Of a DNA stretch of 64,000 bases, positions 1 through 64,000 are shown in pieces; the stretch's first letter is position 1, and the number at the start of each line of letters is the position of its first letter. A program made the position numbers and the translations under genes. This DNA is from Planobacterium oryzisoli. Lineage in GTDB: Bacteria > Bacteroidota > Bacteroidia > Flavobacteriales > Weeksellaceae. The stretch is taken from the NCBI RefSeq assembly GCF_015354315.1, contig NZ_JADKYY010000001.1, positions 186,001 to 250,000 of the forward strand, read 5' to 3'. The notes below the pieces were generated by a model, which worked only from the letters and a program-made list of their open reading frames with translations, did not search any database and had not been told where the DNA came from.

Positions 1-13
1 GTATTTCTTTCAT
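1..13 (-). CDS. trpD: Start of a gene downstream of trpG, probably anthranilate phosphoribosyltransferase (partial)
   Basis: Only the first four codons (M-K-E-I) lie in the window. The ATG at 13-11 is three bases past the trpG stop, as expected for the next gene of a trp operon. Flavobacterial TrpD proteins often begin in a similar way and trpD usually follows trpG, so the identity is inferred from position, not from domain evidence. Confidence 0.45.
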
Positions 14-16
14 AGT

Positions 17-598
17 TTAAATGCTTAGGAAGTTAGAGATGATTTGTTTGCCATGGGGTGTTAAGATGCTTTCCGGATGGTACTGCACGCCATGGACCTG
101 GTAGGTAGTGTGCTCTAGTGACATAATCATCCCTTGGGAATCTACCGAGGTTATACGCAGCTGCTTTGGAAATCCTTCGCGGTTGACAGCCCAGGAATGG
201 TATCTTCCAACCTCGATGCGCTCTGGAAGCCCTTGCAGTAGAGCTGCCTCAGGATAAGTCTGGAGGGCAGTAGTAGCCACGCCATGGTAAATTTGGCTCA
301 AATTGGTAAGAGAGCCTCCAAAGGCCTCGGCAATAGCCTGTTGACCCAAACAGACTCCCAGGATTTTTTTACTTGGTGCATACCGGCGCACCAAGTCCAG
401 AGTGATTCCAGCCTCACTCGGTATGCCGGGGCCTGGAGAGATCACTATACTGGAAAACGCTTCCACTTCGTCCAAAGCGATTTTATCGTTTTTATGCACC
501 TGTACCTGAAAGGGGCAGGAGCGCTCAATCATTTGCACAAGATTGTAGGTAAAACTATCGTAATTATCTAGAACCAGTATTTTATCATTTGTTTTCAT
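17..598 (-). CDS. trpG: Anthranilate synthase glutamine amidotransferase subunit
   Basis: This class I glutamine amidotransferase (193 aa, full length) releases ammonia from glutamine for TrpE in the first committed step of tryptophan synthesis in the cytoplasm. The N-terminus has the family pattern LVLDNYDSFTYNL. The nucleophile elbow is GVCLGQQ with Cys83, and the C-terminal His174 and Glu176 sit in QYHPES, completing the triad. It starts nine bases after the trpE stop, so the two are cotranscribed and share the attenuator upstream of trpE. Flavobacteria often use one such subunit for both anthranilate and p-aminobenzoate synthesis, so a PabA role as well is possible. The TrpG name rests on the operon context. 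Confidence 0.93.
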   Translation of the reverse strand: MKTNDKILVLDNYDSFTYNLVQMIERSCPFQVQVHKNDKIALDEVEAFSSIVISPGPGIPSEAGITLDLVRRYAPSKKILGVCLGQQAIAEAFGGSLTNLSQIYHGVATTALQTYPEAALLQGLPERIEVGRYHSWAVNREGFPKQLRITSVDSQGMIMSLEHTTYQVHGVQYHPESILTPHGKQIISNFLSI

Positions 599-607
599 AG
601 AGGTACA

Positions 608-2026
608 TTATGCTATGGTTTGTGCTTTTATAAGTGCCTGCTTCAGTGCACCGAGTTTATGATCTACTTCTTTTAATTCGTTGTGGGGAACGGAACTTGC
701 AACAATCCCGGCACCAGCCTGGTAGCTCAGGGTGTAGTTCTTACTTAAAAGAGTACGAATCATTATTGCCATATTACAAGTCCCGTCCAGACCCATAAAG
801 CCAATGGCTCCACCGTAGTATTGTCGTGCGGTGGGCTCAAAGCTGTCGATCAGTTCCATGGCTCTGCGTTTGGGCGCTCCCGAGAGCGTACCTTGAGGAA
901 AGGTGCTTGCCAGTACCGCAAAAGCGTTTGCTTCAGGCTCCAGGTCACTCTGTACCTCACTTACCATGTGAATAACATGGGAGAACAAATGGATCTCCTT
1001 GAATTTCGTTACGGTGGTGTTCTTGCCCATTATGCTTAAATCATTGCGCGCTAAATCCACCAGCATCGTGTGCTCGGAATTTTCTTTAGGATCGTCTTTA
1101 AGCGCCCGGGCCAGGTCTAGGTCTTTTTCCGCATCGTGTGTGCGGGAGAATGTGCCTGCAATAGGATGAATGGTGGCCTTGTTGTTTTCAATAAGAAGCT
1201 GGCTCTCTGGGCTTGACCCCATTAAGCGGTAGTCTCCAAAATCAAAATAGAAAAGGTAAGGTGAAGGGTTGATATGACGAAGGGCTCGGTACACGTTGAA
1301 ATCATCTCCCTCGAAGCCCTGGCTAAACTGCCGGGAGAGAACTATCTGAAAGACGTCCCCACGGAAAATATGCTTTTTAGCTGCTTCCACCAGACTGATA
1401 AATGCATCATTGGAGAGATTGGAGCGTTCCTCACCGCGCAACTTAAAGGGAAAAACAGGGGCGTTCTTTTCCTGGATCAACTGTTTGATGAAGTGGCTCT
1501 GGGAAACAAGGCCCGGAAGAGCGTTTTCCAGTAGGAACATCTCATCGTTATGGTGGTTGATTGCAATTACATATTGGTAGAGCCTAAATCGGACTAGTGG
1601 TAGTGCGTCTTTTTCCGCCTTGTCTGCAAACTTCAAACCCTGGAAATCTTGCACAGCATCGTAGGCGATGTACCCAAACAGTCCCTGCGCACGTTTTTCA
1701 ATGGAGCCTTTCTTTGCTTCACTTGGGAAGCACTGCGTAAAGTGGTGTAACAGGGAAGTTATTTCACCTGGTGGCAGTTCCAGTTGCTCAGGCTCCTGTA
1801 GTGGGAACTTGATTTCTGCAAGGCCTTCCGTGGAGATTTCGACCCCTGCGATGGGATTAATGGCAATAAAGGAAAAATTATTCTGTGCGTTCTGGTTTCC
1901 GGCACTTTCTAAAAGTACCGTATCGCGAAATTTATCCCGTATGCGCAGATAAATGCCAATAGGAGTGTACAGGTCGCTAAGTAGCGATGTACTGTGGGTT
2001 TTGAGAGGGTATTTGGTAGTAAACAT
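608..2026 (-). CDS. trpE: Anthranilate synthase component I
   Basis: This 472-aa protein converts chorismate plus ammonia to anthranilate, together with TrpG. The N-terminal half carries the LLES motif (residues 38-41) linked in TrpE proteins to tryptophan feedback inhibition, which separates it from PabB. The C-terminal chorismate-binding domain shows GTFSR, FPQGTLSGAPKRRAMELID and QYYGGAIGF. It is the first structural gene of the operon, 15 bases after the T-tract of an attenuator hairpin and 74 bases after the stop of a leader peptide rich in Trp codons. It is therefore probably controlled both by transcription attenuation and by allosteric inhibition. Length and motifs are complete. Confidence 0.96.
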   Translation of the reverse strand: MFTTKYPLKTHSTSLLSDLYTPIGIYLRIRDKFRDTVLLESAGNQNAQNNFSFIAINPIAGVEISTEGLAEIKFPLQEPEQLELPPGEITSLLHHFTQCFPSEAKKGSIEKRAQGLFGYIAYDAVQDFQGLKFADKAEKDALPLVRFRLYQYVIAINHHNDEMFLLENALPGLVSQSHFIKQLIQEKNAPVFPFKLRGEERSNLSNDAFISLVEAAKKHIFRGDVFQIVLSRQFSQGFEGDDFNVYRALRHINPSPYLFYFDFGDYRLMGSSPESQLLIENNKATIHPIAGTFSRTHDAEKDLDLARALKDDPKENSEHTMLVDLARNDLSIMGKNTTVTKFKEIHLFSHVIHMVSEVQSDLEPEANAFAVLASTFPQGTLSGAPKRRAMELIDSFEPTARQYYGGAIGFMGLDGTCNMAIMIRTLLSKNYTLSYQAGAGIVASSVPHNELKEVDHKLGALKQALIKAQTIA

Positions 2027-2040
2027 AAAAATTGGGGATT

Positions 2041-2078
2041 AAAAAAAGGACTTTGACACACGATGTCAAAGTCCTTTT
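2041..2078 (-). terminator. trp attenuator terminator
   Basis: On the minus strand a perfect 15-bp stem (AAAAGGACTTTGACA at 2078-2064 with its complement at 2058-2044) closes a 5-base loop and ends in a T-tract reaching 2041. It lies between the trp leader peptide and the trpE start. Its 5' arm can instead pair with a segment inside the leader peptide gene (2132-2123), the hallmark of attenuation. Confidence 0.93.
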
Positions 2079-2143
2079 CATTGTAACTGTAAACAAAAGA
2101 TTAAACAATACAAGAATGCTTCAGACTCTGACCTGAGTTTGAA
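2065..2143 (-). promoter_or_regulatory. trp attenuator: alternative antiterminator pairings
   Basis: Read on the minus strand, segment 1 (TTCAAACTC, 2143-2135) follows the Trp codons and can pair with segment 2 (GAGTCTGAA, 2128-2120), 8 of 9 pairs. Segment 2 (GTCAGAGTCT, 2132-2123) can pair with segment 3 (GGACTTTGAC, 2074-2065) over 10 pairs, two of them G-U. Segment 3 is the 5' arm of the terminator. A ribosome stalled on the Trp codons would cover segment 1, free segment 2 to hold segment 3, and let transcription reach trpE. Pairing was worked out by eye. Confidence 0.85.
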
Positions 2144-2169
2144 TGCCACCACCATGTATTGTTTGTCAT
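2101..2169 (-). CDS. trpL: trp operon leader peptide with three tandem Trp codons
   Basis: This is a 22-codon reading frame starting at ATG 2169 and ending at TAA 2103-2101. Residues 6-8 are Trp-Trp-Trp, encoded by TGG TGG TGG at 2154-2146. Three tandem Trp codons are very unlikely by chance in so short a frame directly downstream of a promoter and upstream of trpE. The peptide itself should have no function; its translation senses charged tRNA-Trp. It lies about a dozen bases after the predicted transcription start and just before the mutually exclusive hairpins described for the attenuator. Confidence 0.92.
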   Translation of the reverse strand: MTNNTWWWHSNSGQSLKHSCIV

Positions 2170-2184
2170 TGTTTTCACTGGGAG

Positions 2185-2215
2185 CAAATATAGAAATGTT
2201 TTTAAATTATACAAA
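2185..2215 (-). promoter_or_regulatory. trp operon promoter
   Basis: The minus strand has TTTG at 2215-2212, a 19-base spacer and TATATTTG at 2192-2185. This is a full match to the Bacteroidota TTTG / TAnnTTTG promoter. Predicted start is near 2180, about 10 bases before the trpL ATG. Confidence 0.88.
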
Positions 2216-2276
2216 AAAAAGTGGGCAGATTGTTTTTTCAAAATTTCCATTAGGGCAAAAAGTAATATTTAATCCC

Positions 2277-2284
2277 TAAATTTG
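2277..2284 (+). promoter_or_regulatory. lysS -7 box
   Basis: TAAATTTG matches TAnnTTTG, 21 bases before the lysS ATG. No clear TTG element is seen about 20 bases upstream. The trp and lysS promoters are back to back in this 279-base divergent gap. Confidence 0.6.
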
Positions 2285-2305
2285 CAGCTTGAAATTTAAC
2301 GAAAA

Positions 2306-4003
2306 ATGGCATTATCAGAACAGGAAATAATACGCAGAGAAAAACTACGCAAGCTCTCGGAACGAGGTATTGAGGCTTTTCCCGCTGCCGAATATAAAAT
2401 TTCGCACTCTACCGAACAGATAGAAAAAGATTTTAAGGAAGGCAGTAAGGTAAAGATCGCGGGAAGGCTTATGTCGCGACGTATCCAAGGAAAGGCCAGT
2501 TTTGCCGAACTGCAGGATTCTACCGGGCGTATTCAACTTTATTTTAACCGGGATGAGATTTGTCCTGGAGAGGACAAGGAACTGTATAATGAAATCTATA
2601 AGCACCTTTTGGATATAGGTGATATTATCGGCGTTGAAGGTGAGCTCTTTATGACCCAAGTGGGGGAGCGTACCGTTAAGGTGGAGAATTTCACGCTTTT
2701 AGCCAAGGCCCTACGCCCACTGCCAAGTGCAAAGACGGATGAAAATGGAGTAGTGCACGATGCCTTCAGCGATCCGGAACTACGCTACCGCCAGCGTTAT
2801 GTGGATCTTACGGTAAATCCTCAAGTAAAAGAGGTTTTCGTAAAGAGAACCAAACTATTCAATGCGATGCGCTCTTTCTTTAACGACGCTGGGTATTTTG
2901 AAGTGGAGACCCCTATACTTCAGTCCATTCCTGGGGGCGCAGCCGCCAGGCCTTTTATTACGCACCATAATGCATTAGATATTCCATTGTACTTACGAAT
3001 TGCCAACGAACTGTATCTGAAGCGTTTGATAGTAGGTGGTTTTGACGGTGTCTACGAATTCTCCAAGAACTTCCGCAATGAGGGAATGGACCGCACACAC
3101 AACCCGGAATTTACGGCAATGGAAATTTATGTGGCCTATAAGGACTACCATTGGATGATGGAATTCACCGAGCAATTGTTGGAATTCTGCGCACTACAGG
3201 TCAATGGAAGTACCGAGTCCCAGTTTCAGGAGCATACCATTAATTGGAAAGCGCCCTATCCACGCGTGTCTATGACCGAGGCCATTCAGCGCTTTACAGG
3301 TTTTGACATCACAGGCAAAACAGAGAAAGAACTTTATGATTTTGCAAAATCTATAGGGATAGAAGTGGATCAGAGCATGGGGAAAGGTAAACTCATCGAT
3401 GAGATATTCGGAGAAAAATGTGAGGGCAATTTCATTCAGCCTACCTTCATTACCGACTACCCCGTGGAAATGTCTCCCCTTACCAAGAAACACAGGACCG
3501 AGCCGGGTCTTACAGAGCGTTTCGAATTAATGGTATGTGGAAAAGAAATTGCCAATGCGTACTCGGAGCTCAACGATCCGATCGACCAGCGTCAGCGTTT
3601 TGAAGCGCAGCTGCAGCTCTCCGAGCGCGGGGACGACGAGGCCATGTTTATCGATGAAGATTTCCTTCGTGCCCTGGAATACGGAATGCCACCGACCTCA
3701 GGACTTGGAATTGGTATGGACCGACTTATCATGTTCCTAACGAATAATCCCTCCATCCAGGAAGTACTCTTCTTTCCTCAAATGAAACCAGAGAAACAAG
3801 CATTGGCAGTGGAGCTAGGAGAGGACGAAAAGGTGATTCTAACGGTACTTGACTCCCAGGCGGAGCCTATGACCTTAGAAGAGGTTAAAGCCCAGGCACA
3901 ACTCTCTGGGAAGAAATGGGACAAAGCCACAAAGGCTCTTAGTAAGAATGCCTTGATAAAGATTCAGAAAATTAACGACCAGTTGGTCATGGAAAAACTC
4001 TAA
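2306..4003 (+). CDS. lysS: Lysine--tRNA ligase (class II) with C-terminal extension
   Basis: This cytoplasmic enzyme charges tRNA-Lys with lysine using ATP. The 565-aa chain has an N-terminal OB-fold anticodon-binding domain (about residues 50-150; KIAGRLMSRRIQGKASFAELQD) and a class II catalytic core with motif 2 near FSKNFRNEGMDRTHNPEFT and motif 3 in GLGIGMDRLIM. Bacterial LysRS is usually about 500 aa. Here about 65 residues follow the motif 3 region (from about residue 495), basic near the end and with a predicted helix-turn-helix character (LEEVKAQAQLSGKKWDKATK). Such tails occur in Bacteroidota. It is monocistronic: its own promoter and a strong terminator flank it. Confidence 0.96.
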   Translation: MALSEQEIIRREKLRKLSERGIEAFPAAEYKISHSTEQIEKDFKEGSKVKIAGRLMSRRIQGKASFAELQDSTGRIQLYFNRDEICPGEDKELYNEIYKHLLDIGDIIGVEGELFMTQVGERTVKVENFTLLAKALRPLPSAKTDENGVVHDAFSDPELRYRQRYVDLTVNPQVKEVFVKRTKLFNAMRSFFNDAGYFEVETPILQSIPGGAAARPFITHHNALDIPLYLRIANELYLKRLIVGGFDGVYEFSKNFRNEGMDRTHNPEFTAMEIYVAYKDYHWMMEFTEQLLEFCALQVNGSTESQFQEHTINWKAPYPRVSMTEAIQRFTGFDITGKTEKELYDFAKSIGIEVDQSMGKGKLIDEIFGEKCEGNFIQPTFITDYPVEMSPLTKKHRTEPGLTERFELMVCGKEIANAYSELNDPIDQRQRFEAQLQLSERGDDEAMFIDEDFLRALEYGMPPTSGLGIGMDRLIMFLTNNPSIQEVLFFPQMKPEKQALAVELGEDEKVILTVLDSQAEPMTLEEVKAQAQLSGKKWDKATKALSKNALIKIQKINDQLVMEKL

Positions 4004-4070
4004 CCCCAAAGGGTCCAATTGGAATAAGAAATTTCATGATATACCCACTGGAGTTAGGTGTAGGGTACTA

Positions 4071-4102
4071 CCCGGAAAAGATGCGTCTTTTCCGGGTTTT
4101 TT
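4071..4102 (+). terminator. lysS terminator
   Basis: An 11-bp stem (CCCGGAAAAGA / TCTTTTCCGGG) with loop TGCG is followed by six T, 67 bases after the lysS stop. Confidence 0.93.
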
Positions 4103-6269
<2,167 letters not shown>

Positions 6270-6289
6270 TGGCGCACCAAACACTATAG

Positions 6290-6315
6290 GCCCTCCGAAA
6301 AAGGAGGGCTTTTTT
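6290..6315 (+). terminator. gyrB terminator
   Basis: A 7-bp GC-rich stem (GCCCTCC / GGAGGGC) is followed by six T, 20 bases after the gyrB stop. Confidence 0.92.
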
Positions 6316-6365
6316 GTGCGTAAGCTCCAAGAAAATTATTTGAATGTTTCGTACCTTTATCGGCT

Positions 6366-7217
6366 ATGGTTCAGGCAGCGTTCATCATTAACCCTTTTTC
6401 GGCAGGCGGTAACTACCAGGGATTTATAAAGAAACTGGAAACTTTGTGGGAAAATCCACTTATCTATATTTCCGATTCGATACAAGGCACGGCTCGTTTT
6501 ATCGAAGAGACCAAGGAAACGGTCCAGGTATACGTCGCCGTAGGAGGAGACGGTACCATCTCCACCGTCGCACGGCATTTAGTGCATACGGATAAGGTGC
6601 TGGCAATTTTTCCTGCGGGCAGCGGAAATGGTTTTTCCAATGAAACGAATTTTACTACCGACCTTAAAAGTCTGCTTTCCAGAATACAGGAATTCAAAAC
6701 GCATAGAATGGATACCTTTACTGTCAATGGAAGGCTTTCAATCAATGTGTCGGGGGTAGGATTTGATGGAAGTGTGGTACGACGCTTCGAGCGAACCGAG
6801 CGCGGATTTATTAACTACATTAAGGTTGCGCTCAAGACATTCTTTGTTTATCGTCCCGTGCGAATCGAATTTCTGGATTCTAAATATTCCGATTGCAACG
6901 GCAAGTACCTAATGCTTAATCTGGCCAATACACGCCAGTTTGGAAACCATGCCTATATTGCGCCCCATGCCAATAGTACGGACGGGTTGGTGGATGTGGT
7001 ACTTGTTAAGAAATTTCCCACATTCTATTCAGCGCTCTTTACCTACCGGATGTTTACCCGGACCTTGCGCCAGGACAAATACGTACGGTATCTCTCCGTC
7101 TCGAAAATTCGTTTTAAAGTCAATTCCAGTAAATGGCATATTGATGGGGAATACCAGTCCATCAAATCTCCGGTAGAGGTGGAGGTGCAACCTAAAAGTC
7201 TAAGGGTTTTAAGCTAA
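6366..7217 (+). CDS. Diacylglycerol kinase-family lipid kinase
   Basis: This 283-aa protein belongs to the DAGK catalytic domain family (YegS/DgkB-like), soluble or membrane-associated enzymes that phosphorylate diacylglycerol, sphingoid bases or similar lipids with ATP. The nucleotide-binding signature GGDGT is at residues 60-64 and is followed by FPAGSGNGFSNE, the glycine-rich loop of the family. The second lobe carries VSGVGFDGSVVRRFE. No transmembrane segment is visible. It starts 50 bases after the gyrB terminator; a weak -7 match (TACCTTTA, 6353-6360) precedes it. The true substrate cannot be told from sequence. It ends 18 bases from the convergent ggt gene and no hairpin terminator is visible in that short gap. 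Confidence 0.87.
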   Translation: MVQAAFIINPFSAGGNYQGFIKKLETLWENPLIYISDSIQGTARFIEETKETVQVYVAVGGDGTISTVARHLVHTDKVLAIFPAGSGNGFSNETNFTTDLKSLLSRIQEFKTHRMDTFTVNGRLSINVSGVGFDGSVVRRFERTERGFINYIKVALKTFFVYRPVRIEFLDSKYSDCNGKYLMLNLANTRQFGNHAYIAPHANSTDGLVDVVLVKKFPTFYSALFTYRMFTRTLRQDKYVRYLSVSKIRFKVNSSKWHIDGEYQSIKSPVEVEVQPKSLRVLS

Positions 7218-7235
7218 TCTTTTGAAGCTTTTTTC

Positions 7236-8921
7236 TTATTGGTAAGCTATGGAGTCGTCCCCTCTGGGGTCAGCCACGCCGTGCACCTCTCCGGTTGGTC
7301 CAATCACGATGAGTTCTACTCTGCCAATTTGGCTGGTGCTCTTTAACGCATGTTGTTTGCTTTTCAGATCCTGTAGGAGTTCTAGGGAGAGACCCTCTTC
7401 GTACAGTATGCTGTCGGGAAGCCATTGGTGGTGGAATCTAGGTAGATGTAAGGCGCGTCCCGGATCTATTTTGAAATCCAGTAATGCCACCAATGTTTGG
7501 AATACCGAAGTAGGTATGGTCGTGCCTCCAGGAGTTCCAACAATAACCACAGGCTTGTTGTTTTTTACCACAATGGTGGGACTCATGGAGGAAAGCATCC
7601 GCTTTCCAGGCGCCACCGCATTGGCCTTTCCTCCTACCGCTCCAAACATATTAGGTACGCCGGGCTTTATGGAAAAATCGTCCATTTCGTTGTTGAGAAA
7701 AAAACCTGCGCCGTCCACCACAACCTTGCTTCCGTACAGACCATTAAGGGTAGTGGTAAGAGATACTGCATTACCCAAGGCGTCGTAGATGGAGATGTGG
7801 GTGGTCTCTGTACTCTCCTCTAGCGGCTGTACCACTTTCCCTACTGCTGCGCTAGGGGTGGCTACTGCACTATCAAACGATTTCCAGCGCTGAGTTAGGT
7901 ACTGTTCACTGGTAAGAAGTGCACTGGGGTCTTTAATAAAGGCTGGATCTCCCATGTACTCGGCGCGGTCTGCAAATGCCCTGCGTTCTGCCTCCACGAG
8001 TGTATGCACCACACGGGGCGAATGGAACTGCATACCGTTAAAATCTTCTTTTGAAATATACGAAAGCATTTGGTGCAAAAGGATGCCGCCACTGGAAGGA
8101 AGAGGCATGGTGAGTACCTGATGGCCCCTATAGTGAAATTGCTGGACGTTTCGCCATAATGGTCGGTAGAGTGCAAGGTCCTGTAGCGAGAGTATACCTC
8201 CACCTCTTTGCATTTCTTTTGTGATGAGTTTTGCCGTAGTACCCGTATAAAATTCTTCTTTTCCGTTACGTGCGATACGCTCCAGGGTATTTGCAAGGTC
8301 CTTCTGAACTAAGATATCTCCTTCTACCCATGCCGTAGGTCGAACAAAAGCATTTGAAGAGGTGTTGAGTGCTGCGAATTCTTTCTGATGGGAATTTAAA
8401 AGGGCAGCTTCCCTAGCGGTAATAGCAAAGCCGTTTTTAGCCAGTTTAATGGCGGGTTGTATAAGTTGGTCCATTGAAAGCTGTGCTCTGGGGTGCAAAG
8501 CAAAAATACCTGCCACAGTCCCTGGAACTCCGACTGCCAAATGGCCATATTGAGAAAGATCGGTCTGGGCACGGCCGTTACTGTCAAGGTACATATCGGC
8601 GTGGGCTTTCCCCGGTGCAGTCTCACGAAAGTCCAGAGCCAAGTTTTCGCCCGATGCAGTACGTCCCACCATAAATCCGCCGCCACCGAGATTTCCAGCC
8701 TGTGGATATACTACAGCCAGGGCAAACTGTGTAGCTATCGCTGCATCGAATGCATTTCCTCCCTGACGTAATACTAGTGCTCCTGCCTCACTTGCCAGTG
8801 GATGAGCCGAAACCACCATGCCTCTGTTGTGTACGCGAAGTTCTTTAATAGTAGGATAGGGTACTACCTGTGCGGGGAGGGCAGTAGCGAAGAGAAGCAA
8901 GAATAAAAACAGGAATTTCAT
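7236..8921 (-). CDS. ggt: Gamma-glutamyltransferase, secreted
   Basis: This secreted enzyme hydrolyses or transfers the gamma-glutamyl group of glutathione and related compounds. The chosen ATG at 8921 gives 561 aa starting with a signal peptide (MKFLFLFLLLFATALPAQ). An in-frame TTG at 8939 lies inside the predicted -7 box and cannot be transcribed. The precursor self-cleaves before a catalytic Thr: the motif TETTHISIYD places it at Thr373, matching Thr391 of E. coli Ggt. Downstream are LSSMSPTIV and the oxyanion-type GGTTIPTS. Length matches the family (about 560-580). It could supply cysteinylglycine and glutamate from external glutathione. Confidence 0.94.
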   Translation of the reverse strand: MKFLFLFLLLFATALPAQVVPYPTIKELRVHNRGMVVSAHPLASEAGALVLRQGGNAFDAAIATQFALAVVYPQAGNLGGGGFMVGRTASGENLALDFRETAPGKAHADMYLDSNGRAQTDLSQYGHLAVGVPGTVAGIFALHPRAQLSMDQLIQPAIKLAKNGFAITAREAALLNSHQKEFAALNTSSNAFVRPTAWVEGDILVQKDLANTLERIARNGKEEFYTGTTAKLITKEMQRGGGILSLQDLALYRPLWRNVQQFHYRGHQVLTMPLPSSGGILLHQMLSYISKEDFNGMQFHSPRVVHTLVEAERRAFADRAEYMGDPAFIKDPSALLTSEQYLTQRWKSFDSAVATPSAAVGKVVQPLEESTETTHISIYDALGNAVSLTTTLNGLYGSKVVVDGAGFFLNNEMDDFSIKPGVPNMFGAVGGKANAVAPGKRMLSSMSPTIVVKNNKPVVIVGTPGGTTIPTSVFQTLVALLDFKIDPGRALHLPRFHHQWLPDSILYEEGLSLELLQDLKSKQHALKSTSQIGRVELIVIGPTGEVHGVADPRGDDSIAYQ

Positions 8922-8936
8922 GGATATATTTTTGTC

Positions 8937-8970
8937 CAAATGTACACAATCCTTTTATTAAGCGGTCAAA
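8937..8970 (-). promoter_or_regulatory. ggt promoter
   Basis: The minus strand has TTTG (8970-8967), a 22-base spacer and TACATTTG (8944-8937), 15 bases before the ggt ATG. Confidence 0.75.
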
Positions 8971-8975
8971 TTTGC

Positions 8976-8983
8976 TATTTTTG
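8976..8983 (+). promoter_or_regulatory. tdh -7 box
   Basis: TATTTTTG matches TAnnTTTG, 22 bases before the tdh ATG at 9006. It sits back to back with the ggt promoter, so the 84-base gap carries two divergent promoters. Confidence 0.65.
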
Positions 8984-9005
8984 TGTCTATACGAATAAAC
9001 TATTT

Positions 9006-9959
9006 ATGGCTACAGAGAAAATCCTCATTACCGGGGCACTAGGTCAAATCGGAACCGAGTTAACCAACCGCTTGGTGGAAATACATGGACGTGAAAATGT
9101 GGTGGCTTCCGGTTTGGATCGGTACGATCAGAATCTAACCAGCGCAGGTTATTACGAACGTATGGACGTGACCAATACCCAATTAGTACGTCAAATAGTG
9201 AAAGACTACGAAATCACCACAGTGTACCACCTGGCATCACTGCTTTCAGGTACCTCAGAGAAGCAGCCCCTTTTTGCTTGGAAACTCAACGTGGAACCTC
9301 TTATTAATTTTTGTGAGATGGCACGCGAAGGTCTGCTTTCAAAAATATTCTGGCCAAGTTCAATTGCTGTATTTGGAAAAGGGATTCCAAAGGAAAACGT
9401 AGCGCAGGATGTAGTGCTTAATCCTACGACCGTCTACGGTATATCCAAATTGGCAGGCGAAAAATGGTGCGAGTACTACCACGACAAATACGGAGTGGAT
9501 GTACGAAGTATACGGTATCCAGGCCTTATCTCCTATAAAACACCCCCAGGGGGAGGTACCACCGACTACGCCGTGGAAATTTTCTACAAAGCCATCGAAG
9601 AGAATTCCTATACGAGCTTCATAACGGAAGACACCTTCATGCCTATGCTTTATATGGAAGATGCCATTGAAGCCACACTGAAACTCATGCAAGCAGAGAA
9701 AGATGCATTGAGCGTACGCACTTCCTACAATCTCGGTGGAATGTCCTTTAGTCCCAAAGAGCTGGCTGCTGCTATTGAAAAGAAGCAGCCGGGATTTACC
9801 ATTTCCTACCAGCCGGATTTTCGTCAGGCCATTGCAGATAGTTGGCCTGCCTCTATTGATGACTCCGTAGCACGTCAAGATTGGGGTTTAACGTATAAGT
9901 ACGGACTGGAGGAAATGACAGAAGATATGCTGAAAAATCTAAAGGAAAAGCTTAAATAA
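9006..9959 (+). CDS. tdh: L-threonine 3-dehydrogenase, SDR type
   Basis: This 317-aa NAD-dependent extended short-chain dehydrogenase resembles UDP-galactose epimerases in fold and matches the Flavobacterium type of threonine dehydrogenase (threonine to 2-amino-3-ketobutyrate). The Rossmann motif GALGQIG is at residues 10-16 and the active-site YGISK has Tyr144 and Lys148; WPSSIAVFG supplies the catalytic Ser region. The ATG at 9006 was chosen because longer in-frame extensions run through the -7 box at 8976-8983. The SDR-type Tdh is unrelated to the zinc-dependent enzyme of E. coli. A generic NAD-dependent epimerase is the alternative. A strong terminator follows. Confidence 0.85.
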   Translation: MATEKILITGALGQIGTELTNRLVEIHGRENVVASGLDRYDQNLTSAGYYERMDVTNTQLVRQIVKDYEITTVYHLASLLSGTSEKQPLFAWKLNVEPLINFCEMAREGLLSKIFWPSSIAVFGKGIPKENVAQDVVLNPTTVYGISKLAGEKWCEYYHDKYGVDVRSIRYPGLISYKTPPGGGTTDYAVEIFYKAIEENSYTSFITEDTFMPMLYMEDAIEATLKLMQAEKDALSVRTSYNLGGMSFSPKELAAAIEKKQPGFTISYQPDFRQAIADSWPASIDDSVARQDWGLTYKYGLEEMTEDMLKNLKEKLK

Positions 9960-10030
9960 ATAGTTTAATTAATTAGTGTAATTTATTGTTTTACAAATAT
10001 TTAATTGAACAATATTCAAGTATATTCTAA

Positions 10031-10059
10031 CGGCCGGAGATACTCCGGCCGCTCTTTTT
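10031..10059 (+). terminator. tdh terminator
   Basis: A perfect 9-bp stem (CGGCCGGAG / CTCCGGCCG) with a 3-base loop ends in CTCTTTTTT. It lies between convergent genes. Confidence 0.9.
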
Positions 10060-10715
10060 TATGGGGTTTTAAATTTAATGCCTTTTCGCTTTAAGCGCTG
10101 TTCCAAATAATTACTTTTTACCTCTAACGTATCGGGTAATTGGTAGTAGATACTGGTCTTGTCCTTTAGAGAAATTCGTAAGTAAAAAGGAACATTTTCA
10201 TAGCTGTTGCCCAGCAACATCACTACAGAATCTTTCTCAAAATACGCCTCCTCAATCCGGTATGACGGCCCGAAGTATGCCAACCGGTGTTTGGTCTTCT
10301 CAGCAGTATCTACAAGAACTACTTCCTGATCGGCCTCAAAGGAGAGGCTCGAGTCTCTGGCAATACGCCACAGGTAACTGTCAATATCCAGATAAGAAGT
10401 ACCAGATGAATTGTAGATCAGGGTAGAAGCATAAAGCGAATCGAATTCGGGTTCATACAGTACCGAACTACCCGTAGGAAGTAGTTGCAATGAGTCCTTA
10501 CTTAACATCCTGAAATCTTCCAAGGCAAACGATGCACCTTCCTTGCTGTAGTAGGAGAGCCACTCATCTAGTGGTTTAGGTGCCTTCCTACTTTGTGATT
10601 CCATTCCTATGGAATCCGAGTCTCTGCGGGCCTGATCAAGGGAAGGCGTATTTTTCTCCTTAGAACATTGAATGAGCATCAATGAAGTTATTAATAGTAG
10701 GGCGGGAATTTTCAT
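10059..10715 (-). CDS. Putative lipoprotein of unknown function
   Basis: The 218-aa product starts at ATG 10715 with a signal peptide and lipobox (MKIPALLLITSLMLIQC), so Cys17 is the likely lipidated residue. An in-frame upstream ATG adds five residues. The mature part begins with a charged, Ser-rich linker (SKEKNTPSLDQARRDSD) followed by a mixed alpha/beta-looking domain with no motif I recognise; a region around residues 150-200 has alternating hydrophobic strands (VVMLLGNSYENVPFYLRISL). It is convergent with tdh and divergent from the helicase gene. No function is proposed. Confidence 0.75.
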   Translation of the reverse strand: MKIPALLLITSLMLIQCSKEKNTPSLDQARRDSDSIGMESQSRKAPKPLDEWLSYYSKEGASFALEDFRMLSKDSLQLLPTGSSVLYEPEFDSLYASTLIYNSSGTSYLDIDSYLWRIARDSSLSFEADQEVVLVDTAEKTKHRLAYFGPSYRIEEAYFEKDSVVMLLGNSYENVPFYLRISLKDKTSIYYQLPDTLEVKSNYLEQRLKRKGIKFKTP

Positions 10716-10785
10716 CCTTAAAATTAGCATTTTTGGCAGAAATTCATGGTGATGGGGAAGATAAAAGCTTCCATTTGAAAAAAAC

Positions 10786-10793
10786 TATCTTTG
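10786..10793 (+). promoter_or_regulatory. -7 box of the DEAD-box helicase gene
   Basis: TATCTTTG is a full match to TAnnTTTG, 35 bases before the ATG at 10829. No TTG is seen at the expected upstream spacing. Confidence 0.7.
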
Positions 10794-10828
10794 CACAGGC
10801 TTTCAAAGGCCCTGTAACACCCACTCGT

Positions 10829-12181
10829 ATGAAATTAACCTTTGCCGATTTTGAACTTCCCGAGCGTATACTAGACGTTCTTGCAGATCTTAACCTATTT
10901 GAGCCCACACCCATACAGGAAAAAAGTTTCCGTCCCATTCTCTCTGGAAGGGATATCATGGGCATTGCCCAGACCGGTACAGGAAAAACGCTGGCCTATC
11001 TTCTTCCAGTCCTTAAAGGATGGGCCTACAATAAAACAGGCAATCCCACCGTCCTTATCTTGGTACCTACCAGAGAGCTTGTAGTCCAGGTTACTCAGAT
11101 ATTAGAAAACCTCACGCAAAACCTCACGGCGCGCGTAATAGGTATCTATGGAGGAAAGAACATAAATACCCAAAAACTACTTTTCAATGAGGGTTGTGAT
11201 ATTTTGGTAGGCACTCCCGGTCGGGTGATGGATCTTGCCATCGACAATGCGATTTCTTTGAAGGAAGTCCAAAAACTCATCATAGATGAATTCGACGAGA
11301 TGCTTAACTTGGGATTTAGACCGCAACTTACCCATATTTTTGAAATGATGCGCCCCAAGCGTCAGAATATACTGTTTTCCGCCACGATGACCGAAGCGGT
11401 CGATGCGATGCTGGAGGAGTATTTTGCCTCACCCGTGGAGATATCCCTTGCAAAATCCGGTACACCGCTGGAGAAAATCCACCAAAGTGCATACAGTGTA
11501 GTGAATTTTAATACCAAATTCAACCTCTTGCTTCATTTACTCAAGACCCAGGAGGAGCTTTCGAAAGTTCTTGTTTTCACGAACAATAAAAAGCATGCAG
11601 ACCTTCTCTTCACTAAGATAGAGGAAGCACTTCCGGAACGTTTCGATGTAATCCACTCCAATAAATCGCAGAACTACCGACTTCGTGCCCTTGAGAAATT
11701 TGAAACTGAAGTAATCCGCGGTCTGATAACCACTGATATTATGGCGCGCGGTCTGGATATTTCCAATATAACCCACGTAATTAACTTTGAAATTCCGGAA
11801 GTTCCCGAGCAGTATATTCACCGTATAGGACGTACCGGACGGGCAGATAAGGACGGGAAAGCCATCAGCTTTGTGACTAAAAAGGAAGAACCTTTGCTCT
11901 TAGAAATTGAGGTGCTGATGAACAAGGAGGTAGCCATGGAGCCGTTACCTTCGGAAGTGAAAATCGATCCTAAAAAAATCGCCTCTGAAGAGGATGAGGT
12001 AAAGATGAAAAATGCCCATACGGTAAAAATTACCGAAGGAGGAGGGGCCTTTCATGAGAAGAAGGAAAAAAACCGTAAGATCAATTTGGGCGGCCCAAGT
12101 AAAAGGAAGGTGCCAAAATCCAAGCCAGGTGCCAACAGGGCGCAGGCAAAAGCCAAAAGCAAGGCCAAGCGAAAAAAATAG
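10829..12181 (+). CDS. DEAD-box ATP-dependent RNA helicase (DEFD variant)
   Basis: This 450-aa protein unwinds RNA duplexes, probably in ribosome assembly or cold adaptation as RhlE/DeaD-type helicases do. Motifs in order: Q motif PTPIQ (Gln30), motif I AQTGTGKT (Lys53), Ia PTRELV, Ib TPGRVMD, motif II DEFD (residues 153-156, in place of DEAD), motif III SAT, motif V ARGLDI, motif VI HRIGRTGR. After residue 350 comes a short linker and a strongly basic C-terminal tail rich in Lys, typical of RNA binding. The ATG at 10829 is used because longer in-frame starts lie upstream of the -7 box. The exact subfamily is not assigned. Confidence 0.93.
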   Translation: MKLTFADFELPERILDVLADLNLFEPTPIQEKSFRPILSGRDIMGIAQTGTGKTLAYLLPVLKGWAYNKTGNPTVLILVPTRELVVQVTQILENLTQNLTARVIGIYGGKNINTQKLLFNEGCDILVGTPGRVMDLAIDNAISLKEVQKLIIDEFDEMLNLGFRPQLTHIFEMMRPKRQNILFSATMTEAVDAMLEEYFASPVEISLAKSGTPLEKIHQSAYSVVNFNTKFNLLLHLLKTQEELSKVLVFTNNKKHADLLFTKIEEALPERFDVIHSNKSQNYRLRALEKFETEVIRGLITTDIMARGLDISNITHVINFEIPEVPEQYIHRIGRTGRADKDGKAISFVTKKEEPLLLEIEVLMNKEVAMEPLPSEVKIDPKKIASEEDEVKMKNAHTVKITEGGGAFHEKKEKNRKINLGGPSKRKVPKSKPGANRAQAKAKSKAKRKK

Positions 12182-12195
12182 GATCAAACAGAAAA

Positions 12196-12237
12196 AAAGC
12201 CGGAAAATTCGTAGGATTTCCGGCTTTACTTTTTTTA
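12196..12237. terminator. Bidirectional terminator between helicase and yqhD
   Basis: An 11-bp stem (AAAGCCGGAAA / TTTCCGGCTTT) is followed on plus by a T-run to 12237 and preceded by an A-run, giving a T-run on minus as well. It lies between convergent genes. Confidence 0.9.
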
Positions 12238-12241
12238 AGTG

Positions 12242-13405
12242 TTAATAACTCATTGCGACGATCTTTTGTGCGTCCTCGGGAGTTAGTTTCCGGTATTCAC
12301 CTTGTCCTTTCCATCCCCGAGCTTCAAAGGCGCTTTTTACTTTTTCTGCCGCGCCCTCAAAGTCCTTTGTGTACTCCGAGAGCCGGGTGTCAATACCCAG
12401 GCTGTGAAAGAAAGACTCCATCTTCTCTATGCCTTGTAGTGCGAGTGCTTCGGTATCGTCTCCAGAAAGGTCCCAAACCCGCTTGGCATACTGGGCAAGT
12501 TTATCCTTTTTGGTCTGCAAGTTATACCTGTAGTGGGAAGGGGCCACAATTGCAAGGGTGCGCGCATGGTCGATTCCAAACTGAGCAGTAAGCTCGTGTC
12601 CCATACCGTGTACGGCCCAGTCAGTAGGAACGCCTTTGCCAATAAGACCATTGAGTGCCATGGTACACGACCACATGAAATTGGATGCGGCGGTATAATC
12701 AAATTCTTTCGAAAGTAAGCTTGGTGCTATCTCTTGGAGGGTAAGTAGGATGCCTTCCGAGATGCGGTCCTGAAGCAGTGCGCCAGCGGGGTATGTCATA
12801 TACTGTTCCAGTACATGGGTGTATGCATCCGCAATACCATTGGCGATCTGTCTCTGAGGAATAGAGCGTACCACTTCGGGATCCAGGATAGAGAAGACAG
12901 GAAAAAGGCCGGGTCCTCCGGAAGAGAGTTTTTCCTGGGTTTCACGTCGGGATATTACGTAGCCGGAATTCATCTCCGATCCCGTCGCCGGCAGGGTAAG
13001 TACGGAGGCGAAAGCAAGCGCCTGACCTTCGAACGTGCGTACAGGTTTGGTTAGGATTTCCCAAGGTTCCCCGTCGTAGTTAGCCGCTGCAGCCAGGAAT
13101 TTTGTACCGTCTATTACCGATCCACCCCCTACAGCAAGAAGAAAATCGATATTTTCTTCTTTGATAAGATCTAGTGCTTGAAGTAGTATACTGTATTCGG
13201 GGTTGGCTGGAATGCCCCCAAATTCTACGACCTGGTGCCCTGAGAGTGCATCCAGGACCTTTTCGTATATACCATTGGATTTTATACTTCCGCCACCGTA
13301 AAGAAGTAGGATGCGTTTATCCTGTGGAATCTCAGTGGTTAATTTAGAAATAGTATCCTTTCCAAAATGAATTTTGGTAGGGTTTTTAAACTCAAAATTT
13401 AGCAT
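12242..13405 (-). CDS. yqhD: NADPH-dependent aldehyde reductase / iron-containing alcohol dehydrogenase, YqhD type
   Basis: From ATG 13405 the protein is 387 aa, the same length as E. coli YqhD, and shares its landmarks: NPTKIHFGK at the start, YGGGSIK, AVGGGSVIDGTKF, GSEMNSG and the metal-binding region IADAYTHVLEQY followed by HGMGHELTAQFGIDHART. YqhD enzymes reduce a broad range of short aldehydes with NADPH and protect against reactive aldehydes. The upstream in-frame ATG at 13450 is before the -7 box and was not used. The gene is monocistronic, with its own promoter and terminator. Butanol dehydrogenase is the older family name and a possible alternative label. Confidence 0.92.
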   Translation of the reverse strand: MLNFEFKNPTKIHFGKDTISKLTTEIPQDKRILLLYGGGSIKSNGIYEKVLDALSGHQVVEFGGIPANPEYSILLQALDLIKEENIDFLLAVGGGSVIDGTKFLAAAANYDGEPWEILTKPVRTFEGQALAFASVLTLPATGSEMNSGYVISRRETQEKLSSGGPGLFPVFSILDPEVVRSIPQRQIANGIADAYTHVLEQYMTYPAGALLQDRISEGILLTLQEIAPSLLSKEFDYTAASNFMWSCTMALNGLIGKGVPTDWAVHGMGHELTAQFGIDHARTLAIVAPSHYRYNLQTKKDKLAQYAKRVWDLSGDDTEALALQGIEKMESFFHSLGIDTRLSEYTKDFEGAAEKVKSAFEARGWKGQGEYRKLTPEDAQKIVAMSY

Positions 13406-13420
13406 TGTCTGATTTTTTAT

Positions 13421-13428
13421 CAAAGTTA
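13421..13428 (-). promoter_or_regulatory. yqhD -7 box
   Basis: TAACTTTG on the minus strand, 15 bases before the yqhD ATG, matches TAnnTTTG. No clear upstream TTG. Confidence 0.65.
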
Positions 13429-13589
13429 ACAAACTTCTAAGACATGCCATTAGTCTACGTAGGATATCGTTGCCATTAGTACTTTCTATTAGAACTTCCT
13501 TAGCCCTTATGTATATACTATAACTATACTATAATCTATCGTCGCTTCATAGTTCTTTACGCAGTAGACACATTGCTTGCGAGCGCGGG

Positions 13590-13623
13590 CCATTACAATC
13601 AATGGTAAAATTGTGTATTTTTG
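13590..13623 (+). promoter_or_regulatory. crp-like gene promoter with inverted repeat
   Basis: TATTTTTG at 13616-13623 is a full -7 box ending five bases before the ATG at 13629, so the transcript should be leaderless. A perfect inverted repeat CCATT-N6-AATGG (13590-13605) covers the -33 region and could be an autoregulatory site. This repeat differs from the palindromes at the target promoters. Confidence 0.6.
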
Positions 13624-13628
13624 CATTA

Positions 13629-14258
13629 ATGGAAATAGAGCAGTTTCTTCAGCCCCTTTTCGAGCCTGAATTATTTGATCAAATACTTAAGGTGGGAAGG
13701 CTTCAAGAAGTAAAGGAGGGGCAGATCGTAATTTCTCCGGGGCAGCCTATTGTTTTTATGCCTATCGTTTTGGAGGGTACCCTTAAGGTGTCCATGGTTG
13801 AGGAAAACGGCAAAGAACTGCTTATGTATTATCTTAGCAGTACCGACAGTTGTGCCATGACGTTTACCTGTTGTATGCAGCAGCAAAAAAGTCAGATTCT
13901 TGCGCAGGCTGAGGAGGATTCCAAACTTTTGCTCATTCCAGTCGAACATATGGAAGAGTGGATGAAACAGTACAGCAGCTGGAGAAATTTCGTTATGTCT
14001 ACAATGCAAAGCCGCTTCTATGAAGTACTACGTGCCCTGGACATGGTCGCTTTTAACAGTTTGGACATACGACTTTTGAATTATCTTAAAGAACGTTCAA
14101 AAACTACGGGAAAGACCGTTCTTACTATTTCGCACGAACAGATCGCTAATGATCTGGCGAGTTCACGCGTAGTGATTAGCCGGATGCTTAAAAAACTAGA
14201 AAACCAGGGAAGGGTTCTTCTCTATAGAAATCAGATTAAATTACTTAGTACGTTATAA
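13629..14258 (+). CDS. Crp/Fnr-family transcription regulator
   Basis: This 209-aa regulator has an N-terminal cyclic-nucleotide-type beta-roll (residues 10-110), a dimer helix (about 112-142) and a C-terminal winged helix with recognition region ISHEQIANDLASSRVVISRMLKKLE (168-192). No Fnr-type four-Cys iron-sulfur set is present at the N-terminus. Three cysteines cluster at 75, 81 and 82 in the beta-roll (SCAMTFTCCM), a place that could sense a thiol, persulfide or metal. The ATG at 13629 follows a -7 box directly; the in-frame ATG at 13602 is upstream of that box. It is followed after seven bases by a rhodanese gene. Palindromes fitting this family lie before the tolC and CoA-disulfide reductase operons, making it their probable activator (inference). 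Confidence 0.88.
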   Translation: MEIEQFLQPLFEPELFDQILKVGRLQEVKEGQIVISPGQPIVFMPIVLEGTLKVSMVEENGKELLMYYLSSTDSCAMTFTCCMQQQKSQILAQAEEDSKLLLIPVEHMEEWMKQYSSWRNFVMSTMQSRFYEVLRALDMVAFNSLDIRLLNYLKERSKTTGKTVLTISHEQIANDLASSRVVISRMLKKLENQGRVLLYRNQIKLLSTL

Positions 14259-14265
14259 TTTAGCT

Positions 14266-14631
14266 ATGGAACACAGCATTTGCCCCACCACGATAAGTCA
14301 GTTACCTGCTGGTACACTACTATTGGATGTGCGCGAAAAGTTTGAATACAATACCTACCGATCTAGCATTGAGGGACTTGAGAACATGCCGTTCAGTGAA
14401 TTTGATCAGGCACTACCCAGCTTAGACAAAAGCCGCGCTATTGTACTTTTCTGTAATAACGGACTACGCAGTCAAACCGCAGCGCGCTTTATGCGGGAGC
14501 GGGGATTTGAAAACGTGCGGTATGTACGGGGTGGGCTTGTGAAGTGGCAGCAAAATGGTCTCGAAATGTTTGGCAGTCCGCCGGATGTGATCTCCCATTC
14601 CATGTCTTTAGATAAAGACTGTAGTAGCTAG
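14266..14631 (+). CDS. Rhodanese-like sulfurtransferase
   Basis: A single-domain rhodanese of 121 aa that should carry sulfane sulfur on Cys63. The active loop is CNNGLRS, with the Arg of the usual CxxGxR pattern, preceded by the typical DVREKFEY near residue 21. A second Cys lies near the C-terminus (KDCSS). No signal peptide, so cytoplasmic. It begins seven bases after the regulator gene and is cotranscribed with it; a hairpin terminator follows at once. The partner may be the persulfide reductase-rhodanese fusion encoded at 21957-23606. The substrate (thiosulfate, glutathione or CoA persulfide) cannot be read from sequence. Confidence 0.9.
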   Translation: MEHSICPTTISQLPAGTLLLDVREKFEYNTYRSSIEGLENMPFSEFDQALPSLDKSRAIVLFCNNGLRSQTAARFMRERGFENVRYVRGGLVKWQQNGLEMFGSPPDVISHSMSLDKDCSS

Positions 14632-14652
14632 CGGCCTGTGGCCGTTTTTTTT
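14632..14652 (+). terminator. Terminator of the regulator-rhodanese unit
   Basis: CGGCC-TGT-GGCCG followed by eight T, directly after the rhodanese stop. The stem is short (5 bp) but GC only. Confidence 0.78.
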
Positions 14653-14666
14653 ATGCCGGAGCGTAT

Positions 14667-14729
14667 GTAACTTGAGTTACGCACCGGGGCAATTTGTCAA
14701 GGTAGATTTGCATCAAAATTATCTACCTT
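14667..14729 (+). promoter_or_regulatory. RND efflux operon promoter with Crp/Fnr-type operator
   Basis: GTAACT-TG-AGTTAC (14667-14680) is a perfect 6-2-6 inverted repeat. TAGATTTG (14703-14710) is the -7 box, with 19 bases to the tolC ATG. The operator centre is 36.5 bases upstream of the last base of the box, about -41 from the start, where class II Crp activators bind. No TTG is at the -33 position, consistent with activator dependence. A second inverted repeat (AAGGTAGA 14699-14706, TCTACCTT 14722-14729) brackets the -7 box. Confidence 0.78.
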
Positions 14730-16049
14730 ATGAATCGACCGCTATTTTCTTTACTACTGCTCTATGCTGCAGCATCTTTATCGGCACAGGATACTCTCTC
14801 TGTGGAACTAAAGCAACTGCGCGCTACGGCACAGAATAAAAACTTTGAACTTCTTCGTTCTCAGGCACAAGTCGGAGAGGCGCAGGCAGAACTCCTTAAA
14901 AGCCGTGCTGCCTATCTTCCCAATGTGGAAGTTTCCTACACAGGTACCCATACCAATAACCCTCTCATGGCTTTTGGTTCCAAATTAAATCAAGAACGGG
15001 TACAAATGGAAGATTTTAATCCTTCCAAGCTTAACAGCCCCGACGGCATCTTCAATTTTACCACCAAAGTAGAAGTGCAGCAGCCTTTATTTAACAAAGA
15101 TGCGCTCTACCAAAAGAAGGCAGGCGAAATACGGGTAGAGGCTCTAAAAGACTACAGCACACGCAGCAGGCAGTATGTCGATCTTGAAGTACGAAATGCC
15201 TATATGCAGCTACAGATGAGCTATGCCATGGAGAAAGTTCTGCGGCAGGCCTATTCCACAGTTCTTGCTAACAAAGCTGTGGTGGCTAATTACTTTAAGA
15301 ACGGTATGGTTCAAAAGACCGAGCTTCTGGAAATGGAAGTACGCCAAAGCGGGATTGAGTCCCAACTAAAAAGTGCCCAGGCGCAAGTGGAAAGTGCCTC
15401 AGACTACCTGTTCTTCGTTATGGGTGAGAATCCAAAGGGGCGTATTTTAAAACCTTCGGAAGAGCTGTCCCTTGACAACAAACTCATTGCTCCCACCACA
15501 CTTCCCTTGGAGAGAAATGACATCACTTCACAGCAAAAAGCCCTTAGTTCCTTTGATTATATGATTAAAGCCTCGCAGGCTACACTTCTTCCCCGCATTA
15601 ATGCCTTTGGAAGTTTTGAACTATACGACGACAAACCGTACCAATTTGATGCGAATGGCTATTTGGTCGGAGTACAAGTAAGCTGGAATGTGTTTGATGC
15701 TAAGAAGTCGCACGCACAGAGCCAGATACTGGCCGCCCAGAAATTCAGTAAGTCCTTAGAGTTAGAGCAGTATTTGGAAAAAAGCAGCATGGAGCTTCGC
15801 AAAGCCTACCGCCAGATTGACGAATCTATGGCCCGCGTAGAACTTGCAGAAAAGGCGCTGGAGCAAAGTGAGGAAGCCTACCGTATTCGCAAGAACAGAT
15901 ACGACCAGGGACTGGAAAAAGCAACCGATCTACTCGGCGCCGAAACGATGGTTTCTGAAAAACAACTTGCACTGGTAGAATCTACCTTTCATTATAACCG
16001 TGCCGTGGCACATCTTGACTTTTTACTTAACGAACCTATAACCCAATAA
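14730..16049 (+). CDS. TolC-family outer membrane efflux channel
   Basis: A 439-aa outer membrane factor with a signal peptide (MNRPLFSLLLLYAAASLSAQ). Two repeats of long amphipathic helices flank strand-forming regions, with features such as AQAELLKSRAAYLPNVEVSYTG and, in the second half, KASQATLLPRINAFGSFELYDD. It forms the exit duct for the adaptor and RND pump encoded directly downstream (gap 11 bases). It is the first gene of a five-gene operon. Cargo is unknown. The identity as an OEP protein is firm; no specific symbol is justified. Confidence 0.92.
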   Translation: MNRPLFSLLLLYAAASLSAQDTLSVELKQLRATAQNKNFELLRSQAQVGEAQAELLKSRAAYLPNVEVSYTGTHTNNPLMAFGSKLNQERVQMEDFNPSKLNSPDGIFNFTTKVEVQQPLFNKDALYQKKAGEIRVEALKDYSTRSRQYVDLEVRNAYMQLQMSYAMEKVLRQAYSTVLANKAVVANYFKNGMVQKTELLEMEVRQSGIESQLKSAQAQVESASDYLFFVMGENPKGRILKPSEELSLDNKLIAPTTLPLERNDITSQQKALSSFDYMIKASQATLLPRINAFGSFELYDDKPYQFDANGYLVGVQVSWNVFDAKKSHAQSQILAAQKFSKSLELEQYLEKSSMELRKAYRQIDESMARVELAEKALEQSEEAYRIRKNRYDQGLEKATDLLGAETMVSEKQLALVESTFHYNRAVAHLDFLLNEPITQ

Positions 16050-16060
16050 GCAATTAAACA

Positions 16061-17146
16061 ATGAAATTTCACACATTATCATTAGCCCTACTGTTGGCTT
16101 CTTCCACACTTCTTTTTTCCTGTACTGAGGAGGAAAAAGTAACAGCACAGGAAAAACCCATTAAGGTCCGTTTACACAAGACCTCCTCTTCCGATCAAAT
16201 AGGATTTGCCACCGCAAGTGGTAAATTAATCGCGAAGCAGTCGGTCAATATCTCCACCCGTATGATGGGTCACATTACGTACTTAAGGGCAGAAGTAGGG
16301 GACTACGTTCGTGCCGGTCAGAGCCTTGCTTCCATTTCTAGCGCTGACATTCAGGCTAAATCAGGTCAGGCTTCGGCGCAAATTGCTCAAGCTCAGGCCA
16401 GCTACAACCTAGCAGCAAAAGACTACCAGAGATTTAAAAATCTATACGAAAATCAAAGCGCTTCGCGTAAGGAGCTTGATGAGATGCAGGCGCGTTTTGA
16501 AATGGCAAAAGCAGGACTTCAGGCCGCCTCGATGATGAAAAACGAGGTTAATGCGAACAGTCGCTATCTTAATGTCACCTCGCCCATCTCGGGCGTGGTG
16601 ACCGCCAAGTATGTCTCACAGGGAGACCTTGCCTCACCAGGAATGCCTATGCTGACGATAGAAAGCTCCGGCAATCTACAGGCTCAGGTGCTTCTTCCTG
16701 AAGGTGAGATCACACTAATCAAACCGGGTATGCCTGTGAAGGTCGAAGTGAAGTCCACCGGTACACAGGTAGGTGGTACTGTAGGTGAAGTGGGACTTTC
16801 TTCCACTAGTACCGGGGGACAGTATATGGTCAAGATTAATGTGGCCCAGAATAAAGACCTTCTGCCTGGCATGTACGTGAGTGCGGAATTTCCTTTCAAG
16901 CGTTCCTCTAAGACTACGCAGGATTTTCAAGAAACGGTGGTAGTTCCCAAAAGCGCTTTGGTAACGCAAGGCCAGCTTACCGGAATTTATACGGTAAGCA
17001 AGCAGAAAACGGCCGTACTGCGCTGGGTGCGCACCGGAGCAACCTTTGGGGAGCAAATAGAAATTCTTTCGGGTCTACGGCAAGGGGAGCCCTACGTAAC
17101 GGGTAGTTCTTCCAGACTCTACAATGGCGCAAAAGTCACCTATTAA
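16061..17146 (+). CDS. RND efflux periplasmic adaptor, lipoprotein (HlyD/MFP family)
   Basis: This 361-aa membrane fusion protein starts with a lipoprotein signal (LLLASSTLLFSC, Cys21 lipidated), so it is anchored to a membrane. The biotinyl-lipoyl-like domain (MGHITYLRAEVGDYVRAGQSLASI) flanks a coiled-coil hairpin (about residues 100-165), and VTSPISGVVTAKYVSQGD completes the lipoyl half. A beta-barrel and a membrane-proximal domain follow (VVVPKSALVTQGQLTGIYTV). It links the TolC-type channel and the RND pump of the same operon. No His/Met-rich metal-binding stretch is seen, so a heavy-metal role is not supported. Confidence 0.92.
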   Translation: MKFHTLSLALLLASSTLLFSCTEEEKVTAQEKPIKVRLHKTSSSDQIGFATASGKLIAKQSVNISTRMMGHITYLRAEVGDYVRAGQSLASISSADIQAKSGQASAQIAQAQASYNLAAKDYQRFKNLYENQSASRKELDEMQARFEMAKAGLQAASMMKNEVNANSRYLNVTSPISGVVTAKYVSQGDLASPGMPMLTIESSGNLQAQVLLPEGEITLIKPGMPVKVEVKSTGTQVGGTVGEVGLSSTSTGGQYMVKINVAQNKDLLPGMYVSAEFPFKRSSKTTQDFQETVVVPKSALVTQGQLTGIYTVSKQKTAVLRWVRTGATFGEQIEILSGLRQGEPYVTGSSSRLYNGAKVTY

Positions 17147-17188
17147 TAACGGTATAAATACCATAGCAACGAAAAAAAACAACTAATT

Positions 17189-20100
17189 ATGGATAAAGGT
17201 TTTGCAGGACGTATTGCGGAGTTTTTTATTAACTCCAAGCTAACGGTCCTACTAATGGCAGCCCTTCTCATTATAGGTCTTTACAGCTCCACGCTCATCC
17301 CTAGAGAAGAAGAGCCCCAGATCATAGTGCCTATGGCAGATGTCATGGTTGCCTACCCCGGAGCTTCCCCTTTGGAAGTAGAAAACAGAGTGGTCAAACC
17401 ATTGGAAAAGGTGATCTCAAACATCAAAGGAGTAGAGCATGTACATGCCATGGCCATGAACGGAAGAGCGATGATTATTGTGCAGTTCTTGGTGGGTGAA
17501 GATACGGAACGCTCTTATGTAAAGCTGTACGATGAACTAATGAAGAACCGGATGGTTCTTCCTCAGGGGGTTTCCGAACCGTTGGTAAAGACACGCTCCA
17601 TTGATGATGTACCGATGCTTTCCCTGACGCTTTGGAGTGATTCCTACGACCACTACCAACTTCGGCAAATGACCGAGGAGCTATCCTCGGAAGTGAAAAA
17701 AATCAAGGACGTATCCTTGACCCAGACCATTGGCGGTACACCGCGCGCCCTAGAAATAACGATTGATCGCGAAAAAATTGCAGAAGCGGGAATAGACCCA
17801 CTTGGTGTGATGCAGATGATCAAAGCCAGTAATGCCAGTTCACAAAGCGGAAGTTTTGTAAGCAGCGACACGGAGTATTTACTCACGACCGGGAATTTTC
17901 TAAGCTCCAAAGAAGAAGTAGAGAACCTTGTGGTGGGAACCACCCAGAACATGCCGGTGTATTTACGGCAAGTGGCTACCATCAAAGACGGCGCCTCTGC
18001 ACCTCTTAATTATGTAAGTCTTGGATTTGGTAAGGGTTCTGAAAAACTTCAAACCGCACCATCCCAGTATCCGGCAGTAACCCTGGCGGTATCAAAGGTG
18101 AAAGGTGCCGACGCCATGAAAATATCTGAAGAGATACTGGTAAAGGTAGAATCCTTAAAGAAAAACCTACTGCCGGACGAGGTACATGTGGAGGTTACCA
18201 GAAATTATGGTGAAACAGCCTCCGATAAAGTATCGGAACTGCTTCTGCACCTGGCAGTAGCTATTGTGGCAGTGACCTTTCTGGTGATGCTGGCCATGGG
18301 TTGGAGAGGGGCCCTTGTGGTATTCCTTTCCGTACCGCTTACCTTCGCGCTCACCCTGTTCAGTTACTATTTTCTGGGCTACACGCTCAACCGAATCACT
18401 TTGTTTGCACTAGTATTCGTAGTGGGGATAGTGGTGGACGACAGTATCATCATTGCTGAGAATATGCACCGGCATTTTCATATGAAAAAATTACCTTTCC
18501 ATCAGGCAGCAATTTATGCTATTAATGAAGTGGGTAACCCTACCATTTTGGCCACATTTACCGTTATTGCTGCCATACTGCCTATGGCTTTTGTGTCCGG
18601 AATGATGGGTCCTTATATGTCTCCCATGCCGATAGGGGCTTCCATTGCGATGCTGCTTTCCCTCTTTATAGCCCTGACCATTACACCGTATTTGGGTTTC
18701 CATTTACTTAAAGTAAAGCAGGAGCAGGAGCATAAAGAGCAAGAGGGCCTTCAAACCGGATTTATCTACCGCTGGTATAAAAAGATCGAGCAGCCTTTAC
18801 TGGAAAACAAGGTGAAGCGCTGGACTATTCTAGGTGTGACCGTGGCTTTGCTTCTCATTTCGGTATTTGCCTTCTTTGCACAGTGGGTTGCAGTAAAGAT
18901 GCTTCCTTTTGATAACAAGAACGAGATCCAAATCGTTATTGACATGCCGGAGGGAACCTCACTGGAACGCACCGCAGTGGTGAGCTCCGAGATTGCACAG
19001 TATTTACGGGAGGTGCCTGAGGTCGATAATTTTCAGAACTATGTGGGATCGTCTGCACCTATAACCTTCAACGGGCTTGTACGCCACTACGACATGCGTG
19101 GAGCGAGCAATACCGCAGATATCCAGGTGAATCTTCTGGGTAAGTCAGAGCGCGACGCTCAGTCACACGACATTGCCAAGCGTATACGTCCTATAGTACA
19201 AAAAATAGGTAAACCCTACGGTGCCAATATCAAAGTGGTGGAAGTACCACCCGGGCCCCCTGTACTTTCCACCATTGTAGCAGAGGTGTATGGACCGGAC
19301 TATCGGGAGCAGACACGTATCGCATCGGAACTTAAAAAAATACTAAGTACTACGCAGGACGTTGTGGATGTGGACTGGATGGTAGAGGACGCTCAGACGG
19401 AGTTTAAACTTGTTCCGGATACAGAAAAAAGCATGCTTAATGGTATTGCTCCGCAGCAAATTGTGGGCAACCTTACCTACCTTCTTTCTCAGGCCCCATT
19501 TTCCACCCTGTACGATCCCCGATCCAGTGAGTCGGTACCTATGGTTATGAAACTTTCCGATGCACAGAAATCCTCTATCGAGCAAATCAGTGCACTAAAG
19601 ATTCCAACACCTCATGGAGGATCCGTACCGGTTAGTGATCTGGTGGATATCCAGCGTGGTACCCTAGAGCAGAGTATCTACAGAAAGGACCAAAAACGCG
19701 TGGTCTATGTCCTTGCCGATATGGCAGGAGAACTGGAAAGTCCGGCGTATGCCATTTTGGGAATGGAAGAGAAACTAAAGACGATCAAGGTGCCCAACGG
19801 CTACCGAATTGATGAGCTTTATCTGGGCCAACCCACCGATGAGAGTAACTATACCGTGAAATGGGACGGGGAGTGGCAGATTACCCTGGAAGTATTCCGT
19901 GATTTAGGAATTGCCTTCGCTGTGGTTATTATCATCATTTATATGCTCATTGTGGGATGGTTCCAAAACTTTAAAACCCCAGTGGTAATGATGGTTGCCA
20001 TACCGCTGTCACTGGTTGGAATCGTACTGGGTCACTGGATGCTTGGGGCCTTTTTCACAGCTACGTCCTTCATTGGTATGATCGCCTTGGCAGGGGTTAT

Positions 20101-20422
20101 GGTTCGTAACTCGGTTTTGCTTATTGACTTTATCGAAATCCGGCTCCAAGAAGGAGTGCCTTTGAAGCAGGCCATTATCGATGCCGGAGCCGTGCGTACC
20201 ACACCGATCCTTCTCACCACTGGTGCCGTGGTAATAGGTGCCGTGATCATTCTTTTTGACCCTATATTTCAAGGGCTGGCCATCTCGCTAGTATTTGGAG
20301 CGATAGTCTCCACGGTACTCACTTTGGTACTTGTGCCTCTGATTTACTATATGACTGAGAAAAGCAAGTGGGAATCTACAAGTACAAATGCGCTGGAAGA
20401 TTCTGAAAAGTCAAATTCTTAA
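17189..20422 (+). CDS. RND-family efflux pump permease
   Basis: The 1077-aa inner membrane transporter has the RND layout: TM1 near residues 13-31, a large periplasmic loop, TM2-6 around 345-500, TM7 near 545, a second loop and TM8-12 around 895-1055. Two adjacent acidic residues in TM4 (VVDDSII, Asp417 and Asp418) mark the proton relay. The start IAEFFINSKLTVLLMAALLIIGLYS and FPGASP-like VAYPGASPLEVENRV are typical of pumps outside the classical AcrB group. The operon also holds small accessory proteins and is under a Crp-like operator shared with a persulfide reductase, so export of a sulfur or thiol compound is a possible role, but this is inference. Confidence 0.93.
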   Translation: MDKGFAGRIAEFFINSKLTVLLMAALLIIGLYSSTLIPREEEPQIIVPMADVMVAYPGASPLEVENRVVKPLEKVISNIKGVEHVHAMAMNGRAMIIVQFLVGEDTERSYVKLYDELMKNRMVLPQGVSEPLVKTRSIDDVPMLSLTLWSDSYDHYQLRQMTEELSSEVKKIKDVSLTQTIGGTPRALEITIDREKIAEAGIDPLGVMQMIKASNASSQSGSFVSSDTEYLLTTGNFLSSKEEVENLVVGTTQNMPVYLRQVATIKDGASAPLNYVSLGFGKGSEKLQTAPSQYPAVTLAVSKVKGADAMKISEEILVKVESLKKNLLPDEVHVEVTRNYGETASDKVSELLLHLAVAIVAVTFLVMLAMGWRGALVVFLSVPLTFALTLFSYYFLGYTLNRITLFALVFVVGIVVDDSIIIAENMHRHFHMKKLPFHQAAIYAINEVGNPTILATFTVIAAILPMAFVSGMMGPYMSPMPIGASIAMLLSLFIALTITPYLGFHLLKVKQEQEHKEQEGLQTGFIYRWYKKIEQPLLENKVKRWTILGVTVALLLISVFAFFAQWVAVKMLPFDNKNEIQIVIDMPEGTSLERTAVVSSEIAQYLREVPEVDNFQNYVGSSAPITFNGLVRHYDMRGASNTADIQVNLLGKSERDAQSHDIAKRIRPIVQKIGKPYGANIKVVEVPPGPPVLSTIVAEVYGPDYREQTRIASELKKILSTTQDVVDVDWMVEDAQTEFKLVPDTEKSMLNGIAPQQIVGNLTYLLSQAPFSTLYDPRSSESVPMVMKLSDAQKSSIEQISALKIPTPHGGSVPVSDLVDIQRGTLEQSIYRKDQKRVVYVLADMAGELESPAYAILGMEEKLKTIKVPNGYRIDELYLGQPTDESNYTVKWDGEWQITLEVFRDLGIAFAVVIIIIYMLIVGWFQNFKTPVVMMVAIPLSLVGIVLGHWMLGAFFTATSFIGMIALAGVMVRNSVLLIDFIEIRLQEGVPLKQAIIDAGAVRTTPILLTTGAVVIGAVIILFDPIFQGLAISLVFGAIVSTVLTLVLVPLIYYMTEKSKWESTSTNALEDSEKSNS

Positions 20423-20474
20423 TTATTCTATCCGGGTCTGTAGTGGGCCCGGATTACTAAAAAAATCTACCATT

Positions 20475-20780
20475 ATGAAAATTATCGTTCTAACAGCCAT
20501 CAAAGAATTTGAGAGCCATACTAAAAAACTGCTTCGCAGTTCAGGAATTCTGGCCTATACATTAACCTCAGTAAGCGGATACAAAAACCTACAGGATTCT
20601 GCATCGGACCAAAATTGGTTCTCTGCAGGAGCCTTAGAGCAAGATTCCGTACTCTTTATGGTGTTTGCACTGGGGGACCAGGTTTCTCTGTTGATGCAGA
20701 AAGTGGAGCAGTTCAATGCAAGCCAACAATTTGAATCCCGCCTGCATCTGGCCGTACTACATGCCGAGGCGCATATTTAA
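20475..20780 (+). CDS. Small P-II-like protein of the RND operon
   Basis: A 101-aa cytoplasmic protein. Its pattern (MKIIVLTAIKEFESHTKKLL, then Gly-Ile, TVxSVSGYK, a short variable loop and ending HLAVLHAEAHI) resembles the ferredoxin-like P-II/CutA/DUF3240 fold: two beta-alpha-beta repeats with a loop between. DUF3240 proteins are known beside RND pump genes in other bacteria. The usual P-II uridylylated T-loop Tyr is not evident. The ATG at 20475 is preferred over an in-frame one inside the pump gene. A hairpin (TCCGGG / CCCGGA, about 20432-20454) lies between the pump gene and this one. It may sense a ligand or tune the pump. Confidence 0.7.
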   Translation: MKIIVLTAIKEFESHTKKLLRSSGILAYTLTSVSGYKNLQDSASDQNWFSAGALEQDSVLFMVFALGDQVSLLMQKVEQFNASQQFESRLHLAVLHAEAHI

Positions 20781-20803
20781 TAACTTATATATTTAAAAAA
20801 ATT

Positions 20804-21013
20804 ATGAAACAAAGAATTATCCGGGCCGTGGCCGGCTCCATGGTATTACTGAGTGTATCGCTAGGGTACTGGGTCAATGAAAATTGGTTTTTCCTTACCG
20901 CATTTGTAGGACTCAACCTTCTTCAATCCTCCCTTACCCGGTGGTGTCTTTTGGAGAGAATCCTGGGGAAAATGGGAATCTCCGATGAGAATGGGAGCTG
21001 CTCCAGTTGCTAA
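20804..21013 (+). CDS. DUF2892 (YgaP-type) inner membrane protein with C-terminal CxxC
   Basis: This 69-aa protein has two hydrophobic segments (about 9-22 and 28-44) joined by a short polar turn, the hairpin of the DUF2892 family, which forms the membrane part of rhodanese YgaP in E. coli. Cys48 (RWCLLERILGKMGI) is at the family position. It ends in SCSSC, with Cys66 and Cys69, a soft redox or metal-binding tail. It is the last gene of the efflux operon and is followed by a terminator. With the separate rhodanese gene upstream it makes up the two halves of a split YgaP-like pair (inference). Confidence 0.82.
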   Translation: MKQRIIRAVAGSMVLLSVSLGYWVNENWFFLTAFVGLNLLQSSLTRWCLLERILGKMGISDENGSCSSC

Positions 21014-21043
21014 GACCATAACGTAGCCTATTAACCTATTAGA

Positions 21044-21077
21044 CTCCGTTTCCACTTTGTGGGAACGGAGCTTTTTT
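21044..21077 (+). terminator. RND operon terminator
   Basis: A 12-bp stem (CTCCGTTTCCAC / GTGGGAACGGAG, one G-T pair) with loop TTT is followed by six T. Confidence 0.93.
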
Positions 21078-21356
21078 GGAAATATACTAACACAAGTAGA
21101 GCGTAACTTTCGGGACTGAAGATAGGTTAAGGCTCCCTATTCAAAGCTGCGCGAGGGATCTAGGCCCCCGTAGCTATAGGAGGGAGCTGGCTTTAGGAAT
21201 CGTTTCGGATCAAAATTTAAAGTACCCGAGTGCAAGACTCCAAAAAAGAGTGGAACTAATATTTGGCGGATAAATCTATGGCACAATGCCTTAAAGCACA
21301 GAAAAAATCCGCTACCTAAATAAGGAAGCGGACCCAATGTAGAAGCAGAAATTGTA
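21078..21356. other. Non-coding gap between convergent operons
   Basis: 343 bases separate the DUF2892 gene and tlpA. Apart from the two terminators nothing convincing is seen. A 66-codon minus-strand frame (21137-21337) has a faint resemblance to the end of an M23 peptidase, but it overlaps the tlpA terminator and has no start signals. Confidence 0.5.
21302..21331 (-). terminator. tlpA operon terminator
   Basis: On the minus strand CCGCTTCCTTATTTAGGTAGCGG (arms CCGCT-x-CCT / AGG-x-AGCGG) is followed by ATTTTTT, 25 bases after the tlpA stop. Confidence 0.82.
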
Positions 21357-21953
21357 TTATTCTCTTAGCAGCTGCTCTACCTTACTGTAGAAAGAACTTT
21401 TGCTGTAATCTCCCGCTCCGGTATGACGCATACGTATAGTTCCCTCCTTATCCAGAAGTAGTGTGGTAGGCAGCGCACCTTCAAACAGCTCGGAAGGTAT
21501 ATCGCCCCCCGGAAGTACAAAGGGAACACTAAGATGCTCTTTTTCCAGATAGGCTTTACCTAGCGCTGGATCCTGGTCCATATTGACCGTTAGAAACACC
21601 AAATTCTCTTCTTCCTTATATTTTGAGTAGAATTTCTCGATGGAAGGAAATTCGGCTCTACACGGTGGACACCAGGAAGCCCAAAAATTAATGAACACCA
21701 CTTTACCTTGAAGTTCCCCAAGGGTATAGTTTTTCCCTTGGCCATCCGTAAAGGCCACCGAGGAAAAATCTGCGGCCGGGAATTCTCCTTTTTCCTTTAA
21801 GGAAGCATTCATAATACCCGTGGATGCAACCTGGCGGATGAACCAGGACTTGGCCTGCGGTACGAACAGTATAGTAAGGGCAAATGCGCCAAAGAGTATA
21901 TTGGTTATATTTTTACGAATCCAGCTTTTACTCTTGTTGTTTTTCTCGTGCAT
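21357..21953 (-). CDS. TlpA-like membrane-anchored thioredoxin
   Basis: A 198-aa thiol-disulfide oxidoreductase of the TlpA/ResA group. An N-terminal basic stretch and one transmembrane helix (about residues 17-32) anchor a periplasmic thioredoxin domain. The active site is WCPPC with Cys95 and Cys98, and the cis-Pro loop is ALPTTLLLDKEG. It starts three bases after the stop of the CoA-disulfide reductase-rhodanese gene, so the two are translationally linked and share the Crp-like operator. It could reduce periplasmic thiols or persulfides in the same response. It is also similar to ResA-type cytochrome c maturation proteins, but no ccm/res genes are nearby. Confidence 0.92.
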   Translation of the reverse strand: MHEKNNKSKSWIRKNITNILFGAFALTILFVPQAKSWFIRQVASTGIMNASLKEKGEFPAADFSSVAFTDGQGKNYTLGELQGKVVFINFWASWCPPCRAEFPSIEKFYSKYKEEENLVFLTVNMDQDPALGKAYLEKEHLSVPFVLPGGDIPSELFEGALPTTLLLDKEGTIRMRHTGAGDYSKSSFYSKVEQLLRE

Positions 21954-21956
21954 TGA

Positions 21957-23606
21957 TCAATTGTTTTGTGGATAGAGTTTATTCCATAGATGGTATCCTC
22001 CCTGCAGATTCACCGTGTCAAAGCCATGGTTGGAGAGAATCTTGTTGGCTAGGTAGCCTCTAAGGCCTACCTGGCAATAGATAATATATTTCCGGCTAGG
22101 GTCCAATGTAGGCAAAAGCGCGCGCAACTCATCTACGTTGTGGTTTATTGCCCCCGGAATATGGCCTCGGGAAAATTCTTCTTTGGTTCGCACATCTATA
22201 AGAAGTGCGTCGTTTGCTTTTTGGTAGTCCCAGAGTGCATGGTGGTTTATGACTTTTAGAGTCCCATTAAGGATATTCTCTGCTGCATAGCCCGCTATAT
22301 TGATAAGGTCCTTTGCGGAGTTGAACGGTGGGGCATAGGTTATTTCAATCTCCTGAAGGTCCTGCACCTTGAGCCCAGCATGCATCGCGGTGGCAATGAT
22401 ATCAATGCGTTTGTCCACTCCCTCTTCACCCACAGCCTGTGCACCTAAAATCGCACCTTTCGGGTCAAACAGCACTTTAAGTACCATATCCTTGGCTCCC
22501 GGGTAGTAACCGGCATGATGTCCTTTGGTAATTATTATACTTTGGTAGGGGATGTGGAGTTTTTTGAGCATTTTTTCATTTAGCCCGGTGGCTGCAACGG
22601 AAAGTTCAAAGAACTTAAGTATGGAGGAACCCAAGGTGCCCTGGTATTCGTGCGTATTGCCGTATAGTAGGTTGTCCGCCACAAGTCTTCCCTGGCGGTT
22701 AGCAGGCCAGGCAAGAGGAATCAGCACCGGCTGCTCACTTACCAGTTGTTTCACCTCAATAGCGTCTCCTACTGCGTAGATGTCCGGATCACTGGTCTGA
22801 AGGTAGCGGTTGACCTCTATTCCTCCGGTCACTCCTACGGCAAGGCCAGCTGCTTTGGCAAGCGTATTTTCAGGACGTACGCCAATGGCAAGGATTACTG
22901 CACCAGCCTGGAGAGTCTGAGCATTAGAGAGCGTCACTTCAAGTCCCTCTCCCGTAGCATTAAAACGCTCGACTCCTGTCTGTAGTAGAATCTTAAGACC
23001 CTTGCCCCGCGCTTTTTCGTGTAGGAAGCTTGCAAATTCGATATCCACCGGAGCCATGACCTGAGGGGAAAGTTCCACTAAAGTAACGTTCTTGCCTTTT
23101 TCTATAAGGTTCTCGGCCACCTCCAGACCGATGAAACCTCCTCCAACGACCACAAAGTCGTTCTCTTGCTTAGTGGATTCTATAATGCGGTCCATGTCCT
23201 CGATGTTACGAAGCGAGAGTATTTTAGGGTGCTGTACCCCGGGGAAAGCAGGACGTATGGGATCGGCCCCAGGGGAGAGCAGTAGTTTATCGTAGGTTTC
23301 CGTATAGTGCGCTCCGGTCTCAAGGTTTTTCACTTCGATTGACTTGTTCACCCTATCAATTGATACTACCTCGGAGCGAACGCGCGCATCCAGATTATAC
23401 CTGCTCTTAAGGCTCTGGGGAGTCTGCAGCAGCAGTTTATCTCTTTGCGATATCGTTCCTCCGATGTGGTAGGGAAGCCCGCAGTTTGCAAAGCTTACAT
23501 AACCGGAGCGTTCAAAGATAATGATCTGGTTTTCTTCACTTAGCCTTCTTAGGCGGGTCGCTGCGGTAGCTCCTCCCGCTACTCCTCCGACGATTAGTAT
23601 TTTCAT
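21957..23606 (-). CDS. CoA-disulfide / CoA-persulfide reductase with fused rhodanese domain
   Basis: This 549-aa FAD- and NAD(P)H-dependent enzyme belongs to the CoADR-RHD group (Npsr of Shewanella, CoADR-RHD of Bacillus), which reduces CoA persulfide and CoA disulfide. It begins with the FAD site GGVAGGATAATR; the redox Cys42 is in SFANCGLPYH; the NAD-binding site is VVVGGGFIGLEVAENL (about 155-170); a dimerisation domain follows. Residues about 455-549 form a rhodanese domain whose active loop CQVGLRG carries Cys511. ATG 23606 is chosen because it lies 19 bases after the -7 box and begins directly with the FAD motif; longer in-frame starts run across the promoter. It heads an operon with tlpA. 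Confidence 0.94.
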   Translation of the reverse strand: MKILIVGGVAGGATAATRLRRLSEENQIIIFERSGYVSFANCGLPYHIGGTISQRDKLLLQTPQSLKSRYNLDARVRSEVVSIDRVNKSIEVKNLETGAHYTETYDKLLLSPGADPIRPAFPGVQHPKILSLRNIEDMDRIIESTKQENDFVVVGGGFIGLEVAENLIEKGKNVTLVELSPQVMAPVDIEFASFLHEKARGKGLKILLQTGVERFNATGEGLEVTLSNAQTLQAGAVILAIGVRPENTLAKAAGLAVGVTGGIEVNRYLQTSDPDIYAVGDAIEVKQLVSEQPVLIPLAWPANRQGRLVADNLLYGNTHEYQGTLGSSILKFFELSVAATGLNEKMLKKLHIPYQSIIITKGHHAGYYPGAKDMVLKVLFDPKGAILGAQAVGEEGVDKRIDIIATAMHAGLKVQDLQEIEITYAPPFNSAKDLINIAGYAAENILNGTLKVINHHALWDYQKANDALLIDVRTKEEFSRGHIPGAINHNVDELRALLPTLDPSRKYIIYCQVGLRGYLANKILSNHGFDTVNLQGGYHLWNKLYPQNN

Positions 23607-23625
23607 GCTGTTGTAATTTGTATAA

Positions 23626-23669
23626 CAAAGGTAAAGAATCCCCTCAAGGACCAAGGTGACTTTAGTCAC
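23626..23669 (-). promoter_or_regulatory. CoADR-tlpA promoter with Crp/Fnr-type operator
   Basis: On the minus strand: operator GTGACT-AA-AGTCAC (23669-23656, perfect 6-2-6 inverted repeat; with flanks it reads TGTGA-N6-TCACC), TTG at 23654-23652, an 18-base spacer and TACCTTTG (23633-23626), then 19 bases to the ATG. The operator centre is 36.5 bases from the last base of the -7 box, identical to the tolC promoter. Confidence 0.82.
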
Positions 23670-23740
23670 ATAGAATGAAGGTATATGCACCAGAATAACT
23701 GTATTCAGCGCACCAATAGATAAAAAAATAACCTCGTGGA

Positions 23741-23775
23741 TTTGCCAAGGATTCAGTAAGAGATTAGTAACTTTG
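23741..23775 (+). promoter_or_regulatory. ppc promoter
   Basis: TTTG at 23741-23744, a 23-base spacer and TAACTTTG at 23768-23775. Only four bases separate the box from the ATG, so the mRNA is probably leaderless. Confidence 0.8.
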
Positions 23776-23779
23776 TTAG

Positions 23780-26296
23780 ATGCAAAACGCTTCTTTAAAT
23801 GATGTTTTCAGGCAAAACGTTGAAAACAAATACCAGATTTACAACGCTCTTTTCATGAGTCTTCCGTACGATAAGATGACCAATATCGGAATGCTCTTGC
23901 CCTTCCTTTATGAAGAGAGCCGTACGGGCTATGAGAAGGGACAGAGTCCGGAAGAGATTATGGAGGAATTCTTTACGAGCCATACCACGCTTAGCGATTC
24001 CAAAGCACGTATAGAACTTCTCTTTAAGCTAGTACAGTATATCGAACGCCAGGTGGTGCTTTTTGACAGCATTGAGGATGCCGCCTTTGAGGATTTGCAC
24101 CCCAAGGGCAGTTACCAGGATCTGGAAAAACTACTGGACGACAAACATCTCCCAGAGGATAAGCTCAAAGGGCTTGGTGTGCGCGTGGTTTTTACCGCGC
24201 ACCCTACGCAATTTTATCCCAATGCCGTACAAAGGATTCTGCACGACCTTCGCAGCGCTATTTCCAAGGATGATATAGCGCAGATCGATATGCTTTTGCA
24301 GCAATTAGGCAAGACCCCATTTGTTAATAAGACCAAGCCTTCGCCACTCGATGAGGCCCTTAGTATAATCTATTACCTACGGTATGTGTACTACGACTCA
24401 CTTGGGCAGTTGTACACCACCCTAAAAGAGAGATGCAAGCATCGCGGCATCACTCTTCATAGACCCTTGGAACTGGGCTTCTGGCCCGGAGGGGACCGGG
24501 ATGGAAATCCATTTGTTACCACTGAAATCACCCGCCAGGTGGCAAAAGAACTCAAACTGGCCGTTCTTAAGTCCTACTATAACCATTTAAAGGAAATCAG
24601 ACGCCGTCTAACCTTCCGTGGAGTGGAAGAAAAACTCACGGTACTTAGTAATTTGCTCTATAAGGCCATTACCACAAGTACGGAAGAGGTGGACACTCCG
24701 CTGTTGATGGGCCATATAGAAGGGGCTATGGAGGTTATTAGGCAAGACCATAACGGTCTTTTCCTGAACTTGCTAGAGGATCTACGGGACCGTGTCGAAC
24801 TCTTTGGAGTGCACTTCGCTACCCTGGATATACGGCAGGACAGCAGGGTGCATCAGAGCGTAATGGATGAAATACTAAGGCAAATCCTTCCGGGATACCA
24901 ACCCCAGGAGTTTTCCCTATCGGCCCTTTTGGATCAAGGGGGAAAAGTGACCCACGGGCTGTTAAGTACTACCGCGCAAGATACGCTCGCCATGGTGGAA
25001 GCAGTGCGCGATATTCAGAAAGAGAACGGAATTGAGGGTCTGCACCGCTACATCATTTCCAATGCGACTACCAAGCGGGACGTGGAAAATGTATATGGAT
25101 TTTTCCTTTTGCAGGGCTATTCTTCGGCCGAAATTGACATAGATATTGTTCCACTCTTTGAAACCATGGAAGGAATGGAAAATGCTGCATTAGTGATGGA
25201 GTCTCTCTATAGCGATCCACTCTACAGTGCCCACTTAACAAGACGTGGAGCCAAGCAAACCATTATGCTCGGTTTCTCGGACGGTACCAAGGACGGAGGC
25301 TATTTAACCGCCAATTGGGAAATCTACCGTACCAAGGAGGTTCTTACCGAAGTCTCGAGGCGCTTTGGAATTCAGGTGGTGTTTTTTGATGGCAGAGGAG
25401 GCCCTCCCGCCCGAGGCGGTGGTAAGACCCATGATTTCTATGCCTCCCAGGGACCCACCATTGAAAACCGCAGAATCGAACTTACGATTCAGGGGCAGAC
25501 CATCACTAGCGTGTACGGCAACCGTTTACAGGCCCAGTATAATTTTGGGCAGCTGCTTGCAGCTGCCATGGAGAGCAGACTCTCCCAAAGCCCTAAAGCA
25601 CTGCTAGATTCCCGGCAGCGGGAACTTATATCCAGGTTATCGGAACTTAGCTTTAAGAAGTACACGGAGCTAAAGAACCATCCCCTTTTTGTTCCTTATC
25701 TGGAAAACCGAAGTACACTTCCGTACTACGGCAGGACCAATATAGGTTCGCGGCCTTCCAAGAGAGGTGGGGGAGCGCAGGCACTGAATTTTCAAGATCT
25801 ACGGGCCATACCTTTTGTAGGGTCCTGGTCCCAGCTCAAACAGAATGTTCCGGGATATTTCGGATTTGGATCAGCCCTCAGAGCCCTAAAAGAAGCCGGA
25901 CACATGGAGGAGTTGAAGGAACTCTACAGAAATAGCGCGTTTTTTAGAACCCTGGTACTGAATTCTATGATGAGTATGAACAAATCCTACTTTCCGCTTA
26001 CTTCCTATATGAAAAAGGATCCGGTGTATGGGGGTTTTTGGAATATCCTGTATGAAGAATACGAGCTGTCCAAAACACTCATGCTGGAACTAACCGGCCA
26101 GACCATTTTGCAGCAGGACGAGCCACTCTCTAGAAAATCGGTGCGCATGAGAGAAAAAATGGTCCTACCCCTACTTACTATCCAGCAGTTTGCACTGATG
26201 CAAATTCAAAAGGGGGATCCCCTTTCCGAACTTTATGAGAAGCTGGTCGTACGTTCCCTTTTTGGAAATATCAATGCCAGCAGAAACTCCGCCTAA
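23780..26296 (+). CDS. ppc: Phosphoenolpyruvate carboxylase, divergent short form
   Basis: This enzyme adds bicarbonate to phosphoenolpyruvate to make oxaloacetate, refilling the TCA cycle. The 838-aa chain is shorter than the usual 880-950. The first active-site His is His141 in FTAHPTQF (usually HPTE). GGDRDGNPFVT and the Lys-containing MLGFSDGTKDGG are present. The mobile glycine loop reads FFDGRGGPPARGGG (Asp537 where most enzymes have His in FHGRGG; Arg545 kept). The chain ends RNSA where the usual tail is RNTG. These changes seem characteristic of a Bacteroidota branch, so activity is likely kept. It sits alone with its own promoter. Confidence 0.92.
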   Translation: MQNASLNDVFRQNVENKYQIYNALFMSLPYDKMTNIGMLLPFLYEESRTGYEKGQSPEEIMEEFFTSHTTLSDSKARIELLFKLVQYIERQVVLFDSIEDAAFEDLHPKGSYQDLEKLLDDKHLPEDKLKGLGVRVVFTAHPTQFYPNAVQRILHDLRSAISKDDIAQIDMLLQQLGKTPFVNKTKPSPLDEALSIIYYLRYVYYDSLGQLYTTLKERCKHRGITLHRPLELGFWPGGDRDGNPFVTTEITRQVAKELKLAVLKSYYNHLKEIRRRLTFRGVEEKLTVLSNLLYKAITTSTEEVDTPLLMGHIEGAMEVIRQDHNGLFLNLLEDLRDRVELFGVHFATLDIRQDSRVHQSVMDEILRQILPGYQPQEFSLSALLDQGGKVTHGLLSTTAQDTLAMVEAVRDIQKENGIEGLHRYIISNATTKRDVENVYGFFLLQGYSSAEIDIDIVPLFETMEGMENAALVMESLYSDPLYSAHLTRRGAKQTIMLGFSDGTKDGGYLTANWEIYRTKEVLTEVSRRFGIQVVFFDGRGGPPARGGGKTHDFYASQGPTIENRRIELTIQGQTITSVYGNRLQAQYNFGQLLAAAMESRLSQSPKALLDSRQRELISRLSELSFKKYTELKNHPLFVPYLENRSTLPYYGRTNIGSRPSKRGGGAQALNFQDLRAIPFVGSWSQLKQNVPGYFGFGSALRALKEAGHMEELKELYRNSAFFRTLVLNSMMSMNKSYFPLTSYMKKDPVYGGFWNILYEEYELSKTLMLELTGQTILQQDEPLSRKSVRMREKMVLPLLTIQQFALMQIQKGDPLSELYEKLVVRSLFGNINASRNSA

Positions 26297-26322
26297 TATT
26301 TTTTTAAGTCTTCAATTAACCT

Positions 26323-26330
26323 TAAATTTG
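26323..26330 (+). promoter_or_regulatory. Promoter of the aminotransferase-galE unit (-7 box)
   Basis: TAAATTTG, a full TAnnTTTG match, 60 bases before the ATG at 26391. Confidence 0.6.
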
Positions 26331-26390
26331 AAAAATATGCGGTGCTTGCAAAGCAGAAACAGTAGCTAGCGAGCAGACAAATTATAAACT

Positions 26391-27521
26391 ATGAGAAAAA
26401 TTCAGATGGTTGACCTGCAGAGTCAATACTATAAAATTAAACCGGAAGTGGATAACGCAATGCTAAATGTGCTGGACTCTGCTGCCTTTATAAACGGCCC
26501 CGAAGTCAAACTCTTTCAGAAAGAGCTGGAGGACTATTTACAGATTCCCCACGTAATACCTTGCGCCAACGGGACCGATGCCCTTCAAATTGCTCTAATG
26601 GCCCTGGACCTAAAACCTGGTGATGAGGTAATTACGGCAGACTTTACCTTTGCGGCAACCGTAGAGGTGATTCATCTGCTCGGTCTAAAAGCCGTATTAG
26701 TGGATGTAAACTACGATACGTTTACCATTGATCCAGAACAGATTAGAAAAGCCATTACTCCACGTACGCGGGCCATTATTCCAGTGCATCTCTTTGGTCA
26801 GTGTGCCGATATGGAGGAGATCTTGGAGATAGCAAAAGTCCACCAACTGCATGTAATCGAAGACAACGCGCAGGCCATAGGTGCGGAGTACACCTTTAGT
26901 GATGGTACAGTGAAGAAGTCTGGTACGATGGGGGTTTTAGGTACCACCTCGTTCTTTCCGTCCAAGAACTTAGGATGTTATGGTGATGGTGGAGCCGTCT
27001 TTACCAGCGACGATGCCTTGGCACACAAGATCCGCGGTATTGTAAACCACGGGATGTACGAGAGGTACTACCACGACGAGGTCGGGGTAAATTCACGTTT
27101 AGACAGCATTCAGGCGGCCGTCTTGAGGAAAAAACTTCCCAATCTTGATCTCTATAACGAAGCAAGGCGTAAGGCCGCAGACTTTTACGATGAGGCCTTT
27201 TCTGGACATAGCGATCTGCTTATACCGGTGCGAAGCTCCCAATCGACCCATGTGTTCCATCAGTATACGTTACGTATAAAAAACCAAAGGCGCGGAGCAC
27301 TTCAAGAGTACCTTCAGGAGCACGATATCCCGTCCATGATTTACTATCCGGTGGCACTACGTAAACAAAAAGCGTATTTCCAGCAGAGTGATGACAAGGA
27401 TTTTGAGAGCACGGATAAACTACTCGGGGAGGTGCTTTCCCTACCTATGCACACAGAACTAGACGAAGAACAGCTCAAATACATTACCGATACTGTTCTT
27501 GAATTTTTTAAAGGCGAGTAA
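26391..27521 (+). CDS. DegT/DnrJ/EryC1/StrS-family sugar aminotransferase
   Basis: A 376-aa PLP-dependent enzyme that transaminates keto-sugar nucleotides for polysaccharide or glycan synthesis. The N-terminus MVDLQSQYYKIKPEV is typical, and the cofactor Lys is in SFFPSKNLGCYGDGGA. Other landmarks are CANGTDALQIAL, TADFTFAATVEVI and VIEDNAQAIGAEY. The closest named group by appearance is WbpE-like, acting on UDP-3-keto-GlcNAc(A), but this is inference. galE starts on the next base after its stop (TAA-ATG), so the two are a translationally coupled pair. No other capsule or O-antigen genes are nearby. Confidence 0.9.
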   Translation: MRKIQMVDLQSQYYKIKPEVDNAMLNVLDSAAFINGPEVKLFQKELEDYLQIPHVIPCANGTDALQIALMALDLKPGDEVITADFTFAATVEVIHLLGLKAVLVDVNYDTFTIDPEQIRKAITPRTRAIIPVHLFGQCADMEEILEIAKVHQLHVIEDNAQAIGAEYTFSDGTVKKSGTMGVLGTTSFFPSKNLGCYGDGGAVFTSDDALAHKIRGIVNHGMYERYYHDEVGVNSRLDSIQAAVLRKKLPNLDLYNEARRKAADFYDEAFSGHSDLLIPVRSSQSTHVFHQYTLRIKNQRRGALQEYLQEHDIPSMIYYPVALRKQKAYFQQSDDKDFESTDKLLGEVLSLPMHTELDEEQLKYITDTVLEFFKGE

Positions 27522-28547
27522 ATGGCAATTCTTGTAACGGGAGGATTAGGATATATCGGGTCCCATACGGTAGTGGAACTACAGAAGAGTGGATTTGAGG
27601 TTGTAATTGTGGATGACCTTTCCAATTCAGAGCGATTCATCCTAGAAAACATTGAGAAAGTGTCCGGTACTGCGCCGGTGTTCTATCCCTTTGACCTGAA
27701 GCGCAGAGAACTGTTAAGCCAACTGCTCGATGCGCACACCATAGAGGGTTGCATCAATTTTGCGGCCTACAAAGCTGTAGGGGAAAGCCAGGTAATTCCG
27801 CTCGACTACTACGAAAACAATCTGGTGACACTTATCAATCTCCTGCAGGAATTTAAAGAGAGAAATATTTCCAATTTTATATTCAGTTCTTCATGCACGG
27901 TGTACGGACAGGCCGATCACATGCCAATTGATGAGAGTGCTCCACTCAAAGCACCGGAAAGCAGCTACGGGAAGACCAAACAGATGGGGGAACAGATTCT
28001 GATGGATTTTGCGCAGGCCCATGAAAAGAAAGTCTCCCTTTTGAGGTATTTCAATCCTATAGGGGCGCATCCCAGTGCTTTGCTCGGCGAGCTGCCCATT
28101 GGAATTCCAAACAATTTGGTCCCTTACGTAACGCAGACTGCGGCAGGAATTAGAGAATCATTAAGTATTTTCGGCTCGGATTATCCCACCAAGGACGGTA
28201 CTGCCGTTAGGGATTACATTTATGTGGTGGATTTAGCAAGGGCACACGTGGCAGCACTGCAGAAATTGCTCTCAGAAACGGAGCCAACCGCAGTAGACAT
28301 ATACAATTTGGGCACAGGCGAAGGATCCTCTGTGCTTGAAATAGTTAAGACCTTTGAGCGTGCCAACAATGTCTCAGTACCTTATGCCATTACAGGGCGA
28401 AGGGAAGGAGATATAACCATAGCCTATGCCGATGCCTCCAAGGCAGAGAAAGAGCTTAACTGGAAGGCTTCCACACCCCTGGATCAGGCACTTAAAACTA
28501 CTTGGGCATGGCAGCAATATCTAGAATCCCGCAGCGCCAACCAGTAA
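27522..28547 (+). CDS. galE: UDP-glucose 4-epimerase
   Basis: The 341-aa protein interconverts UDP-glucose and UDP-galactose (or the N-acetyl forms) with bound NAD. The Rossmann motif is GGLGYIGSH near the start; the active site has SSSCTVYG and YGKTKQMGE (Tyr and Lys of YxxxK), and FNPIGAHPSALLGE is a GalE hallmark. Length is typical (338 in E. coli). It is directly coupled to the aminotransferase gene, which suggests that both serve a glycan pathway rather than galactose catabolism. A long hairpin terminator follows. Confidence 0.95.
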   Translation: MAILVTGGLGYIGSHTVVELQKSGFEVVIVDDLSNSERFILENIEKVSGTAPVFYPFDLKRRELLSQLLDAHTIEGCINFAAYKAVGESQVIPLDYYENNLVTLINLLQEFKERNISNFIFSSSCTVYGQADHMPIDESAPLKAPESSYGKTKQMGEQILMDFAQAHEKKVSLLRYFNPIGAHPSALLGELPIGIPNNLVPYVTQTAAGIRESLSIFGSDYPTKDGTAVRDYIYVVDLARAHVAALQKLLSETEPTAVDIYNLGTGEGSSVLEIVKTFERANNVSVPYAITGRREGDITIAYADASKAEKELNWKASTPLDQALKTTWAWQQYLESRSANQ

Positions 28548-28616
28548 AATAGGACTAAAGTAACTGGAACGTAAGCAAATACTATTATTGTATAATAAAT
28601 AAAAAAGGACGGTCTA

Positions 28617-28663
28617 AATAAACTGCCCCCAAAAAGTTAGACACTTTTTAGGGGCAGTTTATT
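28617..28663. terminator. Long bidirectional hairpin terminator (recurring type)
   Basis: Arms AATAAACTGCCCC (28617-28629) and its complement (28651-28663) enclose a second 7-bp stem AAAAAGT / ACTTTTT after one mismatch, loop TAGAC. It lies between convergent galE and an outer membrane protein gene. The core TGCCCCnAAAAAGT..ACTTTTTnGGGGCA recurs at 52444. Confidence 0.88.
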
Positions 28664-28703
28664 ATTTTGTAGCAATCAATTGCTTCATTTATCAGCCACT
28701 GAA

Positions 28704-31235
28704 TTACATTGGTGGCATTTCATCCTCTCCGCCTGCATTGGAGTTTATGTCTTTCTTGTTACGTGGCTGATCTACGCGGTCTCCCTGACGGAATCGGTAC
28801 GTAAAGGAAAGTGAGAATTGACGTGGCATCCACTGCATATAGGATTTTCTCTCAAAGCCTTCACCAAAGGTATAAAAGGTACGGTTTCGGGTGTTGAAAA
28901 TATCCTGGATATTGAAACTGAAGGTTCCGTTACCGTCCCATATAGTCTTGGAGGCACCAAAGTTGAGTGCATACATGGGGTCTTGCTTGCTGGTATCGGT
29001 CTTCTGTCCTCCACGGAAGAATCCTTGTAGTTGCATGGTAAAGGTACGGTCCACCTTAAAGGTAGTGTTGAGTCGGGCGCGGGTGGAGAATCCTTCGCCA
29101 TTGAAGGAAAGAGTCACCGGGGTGGCCACACCGTCCACCAACGAATTGTAGGTGAATTCCCCTTCGCTGCGGTATCCGAACAAATCTACATTACCCATTA
29201 ACTTTAGCCAGGAAATAGGGTCGTAGGTGAAGTTTAGGTCCAAACCGTAGCGCTGCTCGTTGCCTATGTTGTAGGGCTTGGTTTCAAATCGCTGCCTCTC
29301 GAAGTTGTACAGGTTCACCATTTGGGTTTCGTCCTCCTCGTGGTTGAAGTATAGGGTAGGATTCAGTGTAATCTTTCTTTTCTGAAGGCTGTACCCCAGC
29401 TCAAAGGAGTTGACATAGGATGGATTCAGGTCCGGATTACCACTAAATATATTATCACTGTCGTTATAGCTGTTGAATGGAACCAAAAACCAGGAACGTG
29501 GCCGGTTGATTCGGCGTGAATAGTTCAATAGCAATTGGTTGTTCTGCGCTAGGTCGTAGCTGAAAAATACCGAAGGGAATAAGTTGTTATAGCTCTTGCT
29601 GATGGCAGGTTCCTGGGAGGTGAGGTTTCTAAAATCCACATCCACTTTGGATATTTCATCCCGAAGGCCAAGCTGGTAGGCAAATTTCTCTCCAATCCGG
29701 CTTTTAAACTGCACGTAAAAGGCGTTGAACATTTCTTTATAATTCGTCACGCTGGTGAAGTCAGGATTAACGATTCCTTCGTTCCACACGGCATAATCGT
29801 AGTCGTTTACATTACGGTCAAAACGGTATCCGGCTTCAATTTTTGCATTTTCGCCTAGTGGGAGCTCGTAATCTACTTTACCTATAACCGTGCTGTTTTC
29901 TGTATTCTGAAGGGTTTCATCCAAGCGGAAATAGGCTCCGTTTCTAGTCTCGGTAATGTCGTTGATTCCTTCCGACTGGTTCTTCTGTAAGCTCACAGAG
30001 ACGGATATATTCTGTCCTTTGTCGCCAATCTTATGGTCTACGCCAAAATCGGCCTGCAGGGCTTTATTTTCATTGTTTCCAAGTGTGGTACGAATTTTCT
30101 GTAGCGGATAGAGCGTCGAGGTATTGGAATTATCGATACCGTTGTAGGTCATTGCAGTACTTACAGTTCCTTCACTATCGCCTTGAAAACTTCTGGTGGA
30201 TATGGAGATGTTGGCCGAGGTCTTGTCTGTGAAATCGTACACTAATCCCGCCGTAGCGTTATAGTTTTTCATTTCGTTGTTATTTTCTGACTCCGCATTG
30301 GAGGTAAGAAGCTGCTGTGCTATCCCGCGGTTGTCAAAGGTAGCGTAGTTATTATTCTCCCCTTTGTTTTCGCGGTACCCACCACCACCGTTCACAAACC
30401 ACGTGGCATTGCCCCTTCTCCAACTCAGGTTGGTGTTTAGGTTGGTATTGGGTAAATACCCTACCGTTCCGGTAACGCTGCCGTTGAATCCAACGCGCTT
30501 GTTTTTCTTAAGGATAATATTAAGGATACCGGCCGTTCCAGAAGCTTCGAATTTAGAGGAAGGGTTGGTAATTACCTCGATTCTCTCGATCTGGTCTGCT
30601 GGAATACTCTGCAGCGCATTGGCACCATCGTCTATTCCAAGAAGCGCCGAGGGTTTACCGTTGATAAGAAAACGTACGTTTGAATTTCCCCGCATAGAGA
30701 CAGTGCCGTCGGTATCTACCGAAACCGAAGGAACGTTCTGAAGTACATCCTGGAGGTTTCCTCCCTTGCTGATTACATCCGTGGATGGATCATAGGTCTT
30801 TTTATCCAATTCTACTCGGTAGGGTCTTGCCGTGGCCGTGATGGTTACTCCTTCAATATTCTGTGTAGGGGTAATGGTTGCGCTCTGTTCAGGATCCAGC
30901 ATTATGGTCTCTACCGTACCCCCGCGAACTTGTCTGCCTGCCGCAGTGAATGGTTTGAAATCGATGGCTTCAATACCCACCGTATAGACTCCTGGAGCAA
31001 CCTGTAGACTGTACTGACCGTTTTCGTCCGTTAGGGTGGCATCACTGAGTAGTTTGTTGGTAGGGTGGGAATAGGTCACCGAAGCATAGGCTACGGGATT
31101 GTTCTGCTTGTCAGTCACTTTTCCTGTAATACTGACCTTCTCCTGTGCAAAAGCCATTGCGGCCGCCGATAGTAGGATCGTTAGTCCTAATGTTTTCCGG
31201 GTAAAATTCTGGGAAATTTCTGTTTTAATCATCAA
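28704..31235 (-). CDS. Outer membrane beta-barrel protein with carboxypeptidase-regulatory domain (TonB-receptor-like)
   Basis: This 843-aa secreted protein starts with a signal peptide (LGLTILLSAAAMAFAQ, ending near residue 30). A carboxypeptidase-D-like fold follows (VSITGKVTDKQNNPVAYASV, residues 33-120), then a TonB plug-like domain (VLQNVPSVSVDTDGTVSMRG; IPADQIERIEVITNPSSKFEASGTAGILNI) and a barrel of the PF14905 type (OMP_b-brl_3). The tail after the last strand is Asp- and Gly-rich (NAGGEDEMPPM). Such proteins are usually called TonB-dependent receptors, but no SusD partner is next to it and cargo is unknown. It is monocistronic. Confidence 0.88.
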   Translation of the reverse strand: MMIKTEISQNFTRKTLGLTILLSAAAMAFAQEKVSITGKVTDKQNNPVAYASVTYSHPTNKLLSDATLTDENGQYSLQVAPGVYTVGIEAIDFKPFTAAGRQVRGGTVETIMLDPEQSATITPTQNIEGVTITATARPYRVELDKKTYDPSTDVISKGGNLQDVLQNVPSVSVDTDGTVSMRGNSNVRFLINGKPSALLGIDDGANALQSIPADQIERIEVITNPSSKFEASGTAGILNIILKKNKRVGFNGSVTGTVGYLPNTNLNTNLSWRRGNATWFVNGGGGYRENKGENNNYATFDNRGIAQQLLTSNAESENNNEMKNYNATAGLVYDFTDKTSANISISTRSFQGDSEGTVSTAMTYNGIDNSNTSTLYPLQKIRTTLGNNENKALQADFGVDHKIGDKGQNISVSVSLQKNQSEGINDITETRNGAYFRLDETLQNTENSTVIGKVDYELPLGENAKIEAGYRFDRNVNDYDYAVWNEGIVNPDFTSVTNYKEMFNAFYVQFKSRIGEKFAYQLGLRDEISKVDVDFRNLTSQEPAISKSYNNLFPSVFFSYDLAQNNQLLLNYSRRINRPRSWFLVPFNSYNDSDNIFSGNPDLNPSYVNSFELGYSLQKRKITLNPTLYFNHEEDETQMVNLYNFERQRFETKPYNIGNEQRYGLDLNFTYDPISWLKLMGNVDLFGYRSEGEFTYNSLVDGVATPVTLSFNGEGFSTRARLNTTFKVDRTFTMQLQGFFRGGQKTDTSKQDPMYALNFGASKTIWDGNGTFSFNIQDIFNTRNRTFYTFGEGFERKSYMQWMPRQFSLSFTYRFRQGDRVDQPRNKKDINSNAGGEDEMPPM

Positions 31236-31308
31236 GTTTAATTTGTCAGGAATTCTAAGGGAATCCTGTGAGTTCTACGTTTGTTTTTTTAGTTAATAGT
31301 TCTTCTGT

Positions 31309-31330
31309 ATGGTGCTTTTTGAAGCATCAT
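31309..31330. repeat. Inverted repeat upstream of the outer membrane barrel gene
   Basis: ATGGTGCTT and AAGCATCAT form 9-base arms with one mismatch around a 4-base loop, 74 bases before the ATG. No T-run follows on either side, so an operator or RNA structure is more likely than a terminator. Confidence 0.4.
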
Positions 31331-31350
31331 ACCCGTATTAGACACAACAA

Positions 31351-31374
31351 ACCCCGAAATGTTAAAATCGGGGT
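31351..31374 (-). terminator. mltG operon terminator
   Basis: On the minus strand a 7-bp stem (ACCCCGA / TCGGGGT) with a 10-base loop is followed by TTGTTGTG, 23 bases after the mltG stop. The tail is only moderately T-rich. Confidence 0.65.
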
Positions 31375-31396
31375 CTCTTAAAATGTGTTAAAGTTC

Positions 31397-32422
31397 TTAG
31401 CGAATGTTTTTAGAATTGAGCCACTGTTGGTAGTCGCGTGCATTTTTCACGTGCTCACGGTCGTTTGCCGTAAACCGGTGGTAGCCCTGCCGGTCCGGGT
31501 CCGCGGCCATAAATAGGTAGTTGTGCTTTTCAGGGCTGAGTACCGCATCCACCGAATTTTTATCCACCACACAAATGGGACCTGGAGGTATACCTTCGTT
31601 TGCGTAGGTATTGTAAGGCGAGGGGTGGCGCAGATGCTTGTACAGCACTCTTTTTATGTCTTGGGTAAAGCCGGTGTCTTTGTTGATTGCATAGATTACG
31701 GTAGGGTCGCTCTGGAGTTTCATGCCACGGGACACCCGATTCAGGTACAGTCCTGCAATGGTGCGCTGTTCGTCTTTCATGCCACCCGATTCCTTATAGA
31801 CGATAGAGGCCAGTGCATAGATCTCTCGGCGGGATAATCCGGACTGGGACTGAAGTTTTACCCTTTCCGGAGTCCAGAACTTGTTGTACTGGTCTTCAAA
31901 TTTGGAAAAGAACTCTTCCGGGGTCACGGTCCAGAAAAAATTGTAGGTATCAATGAAAAAGTAGTGTTTGAGATCTTCGGCATTGGAAAGGCCTTTGCTT
32001 TTGGCAATGCTGTCAAACTTTTTAATGAAGGAAAGAGAATCCAGCTCCGTTCTGCGAGATACCCTTCCCATCATCTGGTACACGTCTCCAAAATCGCCAA
32101 TTCGAAAACTAAGATCCACCTGGTTGCCATTTTTGATCATTTCAACGAGCTGCATGTTGCTTTTCCCTTCAACGATACGGTACCTTCCTGGGTGGAAAAT
32201 CTTATCCATATTTTCACTCTCCGCAACGTTTTTAAAACTCTCTACATTTTTCAGATAAGGCGAGATACTGTCCAGGATCTGGGTGTAGCTTGCTCCGGTA
32301 GGGATATGGAAATACCCCTCTTGGGCGACATTGCCCTGTTTGTGTTTTTTGTAGTAGTTTATTCCAATAATCACTGCAAGTACGGCTGCGATTGCCAAAA
32401 TGATGGTTAGTTTCTTTTTCAT
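31397..32422 (-). CDS. mltG: Endolytic transglycosylase MltG
   Basis: This 341-aa inner membrane protein cleaves nascent peptidoglycan strands and sets glycan length. One N-terminal helix (residues 5-22) anchors it, a LysM-like region follows and the YceG catalytic domain occupies the C-terminal half. Landmarks include ALASIVYKESG, LYLNRVSRGMKLQSDPTVIYA, YNTYANEGIPPGPI and YLFMAADPDRQGYHRF. The usual motif is ASIVEKET; here the first Glu is Tyr (Tyr209) and Glu211 is kept. It follows dapF after 18 bases, so the two form an operon. Confidence 0.94.
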   Translation of the reverse strand: MKKKLTIILAIAAVLAVIIGINYYKKHKQGNVAQEGYFHIPTGASYTQILDSISPYLKNVESFKNVAESENMDKIFHPGRYRIVEGKSNMQLVEMIKNGNQVDLSFRIGDFGDVYQMMGRVSRRTELDSLSFIKKFDSIAKSKGLSNAEDLKHYFFIDTYNFFWTVTPEEFFSKFEDQYNKFWTPERVKLQSQSGLSRREIYALASIVYKESGGMKDEQRTIAGLYLNRVSRGMKLQSDPTVIYAINKDTGFTQDIKRVLYKHLRHPSPYNTYANEGIPPGPICVVDKNSVDAVLSPEKHNYLFMAADPDRQGYHRFTANDREHVKNARDYQQWLNSKNIR

Positions 32423-32440
32423 AATTGAAAATCGGAAAAT

Positions 32441-33217
32441 TTAGACTAGGATTTCTCCTTTAAATACGTTTTTTGCTGGTCCTTCCAGCCAGATATTTTC
32501 AAAGGACCCGTCTGTTTTTTGACGGCCTCTTATGGTTAGTTCGCCGCCTACTACTTCGACAGCCACCTCACAGAGACCGTGCCTACTCATATGGACCAGT
32601 GCTGCTGCAGTAGCTCCCGTTCCACAGCTGAAGGTCTCATCCTCCACACCCCGCTCGTAGGTACGTATCTTGATTCTGCCCGGAGAAAGTTCCTGGCTAA
32701 AATTTACATTGATTCCTTCCTTTTTAAAAGGTTCTTCGTTTCTTTTATAGCGCCCTAAACTGGCCACCTCTATTTCAGAAACTTTTTCCACCGGACATAC
32801 CAAATGGGGCGATCCTGTATTTAGAATAAATTCCTCACCGTGGGGATGGATTGCCGATACGTCAACCATTCCAAGAGCGACAGAACCGTTGCGAATAGTA
32901 GCATGGTGCAAACCGTCTACCGCCATGAATCGGCAGCTTGAGGAAATAAGGCCCAAATCGTGGGCAAAAGCCACAATGCACCTTCCTCCATTTCCGCACA
33001 TGGTGCTTTGTGCGCCGTCGGAGTTGTAGTATACCATCTGAAAATCGTACTCCCTAGAATCTTCCAGAAGAATCAATCCGTCCGCTCCAATGCCAAAACG
33101 CCTGTGGCAGAGCCTTTCGATAATTTCTTGGGACTTAGGGAAAGAAAGGCTACGGTTGTCTACCATGATAAAATCATTTCCCGTGCCTTGGTATTTGAAA
33201 AACTCCACTGTATTCAT
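32441..33217 (-). CDS. dapF: Diaminopimelate epimerase
   Basis: This 258-aa cofactor-free racemase turns LL- into meso-diaminopimelate for lysine and peptidoglycan. The two catalytic cysteines are Cys74 in STMCGNGGRC and Cys198 in TFSCGTGATAAAL. The start FFKYQGTGNDFIMVDNR is characteristic. Its own -7 box lies 22 bases upstream, inside the gap to pnuC. It is followed closely by mltG, joining wall precursor synthesis and glycan processing. Confidence 0.96.
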   Translation of the reverse strand: MNTVEFFKYQGTGNDFIMVDNRSLSFPKSQEIIERLCHRRFGIGADGLILLEDSREYDFQMVYYNSDGAQSTMCGNGGRCIVAFAHDLGLISSSCRFMAVDGLHHATIRNGSVALGMVDVSAIHPHGEEFILNTGSPHLVCPVEKVSEIEVASLGRYKRNEEPFKKEGINVNFSQELSPGRIKIRTYERGVEDETFSCGTGATAAALVHMSRHGLCEVAVEVVGGELTIRGRQKTDGSFENIWLEGPAKNVFKGEILV

Positions 33218-33239
33218 ATGCTACGTGCCTATAAGTGGC

Positions 33240-33247
33240 CAAAGATA
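33240..33247 (-). promoter_or_regulatory. dapF -7 box
   Basis: TATCTTTG on the minus strand, a full TAnnTTTG match, 22 bases before the dapF ATG. Confidence 0.72.
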
Positions 33248-33282
33248 GTAAAATATGCTTTTTTTTTATTGCCCTGGGAAGG

Positions 33283-33963
33283 TTAAGATTTTCCCAATTC
33301 GAGCGTGTCCTGAGCGGAACGAATCCACGCGCGATAGCCCAGATAGGCAAGTACCGTAAAAAGTAGGTACTGTAAGGACGTGATGGCAAGTCCTTTATAC
33401 AGGAACATTGGAACGCAGATGATGTCCCCTACGATCCAAAAGATCCAATTCTCAATCTTACGTTTTGCCATCAGCCACATTCCTACCAGAAAGATGGAGG
33501 TGGTTAGAATGTCCAAGTAATTGGCCCAATCCAGATGCGCAAATCCCAGAGAGACACTTGCGGTGGAGAATCCATTGTCTATAGCCGGTTTGTAATAGTA
33601 GATCAATAACACAAGAAGAAGACTGGCGGTGAATAGAACTCCGGCGATGATCCATTGCCTGGGTGTGGTATATTCCACCTGGACTTTAAAATTACTGTCT
33701 GCACTCCGCGACCAAAGAACCCAGCCGTAGATGCTCATAATCGTATAGTATACATTGATAAGCATGTCCCCTAAAAGACCAAAAACAAACAGAATATAAA
33801 CGTAGATAGTGGTGGATAGAATGCCCGTGGGATAGACCCAAATGCTTTTCTTCATGGAGAAGTATACACTTAGGAGCCCAAAGAGGGCGGCCGTAATTTC
33901 TAGGGTTATTTGCAGAGTGGAATAGCCCTGGTAGGGGGCAAAAAGTAGCTCCTGTACATTCAT
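33283..33963 (-). CDS. pnuC: Nicotinamide riboside transporter PnuC
   Basis: A 226-aa integral membrane protein with about seven transmembrane segments, taking up nicotinamide riboside for NAD salvage. Family landmarks are WVYPTGILSTTIYVYIL, YYTIMSIYGWVLW and WIFWIVGDIICVPMFLYKGL. The ATG at 33963 is chosen because the in-frame GTG just upstream at 33966 lies only a base away from the -7 box. The -7 box ends four bases before the ATG, implying a leaderless transcript. No thiamine or NAD riboswitch is visible, so a thiamine (PnuT) role has no support. Confidence 0.92.
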   Translation of the reverse strand: MNVQELLFAPYQGYSTLQITLEITAALFGLLSVYFSMKKSIWVYPTGILSTTIYVYILFVFGLLGDMLINVYYTIMSIYGWVLWSRSADSNFKVQVEYTTPRQWIIAGVLFTASLLLVLLIYYYKPAIDNGFSTASVSLGFAHLDWANYLDILTTSIFLVGMWLMAKRKIENWIFWIVGDIICVPMFLYKGLAITSLQYLLFTVLAYLGYRAWIRSAQDTLELGKS

Positions 33964-33967
33964 CACC

Positions 33968-33975
33968 CAAATATA
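33968..33975 (-). promoter_or_regulatory. pnuC -7 box
   Basis: TATATTTG on the minus strand, four bases before the pnuC ATG. Confidence 0.72.
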
Positions 33976-34113
33976 CTGTTTTATGATTTTACTATACTAT
34001 GCCTAGAGTAATTTTTACGTATCCTGCCTGCCTGTAAAACGCTAAAGGTTGCTTTTTTTGCAAAGAGACACGAAAAAGCATGCATAAATCCTTTTAAAAG
34101 CCTAGAAAATTTA

Positions 34114-34121
34114 TATTTTTG
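34114..34121 (+). promoter_or_regulatory. -7 box of the amino acid permease gene
   Basis: TATTTTTG, 21 bases before the ATG at 34143. Confidence 0.65.
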
Positions 34122-34142
34122 AAAAAAAACTAAACGATAAGC

Positions 34143-35819
34143 ATGGCAAATATCTGGAGAACGAAACCATTAAATCAACTGCTGGCAGAAGCCGACGAAT
34201 CTGAAAAAGGACTGAAGAAGACCCTCACCGCAGGCTCTTTAGTTGCCCTGGGAATAGGTGCTATCATTGGTGCGGGACTTTTTTCTATCACAGGAATGGC
34301 TGCGGCCAACCACGCCGGACCAGGTATCATGATTTCTTTTATTATTGCGGCTCTGGGTTGCGCTTTTGCCGGACTATGTTACGCGGAGTTTGCCTCCATG
34401 ATACCAGTAGCCGGCAGCGCCTATACCTATTCGTACGCTACGATGGGTGAATTCATTGCATGGATCATTGGCTGGGACCTGGTCCTGGAGTATGCCGTGG
34501 GAGCAGCTACAGTGGCATCGAGTTGGTCCGGTTACCTGGGTAAGTTCTTTTATAATTTTGGAGTAGCACTGCCCGAGCGGCTAATGACCACGCCCTTCGA
34601 TTTGACCAGCGCAGGAGAAATGGGGATTGTGAATCTTCCAGCGGTGTTTATTGTTGTGGTCATGTCGCTGGTACTTATCAAAGGAACCAGCGAGTCGGCG
34701 TGGGTCAACGGTGGCATAGTGGTGCTGAAGGTGGCCATAGTTTTGATATTTATCTTGGTAGGTTTCAAGTATATAAAGCCCGAGAACCTTACACCCCTGA
34801 TTCCAGAAAACACCGGAAAATTTGGTGAGTACGGCTGGTCCGGTGTCATACGGGCCGCGGCGATAGTGTTCTTTGCCTATATTGGATTTGATGCCGTATC
34901 TACGGCTGCTCAGGAAACAAAAAATCCTAAAAGAGCGATGCCAATAGGAATCTTGGGTTCGCTACTTATCTGTACGGTGCTTTATATTGTTTTTGCGTAC
35001 GTCATGGTAGGCGTAGTACATTATAAGTCGTTTACAGCGGGGGGTGGCTCAGACCATCTGGCACCGGTAGCCATTGCCATTGAAGCGATGGGGGATGTAG
35101 TCAACGGCAGGGTGACCCCGGCCTATCCGTGGCTGAATACTTCCATTATTGTAGCTATTTTACTGGGGTATGCTTCGGTAATACTCGTCATGCTTATGGG
35201 GCAGAGCCGCGTATTTTATTCGATGAGTAAAGACGGATTGCTTCCGAAAGTATTTTCTGAAATCCACAGTAAGTACCGCACGCCTTTTAAATCGAATGTT
35301 TTTTTCCTTGTTCTGGTAAGTCTTTTCGCAGCGCTAATCCCCGGTAGAGTGGTAGGCGAGATGACAAGTATCGGAACCCTCTTCGCCTTTATACTTGTGT
35401 GCGCGGGCGTTTTGGTGATGCGTCGTACCCAGCCCGATGCCCCGCGGGCATTTAAAGTCCCACTGGTACCACTTATCCCTGTTCTTGGAATACTGGTGTG
35501 CTTTGGAATGATGGCGTTTCTTCCTTTTGACACCTGGATCCGTTTGATATGCTGGATGATGATTGGTTTGGATGTGTATATGTACCGCGGGATTAAGAAC
35601 TCCTTCCTAGGAAAGCAGAACGGAACCAATGCCGATCCGAAAAATTACCGGATTACCGCCGTGGCAGGCCTTTTATTTACCGCAGTGCTGGCCGTACTCA
35701 CGTATCTCCACCACCAAAACGCGGTGAGCGATGATTCTGGACTGGTGCTGTTCTCTACCGTTATGGTGGTAGTACATACGGCATACTACGGGTACCACTA
35801 CATCAAATACAGAAAATAA
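34143..35819 (+). CDS. APC-superfamily amino acid permease (CAT-like)
   Basis: A 558-aa inner membrane transporter with about 12-14 helices. The first helix has GALFSI-type glycine motif GAIIGAGLFSITG, and AGLCYAEFASMIPVAGSAYTY and FAYIGFDAVSTAAQETKNPKRAMP are signatures of the cationic amino acid transporter branch (YfnA/CAT). Substrate is probably a cationic or neutral amino acid; it cannot be settled from sequence. The next gene starts four bases after its stop. Confidence 0.92.
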   Translation: MANIWRTKPLNQLLAEADESEKGLKKTLTAGSLVALGIGAIIGAGLFSITGMAAANHAGPGIMISFIIAALGCAFAGLCYAEFASMIPVAGSAYTYSYATMGEFIAWIIGWDLVLEYAVGAATVASSWSGYLGKFFYNFGVALPERLMTTPFDLTSAGEMGIVNLPAVFIVVVMSLVLIKGTSESAWVNGGIVVLKVAIVLIFILVGFKYIKPENLTPLIPENTGKFGEYGWSGVIRAAAIVFFAYIGFDAVSTAAQETKNPKRAMPIGILGSLLICTVLYIVFAYVMVGVVHYKSFTAGGGSDHLAPVAIAIEAMGDVVNGRVTPAYPWLNTSIIVAILLGYASVILVMLMGQSRVFYSMSKDGLLPKVFSEIHSKYRTPFKSNVFFLVLVSLFAALIPGRVVGEMTSIGTLFAFILVCAGVLVMRRTQPDAPRAFKVPLVPLIPVLGILVCFGMMAFLPFDTWIRLICWMMIGLDVYMYRGIKNSFLGKQNGTNADPKNYRITAVAGLLFTAVLAVLTYLHHQNAVSDDSGLVLFSTVMVVVHTAYYGYHYIKYRK

Positions 35820-35823
35820 GGAT

Positions 35824-36870
35824 ATGAATTTTAAAGGAGCCTTTAAGACAGCTTTTTTCGCACTGGTGAGTGTGTGCTGCGGCCTTTTATATGGGCAGCA
35901 TCTGGACACTCTCTACTATGAAAAGGGGCTTAGTATAAGGGCCCTTCATCTGGAAGGAACTACCTTGTACTACGGGGGAAGTAAAGGGCGCGTGGGAACG
36001 CTGGATTTAGGTAGGAGTAAAGCGCACAGACAGGTACTTGTAGATTCCACAGGCGCGGAACTTAGAAGCATTGCCGCCCGCGGTGGGGTGCTTTACACCG
36101 CCAGTATTGGATCGCCAGCAAGACTCTTTCGCGTGGAGAAAAGCAGCCTTAAAGCGCATAAAGTGTTTGAAGACACCCTGAAGAGTGCCTTTTACGATGC
36201 CCTTCATTTTACGCGCCAAGGCGTAGGTATTGCACTAAGCGATCCTCAGGGCGAGCTTCCCTCCCTACTTACATTGGACGGTGGCACCGAAACTTGGAAA
36301 CGTATAGACCCAAAATCCTTGCCCCCATACCGAACAGGGGAGGCTGCATTTGCGGCTAGCAATTCCAATATCAGCTCCTACGGTGATACAATTTGGTTTG
36401 CCACAGGAGGCAGCAGCGCGCGGGTCTTTAGAAAAAAGAAGGATTCCCCGTGGGAAGTTTTTCCTACACCGATTGTACAAGGCAGCCCCTCGCAAGGAAT
36501 TTACAGTATTGCGTTCTTTGATAGTGAGCGAGGGATAATTGCAGGAGGTAATTACCTTAAACCCGAAGAAAATGAAAAGAACATCGCTGTGACACACGAC
36601 GCAGGAGAAACTTGGCAAATTGTTGCAAGCGGATCGAACGCTGGGTATACTACGTTTGTAAGCTACAGGCCACAATCGAAGGGCAATGATGTGCTTGCAG
36701 TGGGAGACTACCATATATCCCTCTCGCGCGATGGAGGAAGAACCTGGAAGGTACTATTGAAGAGCAAAGGGTATTATGTGGGCGTTTGGGAAAGTCCTAC
36801 CTCGCTCATTGTTGCAGGTAATGGTCTGATTTCCAGATTGGATTTAAATCCGTTTCTTCAGTCCAAATGA
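35824..36870 (+). CDS. Secreted Ycf48/BNR-type beta-propeller protein
   Basis: This 348-aa protein has a signal peptide (FFALVSVCCGLLYGQ) and repeated blades with Asp-box motifs (HDAGETWQIV, SRDGGRTWKVL), as in Ycf48-like and sialidase-like propellers. In flavobacteria such proteins are often annotated only as oxidoreductases, without evidence. No catalytic residues of sialidases are recognised. It follows the permease gene by four bases. Its stop codon overlaps the palindrome in front of hemN. Role unknown. Confidence 0.78.
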   Translation: MNFKGAFKTAFFALVSVCCGLLYGQHLDTLYYEKGLSIRALHLEGTTLYYGGSKGRVGTLDLGRSKAHRQVLVDSTGAELRSIAARGGVLYTASIGSPARLFRVEKSSLKAHKVFEDTLKSAFYDALHFTRQGVGIALSDPQGELPSLLTLDGGTETWKRIDPKSLPPYRTGEAAFAASNSNISSYGDTIWFATGGSSARVFRKKKDSPWEVFPTPIVQGSPSQGIYSIAFFDSERGIIAGGNYLKPEENEKNIAVTHDAGETWQIVASGSNAGYTTFVSYRPQSKGNDVLAVGDYHISLSRDGGRTWKVLLKSKGYYVGVWESPTSLIVAGNGLISRLDLNPFLQSK

Positions 36871-36932
36871 CATTTGTCACTATTTAATAAAGCCAGTACT
36901 TTTTTTCTCCCGCGAAGTTATTTGTACTTTTG
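36868..36932 (+). promoter_or_regulatory. hemN promoter with distant Crp/Fnr-type palindrome
   Basis: The palindrome TGACA-TT-TGTCA (36868-36879) starts at the stop codon of the gene before. The -7 box TACTTTTG (36925-36932) ends four bases before the hemN ATG. The palindrome centre is 58.5 bases from the end of the box, 22 more than at the tolC and CoADR promoters, i.e. two helical turns further, near -62, the class I activator position. Confidence 0.65.
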
Positions 36933-36936
36933 CCTT

Positions 36937-38298
36937 ATGATTCAGTCCTTAATAGATAAATACAATATACCAGGACCACGATACACCTCGTATCCTACGG
37001 TTCCTTTTTGGGATGCCGAGTCCTTTACCCCGGAGAAATGGGAGGACTCTGTGCTTAAAGCCTTTAAACACAGCAACGAAAGTGAGGGGATTTCCCTCTA
37101 CATCCACTTACCATTCTGTGAGAGTTTATGTACCTTCTGTGCTTGCCACAAGCGTATCACAAAACAGCACGGAGTAGAGACACCTTATCTGGAATCCGTC
37201 TTGAAGGAATGGGATCTTTATCTTAACCTCTTTAAGGAAAAACCTGTAATCAAGGAGCTGCACCTGGGAGGTGGTACGCCGACATTTTTTTCTGCAGAAA
37301 ACCTCCGAAAGCTACTGGAAGGCATCTTCGCAAAGGCGGATATTGCACCCCAGCATGAATTCAGCTTCGAGGGCCATCCCAATAACACCACCTATTTGCA
37401 TCTGGAGACGCTCTACGATTTGGGTTTTAGGCGTTGCAGCTTCGGAGTGCAGGACTACGATCCAATCGTACAAAAAGCAATCAACCGTATCCAACCCTTT
37501 GAAAATGTGGAGAAAGTGACCCGATGGGCAAGGGAAATTGGTTATACCAGTATTTCCCACGATTTGGTTTTTGGCCTACCGCACCAAGATTGGGAGAAGA
37601 TGGAACATACGATTCGTAGGACCATGGAACTCAAACCGGACCGCCTTGCATTCTATTCCTATGCCCACGTCCCTTGGATCAAGGGGGTAGGGCAAAGGGG
37701 ATTTGATGAAAACGATTTACCAAGCGGTGAGGAAAAACGAAGACTGTACGAGAACGGAAAACAGCTGTTGGAGGAGCTGGGCTATAGGGAAGTGGGAATG
37801 GACCATTTCTCCCTGGAGCACGACGAGCTCTACCAAAGTCTTCTTAAAGGAACCATACACAGGAACTTTATGGGGTATTCTTCAAGTAAAACTCTGCTGA
37901 TGGTGGGTCTGGGAATGAGCGCAATTTCCGACAGTTGGTTTGGCTTTGCACAGAATGAAAAGACGGTGGAAGGGTACCAGAAAATGGTAGAAGAGGGGAT
38001 TATACCCGTAGTGAAGGGCCATATTTTGAGCAGCGAGGATCTAATCATCCGACAACACATCCTTAATCTTATGTGCCGTTTGACTACGGAGTGGGATTCC
38101 TCTAATTATTTCGATGAATTGCCACAAGCTCTGGAGAAACTAAGGGAAATGCAGCAGGACGGATTAGTGGAACTTACTGAAGGTAAGATCCAAATTACAG
38201 AGAAGGGACGCCCTTTTACACGGAATGTAGCAATGACCTTTGATTTGAGAATGCTAAGGAATCAGCCTGAGACACGAATATTTTCAATGACGGTGTAA
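36937..38298 (+). CDS. hemN: Oxygen-independent coproporphyrinogen III oxidase
   Basis: This 453-aa radical SAM enzyme decarboxylates coproporphyrinogen III to protoporphyrinogen IX without oxygen. The iron-sulfur Cys residues form CX3CX2CXC at 61, 65, 68 and 70 (PFCESLCTFCAC). The SAM-binding motif LGGGTPTF and the GPRYTSYPT start are diagnostic for true HemN rather than HemW. ATG 36937 is just after the -7 box; in-frame ATGs further up lie inside the palindrome region and cannot be used. Fnr/Crp-type control fits the role at low oxygen. A strong terminator follows. Confidence 0.94.
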   Translation: MIQSLIDKYNIPGPRYTSYPTVPFWDAESFTPEKWEDSVLKAFKHSNESEGISLYIHLPFCESLCTFCACHKRITKQHGVETPYLESVLKEWDLYLNLFKEKPVIKELHLGGGTPTFFSAENLRKLLEGIFAKADIAPQHEFSFEGHPNNTTYLHLETLYDLGFRRCSFGVQDYDPIVQKAINRIQPFENVEKVTRWAREIGYTSISHDLVFGLPHQDWEKMEHTIRRTMELKPDRLAFYSYAHVPWIKGVGQRGFDENDLPSGEEKRRLYENGKQLLEELGYREVGMDHFSLEHDELYQSLLKGTIHRNFMGYSSSKTLLMVGLGMSAISDSWFGFAQNEKTVEGYQKMVEEGIIPVVKGHILSSEDLIIRQHILNLMCRLTTEWDSSNYFDELPQALEKLREMQQDGLVELTEGKIQITEKGRPFTRNVAMTFDLRMLRNQPETRIFSMTV

Positions 38299-38330
38299 CT
38301 CTACAAGCACCAAACTCTATGTACTACTGC

Positions 38331-38361
38331 GCAGGACCTTTTGGATAGGTCCTGCATTTTT
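38331..38361 (+). terminator. hemN terminator
   Basis: An 8-bp GC-rich stem (GCAGGACC / GGTCCTGC) with a 9-base loop is followed by ATTTTTAT. Confidence 0.88.
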
Positions 38362-38503
38362 ATGTTTGAACTTAAGCAGGTGGAAGCGCTACGCATCGGA
38401 CCGTTTGCAAGCAGGATAGCCAAAGTTGCTGTTTAACACTGTGCTGTGGTTTATTTACCGACCATTTCGTCTGTTAAAAATTCTTAATTCATTTGGAAAT
38501 CAT

Positions 38504-38511
38504 TATATTTG
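38504..38511 (+). promoter_or_regulatory. secDF -7 box
   Basis: TATATTTG, a full TAnnTTTG match, 28 bases before the secDF ATG. Confidence 0.68.
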
Positions 38512-38539
38512 CCGACTAAAATTTAATGTTGTAATTAAA

Positions 38540-41446
38540 ATGCAAGGAAAAGGACTTATTACAATCGTAGCAATCATTTTGGGGCTGATCTGTCTCAATG
38601 AACTGCTACCTACCTGGTATGCAAACAAGGTGGAAAACCAGGCTAATGCGCTGGCGGGAGATGATCCGGTAAAATACCAGAAAGAGCTGGAAAGGCTCGC
38701 TGGAGACACTTTGGATCTGGGTTTCACTGAACTGCATTATACTAAGGCCAAAGAAAAAGAAATGAAGCTTGGTTTGGACCTAAAAGGAGGTATAAACGTA
38801 CTTCTGGAAATCAATCAAAGAGACTTGGTGAATAATTTAACCAATTATTCTACCAATCCTGTACTTCTTGAAGCTCTAGACCGCACGGATCAAGCGCAGA
38901 AGAATTCCACCAAGCCGTACATTGAGAACTTCTTTGAGCAGTTCCAGATTGTAAATAAGGAAAAAGGAACAAACCTTAAACTTGCAGACCCTGAGATATT
39001 TGGGAATACCAATCTAACGGAAATAAAATTTAACTCAACAGATCAGGAAGTTCAAGACATAGTATCCAAGCGCATCGAACTATCCACCGGTACTGCCTAC
39101 GAAGTAATACGTACGCGTATTGATAAAATGGGTGTGACGCAGCCCAACGTACAACGTGTTCCCGGAACGGGTCGTATCTCTGTGGAGATGCCGGGGGTTA
39201 AAGACATTGACCGCGTCAAGAAAATGCTTCAAACCTCTGCAAAACTCCAATTCTGGGAGGTACAGGAACTGCCTGAGGTATTTCCGTATTTTCAGCAATT
39301 AGGGACCTTGGTATCCGTCAAGGCGGATTCCATTGGAGTGCCAAAAGGAACCAACTTTGATAATCTAATCAATATCAATTCCTTGCAGACCAACGGGGTA
39401 GCGAATGTAAAGCTCTCCGATACTGCTGTTGTAAACAAGATCTTAAACAGCAAGATTGCTAAGGACGCGCGACCAAGTAATATCAAGTATACCAAATTTG
39501 AGTGGGGGTACAAACCGGACTCCGGCAACGAAGGTAATTTAGTACTCTACGCAGTGCGTGGAAACATCAACCAAAAGGCACCAGTAGACGGAGCGGTTGA
39601 AACCGCCAATATCAGTTACGACGAACTGGGAAGAATCGTGGTGGACATGCAGATGGACAGTAAAGGAGCGAAGGATTGGGCAACCCTAACAGAGAAAAAT
39701 GTTGGTAAGCCAGTAGCAGTGACCTTGGACAATGTAGTATACACTGCGCCTAATGTAATTAATAAGATTCCTAACGGTAGAACGCAAATTTCAGGTAGTT
39801 TCACCCAAGAAGAGGCACAGGACCTGGTCAATGTACTGGGAGCAGGTAAACTTCCTGCAGGGGCGAAGATTGTTCAGGCCGAAGTGGTAGGACCATCCCT
39901 AGGAGCCGAATCCGTTAGCTCAGGAATGTGGTCTTTTGCCATTGCCTTTTTAATTGTTATCATTTACCTTATAGTATACTACGGGGGCGCGGGTGTGTAT
40001 GCGGTGATCGCTATGACCATCAACCTATTCTATCTCATGGGTATCATGGACTCGGTGGACGCAACTCTTACCTTGCCTGGTATCGCGGGTATTGTGCTTT
40101 CCATGGCAATGGCTATTGATGCCAATGTAATCGTGTACGAACGTACGAAGGAAGAGCTATTCGCAGGGAAGAACATCAAGGAAGCCTATAATGAAGGATT
40201 CAAATTTTCCCTATCCGCCATCATTGACGGAAATATAACTTCCCTACTTACTGCAGTGGTTCTCTATGTATTTGGAACTGGACCCATCAAAGGGTTCGCA
40301 GTAACCTTGGGTATCGGTATTCTAATGTCGATGTTTACCTGTGTACTACTTACCAGGGTCTTGATATTCAACCGCCTGAATAAAGGTAAAGGGCTTTCGG
40401 TTTGGACTGCATTTTCCAAGAACCTCTTTAGAAACACATGGTTCGATTTTATTGGTAAAAGAAAATATGCTTATATCTTCTCGGGTATAATCACCGTCAT
40501 CGCTTTGGCCTCAATCCTTACGCAAGGATTTAAATTTGGAGTGGATTTTAACGGTGGTCGCTCGTATGTGGTACGTTTCGACAAAGATGTTGTGGCTAAC
40601 GATGCCCAGACAAGTCTTCAGAATACCCTAATAAACAAAGAGGGAGAGGAGAGTGCCGTAGATGTAAAAACCTTCGGTACGGACAACCAGCTAAAGATTA
40701 CAACCGACTACCGTATTGACGAGGAAAGTCTTGAGGCGGACCTGGATGTAGAGAAGAAAATTTTTGAGGGACTTAAGTCGTATCTACCAAAAGATGCTAA
40801 GATTGAATCTTTTAAGGATTCCGGTGCGGACAATTACGGAATTATAAGTTCGGTGAAAGTAGGACCTACGGTAGCCGATGATATCAAGAAAGGCGGGGTA
40901 CTTGCTTTGGCAATTTCTCTGGTGGGTATTTTCCTTTACATATTGCTGCGCTTTAAAAGGTGGCAATTTTCTACCGGGGCTATTGCATCCCTCGTGCATG
41001 ACTCCATTGTCATTCTAGGTGCTTATTCTTTACTAAAGAATGTGATGCCATTTAGTATGGAGATCAATCAGGATTTCATTGCCGCGATCCTTACGGTACT
41101 AGGTTATTCCATCAACGATACGGTTATTATCTTTGACCGTATTCGAGAGTTTCTGCAGGAGAAAAAATCGCTTACTCTTAAGGCACTATTCAATGATTCT
41201 ATCTCCAGTACACTGGGAAGAACGTTTAACACAGCCTTTATGACCTTTTTGGTTATTCTTGCAATCTTTATTGTGGGTGGAGAAAATCTACGCGGGTTTA
41301 TGTTTGCACTGCTTATTGGGGTAGGCTTTGGTACTTATTCTACCTGGTTTATTGCCTCGGCTGTGTCGTACGACTTGCTACGTAAACGCGGTGGAAAGAA
41401 AGCAATCGCTAAATTGGAGCCAGAAGACGAAAAAGAAAGGTCTTAA
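38540..41446 (+). CDS. secDF: Protein translocase SecD-SecF fusion
   Basis: This 968-aa protein joins SecD and SecF in one chain, the usual form in Bacteroidota. It uses the proton gradient to pull secreted proteins through SecYEG. The SecD part has one N-terminal helix, the motif LGLDLKGGINVLLEI and the P1 head, then helices with GIAGIVLSMAMAIDANVIVYER. The SecF part begins near residue 640 with RKYAYIFSGIITVIAL, GVDFNGGRSYVVRF, and TVLGYSINDTVIIFDRIRE. ATG 38540 is chosen because it follows the -7 box and gives the SecD N-terminal helix at once. Monocistronic. Confidence 0.96.
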   Translation: MQGKGLITIVAIILGLICLNELLPTWYANKVENQANALAGDDPVKYQKELERLAGDTLDLGFTELHYTKAKEKEMKLGLDLKGGINVLLEINQRDLVNNLTNYSTNPVLLEALDRTDQAQKNSTKPYIENFFEQFQIVNKEKGTNLKLADPEIFGNTNLTEIKFNSTDQEVQDIVSKRIELSTGTAYEVIRTRIDKMGVTQPNVQRVPGTGRISVEMPGVKDIDRVKKMLQTSAKLQFWEVQELPEVFPYFQQLGTLVSVKADSIGVPKGTNFDNLININSLQTNGVANVKLSDTAVVNKILNSKIAKDARPSNIKYTKFEWGYKPDSGNEGNLVLYAVRGNINQKAPVDGAVETANISYDELGRIVVDMQMDSKGAKDWATLTEKNVGKPVAVTLDNVVYTAPNVINKIPNGRTQISGSFTQEEAQDLVNVLGAGKLPAGAKIVQAEVVGPSLGAESVSSGMWSFAIAFLIVIIYLIVYYGGAGVYAVIAMTINLFYLMGIMDSVDATLTLPGIAGIVLSMAMAIDANVIVYERTKEELFAGKNIKEAYNEGFKFSLSAIIDGNITSLLTAVVLYVFGTGPIKGFAVTLGIGILMSMFTCVLLTRVLIFNRLNKGKGLSVWTAFSKNLFRNTWFDFIGKRKYAYIFSGIITVIALASILTQGFKFGVDFNGGRSYVVRFDKDVVANDAQTSLQNTLINKEGEESAVDVKTFGTDNQLKITTDYRIDEESLEADLDVEKKIFEGLKSYLPKDAKIESFKDSGADNYGIISSVKVGPTVADDIKKGGVLALAISLVGIFLYILLRFKRWQFSTGAIASLVHDSIVILGAYSLLKNVMPFSMEINQDFIAAILTVLGYSINDTVIIFDRIREFLQEKKSLTLKALFNDSISSTLGRTFNTAFMTFLVILAIFIVGGENLRGFMFALLIGVGFGTYSTWFIASAVSYDLLRKRGGKKAIAKLEPEDEKERS

Positions 41447-41467
41447 CGGGCAGTAATGAACACTGAA

Positions 41468-41504
41468 AGGTGCTTGGGAAACAATTCCTAAGCACCTTTT
41501 TTTT
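41468..41504 (+). terminator. secDF terminator
   Basis: A 13-bp stem (AGGTGCTTGGGAA / TTCCTAAGCACCT, one G-T pair) with loop ACAA is followed by eight or nine T. Confidence 0.93.
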
Positions 41505-41553
41505 GGATTGGACTTCGGTCTAAAAAATACTCTGAGTTTACCTTTAATATTTT

Positions 41554-41561
41554 TATATTTG
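41554..41561 (+). promoter_or_regulatory. -7 box of the bifunctional nuclease family gene
   Basis: TATATTTG ends three bases before the ATG at 41565, so the transcript would be leaderless. Confidence 0.7.
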
Positions 41562-41564
41562 CGT

Positions 41565-42170
41565 ATGGATTACAAACAACTGATAATTCGTGGAATATCC
41601 TATAGCCAGACCCAATCGGGTGCCTATGCTCTGCTGCTTGAGCACGAGGATACGGGCGTGAAATTACCTGTTGTCATAGGAAATTTTGAAGCGCAGTCGA
41701 TCTCGCTTGGATTGGAAAAGGATATTCATCCGCCTCGGCCGCTAACGCATGATCTTTTCTCACAATTTGTGCGAAGTATGCAGTACGAGTTGGTGTCGGT
41801 AATAATCTACCAGATAATCGATGGAGTGTTTTTCTCCAATATAAACTTCCGCAGTACGCAAAATGGAGAGGAGCTTATCCTGGATGCTAGAACCTCGGAC
41901 GCGGTGGCCATGGCAGTTCGGTTTGACGCGCCCATTTACACCACTGCGCAGGTATTAAATGAAGCAGGCATTTTACTTGAATTGGATGAGGCCTCCACTG
42001 CATCCTCTGATCATCAGGTAGAACAAGACAAGGCCCATTCCACCAACCTGCAGGCCCTTACCCTGGAAGAGCTTCAGAGTTTGCTCGATCAGGCCGTAAA
42101 AGAAGAGGACTTTGATACTGCTCTGGAACTGCAGGAAGAAATCAAACGCAGAAAGAAAAAGATTGACTAA
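41565..42170 (+). CDS. Bifunctional nuclease family protein (DUF151) with UVR motif
   Basis: A 201-aa cytoplasmic protein. Residues 1-135 form the DUF151/BFN domain (VKLPVVIGNFEAQSISLGLE; LDARTSDAVAMAVRFDAPIYT), seen in plant bifunctional nucleases and in Thermotoga. After an acidic linker, the C-terminus is a UvrB/UvrC motif (LQSLLDQAVKEEDFDTALELQEEIKRRK), which in other proteins mediates binding to UvrB/UvrC or McsB-like partners. The combination is common in Bacteroidota and its role is unsettled; a link to DNA repair is inference. ATG 41565 is the first after the -7 box. Confidence 0.88.
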   Translation: MDYKQLIIRGISYSQTQSGAYALLLEHEDTGVKLPVVIGNFEAQSISLGLEKDIHPPRPLTHDLFSQFVRSMQYELVSVIIYQIIDGVFFSNINFRSTQNGEELILDARTSDAVAMAVRFDAPIYTTAQVLNEAGILLELDEASTASSDHQVEQDKAHSTNLQALTLEELQSLLDQAVKEEDFDTALELQEEIKRRKKKID

Positions 42171-42251
42171 GTTTATATAGTGGCCTCGGCTGATTATCTA
42201 CTCCCTTATCCGGCGTAGTGATCCACCGGGGCTTTTTATTATTTTGTACTC

Positions 42252-43574
42252 ATGAATTTAAAATTACGACTTACCTTACTGAGCTTCTTACAGTTTTTTG
42301 TTTGGGGGGCTTGGCTTACAACCCTTGGAACCTACGGATTTTCCTATAAGCAGTGGAGTGGCGCTGAATTCGGTGCGGTATTTTCCACCCTTGGTATAGC
42401 TTCCATATTCATGCCAGCCCTTATGGGGATAGTGGCCGACAAGTGGATTAATGCGGAGAAGCTGTACGCAATACTGCACATTGCGTATGGTGTAACCTTG
42501 TTTCTCTTGGCAAAGACAGACGATCCAGGTGTGTTTTTTTGGATCCTTTTGGCAGGAATGTGTTTCTATATGCCTACACTTTCCCTTTCCAATTCTATTT
42601 CCTATAAATTGCTCAAGGACAGCCAGTACGATGTAGTTAAGGTATTTCCTCCTATTCGCGTATGGGGAACGATTGGATTTATAGTTGCCATGTGGTGTAC
42701 CAATATCTTTAGTGACGAACAGTCCTTTTCTACCACAGGTATTGCTATGGGTGAGAGCCTGGCTTCATTCTTCGGTAGTTCTATAAATGCAAACCAGTTT
42801 TACATTGCTGGTATGGTAGCCATTTTTCTAGGTGTTTACGCTTTCTTCCTTCCTAAGTGTCCACCGCCAAGACTCATTCGTGAGCAAGCTACTCTTGCTG
42901 AAAAATTGGGCCTGGACGCTTTTCGACTCTTTAAGGAAAGGAAGATGGCTCTGTTCTTTGTTTTTTCCATGTTCCTAGGGGCAGCCCTGCAGCTGACCAA
43001 CATGTACGGCGATACTTTCCTTAAGGATTTTGGATCGGTGGAAGCATTCCGGGATAGTGCGGTGGTACAATACTCCACAATGATCATTTCCATTTCTCAG
43101 ATTTCTGAGACGGTCTTTATCCTAGCTATTCCTTTCTTTCTAAGACGCTTTGGAATTAAACAGGTCATGCTTATTTCCATGTTTGCCTGGGTGCTGCGTT
43201 TTGGGTTTTTTGGATTTGCCGGACCAGAAGGTTGGGGACTTGTACTTATTATCCTTTCCAATGTCATTTACGGGATGGCCTTTGATTTCTTCAATATTTC
43301 AGGATCACTGTTTGTGGAATCCACTACCGATAGTAAAATCAGGTCAAGTGCTCAGGGACTTTTCATGATGATGACCAATGGTTTTGGTGCTATTTTAGGA
43401 AGCTCGGTGAGCGGTTGGTTAATCGGAACCTACTACACTTTACCTTCAGGGGAAAAGATGTGGTCAGAAATATGGATAGCCTTTGCCCTCTATGCATTGG
43501 TAGTTACGGTGTTATTTGCGGTGCTGTTCAAACATAAACACCATAAGGACCAAAGCTTTACCGTGGCGCACTAG
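42252..43574 (+). CDS. Nucleoside:proton symporter (NupG/NHS family)
   Basis: This 440-aa inner membrane protein has 12 predicted helices and belongs to the nucleoside:H+ symporter family of the MFS. Landmarks are FLQFFVWGAWLTTLGTYG at the start, IGIVADKW-like MGIVADKWINAEKL, and VFPPIRVWGTIGFIVAMW. It imports nucleosides for salvage. An imperfect -7 match (TTATTTTG) lies seven bases before the ATG. The gap before it carries an imperfect stem that ends in GGGGCTTTTT (about 42183-42240) and may terminate the DUF151 transcript. A strong terminator follows the gene. Confidence 0.9.
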   Translation: MNLKLRLTLLSFLQFFVWGAWLTTLGTYGFSYKQWSGAEFGAVFSTLGIASIFMPALMGIVADKWINAEKLYAILHIAYGVTLFLLAKTDDPGVFFWILLAGMCFYMPTLSLSNSISYKLLKDSQYDVVKVFPPIRVWGTIGFIVAMWCTNIFSDEQSFSTTGIAMGESLASFFGSSINANQFYIAGMVAIFLGVYAFFLPKCPPPRLIREQATLAEKLGLDAFRLFKERKMALFFVFSMFLGAALQLTNMYGDTFLKDFGSVEAFRDSAVVQYSTMIISISQISETVFILAIPFFLRRFGIKQVMLISMFAWVLRFGFFGFAGPEGWGLVLIILSNVIYGMAFDFFNISGSLFVESTTDSKIRSSAQGLFMMMTNGFGAILGSSVSGWLIGTYYTLPSGEKMWSEIWIAFALYALVVTVLFAVLFKHKHHKDQSFTVAH

Positions 43575-43594
43575 TGCCATATCCTTAAACGAAT

Positions 43595-43623
43595 TGCACC
43601 CTCTATTGGGTGCATTTTTTTTT
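43595..43623 (+). terminator. Nucleoside symporter terminator
   Basis: A 7-bp stem (TGCACCC / GGGTGCA) with a 6-base loop and nine T. Confidence 0.92.
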
Positions 43624-43664
43624 GTATTTTTAACCATTCACATACTTTAAAGAAATAATTAGAA

Positions 43665-44846
43665 ATGAAAGAAGTTTATATTGTAGGCGTAGCCCGTACA
43701 CCGATGGGAAGTTTTATGGGAAGCCTTTCCACTGTTGCAGCAACTAAGCTGGGTTCCATTGCCGTAAAAGGGGCACTAAGCAAGGCCGGTATTGCGTCGG
43801 ACTTGGTGGAAGAAATCTACATGGGAAATGTACTCCAGGCAGGAGAAGGCCAGGCACCCGCTCGCCAGGTCGCCCTGGGCGCAGGGTTATCTCAAAATAC
43901 ACCCAGTACTACAGTAAACAAAGTTTGTGCTTCGGGAATGAAGGCAGTGGCAATGGCTGCCCAAGCTATTAAGGCAGGTGATGTAGATGTGATCGTGGCA
44001 GGAGGAATGGAAAACATGTCTCAGGTGCCGCACTACTTCAATGCCCGTAATGCCACTAAGCTTGGCGATGTGAAGATGCGCGACGGAATGCTTGTGGACG
44101 GTTTGACCGATGTATACAATCAAGTCCATATGGGTGTCTGCGCCGAGCAGTGCGCCAAGGAACATGACTTTTCGCGTGAAGATCAGGACCGGTTTGCCAA
44201 AGAGTCGTACGAGCGCTCCAAAAAAGCTTGGGACGAAGGAAAGTTTGACTGGGAAGTCGTACCAGTGGAAGTACCGCAAAGAAAAGGAGAACCGCTGATA
44301 GTTAGAGAGGATGAAGAATTCAAGAATGTGAATTTTGACCGTATGTCCACTTTGCCCACGGTATTTAAGAAAGACCAAGGAACGGTCACTGCGGCCAATG
44401 CGTCTACACTCAATGACGGGGCCAGCGCGCTGGTTCTTGTGTCCGGGGAGAAACTAAAAGAATTGAATCTAACGCCTTTGGCACGTATTGTATCATATGC
44501 GGATGCAGCGCACGAGCCGGAATGGTTCACCACTGCACCGGCAAAGGCACTTCCTATTGCACTAAAGAAAGCAAACCTGGAACTTTCCGATATCGATTTC
44601 TTTGAATTCAACGAGGCTTTTTCCGTAGTGGGACTCGCTAACAACAAAATTCTTGGACTGGACAGCTCTAAGGTTAATGTGCAGGGAGGCGCCGTTTCAT
44701 TGGGTCATCCACTGGGAAGTTCCGGATCACGCATCCTCATTACGCTGCTCTCTGTGCTTAGAAACAATAAAGGCCGTTACGGCGCCGCAGCTATCTGTAA
44801 TGGTGGTGGAGGGGCAAGCGCAATGGTTATTGAAAACCTATCGTAG
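43665..44846 (+). CDS. Acetyl-CoA C-acetyltransferase (thiolase)
   Basis: The 393-aa enzyme condenses two acetyl-CoA or cleaves acetoacetyl-CoA. The nucleophile is Cys88 in VNKVCASGMKA; GHPLGSSGSR holds the second-site His and Cys378 in CNGGGGASAMV is the acid/base residue. NEAFSVV completes the site. The length fits biosynthetic thiolase (PhaA/AtoB type). Acetoacetyl-CoA is the first intermediate of the mevalonate pathway, whose kinase is encoded 1.7 kb downstream, so a role in isoprenoid synthesis is possible but not proven. It is monocistronic. Confidence 0.94.
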   Translation: MKEVYIVGVARTPMGSFMGSLSTVAATKLGSIAVKGALSKAGIASDLVEEIYMGNVLQAGEGQAPARQVALGAGLSQNTPSTTVNKVCASGMKAVAMAAQAIKAGDVDVIVAGGMENMSQVPHYFNARNATKLGDVKMRDGMLVDGLTDVYNQVHMGVCAEQCAKEHDFSREDQDRFAKESYERSKKAWDEGKFDWEVVPVEVPQRKGEPLIVREDEEFKNVNFDRMSTLPTVFKKDQGTVTAANASTLNDGASALVLVSGEKLKELNLTPLARIVSYADAAHEPEWFTTAPAKALPIALKKANLELSDIDFFEFNEAFSVVGLANNKILGLDSSKVNVQGGAVSLGHPLGSSGSRILITLLSVLRNNKGRYGAAAICNGGGGASAMVIENLS

Positions 44847-44886
44847 AACAGTGCTCTAAAGCCTCTATTTTTAGCTACGTTACTAT

Positions 44887-44934
44887 AAACCATTAAGAAG
44901 TACTTTATTTGAGGTTTTTCTTAATGGTTTTTTT
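44887..44934 (+). terminator. Thiolase terminator
   Basis: A 13-bp stem (AAACCATTAAGAA / TTCTTAATGGTTT) with an 18-base loop and seven T. It overlaps the promoter of the next gene. Confidence 0.88.
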
Positions 44935-44941
44935 ACTTTTG
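44908..44941 (+). promoter_or_regulatory. Promoter of the UMF1-family transporter gene
   Basis: TTTG at 44908-44911, a 22-base spacer and TACTTTTG at 44934-44941. The -7 box ends inside an in-frame GTG, so that codon cannot be the start; ATG 44950 is used. Confidence 0.78.
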
Positions 44942-44949
44942 TGAAAACA

Positions 44950-46452
44950 ATGTCTTCTTTTATGCAAGATTCTACTGGCTCCCAGTCCCCGCTGATTAAG
45001 AACAATCCAAAGATTATGAAATCGTGGGCGTTTTATGATTGGGCGAATTCGGTGTATTCCCTAGTGATTACTTCGACGATTTTTCCCATCTACTATTCCA
45101 TCCTAACCACGCAGACTCAAAAGAAGGAGTTCATAGCCGATCAGAACCGCTGGATTGATGTTCCGGTGCGTCATCAAATCGAATTATTCGGTGAGTCTTA
45201 CCATCCCGATGCAGTGTATGGGTACTCCCTGACCATTTCTTTTTTCATTGTAGTACTTCTTTCTCCTTTTCTCTCCTCGCTGGCCGATACGATTGGAAAC
45301 AAAAAATCCTTTCTGCAGTTCTTCTGCTACCTGGGCGCCACGTCCTGTATGGGACTGGCGATGTTTACCGGTATGGAGAATGTCTTTTTGGGTCTACTTT
45401 TCAGTATAACTGCCAGTGTAGGCTTCTGGGGAAGCCTTGTGTTCTATAACTCGTTCTTACCCGATATTGCTACCCCAGACCGCCAGGATGCACTTTCGGC
45501 TAAAGGGTATGTGTACGGATACATAGGATCGGTAGTACTTGTGGTGGTATGTCTTCTGCTAATTATGGTCGCTGCGGACACGGAAAAAGAGCGTTTGCTG
45601 TATACCCGGATAAGTTTCCTTGTGACGGGTGCCTGGTGGTTTGGATTCTCCCAGTATACCTTCAAGCACCTACCAAAATTTGGAGAGGTGCGCGATAGAC
45701 TTCCTAAGGATCTCGTTCTACTCAATTATAAAAATATCTTTAACAGGCATCAGGAGCAAGGCGGTTTCTTTGAAGTCCTTAAAGACAATATTGCATTTTA
45801 TCTAGATGTGGGTAGAGAAAGTTTCCGGGAACTGTATAAAGTGGGTGGCAGGCTTTTTCAAGACACCAACTTGAAATTTTTCCTCTCAAGTTTCTTCTTT
45901 TACAGTGTAGGAATGCAGACGATATTTCTAATGGCTACCCTTTTTGGGAAAAGTGAGATTAATCTCGACCAGGGCAAACTCATCGCTACGTTGCTCATCA
46001 TTCAGATTGAGGCAATCATAGGTGCGGTTGTTTTTTCCCGTCTCTCTAAGAGAATCGGCAACAAGAACGTGATTTCCATAGCTGTTGCTCTTTGGATTGT
46101 GGCGTGTTTGTCGGCGTACTTCTTAAATAAAGAAAATCCATACGTTGAGTACCAGTTTTACGCCGTAGCGGCGATCGTTGGGTTAGTAATGGGTGGACTT
46201 CAGGCCATGTCGCGTTCCACTTATTCCAAACTGCTTCCAGAGAACTCCATGGATAATACCACGTATTTCAGTTTTTATGATGTACTGGAAAAACTCGCTA
46301 TTATTTTAGGTACGTTCATCTTTGCAACGCTTATTGATGAGTTTAACAATATGCGGTATGCAGCCCTCTCTATGGTAGTGTTTTTTGCCGTGGGACTGGT
46401 TCTGATACGCTTTGTGAAAATTAAAATGCTTGCGCACCGAGAAACCCTCTGA
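44950..46452 (+). CDS. MFS transporter, UMF1/Atg22-like
   Basis: A 500-aa inner membrane protein with about 12 helices. The start IMKSWAFYDWANSVYSLVITSTIFPIYY is the signature of the UMF1 group, related to the yeast vacuolar exporter Atg22. Other landmarks are LSPFLSSLADTIGNKKSFLQ and LVMGGLQAMSRSTYSKLLPE. Substrates of the bacterial members are not known; amino acid export is suggested by Atg22 but not demonstrated here. It has its own promoter overlapping the thiolase terminator. Confidence 0.87.
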   Translation: MSSFMQDSTGSQSPLIKNNPKIMKSWAFYDWANSVYSLVITSTIFPIYYSILTTQTQKKEFIADQNRWIDVPVRHQIELFGESYHPDAVYGYSLTISFFIVVLLSPFLSSLADTIGNKKSFLQFFCYLGATSCMGLAMFTGMENVFLGLLFSITASVGFWGSLVFYNSFLPDIATPDRQDALSAKGYVYGYIGSVVLVVVCLLLIMVAADTEKERLLYTRISFLVTGAWWFGFSQYTFKHLPKFGEVRDRLPKDLVLLNYKNIFNRHQEQGGFFEVLKDNIAFYLDVGRESFRELYKVGGRLFQDTNLKFFLSSFFFYSVGMQTIFLMATLFGKSEINLDQGKLIATLLIIQIEAIIGAVVFSRLSKRIGNKNVISIAVALWIVACLSAYFLNKENPYVEYQFYAVAAIVGLVMGGLQAMSRSTYSKLLPENSMDNTTYFSFYDVLEKLAIILGTFIFATLIDEFNNMRYAALSMVVFFAVGLVLIRFVKIKMLAHRETL

Positions 46453-46484
46453 GGCAATTGATAGTGAATGAGTTCGGTATAATG

Positions 46485-46519
46485 TTTGCTAAAAGCTAAA
46501 GGATTATTTAGTATCTTTG
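46485..46519 (+). promoter_or_regulatory. Mevalonate kinase promoter
   Basis: TTTG at 46485-46488, a 23-base spacer and TATCTTTG at 46512-46519, 19 bases before the ATG. Confidence 0.8.
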
Positions 46520-46538
46520 CACAGTAGAGTCTAAAACT

Positions 46539-47465
46539 ATGACCAACCCTTTATTTTACGCTAAAATCCTGCTTTTTGGAGAATACGGAATTATTGAAGA
46601 TTCCCAGGGTCTGACTCTGCCTTACAGTTTCTATAAGGGAGCCCTAAAGTTTTCATCACTTCAGACCGATTTCGAACGCCGAAGTAATGAAAGCTTAAAG
46701 CAGTATGCACATTATCTCCAAACCCTGGAGCTTCCACTGGAGTATGCTTTGGACTTAAAGCAACTGGAAAAGGATTTGCGGGAAGGATTGTTTTTTGATA
46801 GCAATATTCCACAAGGATACGGAGTAGGAAGTTCCGGTGCTTTGGTGGCAGCGATTTTTGAGCGTTACAGTGTCGAAAAATACCAGGCTGAAACCATCTC
46901 CAAAGAACAGCTAAAGGATTTAAAGCGCATCTTTGGACAACTGGAGAGCTATTTCCACGGTACAAGCTCGGGTATAGATCCACTAATCTGCTATATGAAT
47001 CTTCCGATACTAATTGAGAATCGCGAAAGCGTGGATAAGGTAAGTCTTCCGGCTCAAAAAGAGGGGAAAGGAGCCATCTTTTTGATTGATTCTGGCGAAG
47101 TGGGAGAGACTGGACCAATGGTACAGATCTTTTTTGAGAAGATGAAAACAGAGGGTTTTAGAAAGACATTGAAAGAAGAATTTATTCGTTATAATAACGC
47201 CTGTATAGACCATTTCTTAAAGAAGGATATGAATCCTTTCTTTAAGAATCTTCGTGCGCTCTCACTGTGGGCATACGATCATTTCAAACCCATGATTCCT
47301 AAAAGTCTCTATTCTGCATGGAAGGACGGCCTCGATACGAATGCCTATTATCTTAAGCTATGTGGCAGTGGAGGAGGAGGATATATCTTGGGATTTACAA
47401 AGGATTATCCTAAAGCCGAAAAAATGCTCCAGGGTTTTGAAAAGGAGGTGATATACAGATTCTAA
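46539..47465 (+). CDS. Mevalonate kinase (GHMP kinase family)
   Basis: A 308-aa cytoplasmic GHMP kinase. The N-terminal AKILLFGEYGII, the ATP loop PQGYGVGSSGALVA (residues 91-104), FHGTSSGIDPLICY with the catalytic Asp, and the C-terminal LCGSGGGGYILGF match mevalonate kinases of the Bacteroidota. It converts mevalonate to phosphomevalonate in isoprenoid synthesis. The next gene, nine bases on, is a UbiA prenyltransferase, which uses the products of this pathway. A different GHMP specificity (for example diphosphomevalonate decarboxylase) is less likely because of the GTSSG motif. Confidence 0.84.
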   Translation: MTNPLFYAKILLFGEYGIIEDSQGLTLPYSFYKGALKFSSLQTDFERRSNESLKQYAHYLQTLELPLEYALDLKQLEKDLREGLFFDSNIPQGYGVGSSGALVAAIFERYSVEKYQAETISKEQLKDLKRIFGQLESYFHGTSSGIDPLICYMNLPILIENRESVDKVSLPAQKEGKGAIFLIDSGEVGETGPMVQIFFEKMKTEGFRKTLKEEFIRYNNACIDHFLKKDMNPFFKNLRALSLWAYDHFKPMIPKSLYSAWKDGLDTNAYYLKLCGSGGGGYILGFTKDYPKAEKMLQGFEKEVIYRF

Positions 47466-47474
47466 AACATTGCC

Positions 47475-48422
47475 ATGGACCGACCTGACTTGCCTAAAGC
47501 GGAGCAATGCAACAAATCAGGCGCGTCGCTCCACAAAGAATTTCCCTTTCTCCAGCGCTTTTCGAAATTAGTGAGCTTGCTACTGAGCATGCGTATTTTT
47601 GTGCTTCTTCTTTTTACTGCGACACTTTATATTTCCACGTATTTCCTTTTCCGTCAGGAAGAATCCCTTCGTCAGTTTGTATTTGATTACAAGGTGCACG
47701 GAATAATACTTTGCTCCCTATTGAGCATAGCAGCGGGAGGGATAATAAATACATTCTACGATCTAGAGAAAGACAGGGTACAGCGTCCTTTCAGGGCACG
47801 GCTACAGGGTTTTTTAAAACAAAAATATTTTCTGTATTCGTACCTAAGCCTCAATCTGCTTTCCCTTGGAATCGCTTTTTTCTTATCTCCACGCATATTT
47901 TTGTTTTTTCTGGTCTACCAGTTTCTTATGTGGCTCTACAGTCATAAACTAAGTAAATGGATGGTGGTGAATAACTTAAGCTTTGTATCACTGACCCTTT
48001 ATCCTTTTTTCGGAATGCTGGTGTACTACAGCCATTTTTCGCTGCTGCTGTTCTCCATGGCCATCTTCCTTTTTATCGTGCTTCTCGTGGTGGATATTAC
48101 CAAAGACTTTCTTACGCTCCGCCCGGACGCCCTGTTTGGTTACGCTACCATGCCTTTGAATTTAGGGATTCGTACTGCAGCCTTTATTTTAGCATTTTTG
48201 CTTGTTTTAGGGGCTTTTAGCGCAGTACTGGTACTTACCTTTCTGCCCGTCAAGGACCTTCTGTACTACTATTTTTTCACCTCCATAGCAGTGCTTTTAT
48301 TAGGTCTTCTGAATTTGATACGTTTTCGTCTAAAGAAAATGTTTTGGATGCTTACATTCTACAGGCTGTGGATCTTTGTGGGGGTACTTACCATGCTCAT
48401 CAATGGGCTCTTTTACCATTAA
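47475..48422 (+). CDS. UbiA-family prenyltransferase
   Basis: A 315-aa membrane protein with about eight to nine helices. The first Asp-rich motif reads NTFYDLEKDRVQRP (variant of NDxxD), which binds the prenyl diphosphate with Mg2+; the second is VDITKDFLTLRPDALFGYATMP. In flavobacteria this branch is annotated as geranylgeranylglycerol-phosphate geranylgeranyltransferase, but ubiquinone/menaquinone and haem O enzymes share the fold. It is cotranscribed with mevalonate kinase, supporting an isoprenoid-lipid role. The ATG at 47475 is used since it follows the kinase stop by nine bases; internal ATGs would shorten a soluble N-terminal tail. Confidence 0.83.
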   Translation: MDRPDLPKAEQCNKSGASLHKEFPFLQRFSKLVSLLLSMRIFVLLLFTATLYISTYFLFRQEESLRQFVFDYKVHGIILCSLLSIAAGGIINTFYDLEKDRVQRPFRARLQGFLKQKYFLYSYLSLNLLSLGIAFFLSPRIFLFFLVYQFLMWLYSHKLSKWMVVNNLSFVSLTLYPFFGMLVYYSHFSLLLFSMAIFLFIVLLVVDITKDFLTLRPDALFGYATMPLNLGIRTAAFILAFLLVLGAFSAVLVLTFLPVKDLLYYYFFTSIAVLLLGLLNLIRFRLKKMFWMLTFYRLWIFVGVLTMLINGLFYH

Positions 48423-48450
48423 ATGCAACTCTCCGTACTGGTTAATTAAT

Positions 48451-48458
48451 TAACTTTG
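48451..48458 (+). promoter_or_regulatory. -7 box of the TetA-like transporter gene
   Basis: TAACTTTG ends seven bases before the ATG at 48466. An AATTAATTAA run precedes it. Confidence 0.68.
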
Positions 48459-48465
48459 CGCTCTT

Positions 48466-49701
48466 ATGGTAAAGAAAGAGCAGAAATCGGCAGCCATCGG
48501 TTTTATCTTCATCACCCTTCTTATAGATATTACAGGGTGGGGTATAGTCATTCCTGTGGTACCTGCTTTGATCGAAGAACTTATTCAGGCGGACATCTCA
48601 GAGGCAGCCAAGTATGGAGGATGGCTTAGTTTTTTGTACGCTTTCATGCAGTTTGTATTTGCCCCCGTCCTGGGGAATTTAAGCGACCGTTACGGCAGAC
48701 GCCCAATCATTCTTTTCTCTCTGCTCGGATTTTCCATCAATTTTTTTCTTCAGGCCTGGGCTCCGACCATTTTATGGCTTTTTATAGGTAGGATATTCTC
48801 CGGTATTACCGGTGCAAGCATCACTACCGCCAGTGCGTACATAGCAGATATTTCGGACGAATCCAACCGAAGCAAGAACTTTGGAATGATTGGTGCCGCC
48901 TTTGGTCTTGGTTTCATCATAGGTCCGGTCATTGGGGGTCTTTTAGGGCAGTACGGGCCCCGAATTCCATTTATTGCAGCAGGTATCCTCTGCCTTATAA
49001 ATTTTCTCTACGGGTGGTTTGTTCTACCGGAGAGCCTTGATAGTTCCCACCGAAGAAAATTCCAATGGAAACGTGCCAACCCGGTGGCAAGCCTCTACGG
49101 CATAAAGCGCTATCCAAAGATTGTTAAACTGATGGTGGCCTGGTTTCTGGTGTACATTGCAGCCCATGCCGTACAGACTAACTGGTCGTTCTTTACTATG
49201 TACCGCTTTAACTGGGATGAGAAGATGGTGGGTATTTCTCTGGGAGTGATGGGCGCACTTACGGCCTTCGTTCAAGGGTTTCTGATTCGAAGACTCCATC
49301 CTCGCATCGGAAACGAGCGCAGTATCCTCTACGGAATTGTATTCTATGCTGTAGGCATGCTGTTATTTGCATTTGCTGCAGATTCCTGGATGATGCTGGT
49401 AATACTACTGATTTACTGTTTGGGAGGAATTGCAGGTCCGGCCCTTCAGTCGCTTATCACCTCCTTGGTTCCTGCCAACGAACAAGGGGACTTACAGGGT
49501 GCACTAACCAGCGTAGTAAGTCTCACCTCTATCATTGGTCCTCCGCTGATGACCAATGTCTTTTATTATTTTACCCACGATACGGCGCCGTTTCTCTTCC
49601 CGGGAGCACCATTTTTCTTGGGCTTTCTCCTTATGGCCCTTAGCGCCTATTTCGTATATATCGTATTCCATAAGAAACGTTCTACTGCACACCAGGTATA
49701 G
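48466..49701 (+). CDS. TetA-like MFS efflux transporter (DHA1 family)
   Basis: A 411-aa inner membrane protein with 12 helices. The motifs GWGIVIPVVPALIEELI and GNLSDRYGRRPIILFSL (motif A of the MFS) and GRIFSGITGASITTASAYIADI (motif C region) match the TetA(B)/TCR group of proton-driven drug exporters. Chromosomal members of this group are common in flavobacteria and need not give tetracycline resistance. No tetR-like gene is adjacent. The tatA-like gene follows after 38 bases. Confidence 0.87.
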   Translation: MVKKEQKSAAIGFIFITLLIDITGWGIVIPVVPALIEELIQADISEAAKYGGWLSFLYAFMQFVFAPVLGNLSDRYGRRPIILFSLLGFSINFFLQAWAPTILWLFIGRIFSGITGASITTASAYIADISDESNRSKNFGMIGAAFGLGFIIGPVIGGLLGQYGPRIPFIAAGILCLINFLYGWFVLPESLDSSHRRKFQWKRANPVASLYGIKRYPKIVKLMVAWFLVYIAAHAVQTNWSFFTMYRFNWDEKMVGISLGVMGALTAFVQGFLIRRLHPRIGNERSILYGIVFYAVGMLLFAFAADSWMMLVILLIYCLGGIAGPALQSLITSLVPANEQGDLQGALTSVVSLTSIIGPPLMTNVFYYFTHDTAPFLFPGAPFFLGFLLMALSAYFVYIVFHKKRSTAHQV

Positions 49702-49727
49702 AGCGAAAATAAGTGAAAAATGTTTCG

Positions 49728-49735
49728 TAATTTCG
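49728..49735 (+). promoter_or_regulatory. Weak -7 box before the Tat protein gene
   Basis: TAATTTCG (one base off TAnnTTTG) ends four bases before the ATG at 49740. Confidence 0.4.
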
Positions 49736-49739
49736 CACA

Positions 49740-50096
49740 ATGGAATTAGGATTTATGGAAATGGTCGTTATCGCATTGGCCATTGTAGTTTTGTTTGGCC
49801 CGGATAAATTGCCTTCCATTGCCAGGGACCTTGGGTCGGGCGTGAGAAAAATGCGTGGCGCCGTGGAGGACATAAAATCCGAGATTCTAAAAGAAGCCGA
49901 CAATCCGGTTTCGGAAATTAAAAAGGAAATTGAAAAAGTAAAGCAGGCGGCCAGGGATTTTGACCCTATGGCGGAGAATGCCATAAAAAAATCCACTCTG
50001 GAAAGCCCGGTTCGTGACAAGGAGGAGGCTGTAGGTACTACTCCTACTATAGCTCCCTCCGAGGATGAAAACTATCAGGGCCCTGTCCGAAGATAA
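49740..50096 (+). CDS. Sec-independent translocase TatA/TatB-like protein
   Basis: A 118-aa protein with a single N-terminal helix (about residues 5-18: MEMVVIALAIVVLFGPDKLP), the FGPDKLP hinge and an amphipathic helix (SIARDLGSGVRKMRGAVED) followed by a charged, Pro-containing tail. This is the TatA/B layout. Its Glu in the membrane helix (Glu7) resembles TatB, but Bacteroidota often have only one such protein. No tatC is in the window. The PAP2 gene starts two bases after its stop. Confidence 0.88.
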   Translation: MELGFMEMVVIALAIVVLFGPDKLPSIARDLGSGVRKMRGAVEDIKSEILKEADNPVSEIKKEIEKVKQAARDFDPMAENAIKKSTLESPVRDKEEAVGTTPTIAPSEDENYQGPVRR

Positions 50097-50098
50097 GT

Positions 50099-50665
50099 AT
50101 GGAGGCACTTCTAAATTTTGACCGCGAACTACTTCTATTACTTAACCCTTTAGGATCCCCTGCGTTTGATTCCTTTTGGATCATTGTTTCTGGGACTGCA
50201 GTGTGGATACCGCTCTACGTGGTGTTTCTTTATCTCTTAAAAAAGAACAACAGCTGGAGAAACATGGCCTTTATACTGCTTTTCATTGCTCTGGGAGTAA
50301 CCACCTCCGACCAACTTGCAAACGTATTTAAATACGGCATCGAGAGGTTAAGGCCCTGCCACGAACCTTCACTAGAGGGGCTGATTCGGGAAGTGAAATG
50401 TGGTGGAAGTTTCGGATTCTACTCTGCCCATGCCTCCAACACTTTTTTCCTAGGTACTTTTCTCACCCTTCTTTTGGGCAAAACCTACAGGCTGCTCCCA
50501 TGGGCGCTTTTCCTCTGGGCAGGGACTGTGGCCTATAGCCGCATTTATTTAGGTGTACACTATCCACTTGATGTGCTGTACGGTGCTTCAGTGGGATTCT
50601 TACTGGGTGGATTCTACGGTGCACTCACCCGGAAAGTACTTTCTAAACGTGCGGCAGCTGTGTAG
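50099..50665 (+). CDS. PAP2-family phosphatase, membrane-bound
   Basis: A 188-aa inner membrane protein with about five helices. It carries the three PAP2 motifs: KYGIERLRPCHE (KxxxxxxRP), YSAHASNTFFLG (usually PSGH) and SRIYLGVHYPLDVLYG (SRxxxxxHxxxD). Candidate substrates are undecaprenyl pyrophosphate, phosphatidate or phosphatidylglycerol phosphate; which one is not shown. It overlaps no other gene but begins two bases after the Tat gene, so the pair is cotranscribed. Confidence 0.9.
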   Translation: MEALLNFDRELLLLLNPLGSPAFDSFWIIVSGTAVWIPLYVVFLYLLKKNNSWRNMAFILLFIALGVTTSDQLANVFKYGIERLRPCHEPSLEGLIREVKCGGSFGFYSAHASNTFFLGTFLTLLLGKTYRLLPWALFLWAGTVAYSRIYLGVHYPLDVLYGASVGFLLGGFYGALTRKVLSKRAAAV

Positions 50666-50697
50666 AGGAGCCGGTGCCGGAAGATGGAAAAAATGCA

Positions 50698-50705
50698 TAT
50701 CTTTG
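50698..50705 (+). promoter_or_regulatory. -7 box of the CorC/CNNM-like gene
   Basis: TATCTTTG, a full match, 25 bases before the ATG at 50731. Confidence 0.7.
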
Positions 50706-50730
50706 CAGCAACTGTTTATTAAAATTGTAA

Positions 50731-52089
50731 ATGGACTCGGACATAGTCAAAATTCTATTAGCTTTATTTCTCGTACTTCTTAATGGCTTTTTCGTAGCCG
50801 CTGAATTTTCCATAGTTAAGGTCCGGTACTCCCAGATCCAAATTAAAGCAGCCGAGGGTAATTCCATGGCCAAGCAAGCGGAACATATCATTAAACACCT
50901 GGATGAGTACCTATCCGCGACTCAGCTAGGAATTACCTTAGCGTCACTGGCTCTAGGTTGGGTAGGGGAAAGTGCAATGCACCACATTATAGAAAACATG
51001 TTTCTGTATTTTGAGATTGCACTGGATTCCACCACCATAACCACGATAGCACTTATTATAAGCTTTCTGATTATTACCGTGATGCATATCGTCTTCGGGG
51101 AACTTATTCCTAAGTCTATTGCTATCCGTAAGGCCGAGCCCACCACCATGGCCATTGCCATGCCGCTTCGCTTTTTCTATATCCTGTTTCGTCCGTTCAT
51201 ATGGTCGATGAACCATATGTCCAATGCATTTTTGCGTTTGATTAAAATTCATCCAGCGTCGGACCAGGAAATCCATTCCACTGAGGAGCTTCAGCTGCTT
51301 GTTAAGCAGAGTGCAGACTCTGGAGAGATTCAAGAGGAGAATTATGAGATTATAAAAAATGCCTTTGATTTCACGGACCATTCCGCAAAGCAGATCATGG
51401 TTCCGAGGCAGAATATTCTCTCGATAGATATCGAAGATCCTGTAGAGGAGATCATAGAACAGATTATGGACAGTGGATATTCCCGTATACCGGTCTATGA
51501 AGATTCTATCGACAATGTCATAGGGATCTTTTATGCCAAGGAAATTGTACGCGAATATATAAAGCGTAAAGGAGCCATTGACCACGATGTACTTCGAAGC
51601 CTTATGAGAGAAGCATTCTTTGTTGTAGGGAGCAAGAAAATTTCCGATTTGATGAAAGTCTTTCAACAAAAGAAGCAGCACCTAGCTATCGTGATCGATG
51701 AATTCGGTGGAACGGAGGGAATTATCACCTTGGAGGACATATTGGAAGAACTGGTGGGTGAGATCCAGGACGAGGAAGACGATGAAGTGAAAATTGTAGA
51801 TAAAGTAGGGGATAATATCTTTTGGATTCAGGCAACTCAACCACTGGAAGAGATAAATGAACATCTTCCCCAACCCTTTCCACTCTCGGAGGAAGGAGAA
51901 TTTAATACCCTTGCAGGATTTATTCTTCACGAACTGGAAGAAATTCCGGAAGAAAACCAGGAGTTCGATATGAACGGATACCATTTCAAAATTCTCAAGA
52001 TGAACAACAAGAGCGTGGAAATCGTGGAACTGCAATACAAAACGAGCACTACTCTCGACAACTTGGCAGAGGAGCTCGGTGATATGTAA
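50731..52089 (+). CDS. CNNM/CorC-family transporter with CBS domains (hemolysin-like)
   Basis: A 452-aa membrane protein: an N-terminal DUF21 (CNNM) domain with about four helices (residues 1-190), two CBS domains (about 205-330) and a CorC_HlyC domain at the C-terminus (EGEFNTLAGFILHEL). MVPRQNILSIDIEDPVEE and VIDEFGGTEGIITLEDILEELVGEIQDE are diagnostic. Such proteins act in magnesium or cobalt homeostasis; the older hemolysin label has little meaning. clpS follows after 18 bases, an arrangement I cannot explain functionally. Confidence 0.92.
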   Translation: MDSDIVKILLALFLVLLNGFFVAAEFSIVKVRYSQIQIKAAEGNSMAKQAEHIIKHLDEYLSATQLGITLASLALGWVGESAMHHIIENMFLYFEIALDSTTITTIALIISFLIITVMHIVFGELIPKSIAIRKAEPTTMAIAMPLRFFYILFRPFIWSMNHMSNAFLRLIKIHPASDQEIHSTEELQLLVKQSADSGEIQEENYEIIKNAFDFTDHSAKQIMVPRQNILSIDIEDPVEEIIEQIMDSGYSRIPVYEDSIDNVIGIFYAKEIVREYIKRKGAIDHDVLRSLMREAFFVVGSKKISDLMKVFQQKKQHLAIVIDEFGGTEGIITLEDILEELVGEIQDEEDDEVKIVDKVGDNIFWIQATQPLEEINEHLPQPFPLSEEGEFNTLAGFILHELEEIPEENQEFDMNGYHFKILKMNNKSVEIVELQYKTSTTLDNLAEELGDM

Positions 52090-52107
52090 ACCCCGACGAA
52101 TCTAATT

Positions 52108-52413
52108 ATGTGCAATACAACCGCTATACACTTATACGAGAAGCCCCAGCGTGAATACGAACAGGATGTAGATGTGCTGGAGAAAACCTTTGAAGAGCAT
52201 AAACTCGTACTGTGGAACGACGATGTAAATACATTTGATTTTGTAATAGAAAGCCTCATTGAGATCTGTGGCCATACTTTGGAACAGGCAGAGCAGTGCA
52301 CTCTATTAGTACACTACAAAGGTAAGTGTACCGTAAAGACAGGACCACTCGAACTACTCGAACCCATGCACAAGAAACTTCTCGAACGTAGCCTGACAAG
52401 TGAGATTGTCTAA
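52108..52413 (+). CDS. clpS: ATP-dependent Clp protease adaptor ClpS
   Basis: A 101-aa adaptor that binds substrates with destabilising N-terminal residues and delivers them to ClpAP/ClpCP. The motif LVLWNDDVNTFDFVIESL holds the Asp-Asp that coordinate the substrate amino group, and CTLLVHYKGKCTVKTG carries the conserved His and Lys of the core. The ATG at 52108 gives a short flexible N-terminal tail, as usual. It is the end of its operon and is followed by a hairpin. Confidence 0.94.
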   Translation: MCNTTAIHLYEKPQREYEQDVDVLEKTFEEHKLVLWNDDVNTFDFVIESLIEICGHTLEQAEQCTLLVHYKGKCTVKTGPLELLEPMHKKLLERSLTSEIV

Positions 52414-52443
52414 ACGTATAAAATAAAGAATCCCCTTAATCGA

Positions 52444-52476
52444 ATGCCCCCAAAAAGTAAGACTTTTTAGGGGCAT
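52444..52476. terminator. Bidirectional hairpin terminator (recurring type)
   Basis: ATGCCCC / GGGGCAT and, inside one mismatch, AAAAAGT / ACTTTTT with loop AAG. It lies between convergent clpS and tamL. The core is nearly identical to the hairpin at 28617-28663. Confidence 0.88.
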
Positions 52477-52484
52477 CATTGTAT

Positions 52485-55055
52485 TTAGAACGGATAGCCG
52501 AAAGCGAAATTTATAGTTGGTTTAAGGGGCTGCCATTTGCTAATGACCCACCGTTCACCCAGTGGCCTGTTGGGGTCGTGCACCTTCCAGGCGGCATCAA
52601 GTCTTAGTGTGATATAAGCCACGTTCACTCGTAAGCCCAGACCTGCTCCCACACCCATCTGTGATAAAAATTTGTTGAAACGGAACTCGTCACCAAATCC
52701 ACTGTCTTTAAGATTCCAGATGTTTCCGGCGTCCACAAAGGCAGCACCTTCAAACATCTCGGTAAAAGGCATGCGGTATTCCACGTTTGTGGTGAGTTTA
52801 ATATTATCCATTACATATGCACGAATCCTTTCATCCAACTGTGAATCGGCGGGGCCAAGTCCTCCAAATACCCTCCATGCGCGGATATCGTTGGACCCTC
52901 CGTTGAAGTAGGAACGAATGAAAGGCATACTGGTGGAATTGCCGTAAGGGATACCAACTCCAATAAATTGACGCAGTGCAAGGGTATGTTTGCCCTCAAA
53001 AAATTGGAAGTATTTGCGCACATCCAGATCTACTTTCACAAACTGCGAGTAAGGGATGTCAAAAAGGGTTTTTTGGGTGTTTTGGGAGGCTATACCCTCA
53101 GTTTGTGTTTGCTTGGCCACCAGTCCCAGCAGATTCCCCGCCGTTTCAATTTTACCATTAAAGTAAAACGGATTGAAACGGTCTTTTTTACCTATTTCGT
53201 TATAGATGAAATTGTAAATGATAGAGGATATAAGAACATCCTGCGTTTGTCTGTCCTTATTGATAAGAGACTGTCTGAAGTTATTGAAAAGATCCAGTCC
53301 ATCACCTTCTAAACCTTCCTGAAAGGGCTTGTCTTGAATAATGATGGAAGAAACTTCATCGGAGGTAATCTGTTCGTTTAGGAACTGATTGTACAGCTCA
53401 GGGGAATACGTTTGGAACATTTGGTCCCGGTATTCTCCTTCCCTCGGGAAGTACTCGTAATACCTTTCTTTATTACGCGTCAAACTCAACTGGGTGTTGA
53501 AGATTGAGAGACGGTGGTTGACAATGTCATTTACATTGGCAAAATAATTTAAACCGGTATTGAACGTAATCCTGCCCAGTCCAATGTTATCTTGTATCGA
53601 TACTCCCATATTTATATTGGAAGTAGGAGAGTAGCGCTTAGGTATAAGTTTATAGTAAGAGACTGGAAGCAATAGGCGTGGGAAGTTTAGGGTAGCTTGC
53701 GCCGAAGCTTCATAAGCAAGAGAACGCTTTTCTGGATCTTTGGAATTTTTCACTGCTCCAAAAATACCCGAAACCCCAAGGGTTAAGTTTTCCGCACCTC
53801 CAAACACATTACGACTAGTGAGATCCACCGAAGGTGCCAAACCAAAGTTCAGGATCTGGGAATAACTCACATCCATGGCCGTTCTAAGGTCGTACTTAGG
53901 CAGAGGCGCCAGGTAGTAGGCAACATCGATGATGGAATCGGAGTTCTTTCTGAAATCCTCTTCGTAGCTAATCAGCGAGAAGTTGTTCATCGCATTGATA
54001 TTACGCTTGGTAAGATCAAAATTACGCTGGCTATAAGTCTCACCCGGTGCAAGTATGATAGGGCGCCACAAAGCGCGTGTCTTGTACTGATTGTCCAACT
54101 TATAGAAATTGATGCCACGTAGAGAATCCTTTTCAGTATCCGGTACGTCGGCAAGTGTTTCCAGGACGTAGACCTTTATATCTCCGATGGTGGATTTCTT
54201 ATAAGGTGACCCTAAGGAATCCTTCCGAATGTCCATCACAAGGGGCACCTGTTTTCTACTAAGTAAGGTGTCGGCAGTAAAATAAATTTCTTCGTTGGAA
54301 GAGTTGAAACGGTAGTATCCTTCATCGCGCATTTGCTGCGTGATACGGCGTACTTCGTCTTCCAAATTTGTCTGATCCAGTACTTGGCCACTGAGCACAT
54401 GGCTTTTACGGTACTGCTCTTCATAGAGCGATTTTATATTGGGATCCGGTATATCGTAATAGTATTCGGAAATGTAGGTAGGATCCTTATGCTCGACCAA
54501 ATAATCGACTGTGGCTTTTTTTGCAGCGGAATCCAAGTTGTGCTTGTAATCTACCTGTGCATCCCAATAACCGCGGTATACCAGTCTTTTACGTATATTT
54601 TCTGCACTTGATTCGGTTTTGCTCTGATCCAAGATGACCGGCGGTTGCCCGATGGTGTGTAAAAAGCGGTCGACAAATAGATTCTTTCCTACTTCCTCCG
54701 GCATATCGTACTTTATGAAGAGGGAGTCACGCAGTTTTTGGTTACGAATCTCACTGGGATAGGTCATGTATTCTGTTAAGATCGTATCGTATTTGGGATT
54801 GGCCAAATTGTACGCCCAAAGTCCAACAGGTAGCACAAAAAGGGACTTCTTATTGGGCTTCTGACTTACGTAGTCTTCCAGTTCGTCACTATGGACCTTG
54901 GATTCTGGATAAATGAAATTGTTGTCTACCAACAAATAATCCCCGTCCGGGACTTTTTTGGTAGTGCTGCAGGCATAAAGAAATCCAAGTGTGGTTGCAG
55001 CTGATAAAAATATATGATACTTTTGAAGATATTTCCTGAAATGCTTACCGCTCAT
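52485..55055 (-). CDS. tamL: TamL-type outer membrane assembly lipoprotein (BamA/TamA family)
   Basis: An 856-aa outer membrane protein. The signal peptide ends in a lipobox (LGFLYAC, Cys29), followed by STTKKVPDGDYLLVDN, which is typical of the Bacteroidota TamL lipoprotein. POTRA-like regions (about residues 60-330) lead to a 16-strand bacterial surface antigen barrel with FNGGSNDIRAWRVFGGLGP and a C-terminal strand ending in Phe (FAFGYPF). It is thought to work with TamB in moving material to the outer membrane. tamB is not in the window. The start lies inside the 5' end of the divergent rRNA methyltransferase gene. Confidence 0.88.
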   Translation of the reverse strand: MSGKHFRKYLQKYHIFLSAATTLGFLYACSTTKKVPDGDYLLVDNNFIYPESKVHSDELEDYVSQKPNKKSLFVLPVGLWAYNLANPKYDTILTEYMTYPSEIRNQKLRDSLFIKYDMPEEVGKNLFVDRFLHTIGQPPVILDQSKTESSAENIRKRLVYRGYWDAQVDYKHNLDSAAKKATVDYLVEHKDPTYISEYYYDIPDPNIKSLYEEQYRKSHVLSGQVLDQTNLEDEVRRITQQMRDEGYYRFNSSNEEIYFTADTLLSRKQVPLVMDIRKDSLGSPYKKSTIGDIKVYVLETLADVPDTEKDSLRGINFYKLDNQYKTRALWRPIILAPGETYSQRNFDLTKRNINAMNNFSLISYEEDFRKNSDSIIDVAYYLAPLPKYDLRTAMDVSYSQILNFGLAPSVDLTSRNVFGGAENLTLGVSGIFGAVKNSKDPEKRSLAYEASAQATLNFPRLLLPVSYYKLIPKRYSPTSNINMGVSIQDNIGLGRITFNTGLNYFANVNDIVNHRLSIFNTQLSLTRNKERYYEYFPREGEYRDQMFQTYSPELYNQFLNEQITSDEVSSIIIQDKPFQEGLEGDGLDLFNNFRQSLINKDRQTQDVLISSIIYNFIYNEIGKKDRFNPFYFNGKIETAGNLLGLVAKQTQTEGIASQNTQKTLFDIPYSQFVKVDLDVRKYFQFFEGKHTLALRQFIGVGIPYGNSTSMPFIRSYFNGGSNDIRAWRVFGGLGPADSQLDERIRAYVMDNIKLTTNVEYRMPFTEMFEGAAFVDAGNIWNLKDSGFGDEFRFNKFLSQMGVGAGLGLRVNVAYITLRLDAAWKVHDPNRPLGERWVISKWQPLKPTINFAFGYPF
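55018..55025 (+). promoter_or_regulatory. RNA methyltransferase -7 box, inside tamL
   Basis: TACTTTTG, 15 bases before the ATG at 55041 and located within the tamL signal peptide codons. Confidence 0.65.
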
Positions 55056-55775
55056 ACGATCAAAGTTATACAGTCTTTAGATAAAAAGAAGTTCCGACAA
55101 AAATACAATTTGTTTTTGGTGGAAGGTTCAAAAACCATTCGGGAACTGATTGATTCCCGGCATAAAGTTAATCAAATATTCACTACAGCTGAAGCGCAGG
55201 GAAATTTCGTAGAATTTCCTGAAAATATAGTAACTCTTGTAACCAAGGCTGAATTACAAAGGGCGAGTCTGCTTAAGAACCCTAAAGATGCGCTGGCTCT
55301 ATGTACCTTAGAGGCACCCGCAGAGTTAAAATCGGTACCGGTAACCCTGGTGCTGGATTCTTTACAAGATCCAGGTAATTTGGGAACCTTGATTCGGCTT
55401 GCAGACTGGTTTGGGATAGAACAGATTGTGTGCAGTCCCGACACGGTGGATTTATACAGTCCCAAAGTGATTCAGGCTTCTATGGGCTCATTTACTAGGG
55501 TACATGTGGTGTATACGGACCTGATGGAATTTCTAAAAAACTCACCGCATCCCACCATAGGAACGGATATGGAAGGTGAAGACCTCTACAAATTCGATTT
55601 TCCCGACCACTATAATTTAGTACTTGGAAACGAAGGGAACGGTATGAGTAAGGAAGTGCGGGCCTGTCTGGACACCACCATTACTATTCCGCGCTTTGGA
55701 AAGGCTCAAAAGACCGAAAGTCTTAATGTCTCGATGGCCGCTGGAATTATTTTAGGTGTAAGTCAACGCAAATAA
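55041..55775 (+). CDS. SpoU/TrmH-family RNA 2'-O-methyltransferase
   Basis: A 244-aa SPOUT-fold enzyme that methylates a ribose in rRNA or tRNA using SAM. An N-terminal substrate-binding domain (residues 1-90) precedes the methyltransferase domain with LVLDSLQDPGNLGTLIRLADWFG (motif 1, Asn and Arg), LVLGNEGNGMSKEV (motif 2) and IPRFGKAQKTESLNVSMAAGIIL (motif 3). The layout resembles RlmB, but substrate is not certain. ATG 55041 is chosen over one at 55014 because the -7 box lies between them. It overlaps the divergent tamL start by 15 bases. Confidence 0.9.
   Translation: MLTAHTIKVIQSLDKKKFRQKYNLFLVEGSKTIRELIDSRHKVNQIFTTAEAQGNFVEFPENIVTLVTKAELQRASLLKNPKDALALCTLEAPAELKSVPVTLVLDSLQDPGNLGTLIRLADWFGIEQIVCSPDTVDLYSPKVIQASMGSFTRVHVVYTDLMEFLKNSPHPTIGTDMEGEDLYKFDFPDHYNLVLGNEGNGMSKEVRACLDTTITIPRFGKAQKTESLNVSMAAGIILGVSQRK
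55061..55068 (-). promoter_or_regulatory. tamL -7 box, inside the methyltransferase gene
   Basis: TAACTTTG on the minus strand, ending five bases before the tamL ATG and lying within codons 7-10 of the divergent gene. Confidence 0.7.
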
Positions 55776-55780
55776 AAAAT

Positions 55781-55807
55781 GCCCCGAAAAATAGACTTTT
55801 AAGGGGC
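55781..55807 (-). terminator. Terminator between convergent genes (degenerate recurring type)
   Basis: GCCCC / GGGGC with an inner AAAA / TTTT stem and loop TAGAC; on the minus strand the T-run ATTTTTTATT follows. It resembles the hairpins at 28617 and 52444 but has two mismatches. Confidence 0.72.
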
Positions 55808-55821
55808 CGTTGGATGCTTTG

Positions 55822-56316
55822 TTAAATGAGTTTTTCCATACTGGAAATACTTTGCTTTTTCTGAAACTCTTCGACTTTACTACGAACGAAGCGTAGTGCA
55901 AAAGGAAGTAAGTACACAAGTGCAAGTCCCAGAAGTTTGCCCTTCCAGCTTTTACTTGCCAATCCCTTCCTGGCTAAATTACCAACGAAGGCCACGCTGC
56001 CTAATTTAAGTGTGGTTTCAAGGATAGAGCTATCCAGTCCTTTATTATCAAAGGCAATAAGTGAATTGCTTTGGGAACGCAGTGTTAGGAAATTTCCAAC
56101 CTGTCTGGCTATATGTCCTGTGCGAAGAGCAAGTTTCTTTTCTCCTGATTCATCGGTCTTTTCCGTAAAATAGGAATCGCTTGCACCATCTGTTATTTTG
56201 CTTAAGGATGCTCGTGGATTCTCAAAGGTTATCAGGGCTTCCAGCTCACCTACTTCCTGCTTAAGTAGCGCTTTTTTTCTTTTAAGCTCTTCCAAATTCG
56301 AATATTTCATTTCCAT
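55822..56316 (-). CDS. Hypothetical protein of an envelope-stress trio
   Basis: A 164-aa protein with an N-terminal coiled-coil (NLEELKRKKALLKQEVGELEALI, residues 6-28), a polar middle and one or two hydrophobic stretches (about 100-115 and 127-141, GKLLGLALVYLLPFALRFV). I do not recognise a catalytic motif. It follows the holin-like gene after three bases, so the two are cotranscribed. Similar three-gene sets occur in flavobacteria. Two in-frame ATGs lie at the start (M-E-M); the first is used, but the second is equally likely. Confidence 0.72.
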   Translation of the reverse strand: MEMKYSNLEELKRKKALLKQEVGELEALITFENPRASLSKITDGASDSYFTEKTDESGEKKLALRTGHIARQVGNFLTLRSQSNSLIAFDNKGLDSSILETTLKLGSVAFVGNLARKGLASKSWKGKLLGLALVYLLPFALRFVRSKVEEFQKKQSISSMEKLI

Positions 56317-56319
56317 GGC

Positions 56320-56628
56320 TTATGCATTTATTAGTGCTATTATTTTATTGGCAACTTTGTTAGTAATGGACTTTCTAAAAGCAACGACAAGCGCCAGTAG
56401 TAGCAGATAAAAGCCCGCTACTATTAAAACGCCGTACCCGTAATTACCAAGTAAAGAGCCTATCCATAATCCTATGCCAATATTAAATAGTATAAGGAAG
56501 AATAAGCCACTTATGGATGCGAGAATCAGAAAAGTAAGAGTCCCTGCGCCCAAAGAGGATTTTTCGGTAGCTTCCATTTTTAAAAGCTCCAGCCTTTTAC
56601 TGGCATATTGCTTCACTAAATCAATCAT
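56320..56628 (-). CDS. Phage-holin-like (superfamily III / DUF1469-type) membrane protein
   Basis: A 102-aa protein starting MIDLVKQYASKRLELLKMEATEKSS, then two transmembrane helices (about residues 28-50 and 60-85) joined by a short Gly-rich turn, and a basic C-terminus. This is the PF07332 type, usually found with YtxH and similar stress proteins and not in phages. No phage genes surround it. The preceding gene, ytxH-like, is separated by a hairpin terminator and 101 bases, so it may be expressed by read-through. Confidence 0.82.
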   Translation of the reverse strand: MIDLVKQYASKRLELLKMEATEKSSLGAGTLTFLILASISGLFFLILFNIGIGLWIGSLLGNYGYGVLIVAGFYLLLLALVVAFRKSITNKVANKIIALINA

Positions 56629-56650
56629 CGTCAGTAGTTTTTAATTTTAC

Positions 56651-56684
56651 AAAAAATGGGAAACTTTGGTTTGAAGTTTCCCAT
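56651..56684 (-). terminator. Terminator after the YtxH gene
   Basis: On the minus strand an 11-bp stem (ATGGGAAACTT / AAGTTTCCCAT) with a 7-base loop is followed by six T. It sits between the YtxH gene and the holin-like gene. Confidence 0.85.
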
Positions 56685-56729
56685 AACTTATTTTTAGAAT
56701 GCGCTATTAATTCTAAAGATTTTCAAGAA

Positions 56730-57110
56730 TTACTTCAGGGCATCAAGTTCTGTTTCAATATCTCTGGAAGCATCTGCTACAGTACCCGCTGCTTGCGACT
56801 TATATTTATCATACCCTTCCTTTACAGAAGAGGCCACTTTATCAGCAGTATCTTTCACCTGTGAAGCGAGGTGGTCTACTTGTTCCTTAACTTTTCCAGA
56901 TACATTTGAGTATTCCTCTTTTACCTTCTCTGCGGTTTTTTCATACTCTTCTTTAGCTTGATGAGCTAAATCGTCTGCTTTTGTTTTTAGCTTTCTTCTG
57001 GTTTCTTTACCTTCTTCTGGAGCGTAAAGCATACCTAGTACCACTCCCGCAGCAGCTCCTGCTAGTAAACCGGCTAAAACTGCACCTGCATTATTCCCTT
57101 TTTTTGACAT
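56730..57110 (-). CDS. YtxH-domain general stress protein
   Basis: A 126-aa protein with an N-terminal Gly/Ala-rich transmembrane segment (AGAVLAGLLAGAAAGVVLGMLYAPEEGKETRRKL, residues 7-40), the YtxH signature, then a long Lys/Glu-rich helix with heptad-like repeats (about 50-100) resembling LEA or apolipoprotein proteins. In Bacillus YtxH belongs to the general stress regulon. It is the first of a three-gene set with a holin-like and an unknown protein; a strong terminator follows it, so it may be expressed above the others. Confidence 0.85.
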   Translation of the reverse strand: MSKKGNNAGAVLAGLLAGAAAGVVLGMLYAPEEGKETRRKLKTKADDLAHQAKEEYEKTAEKVKEEYSNVSGKVKEQVDHLASQVKDTADKVASSVKEGYDKYKSQAAGTVADASRDIETELDALK

Positions 57111-57252
57111 TTTTTTATGTTTTTAGTTGGTTAAAAAATAGTTTAATTTTCTTGTCATAAAGGTACAATATAAATGCCATGAGCTAAATTGGTCCTTCTT
57201 AAAAAACTGTTAAAATGGTAATTATAGAAGACTTGAATAATAAAGTGGAAAC

Positions 57253-57924
57253 CTAACTAATAAACGACAAAATTTTCTCTATGGTCTCTTCCTTGGTAAG
57301 TTTTGTGTTGTCTATGAGAACGGCATCAGGAGCCTGTCGCAAAGGTGATGCCTCCCTGGAGGAATCTATCGCATCGCGTGAGGTTAGGTTTCGTTCTACC
57401 TCCTCCAAAGGCAAGTCAATACCCATAGACTGCAGTTCTAAATGTCTGCGTCGGCTACGCTCCTGGACACTTGCAGAGAGAAAGAATTTATAGTCTGCCT
57501 CCGGAAGTACGGTAGTCCCAATATCCCTCCCGTCCATTATCACTCCGCCTTTTTTAGCCATCTCGCGCTGGTACTCCAGAAGATAATCTCTTACGAAGGA
57601 CTGCTTTGCAATAAAACTCACATTTTCGGAGACCTGCTGGGAACGTATAGGTTCGGTAATGTTTTCCTTAGCCAAATAGAGTACAAGTTCTCCGTGCTCC
57701 AGATGGAATTTCAATTCAAGCTCTGGAAGATGCTTTTCAAGCATACTGCAATCAATTTTTCCGCTTTGATCTAATGCGCAGCGCAGCGCAAATAGGGTGA
57801 TACCCCGGTATAACGCACCTGTGTCTATATGGACAAGGCCTAGTCTTCGGGCTATCTCTTTCGAAATGGAACTCTTTCCGGTGGAGGAGTACCCGTCTAT
57901 TGCTATTACAGGTTTTTTCTTCAT
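57253..57924 (-). CDS. cmk: Cytidylate kinase
   Basis: A 223-aa P-loop kinase that phosphorylates CMP and dCMP. The P-loop is GYSSTGKSS (residues 11-19); DTGALYRG and MDGRDIGTTVLPEADYKFFLSAS are diagnostic, and RDAIDSSREASPLRQAPDA binds the base. ATG 57924 is used; an in-frame one three codons earlier is also possible. Its -7 box is about 70 bases upstream and an 8-2-8 perfect palindrome lies in the leader between them. Confidence 0.95.
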   Translation of the reverse strand: MKKKPVIAIDGYSSTGKSSISKEIARRLGLVHIDTGALYRGITLFALRCALDQSGKIDCSMLEKHLPELELKFHLEHGELVLYLAKENITEPIRSQQVSENVSFIAKQSFVRDYLLEYQREMAKKGGVIMDGRDIGTTVLPEADYKFFLSASVQERSRRRHLELQSMGIDLPLEEVERNLTSRDAIDSSREASPLRQAPDAVLIDNTKLTKEETIEKILSFIS

Positions 57925-57950
57925 GCAGTACACTTTTTCTTTGCGATCTC

Positions 57951-57968
57951 AAGGAAAAGTTTTTCCTT
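57951..57968. repeat. Perfect palindrome in the cmk leader
   Basis: AAGGAAAA-GT-TTTTCCTT, 8-base arms with a 2-base centre, 27 bases upstream of the cmk ATG and downstream of its -7 box. Confidence 0.6.
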
Positions 57969-57994
57969 AACCAGGGACGGCAACCGATGGTCTG

Positions 57995-58002
57995 CAAAAT
58001 TA
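57995..58002 (-). promoter_or_regulatory. cmk -7 box
   Basis: TAATTTTG on the minus strand matches TAnnTTTG; the leader to the ATG is about 65 bases. Confidence 0.6.
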
Positions 58003-58075
58003 CGCTAAAAATGAAAATACAGAGAAAATTTAGGGTAACAATTTATTTGTAGCTTCGTGTTTGTGCACATTTGAT

Positions 58076-58083
58076 TATATTTG
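58076..58083 (+). promoter_or_regulatory. pyrH -7 box
   Basis: TATATTTG, 19 bases before the pyrH ATG. TTTG motifs upstream are at 12 and 26 bases, neither ideal. Confidence 0.68.
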
Positions 58084-58102
58084 CAGCACTTAGAAACAAA
58101 CG

Positions 58103-58807
58103 ATGAAATACAAACGAATCCTTCTTAAACTCAGTGGTGAGGCCCTAATGGGTCAAAAGCAATATGGGATAGACAACGACCGTCTGATGCAATACGCACA
58201 GGAAATTAAAAAAACTGTGGATGCGGGTTGCCAAGTGGCAATTGTAATTGGAGGAGGAAATATTTTCCGCGGACTTTCCGGAGCAGCGGAAGGAATGGAT
58301 CGCGTGCAGGGGGATTATATGGGGATGCTAGCGACGGTAATCAATGGAATGGCGCTGCAGGGAGCACTAGAGAATCTCGGTGTGTATACCCGACTCCAGA
58401 GTGCCATAGAAATGGACAAAGTGGCCGAACCATTTATCAAACGTCGAGCTACGCGTCACCTGGAAAAAGGTAGGGTAGTTATTTTTGGTGCCGGGACAGG
58501 TAATCCTTATTTTACTACAGATACCGCTGCCACGCTGCGTGCCATTGAAATCGGCGCGGATGTGATCTTAAAAGGGACTCGCGTAGATGGTATCTACGAC
58601 AGTGATCCGGAAAAAAATGCTAATGCCGTGAAGTACGATACATTGTCCTTTGATGAGGTATTTAAAAACAACTTAAAAGTAATGGACATGACAGCCTTTA
58701 CTTTAAGCCACGAAAACAAACTCCCTATCATAGTTTTTGATATGAATAAGGAGAATAATTTGCTTAAGATAGTACAGGGAGATCAGGTGGGTACCCTGGT
58801 GAATTAA
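58103..58807 (+). CDS. pyrH: Uridylate kinase
   Basis: A 234-aa hexameric kinase that phosphorylates UMP, of the amino acid kinase fold. The start [15 protein letters not shown], the nucleotide region [10 protein letters not shown], and [38 protein letters not shown] are characteristic. Length matches E. coli PyrH (241). It forms an operon with frr, the usual pairing in bacteria. Promoter and downstream terminator are visible. Confidence 0.97.
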
Positions 58808-58857
58808 ATGCACTTGCCTGCTAATAAATGTGTAACCTTTCAAATTTTCAGATCGTA

Positions 58858-59412
58858 ATGGAAGAATTAAATTTAATCGTAGATACTGTTCGCGAGGAGA
58901 TGGATGCGGCAATGAAGCATCTGGACCATGCATTTCAAAAAATTCGTGCAGGACGCGCCTCCACTACAATGGTGCAAGACGTGGTAGTTGAATACTATGG
59001 AGCACCAACACCTCTTAACCAGGTGGCCAATGTATCCGTACCGGACGCAATGACCATTTCCATCCAGCCTTGGGACCGTACTGCAATACGTGCCATCGAG
59101 AAAGGTATTATCGATTCCAATCTAGGATTTGCACCTTCGAACAATGGCGACACCATTATTCTTAACGTTCCGCCTCTTACCGAGGAGCGTAGAAGAGACT
59201 TGGCGCGTCAGGCGAAAGGAGAAGGAGACCAGACTAAGATTACCGTGCGTAATGCCCGTCAGGACGGCATGAAAGAGCTTAAGAGAGTAGAAGGTGTCTC
59301 GGAGGACCTCATTAAAGATGTGGAGGCTCAAATTCAAGAGCTAACCGACAAATACGTGAAATTAATTGATGAACACGTCAAAAATAAAGAAGCAGATATA
59401 ATGAAAGTCTAA
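58858..59412 (+). CDS. frr: Ribosome recycling factor
   Basis: A 184-aa factor that, with EF-G, splits ribosomes after termination. The start region FQKIRAGRASTTMVQDVVVEYYGAPTPLNQVANV and PPLTEERRRDLARQAKGEGDQTKITVRNARQDG are typical and complete. ATG 58858 gives the family length (185 in E. coli); an earlier in-frame ATG at 58828 adds ten unrelated residues. It follows pyrH after 50 bases. Confidence 0.97.
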   Translation: MEELNLIVDTVREEMDAAMKHLDHAFQKIRAGRASTTMVQDVVVEYYGAPTPLNQVANVSVPDAMTISIQPWDRTAIRAIEKGIIDSNLGFAPSNNGDTIILNVPPLTEERRRDLARQAKGEGDQTKITVRNARQDGMKELKRVEGVSEDLIKDVEAQIQELTDKYVKLIDEHVKNKEADIMKV

Positions 59413-59433
59413 TTAGACTGTTAGTACATTATA

Positions 59434-59465
59434 AAAGGTCCGCATTTAATTGCGGACCTTTTTTT
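59434..59465. terminator. frr terminator
   Basis: A 10- to 11-bp stem (AAAGGTCCGCA / TGCGGACCTTT) with a short loop and a T-run to 59465, overlapping the stop of the convergent gene; probably serves both strands. Confidence 0.92.
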
Positions 59466-60915
59466 AGCGGTATCTTGCATGCTCCCGTGGCTTCTGGAAA
59501 CGTTCCAATAGTGGCTTAAACCACGCCTTGTATTTTTCTGCATCAAATAGTTGCGAGTCCGTTAGTGCTTTGTAACTCAGCCAGATCCCAAAAGGGAAAA
59601 GAACCATGTTAGGGAACCATGCCGCCAGGTACGGATTCATCTTACCTTTCCAAGAGAGATTCTCTACCGTAAGATTCATGACATAGAAAATGATAAAGAT
59701 GATGATGGCAATGACCACCGGCAGTCCCATACCGCCTTTACGGATGATGCTCCCCAGGCTGGCACCAATTAAAAAGAAGATGATACACGTAAAGGAATAG
59801 GCGAATATACGCTGCTGGTACATGATCATCTTGTTCTGGTACTTAATGATCCCATAGATTTGGTCCTGCTTACCGGCGAGTTCCGTCTTTTGGGTCTCGA
59901 TCTTATTAAAGGCTCCGTACAGGGCATCCAGACGTTTTTCTTCCTGTACTGTATCGATTTTGTACTGCGGGACTATCTGTTTTCTGGGCTTTACATTTTG
60001 AATGATCTGAATGTAATTGTTAGTGTTGCTTACCAGGGATAATCCAAGACCATTGAATATTTCCCCATTGTCTTTTTTTCTTTTTTCAATAGATTGGTTT
60101 ATTTCTCCGTAGGTCTGAAAGCGGTAGTCGTCAGTGATCTGCTCCTTTTCTATTGCTTTGTCGATTAGGTCACTGACATCAAAATGCGAAACCAGCGTGT
60201 CGAACTTCACTATTTGGTTTGGCTGCTTCTGTCTTTGGTTGTAGTCTTTATTTCGGAAATTATCTTCATAGACGTAGCCGTCGTAGAGTACGAGCTTTAA
60301 GAAATTGCGGTCGCTGGCTGGAGCAAACCGACCGTTTTTTGCCACAATAGCCTGTTGGTCTTCGTATATATTGGTGGTACGGTGTATAAAGACACCTTCC
60401 ACTCGTTCTCCATTCTCTCCCTCTATCTTATCAAATTTCACTGCATACCCTGGAATTTGATTAATGAATTGCCCAGGAGTAAAATTAAGGGCAGGTTTGG
60501 TTGCTGCTATATTGTAGAGCATGTTTTTTGCCTTCTTTTGGAAGTCGGGCGTAATGTTGTTCTGGAATAGAAACAGCACCAAAGCCAGTCCGATGTTTAC
60601 AAGGAAAAGAGGGGTCATCACACGCGTCAAGGAAATACCTGCGGCCTTCATGGCGGCAAGCTCATAGCGTTCGCCAAATTCGCCAAAGGTCATAATGGAG
60701 GAGAGTAATATCGTAAGGGGCAGTACCATTGCCACCACGCTTACACCCATATAGAAAAGAAGTTTGGTGATCTCCCAATAGGTCAAACCCTTTCCGACGA
60801 ATTGTGCCATCTGTATCCAGATGATGTTCACAATGAAAATAAAGAACAGCACACTGAAAATAAAAAAGAAGGGACCAAAAAAAGTCTTGATTATGTAGCG
60901 GTCTAGTATTTTCAT
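59464..60915 (-). CDS. LptF/LptG-family permease
   Basis: A 483-aa inner membrane protein of the YjgP/YjgQ family that helps extract lipopolysaccharide for transport to the outer membrane. Two blocks of three helices (about residues 12-125 and 355-450) flank a periplasmic beta-jellyroll. The start MKILDRYIIKTFFGPFFFIF and FGEFGERYELAAMKAAGIS, KGGMGLPVVIAIIIFIIFYV are typical. Bacteroidota often have two such genes; which (LptF or LptG) is unclear. The -7 box ends five bases before ATG 60915. It lies downstream of lolA, separated by lolA's terminator. Confidence 0.92.
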   Translation of the reverse strand: MKILDRYIIKTFFGPFFFIFSVLFFIFIVNIIWIQMAQFVGKGLTYWEITKLLFYMGVSVVAMVLPLTILLSSIMTFGEFGERYELAAMKAAGISLTRVMTPLFLVNIGLALVLFLFQNNITPDFQKKAKNMLYNIAATKPALNFTPGQFINQIPGYAVKFDKIEGENGERVEGVFIHRTTNIYEDQQAIVAKNGRFAPASDRNFLKLVLYDGYVYEDNFRNKDYNQRQKQPNQIVKFDTLVSHFDVSDLIDKAIEKEQITDDYRFQTYGEINQSIEKRKKDNGEIFNGLGLSLVSNTNNYIQIIQNVKPRKQIVPQYKIDTVQEEKRLDALYGAFNKIETQKTELAGKQDQIYGIIKYQNKMIMYQQRIFAYSFTCIIFFLIGASLGSIIRKGGMGLPVVIAIIIFIIFYVMNLTVENLSWKGKMNPYLAAWFPNMVLFPFGIWLSYKALTDSQLFDAEKYKAWFKPLLERFQKPREHARYR

Positions 60916-60920
60916 TGGGG

Positions 60921-60928
60921 CAAAAATA
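60921..60928 (-). promoter_or_regulatory. LptF/G gene -7 box
   Basis: TATTTTTG on the minus strand, five bases before the ATG, directly after the lolA terminator hairpin. Confidence 0.7.
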
Positions 60929-60933
60929 ATCAA

Positions 60934-60963
60934 AAAGTCACAAAGTTGAACCTTTGTGACTTT
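60934..60963 (-). terminator. lolA terminator
   Basis: A 12-bp stem (AAAGTCACAAAG / CTTTGTGACTTT) with a 6-base loop; on the minus strand it runs into TTTTTG. Confidence 0.85.
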
Positions 60964-60990
60964 ATTGAATTATATAGAGAAATCTCTGAA

Positions 60991-61629
60991 TTAGATTTCT
61001 GTTATGAGGTAATTGGAATATTTGGCTTTGTTAAACCGGAACATATCGGAGGCCAGGTTTTGATTCGCCCTGTAGTCCTGCACCGCAATAACGGCGACAT
61101 CGTTGTTTGTCGCGTACTGTTCCACTTTTAAAAGCTGGCGTTTTGCTCCGTCCACATAAATGTAAACATGTTTAATGCCGTTGTTTTTCACCGGCGTAAG
61201 CTTTACCCAATCGGCACTAGTGGTCCCGACTTTTCTCTTGCCCATGTACTGCGCATTGTAGTCTCTTTTATAGGAGGAGAGGTAGTTGGTCGGGGAGAAC
61301 ATCATTTCCTGGCCATTGGCTTTGGCAATGGTTACTTCCTGGTCTTCCGCACTAATATTATACACTTTGCTGCCGTCAAATATCTGCTCCGTACCCATTA
61401 TTTTTAATTTGTACTGGGAAGGGGTGGTATAGTAGATGCCGGTCTGCGTGCGGCTCACTTTACCGTTCTTACCTGTTCCGTAGGCAAATTTAAAATAGGT
61501 GTTTTTGTTGGCCTTGTATTTGGCGCTCACTCCATCTAATAGGGCTTTGGATTTTGCGTCCGCTTTCTGAGCGAAACTAAAGCTCGCCATGGTTGCAGTA
61601 AGTACCGTTGCAGTTATAATTTTAATCAT
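60991..61629 (-). CDS. LolA-like outer membrane lipoprotein carrier protein
   Basis: A 212-aa periplasmic protein with a signal peptide (ITATVLTATMASFSFAQ). The fold pattern of an incomplete beta-barrel is suggested by many alternating strands, and the sequence matches LolA-family proteins of the Bacteroidota (TYFKFAYGTGKNGKVSRTQTGIYYTTPSQYKLKIMG). It would ferry lipoproteins from the inner to the outer membrane. It follows ftsK after 87 bases, a common gene order in this group, and may be cotranscribed with it. No -7 box was found in front of it. Confidence 0.88.
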   Translation of the reverse strand: MIKIITATVLTATMASFSFAQKADAKSKALLDGVSAKYKANKNTYFKFAYGTGKNGKVSRTQTGIYYTTPSQYKLKIMGTEQIFDGSKVYNISAEDQEVTIAKANGQEMMFSPTNYLSSYKRDYNAQYMGKRKVGTTSADWVKLTPVKNNGIKHVYIYVDGAKRQLLKVEQYATNNDVAVIAVQDYRANQNLASDMFRFNKAKYSNYLITEI

Positions 61630-61716
61630 TCTTTTAAATTTTAAATTCTTTTTCTATACGTTGGATGCGCTGGGCCCTAAAATGTTAAATAGAGCATCTC
61701 CAGAGGCTTTAGAGCA

Positions 61717-64000
61717 CTATCCGCGCAACTGTTCCAAAAACTGTTCCAAAGAATTTAAATCGGCAATAAGTACTTCACGGGCTTTCGCGCCATTGAATCC
61801 CCCAACAATCCCGCTGGCCTCGAGTTGGTCCATTATTCGGCCCGCGCGGTTGTAACCCAGTTTCAATTGTCGTTGCAACATGGAGGTCGAACCTTGCTGG
61901 GTGGAAACTATGATACGTGCAGCGTCTTCAAACATAGGGTCTTTTTCGTCCGGATCAAAAGCTCCGCTTCCTCCACTAGAATCACTGCTTGGTGGTTCCG
62001 GTAAGATAAAGGCACTTGGGTAGCCTTTCTGCGCTCCAATATATTCTACGATACGCTCTACCTCTGGGGTGTCCACAAAGGCGCACTGGAGTCGGATGAT
62101 CTCGTTTCCGTTAAAATAAAGCATATCTCCCTTTCCAATCAACTGGTCCGCCCCTGGGGAGTCCAGTATAGTGCGGGAATCCACATTAGAGATAACCCGG
62201 AAGGCTGCGCGTGCTGGGAAATTGGCCTTGATCATTCCGGTAATTACATTCACTGAAGGACGTTGGGTAGCGACAATAAGGTGGATTCCTACGGCTCGCG
62301 CCAATTGTGCTAGGCGTGCTATTGGATGCTCTACCTCTTTGCCCACCGTCATTATAAGGTCGGCAAATTCATCCACGACCAACACAATATAGGGAAGGTA
62401 TCGGTGGCCGTGCTCTGGATTGAGTTTACGCTCAGTGAATTTCTTATTGTATTCTTTTATGGTACGGCAAAAGGCGTTCTTTAAAAGTTCGTAGCGCTCA
62501 TCCATCTCTACGCATAGGGAGTTAAGCGTAGCAATGACCTTATTGGTATCCGTCAGGATCGCTTCCTGATCGCCCGGAAGTTTTGCCAGATAGTGCCTTT
62601 CAATTTTAGAGTACAGGGTAAGCTCCACTTTCTTAGGATCGACCATTACAAATTTCAACTCACTGGGGTGTTTTTTGTAAAGTAGTGAGGTAAGGATTGC
62701 ATTGATACCAACCGATTTTCCTTGGCCGGTTGCTCCTGCCATTAGAAGATGGGGCATCTTTGCTAGGTCTGCCATGAAGATCTCATTGGAGATGGTTTTC
62801 CCGAAGACCACGGGAAGATCCATGTCGGTATGTTGGAATTTTGGGGAGGCAAGTACGCTGCGCATGGAAACCATGGTTGGGTTTTTGCGCGGCACCTCGA
62901 TACCAATAGTCCCTTTTCCGGGCATAGGGGCGATGATGCGTATGCCAAGGGCAGAAAGATTTAGGGCAATATCGTCTTGGAGTTTCTTGATAGCCGAGAC
63001 ACGTATTCCTGCTTCCGGAACAATTTCATAGAGGGTGACGGTAGGGCCTATCGTGGCTTTGATTTCTGCTATTCCTACATTGAAATTCTTTAAAAGACCT
63101 ACAATGCGGTTTTTGTTTTCTTCCAGTTCCTCTTGGTTAATGGATATCTCTTCGTTGCCGTAATTCTTTAGCAGTTCCAATGGTGGAAACTGGAATTTAG
63201 CAAGTTCCAGGGTGTGGTCGTATAGCCCGTGTTCCTGTACCAGGCCTTTGGCTTTTTGCTCAAACTCGTCGAGCTCTTCATCGTGCCCCTGTGCTACTTC
63301 TACCTGGAATTTGATCCCTTCCTGGGCGCTATTTTTGTCCTCAAGATCCAAACGCACCGTTTTGGCTTGCGGTTCTTCAAAAGTAGTTTGGTTAGGAGTG
63401 GCTATGGTCTCAAGGGACGCCGTGGCAGGGACCGTAGGAAACCCCTGCACAGGAAGGACAGTAGGGGCTACTTCCTCCCGCTCCACCTCGTTACCGTCGC
63501 TAGTAAGCTCTTCAAGTTCTTCATCTGCCTCAAACTTGTCACGGGACTTAGGCATTAGGTCCTTCATTCTCCCTACCGTATTGTCGTTCAAATCCTGCAT
63601 GCGGCTTTTAATGGCCGAAGGACGTAGATTGAATTCCAATATAAAGTAGAGTGCAAGGCTACTAAGTAGCACGAGCCATAGACCCACACTACCTATCATC
63701 ATAACCAGAAAATCCATGATCTGGTAGCCGTACACACCACTCAGTACCCCTTTTCCTGCCGTGATTGCTCCTATGAAAATCGGAAGCCAGCACATGAAGA
63801 ATAGGGAATGACCGATGGACTTCCAAGGCTTGACAAATTTTTTCTTTAGGATAAGCATTCCCACCATGAAAAGCAAAAAGGGAACAAAAAATGCGGCAAG
63901 ACCAATACTCTCAAAAATGAAAAAATTTCCCAGCCAGTCTCCCAGTTTGCCTACAATATTGGAGGATTTTACAGTCTTATCCAGTAGCATTCCGGCTTGG
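61717..64000 (-). CDS. ftsK: DNA translocase FtsK (5' end outside the window)
   Basis: The C-terminal 760 residues are in view; the open frame continues past base 64000 (codons for Q-A-G precede the first in-window Met), so the N-terminal helices are partly missing. Two or three membrane helices remain (about the first 110 residues), then a linker rich in Glu, Val and Pro, then the motor: GATGQGKSVGINAI (Walker A), VLVVDEFADLIMTVGKE (Walker B), and STQQGSTSMLQRQLKLGYNRAGRIMDQLEASGIVG, the gamma winged-helix domain that reads KOPS-like DNA polarity. FtsK pumps DNA at the division septum and activates XerCD recombination. Confidence 0.95.
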   Translation of the reverse strand, partial: QAGMLLDKTVKSSNIVGKLGDWLGNFFIFESIGLAAFFVPFLLFMVGMLILKKKFVKPWKSIGHSLFFMCWLPIFIGAITAGKGVLSGVYGYQIMDFLVMMIGSVGLWLVLLSSLALYFILEFNLRPSAIKSRMQDLNDNTVGRMKDLMPKSRDKFEADEELEELTSDGNEVEREEVAPTVLPVQGFPTVPATASLETIATPNQTTFEEPQAKTVRLDLEDKNSAQEGIKFQVEVAQGHDEELDEFEQKAKGLVQEHGLYDHTLELAKFQFPPLELLKNYGNEEISINQEELEENKNRIVGLLKNFNVGIAEIKATIGPTVTLYEIVPEAGIRVSAIKKLQDDIALNLSALGIRIIAPMPGKGTIGIEVPRKNPTMVSMRSVLASPKFQHTDMDLPVVFGKTISNEIFMADLAKMPHLLMAGATGQGKSVGINAILTSLLYKKHPSELKFVMVDPKKVELTLYSKIERHYLAKLPGDQEAILTDTNKVIATLNSLCVEMDERYELLKNAFCRTIKEYNKKFTERKLNPEHGHRYLPYIVLVVDEFADLIMTVGKEVEHPIARLAQLARAVGIHLIVATQRPSVNVITGMIKANFPARAAFRVISNVDSRTILDSPGADQLIGKGDMLYFNGNEIIRLQCAFVDTPEVERIVEYIGAQKGYPSAFILPEPPSSDSSGGSGAFDPDEKDPMFEDAARIIVSTQQGSTSMLQRQLKLGYNRAGRIMDQLEASGIVGGFNGAKAREVLIADLNSLEQFLEQLRG

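Follow-up and report, generated by a model that had tools for sequence, protein, structure and literature searches.

The region between positions 2214 and 2041 of the minus strand, ahead of trpEGDCFBA in Planobacterium oryzisoli, is very probably a ribosome-mediated transcription attenuator of that operon and a divergent member of the Bacteroid-trp class. The window (the whole 64,000-nt stretch of DNA that was analysed, on a 337-kb contig designated C1) holds the first two genes of a complete trpE-G-D-C-F-B-A operon that runs from contig position 188026 down to 181649, and lysS lies divergently on the other side. The genes of the operon and the parts of its leader, as read from sequence, folds and comparison with relatives, are:

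608-2026, minus strand: trpE, first gene of the putatively controlled operon; its best NCBIfam family in a profile search is anthranilate synthase component I (TIGR00564), at 397 bits, below the equivalog cut-off of 517.7
17-598, minus strand: trpG (TIGR00566, above the cut-off in the profile search)
Contig C1 186013-181649, after trpG and past the window edge: trpD, trpC, trpF, trpB and trpA, named from ORF sequence and order only
2212-2214, minus strand: TTG, the -33 element of a Bacteroidota sigma-A promoter (sequence)
2185-2192, minus strand: -7 box TATATTTG (sequence and relatives)
2101-2169, minus strand: leader ORF from ATG 2169-2167, 22 codons plus TAA (2103-2101), MTNNTWWWHSNSGQSLKHSCIV (sequence)
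2101-2178, minus strand: possible full leader ORF from GTG 2178-2176, VKTMTNNTWWWHSNSGQSLKHSCIV, 25 codons plus TAA (GTG in frame and at or near +1)
2146-2154, minus strand: three tandem Trp codons (TGG x3), the presumed ribosome stall site (sequence; conserved in the family)
2135-2146, minus strand: segment 1 (fold)
2118-2132, minus strand: segment 2, of which 2128-2118 pairs with segment 1 and 2132-2123 (GTCAGAGTCT) with segment 3
2065-2074, minus strand: segment 3 (GGACTTTGAC), within the 5′ arm of the terminator (fold and comparison)
2041-2079, minus strand: intrinsic terminator (3:4), 17-bp stem 2079-2063/2059-2043, T run 2047-2041 (fold and sequence)

A sequence-only reading of this DNA had described a full promoter, a 22-codon leader with TGG TGG TGG and three mutually exclusive pairings before trpE, and each of these elements stands. 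The promoter combines TTG (2214-2212) with an exact TAnnTTTG (2192-2185) at a spacing of 19 nt, which is that of most relatives having a TTG, and the transcript is predicted to start at about 2180-2178. The leader, as read there, runs from ATG 2169-2167 through the Trp codons at 2154-2146. The pairings had been placed at 2143-2120 (1:2), 2132-2065 (2:3) and 2078-2044 (3:4), right to a few bases: hairpin 1:2 joins 2146-2135 with 2128-2118, and pairing 2:3 joins 2132-2123 with 2074-2065 in 10 continuous pairs. An antisense (plus-strand) reading of the terminator was rejected as merely the terminator's own inverted repeat.

These features stand out from their background. At -42.6 kcal/mol, 2170-2038 folds more stably than its shuffles do (-24.5 +/- 3.2; z -5.6), and the complementarity of segment 2 to the terminator arm exceeds that of shuffles (z -3.1, p 0.005). 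Across the 337-kb contig, the leader is the sole intergenic WWW ORF, and no other TTG-spaced TAnnTTTG box precedes a short ORF containing an amino-acid run.

From this anatomy we infer stalling, termination and release under Trp starvation as follows. A ribosome would start on the leader ORF at or near the 5′ end of the RNA. When Trp-tRNA is scarce, it would stall on the three Trp codons and cover segment 1, segment 2 would pair with segment 3 before segment 4 is made, no terminator would form and the operon would be read. When Trp-tRNA is plentiful, the ribosome would reach the stop codon, 1:2 would re-form behind it, and the terminator would form, ending transcription after about 135-140 nt. 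The leader stop codon at the P. oryzisoli site lies beyond segment 2, so that termination would rely on 1:2 re-forming behind the ribosome.

Folding of the leader, proposed earlier as a check, came out in favour of this scheme, with a ribosome on the Trp codons moving the RNA from 1:2 to 2:3. Specifically, free window RNA grown to segment 3 has P(1:2) 0.97 and P(2:3) 0.02, and P(2:3) is 1.00 in RNA of the same extent once a ribosome, represented by hiding the RNA to 12 nt past the first base of the A-site codon, is placed on Trp codon 1, 2 or 3. When the ribosome sits on the stop codon, 1:2 is the structure upstream of it (P 0.96) and the terminator the one downstream. Once segment 4 is included, equilibrium favours the terminator in all of these cases; the switch would therefore have to be kinetic. 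A kinetic switch is also what the classical attenuation model describes.

Comparison with relatives extends the picture well beyond this genome. The sample comprised 102 trpE upstream regions of the same family, which we take to be Weeksellaceae, judging by the named loci of Epilithonimonas, Kaistella, Chryseobacterium and their kin. A short WW or WWW ORF precedes trpE in 100 of the 102 loci; of the other two, one has a WCW leader (L019), and in the other, a genome of genus g17, Bacteroid-trp is matched some 1.3 kb ahead of trpE. Most of the further Bacteroidota loci that were compared also have this leader type in front of trpE, including Chitinophagaceae, Saprospiraceae, Bacteroidales and Flavobacteriaceae. 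Within the leader the Trp codons are the most conserved portion, and in nearly all main-clade genomes the distance from the first base of Trp codon 1 to the start of segment 2 is 18-22 nt, wherever the stop falls, which would put the start of segment 2 just clear of a ribosome stalled at that codon.

The alignment of trpE upstream regions, likewise suggested in the sequence-only reading as a search for covariation, revealed compensatory changes in the antiterminator. In a common bulged register, 94.5% of cells pair among 22 distinct pairs, a level reached by 0 of 1000 partner shuffles; as these shuffles ignore relatedness, the figure is to be read as support and not as a probability. Double changes occur at three antiterminator positions (C-G/T-A/A-T at one, T-A and C-G at the two others), with GTCG/CGAC, GCTG/CAGC and GCAG/CTGC as examples. 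Projected on the family alignment, the window's own 10-bp register gives 73% pairing and no double changes, because it differs by 1 nt from that of most relatives, which have a bulge. Across 80 sequences, the share of paired cells is 85% for hairpin 1:2 and 87% for the terminator, both well above slid controls. Genera g8, g10, g22 and g28 (for example, L025 and L023) have a WWW leader and a strong terminator; no simple pairing of segment 2 with the terminator arm was found there, so the antiterminator in these genera must be built differently.

The covariation bears on another explanation, in which a constitutive terminator or a small RNA gene stands before trpE, Trp switching plays no part, and the peptide or short RNA might act in trans. 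Such action has a precedent in Sinorhizobium meliloti, where the terminated trp leader and the peptide work in trans (PMC7298713); in the family studied here, however, the 2:3 pairing covaries with the terminator arm, though a constitutive terminator would have no use for it, and we consider this explanation very unlikely. A second alternative would leave the Trp codons incidental and assign the terminator to a Trp-sensing protein or to direct tRNA control. TRAP, TrpR or T-box control is known for other trp operons, but searches of the nearly complete genome for TRAP (PF02081), TrpR (PF01371) and T-box (RF00230) found none of the three, the control genomes matching as expected, and the supposedly incidental Trp codons are the part of the leader that is best conserved. 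This second alternative is thus largely refuted, and we give it even less credence than the first. The classical ribosome-stalling model put forward in the sequence-only reading fits the anatomy and is backed by the conserved Trp codons, the fixed geometry, the compensatory changes and the ribosome-masking folds.

The attenuator has several points in common with E. coli trpL, namely tandem Trp codons, segments 1-4, three pairings and a predicted terminated RNA of about 140 nt. It differs in its Bacteroidota promoter, in a probably very short or absent 5′ UTR, in that TrpR was not found and in its stop codon beyond segment 2. In the E. coli trp leader the stop codon is placed differently, not beyond segment 2. 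With ribosome-mediated trp attenuators in general the site shares a short ORF whose tandem regulatory codons are kept in relatives, mutually exclusive 1:2, 2:3 and 3:4 pairings and an intrinsic terminator before trpE.

By descent and position, as judged from sequence, the P. oryzisoli site is a divergent relative of Bacteroid-trp. The RF01692 (Bacteroid-trp) model aligns over its full length (model 1-131) at 2199-2067 with 35.0 bits, below the curated cut-off of 49 bits; a relative of the same genus scores 55.8 bits, above the cut-off, which 26 of 148 family genomes pass. As in Bacteroid-trp, a Trp-rich leader ORF and a hairpin lie upstream of trp genes in a member of the Bacteroidota, and the resemblance extends to the place before the trp operon, the tandem Trp codons of the leader ORF, the long-range hairpin over the ORF and the start of the terminator arm. 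The differences are that the sequence has drifted in this lineage, to 35 bits, and that the RF01692 model as aligned is without the 2:3 antiterminator. The suggestion that such an attenuator is unusual in this phylum did not hold: Bacteroid-trp has been known in Bacteroidetes since 2010 (Weinberg et al.; PMC2864571), a 2019 paper proposed, on the E. coli analogy, that it acts as an attenuator in Flavobacterium psychrophilum (PMC6414381), and the F. psychrophilum transcriptome of 2021 yielded strong hints that leader peptides attenuate amino-acid operons (PMC9723704).

More distinctive is the position at which leader translation appears to start. In 79 genomes, which represent 15 of the 19 genera having the leader, the TAnnTTTG box and the leader start that follows it are 4, 5 or 6 nt apart. 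Of 84 start codons at 4-6 nt, 80 share the frame of the Trp codons with no stop in between, and for 79 of these the distance to the Trp codons is exactly 21, 24 or 27 nt. As exceptions, the gaps are longer in g7 and g10, and most members of g23 have 44 nt. Published box distances (-12 to -5 in F. psychrophilum, PMC9723704; 4-5 nt between box and transcription start in F. johnsoniae, PMC6847099), taken together with this gap, place the leader start no more than 1-2 nt from the 5′ end. From this box-to-start spacing, the leader is probably translated leaderless in most relatives. In S. meliloti trpL (PMC7298713) and in leuL, thrL and metL of Streptomyces lividans (PMC8079986), the leader ORF starts with the very first base or bases of the transcript; these belong to other phyla and differ from the Weeksellaceae case in that the latter is read from spacing and not from mapped 5′ ends. 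In the open-licence papers searched, we found no statement on leaderless leader peptides in Bacteroidota.

In the window itself, the frame is open upstream of ATG 2169 to GTG 2178-2176, which lies 9 nt before the ATG and 6 nt after the -7 box and occupies the place that the leader start codon has in relatives. The GTG is followed by AAA ACA ATG, giving a possible 25-codon peptide VKTMTNNTWWW..., and the same-genus relative reads ATG AAA ACA ATG, where 5 nt separate the box from the first ATG and the peptide is MKTMQNTNWWW... The sequence-only reading had drawn attention to a leader start about 10 nt from the 5′ end; this was a real pointer, although most relatives start nearer still, on the predicted +1 or no more than 1-2 nt from it. 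As to the exact start that we infer for P. oryzisoli, the odds are about even among GTG 2178, ATG 2169 or both.

The same attenuator might be translated from ATG 2169 only, with a 5′ UTR of about 10 nt and the GTG a leftover of an ancestral leaderless start, and we put the chances of this at roughly one half. It draws support from the window's contig, where box-to-ATG gaps, scanned for ATG starts only, form a tight cluster at 4 nt (10 of about 105 boxes) and a broad one at 14-19 nt, the latter including the 15-nt gap of ATG 2169; all 12 contig genes with a start 3-5 nt after the box use ATG, as a scan confined to ATG starts would have it. The context of ATG 2169 is moreover A-rich, like the Kozak-like starts of F. 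johnsoniae (PMC6847099). Against an ATG-only start stand the 79 family genomes with a start 4-6 nt after the box and in frame 21, 24 or 27 nt from the Trp codons, the many family genomes without a second ATG in the leader, one genome (L157) whose only leader start is a GTG at 4 nt, and the alignment of the window peptide read from GTG with that of the same-genus relative.

On balance, we lean towards a leaderless leader gene in most Weeksellaceae, on which a ribosome would load at the first base or no more than 1-2 nt from it and stall about 25 nt later, with GTG as the start codon in the window and in one other lineage. If true, leaderless loading would be built into attenuation, in a phylum without Shine-Dalgarno use. 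The group of 4-nt gaps on the contig suggests that about one in ten promoter-bearing genes of the P. oryzisoli genome is leaderless; in F. psychrophilum, leaderless mRNAs make up 5.5% (PMC9723704).

These observations support the view that Bacteroidota, which initiate without Shine-Dalgarno sequences, time transcription by ribosome stalling. Such timing implies a ribosome close behind the polymerase, at least on the trp leader, and the fixed 4-6 nt from box to start across 15 genera offers a simple system for studying leaderless translation and coupling in Bacteroidota. In several members of g9 (L127, L128 and L185), as well as in L129 and L132, about 48 nt have been inserted between the box and the place where the leader usually starts, which would make the leaderless leader leadered, and an orphan or lost ATG lies beside the box. 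These natural sister species with a leadered leader add to the leaderless test system.

A second attenuator of the ribosome type occurs in the same genome, upstream of hisG (L221, about 1159-1342 on contig C17). Its leader MNNLTALHHHHHLTPKAS contains five His codons, its terminator is AACCGTCTTAG...CTAAGGCGGTTTTTTT, and a matching CTAAGGCG lies inside the leader. Its 5′ UTR is normal, the start falling 21 nt after the box, and a leaderless start as a general habit of leaders in P. oryzisoli was rejected for this reason. A search made for an ilv leader found no ilvD (PF00920) in the genome, which is rated 99.98% complete; an organism without ilvD may have to take up its branched-chain amino acids.

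Loci L028 and L026, and likewise L063, L066, L067 and L069, have two complete Trp attenuators in tandem before trpE, with a first WWW or WLPWW leader and its own terminator followed by a second WWW leader and another terminator. Four Bacteroidota genomes have almost the same first tandem leader, M(Q/K)KLNTIWLPWWGLLT.
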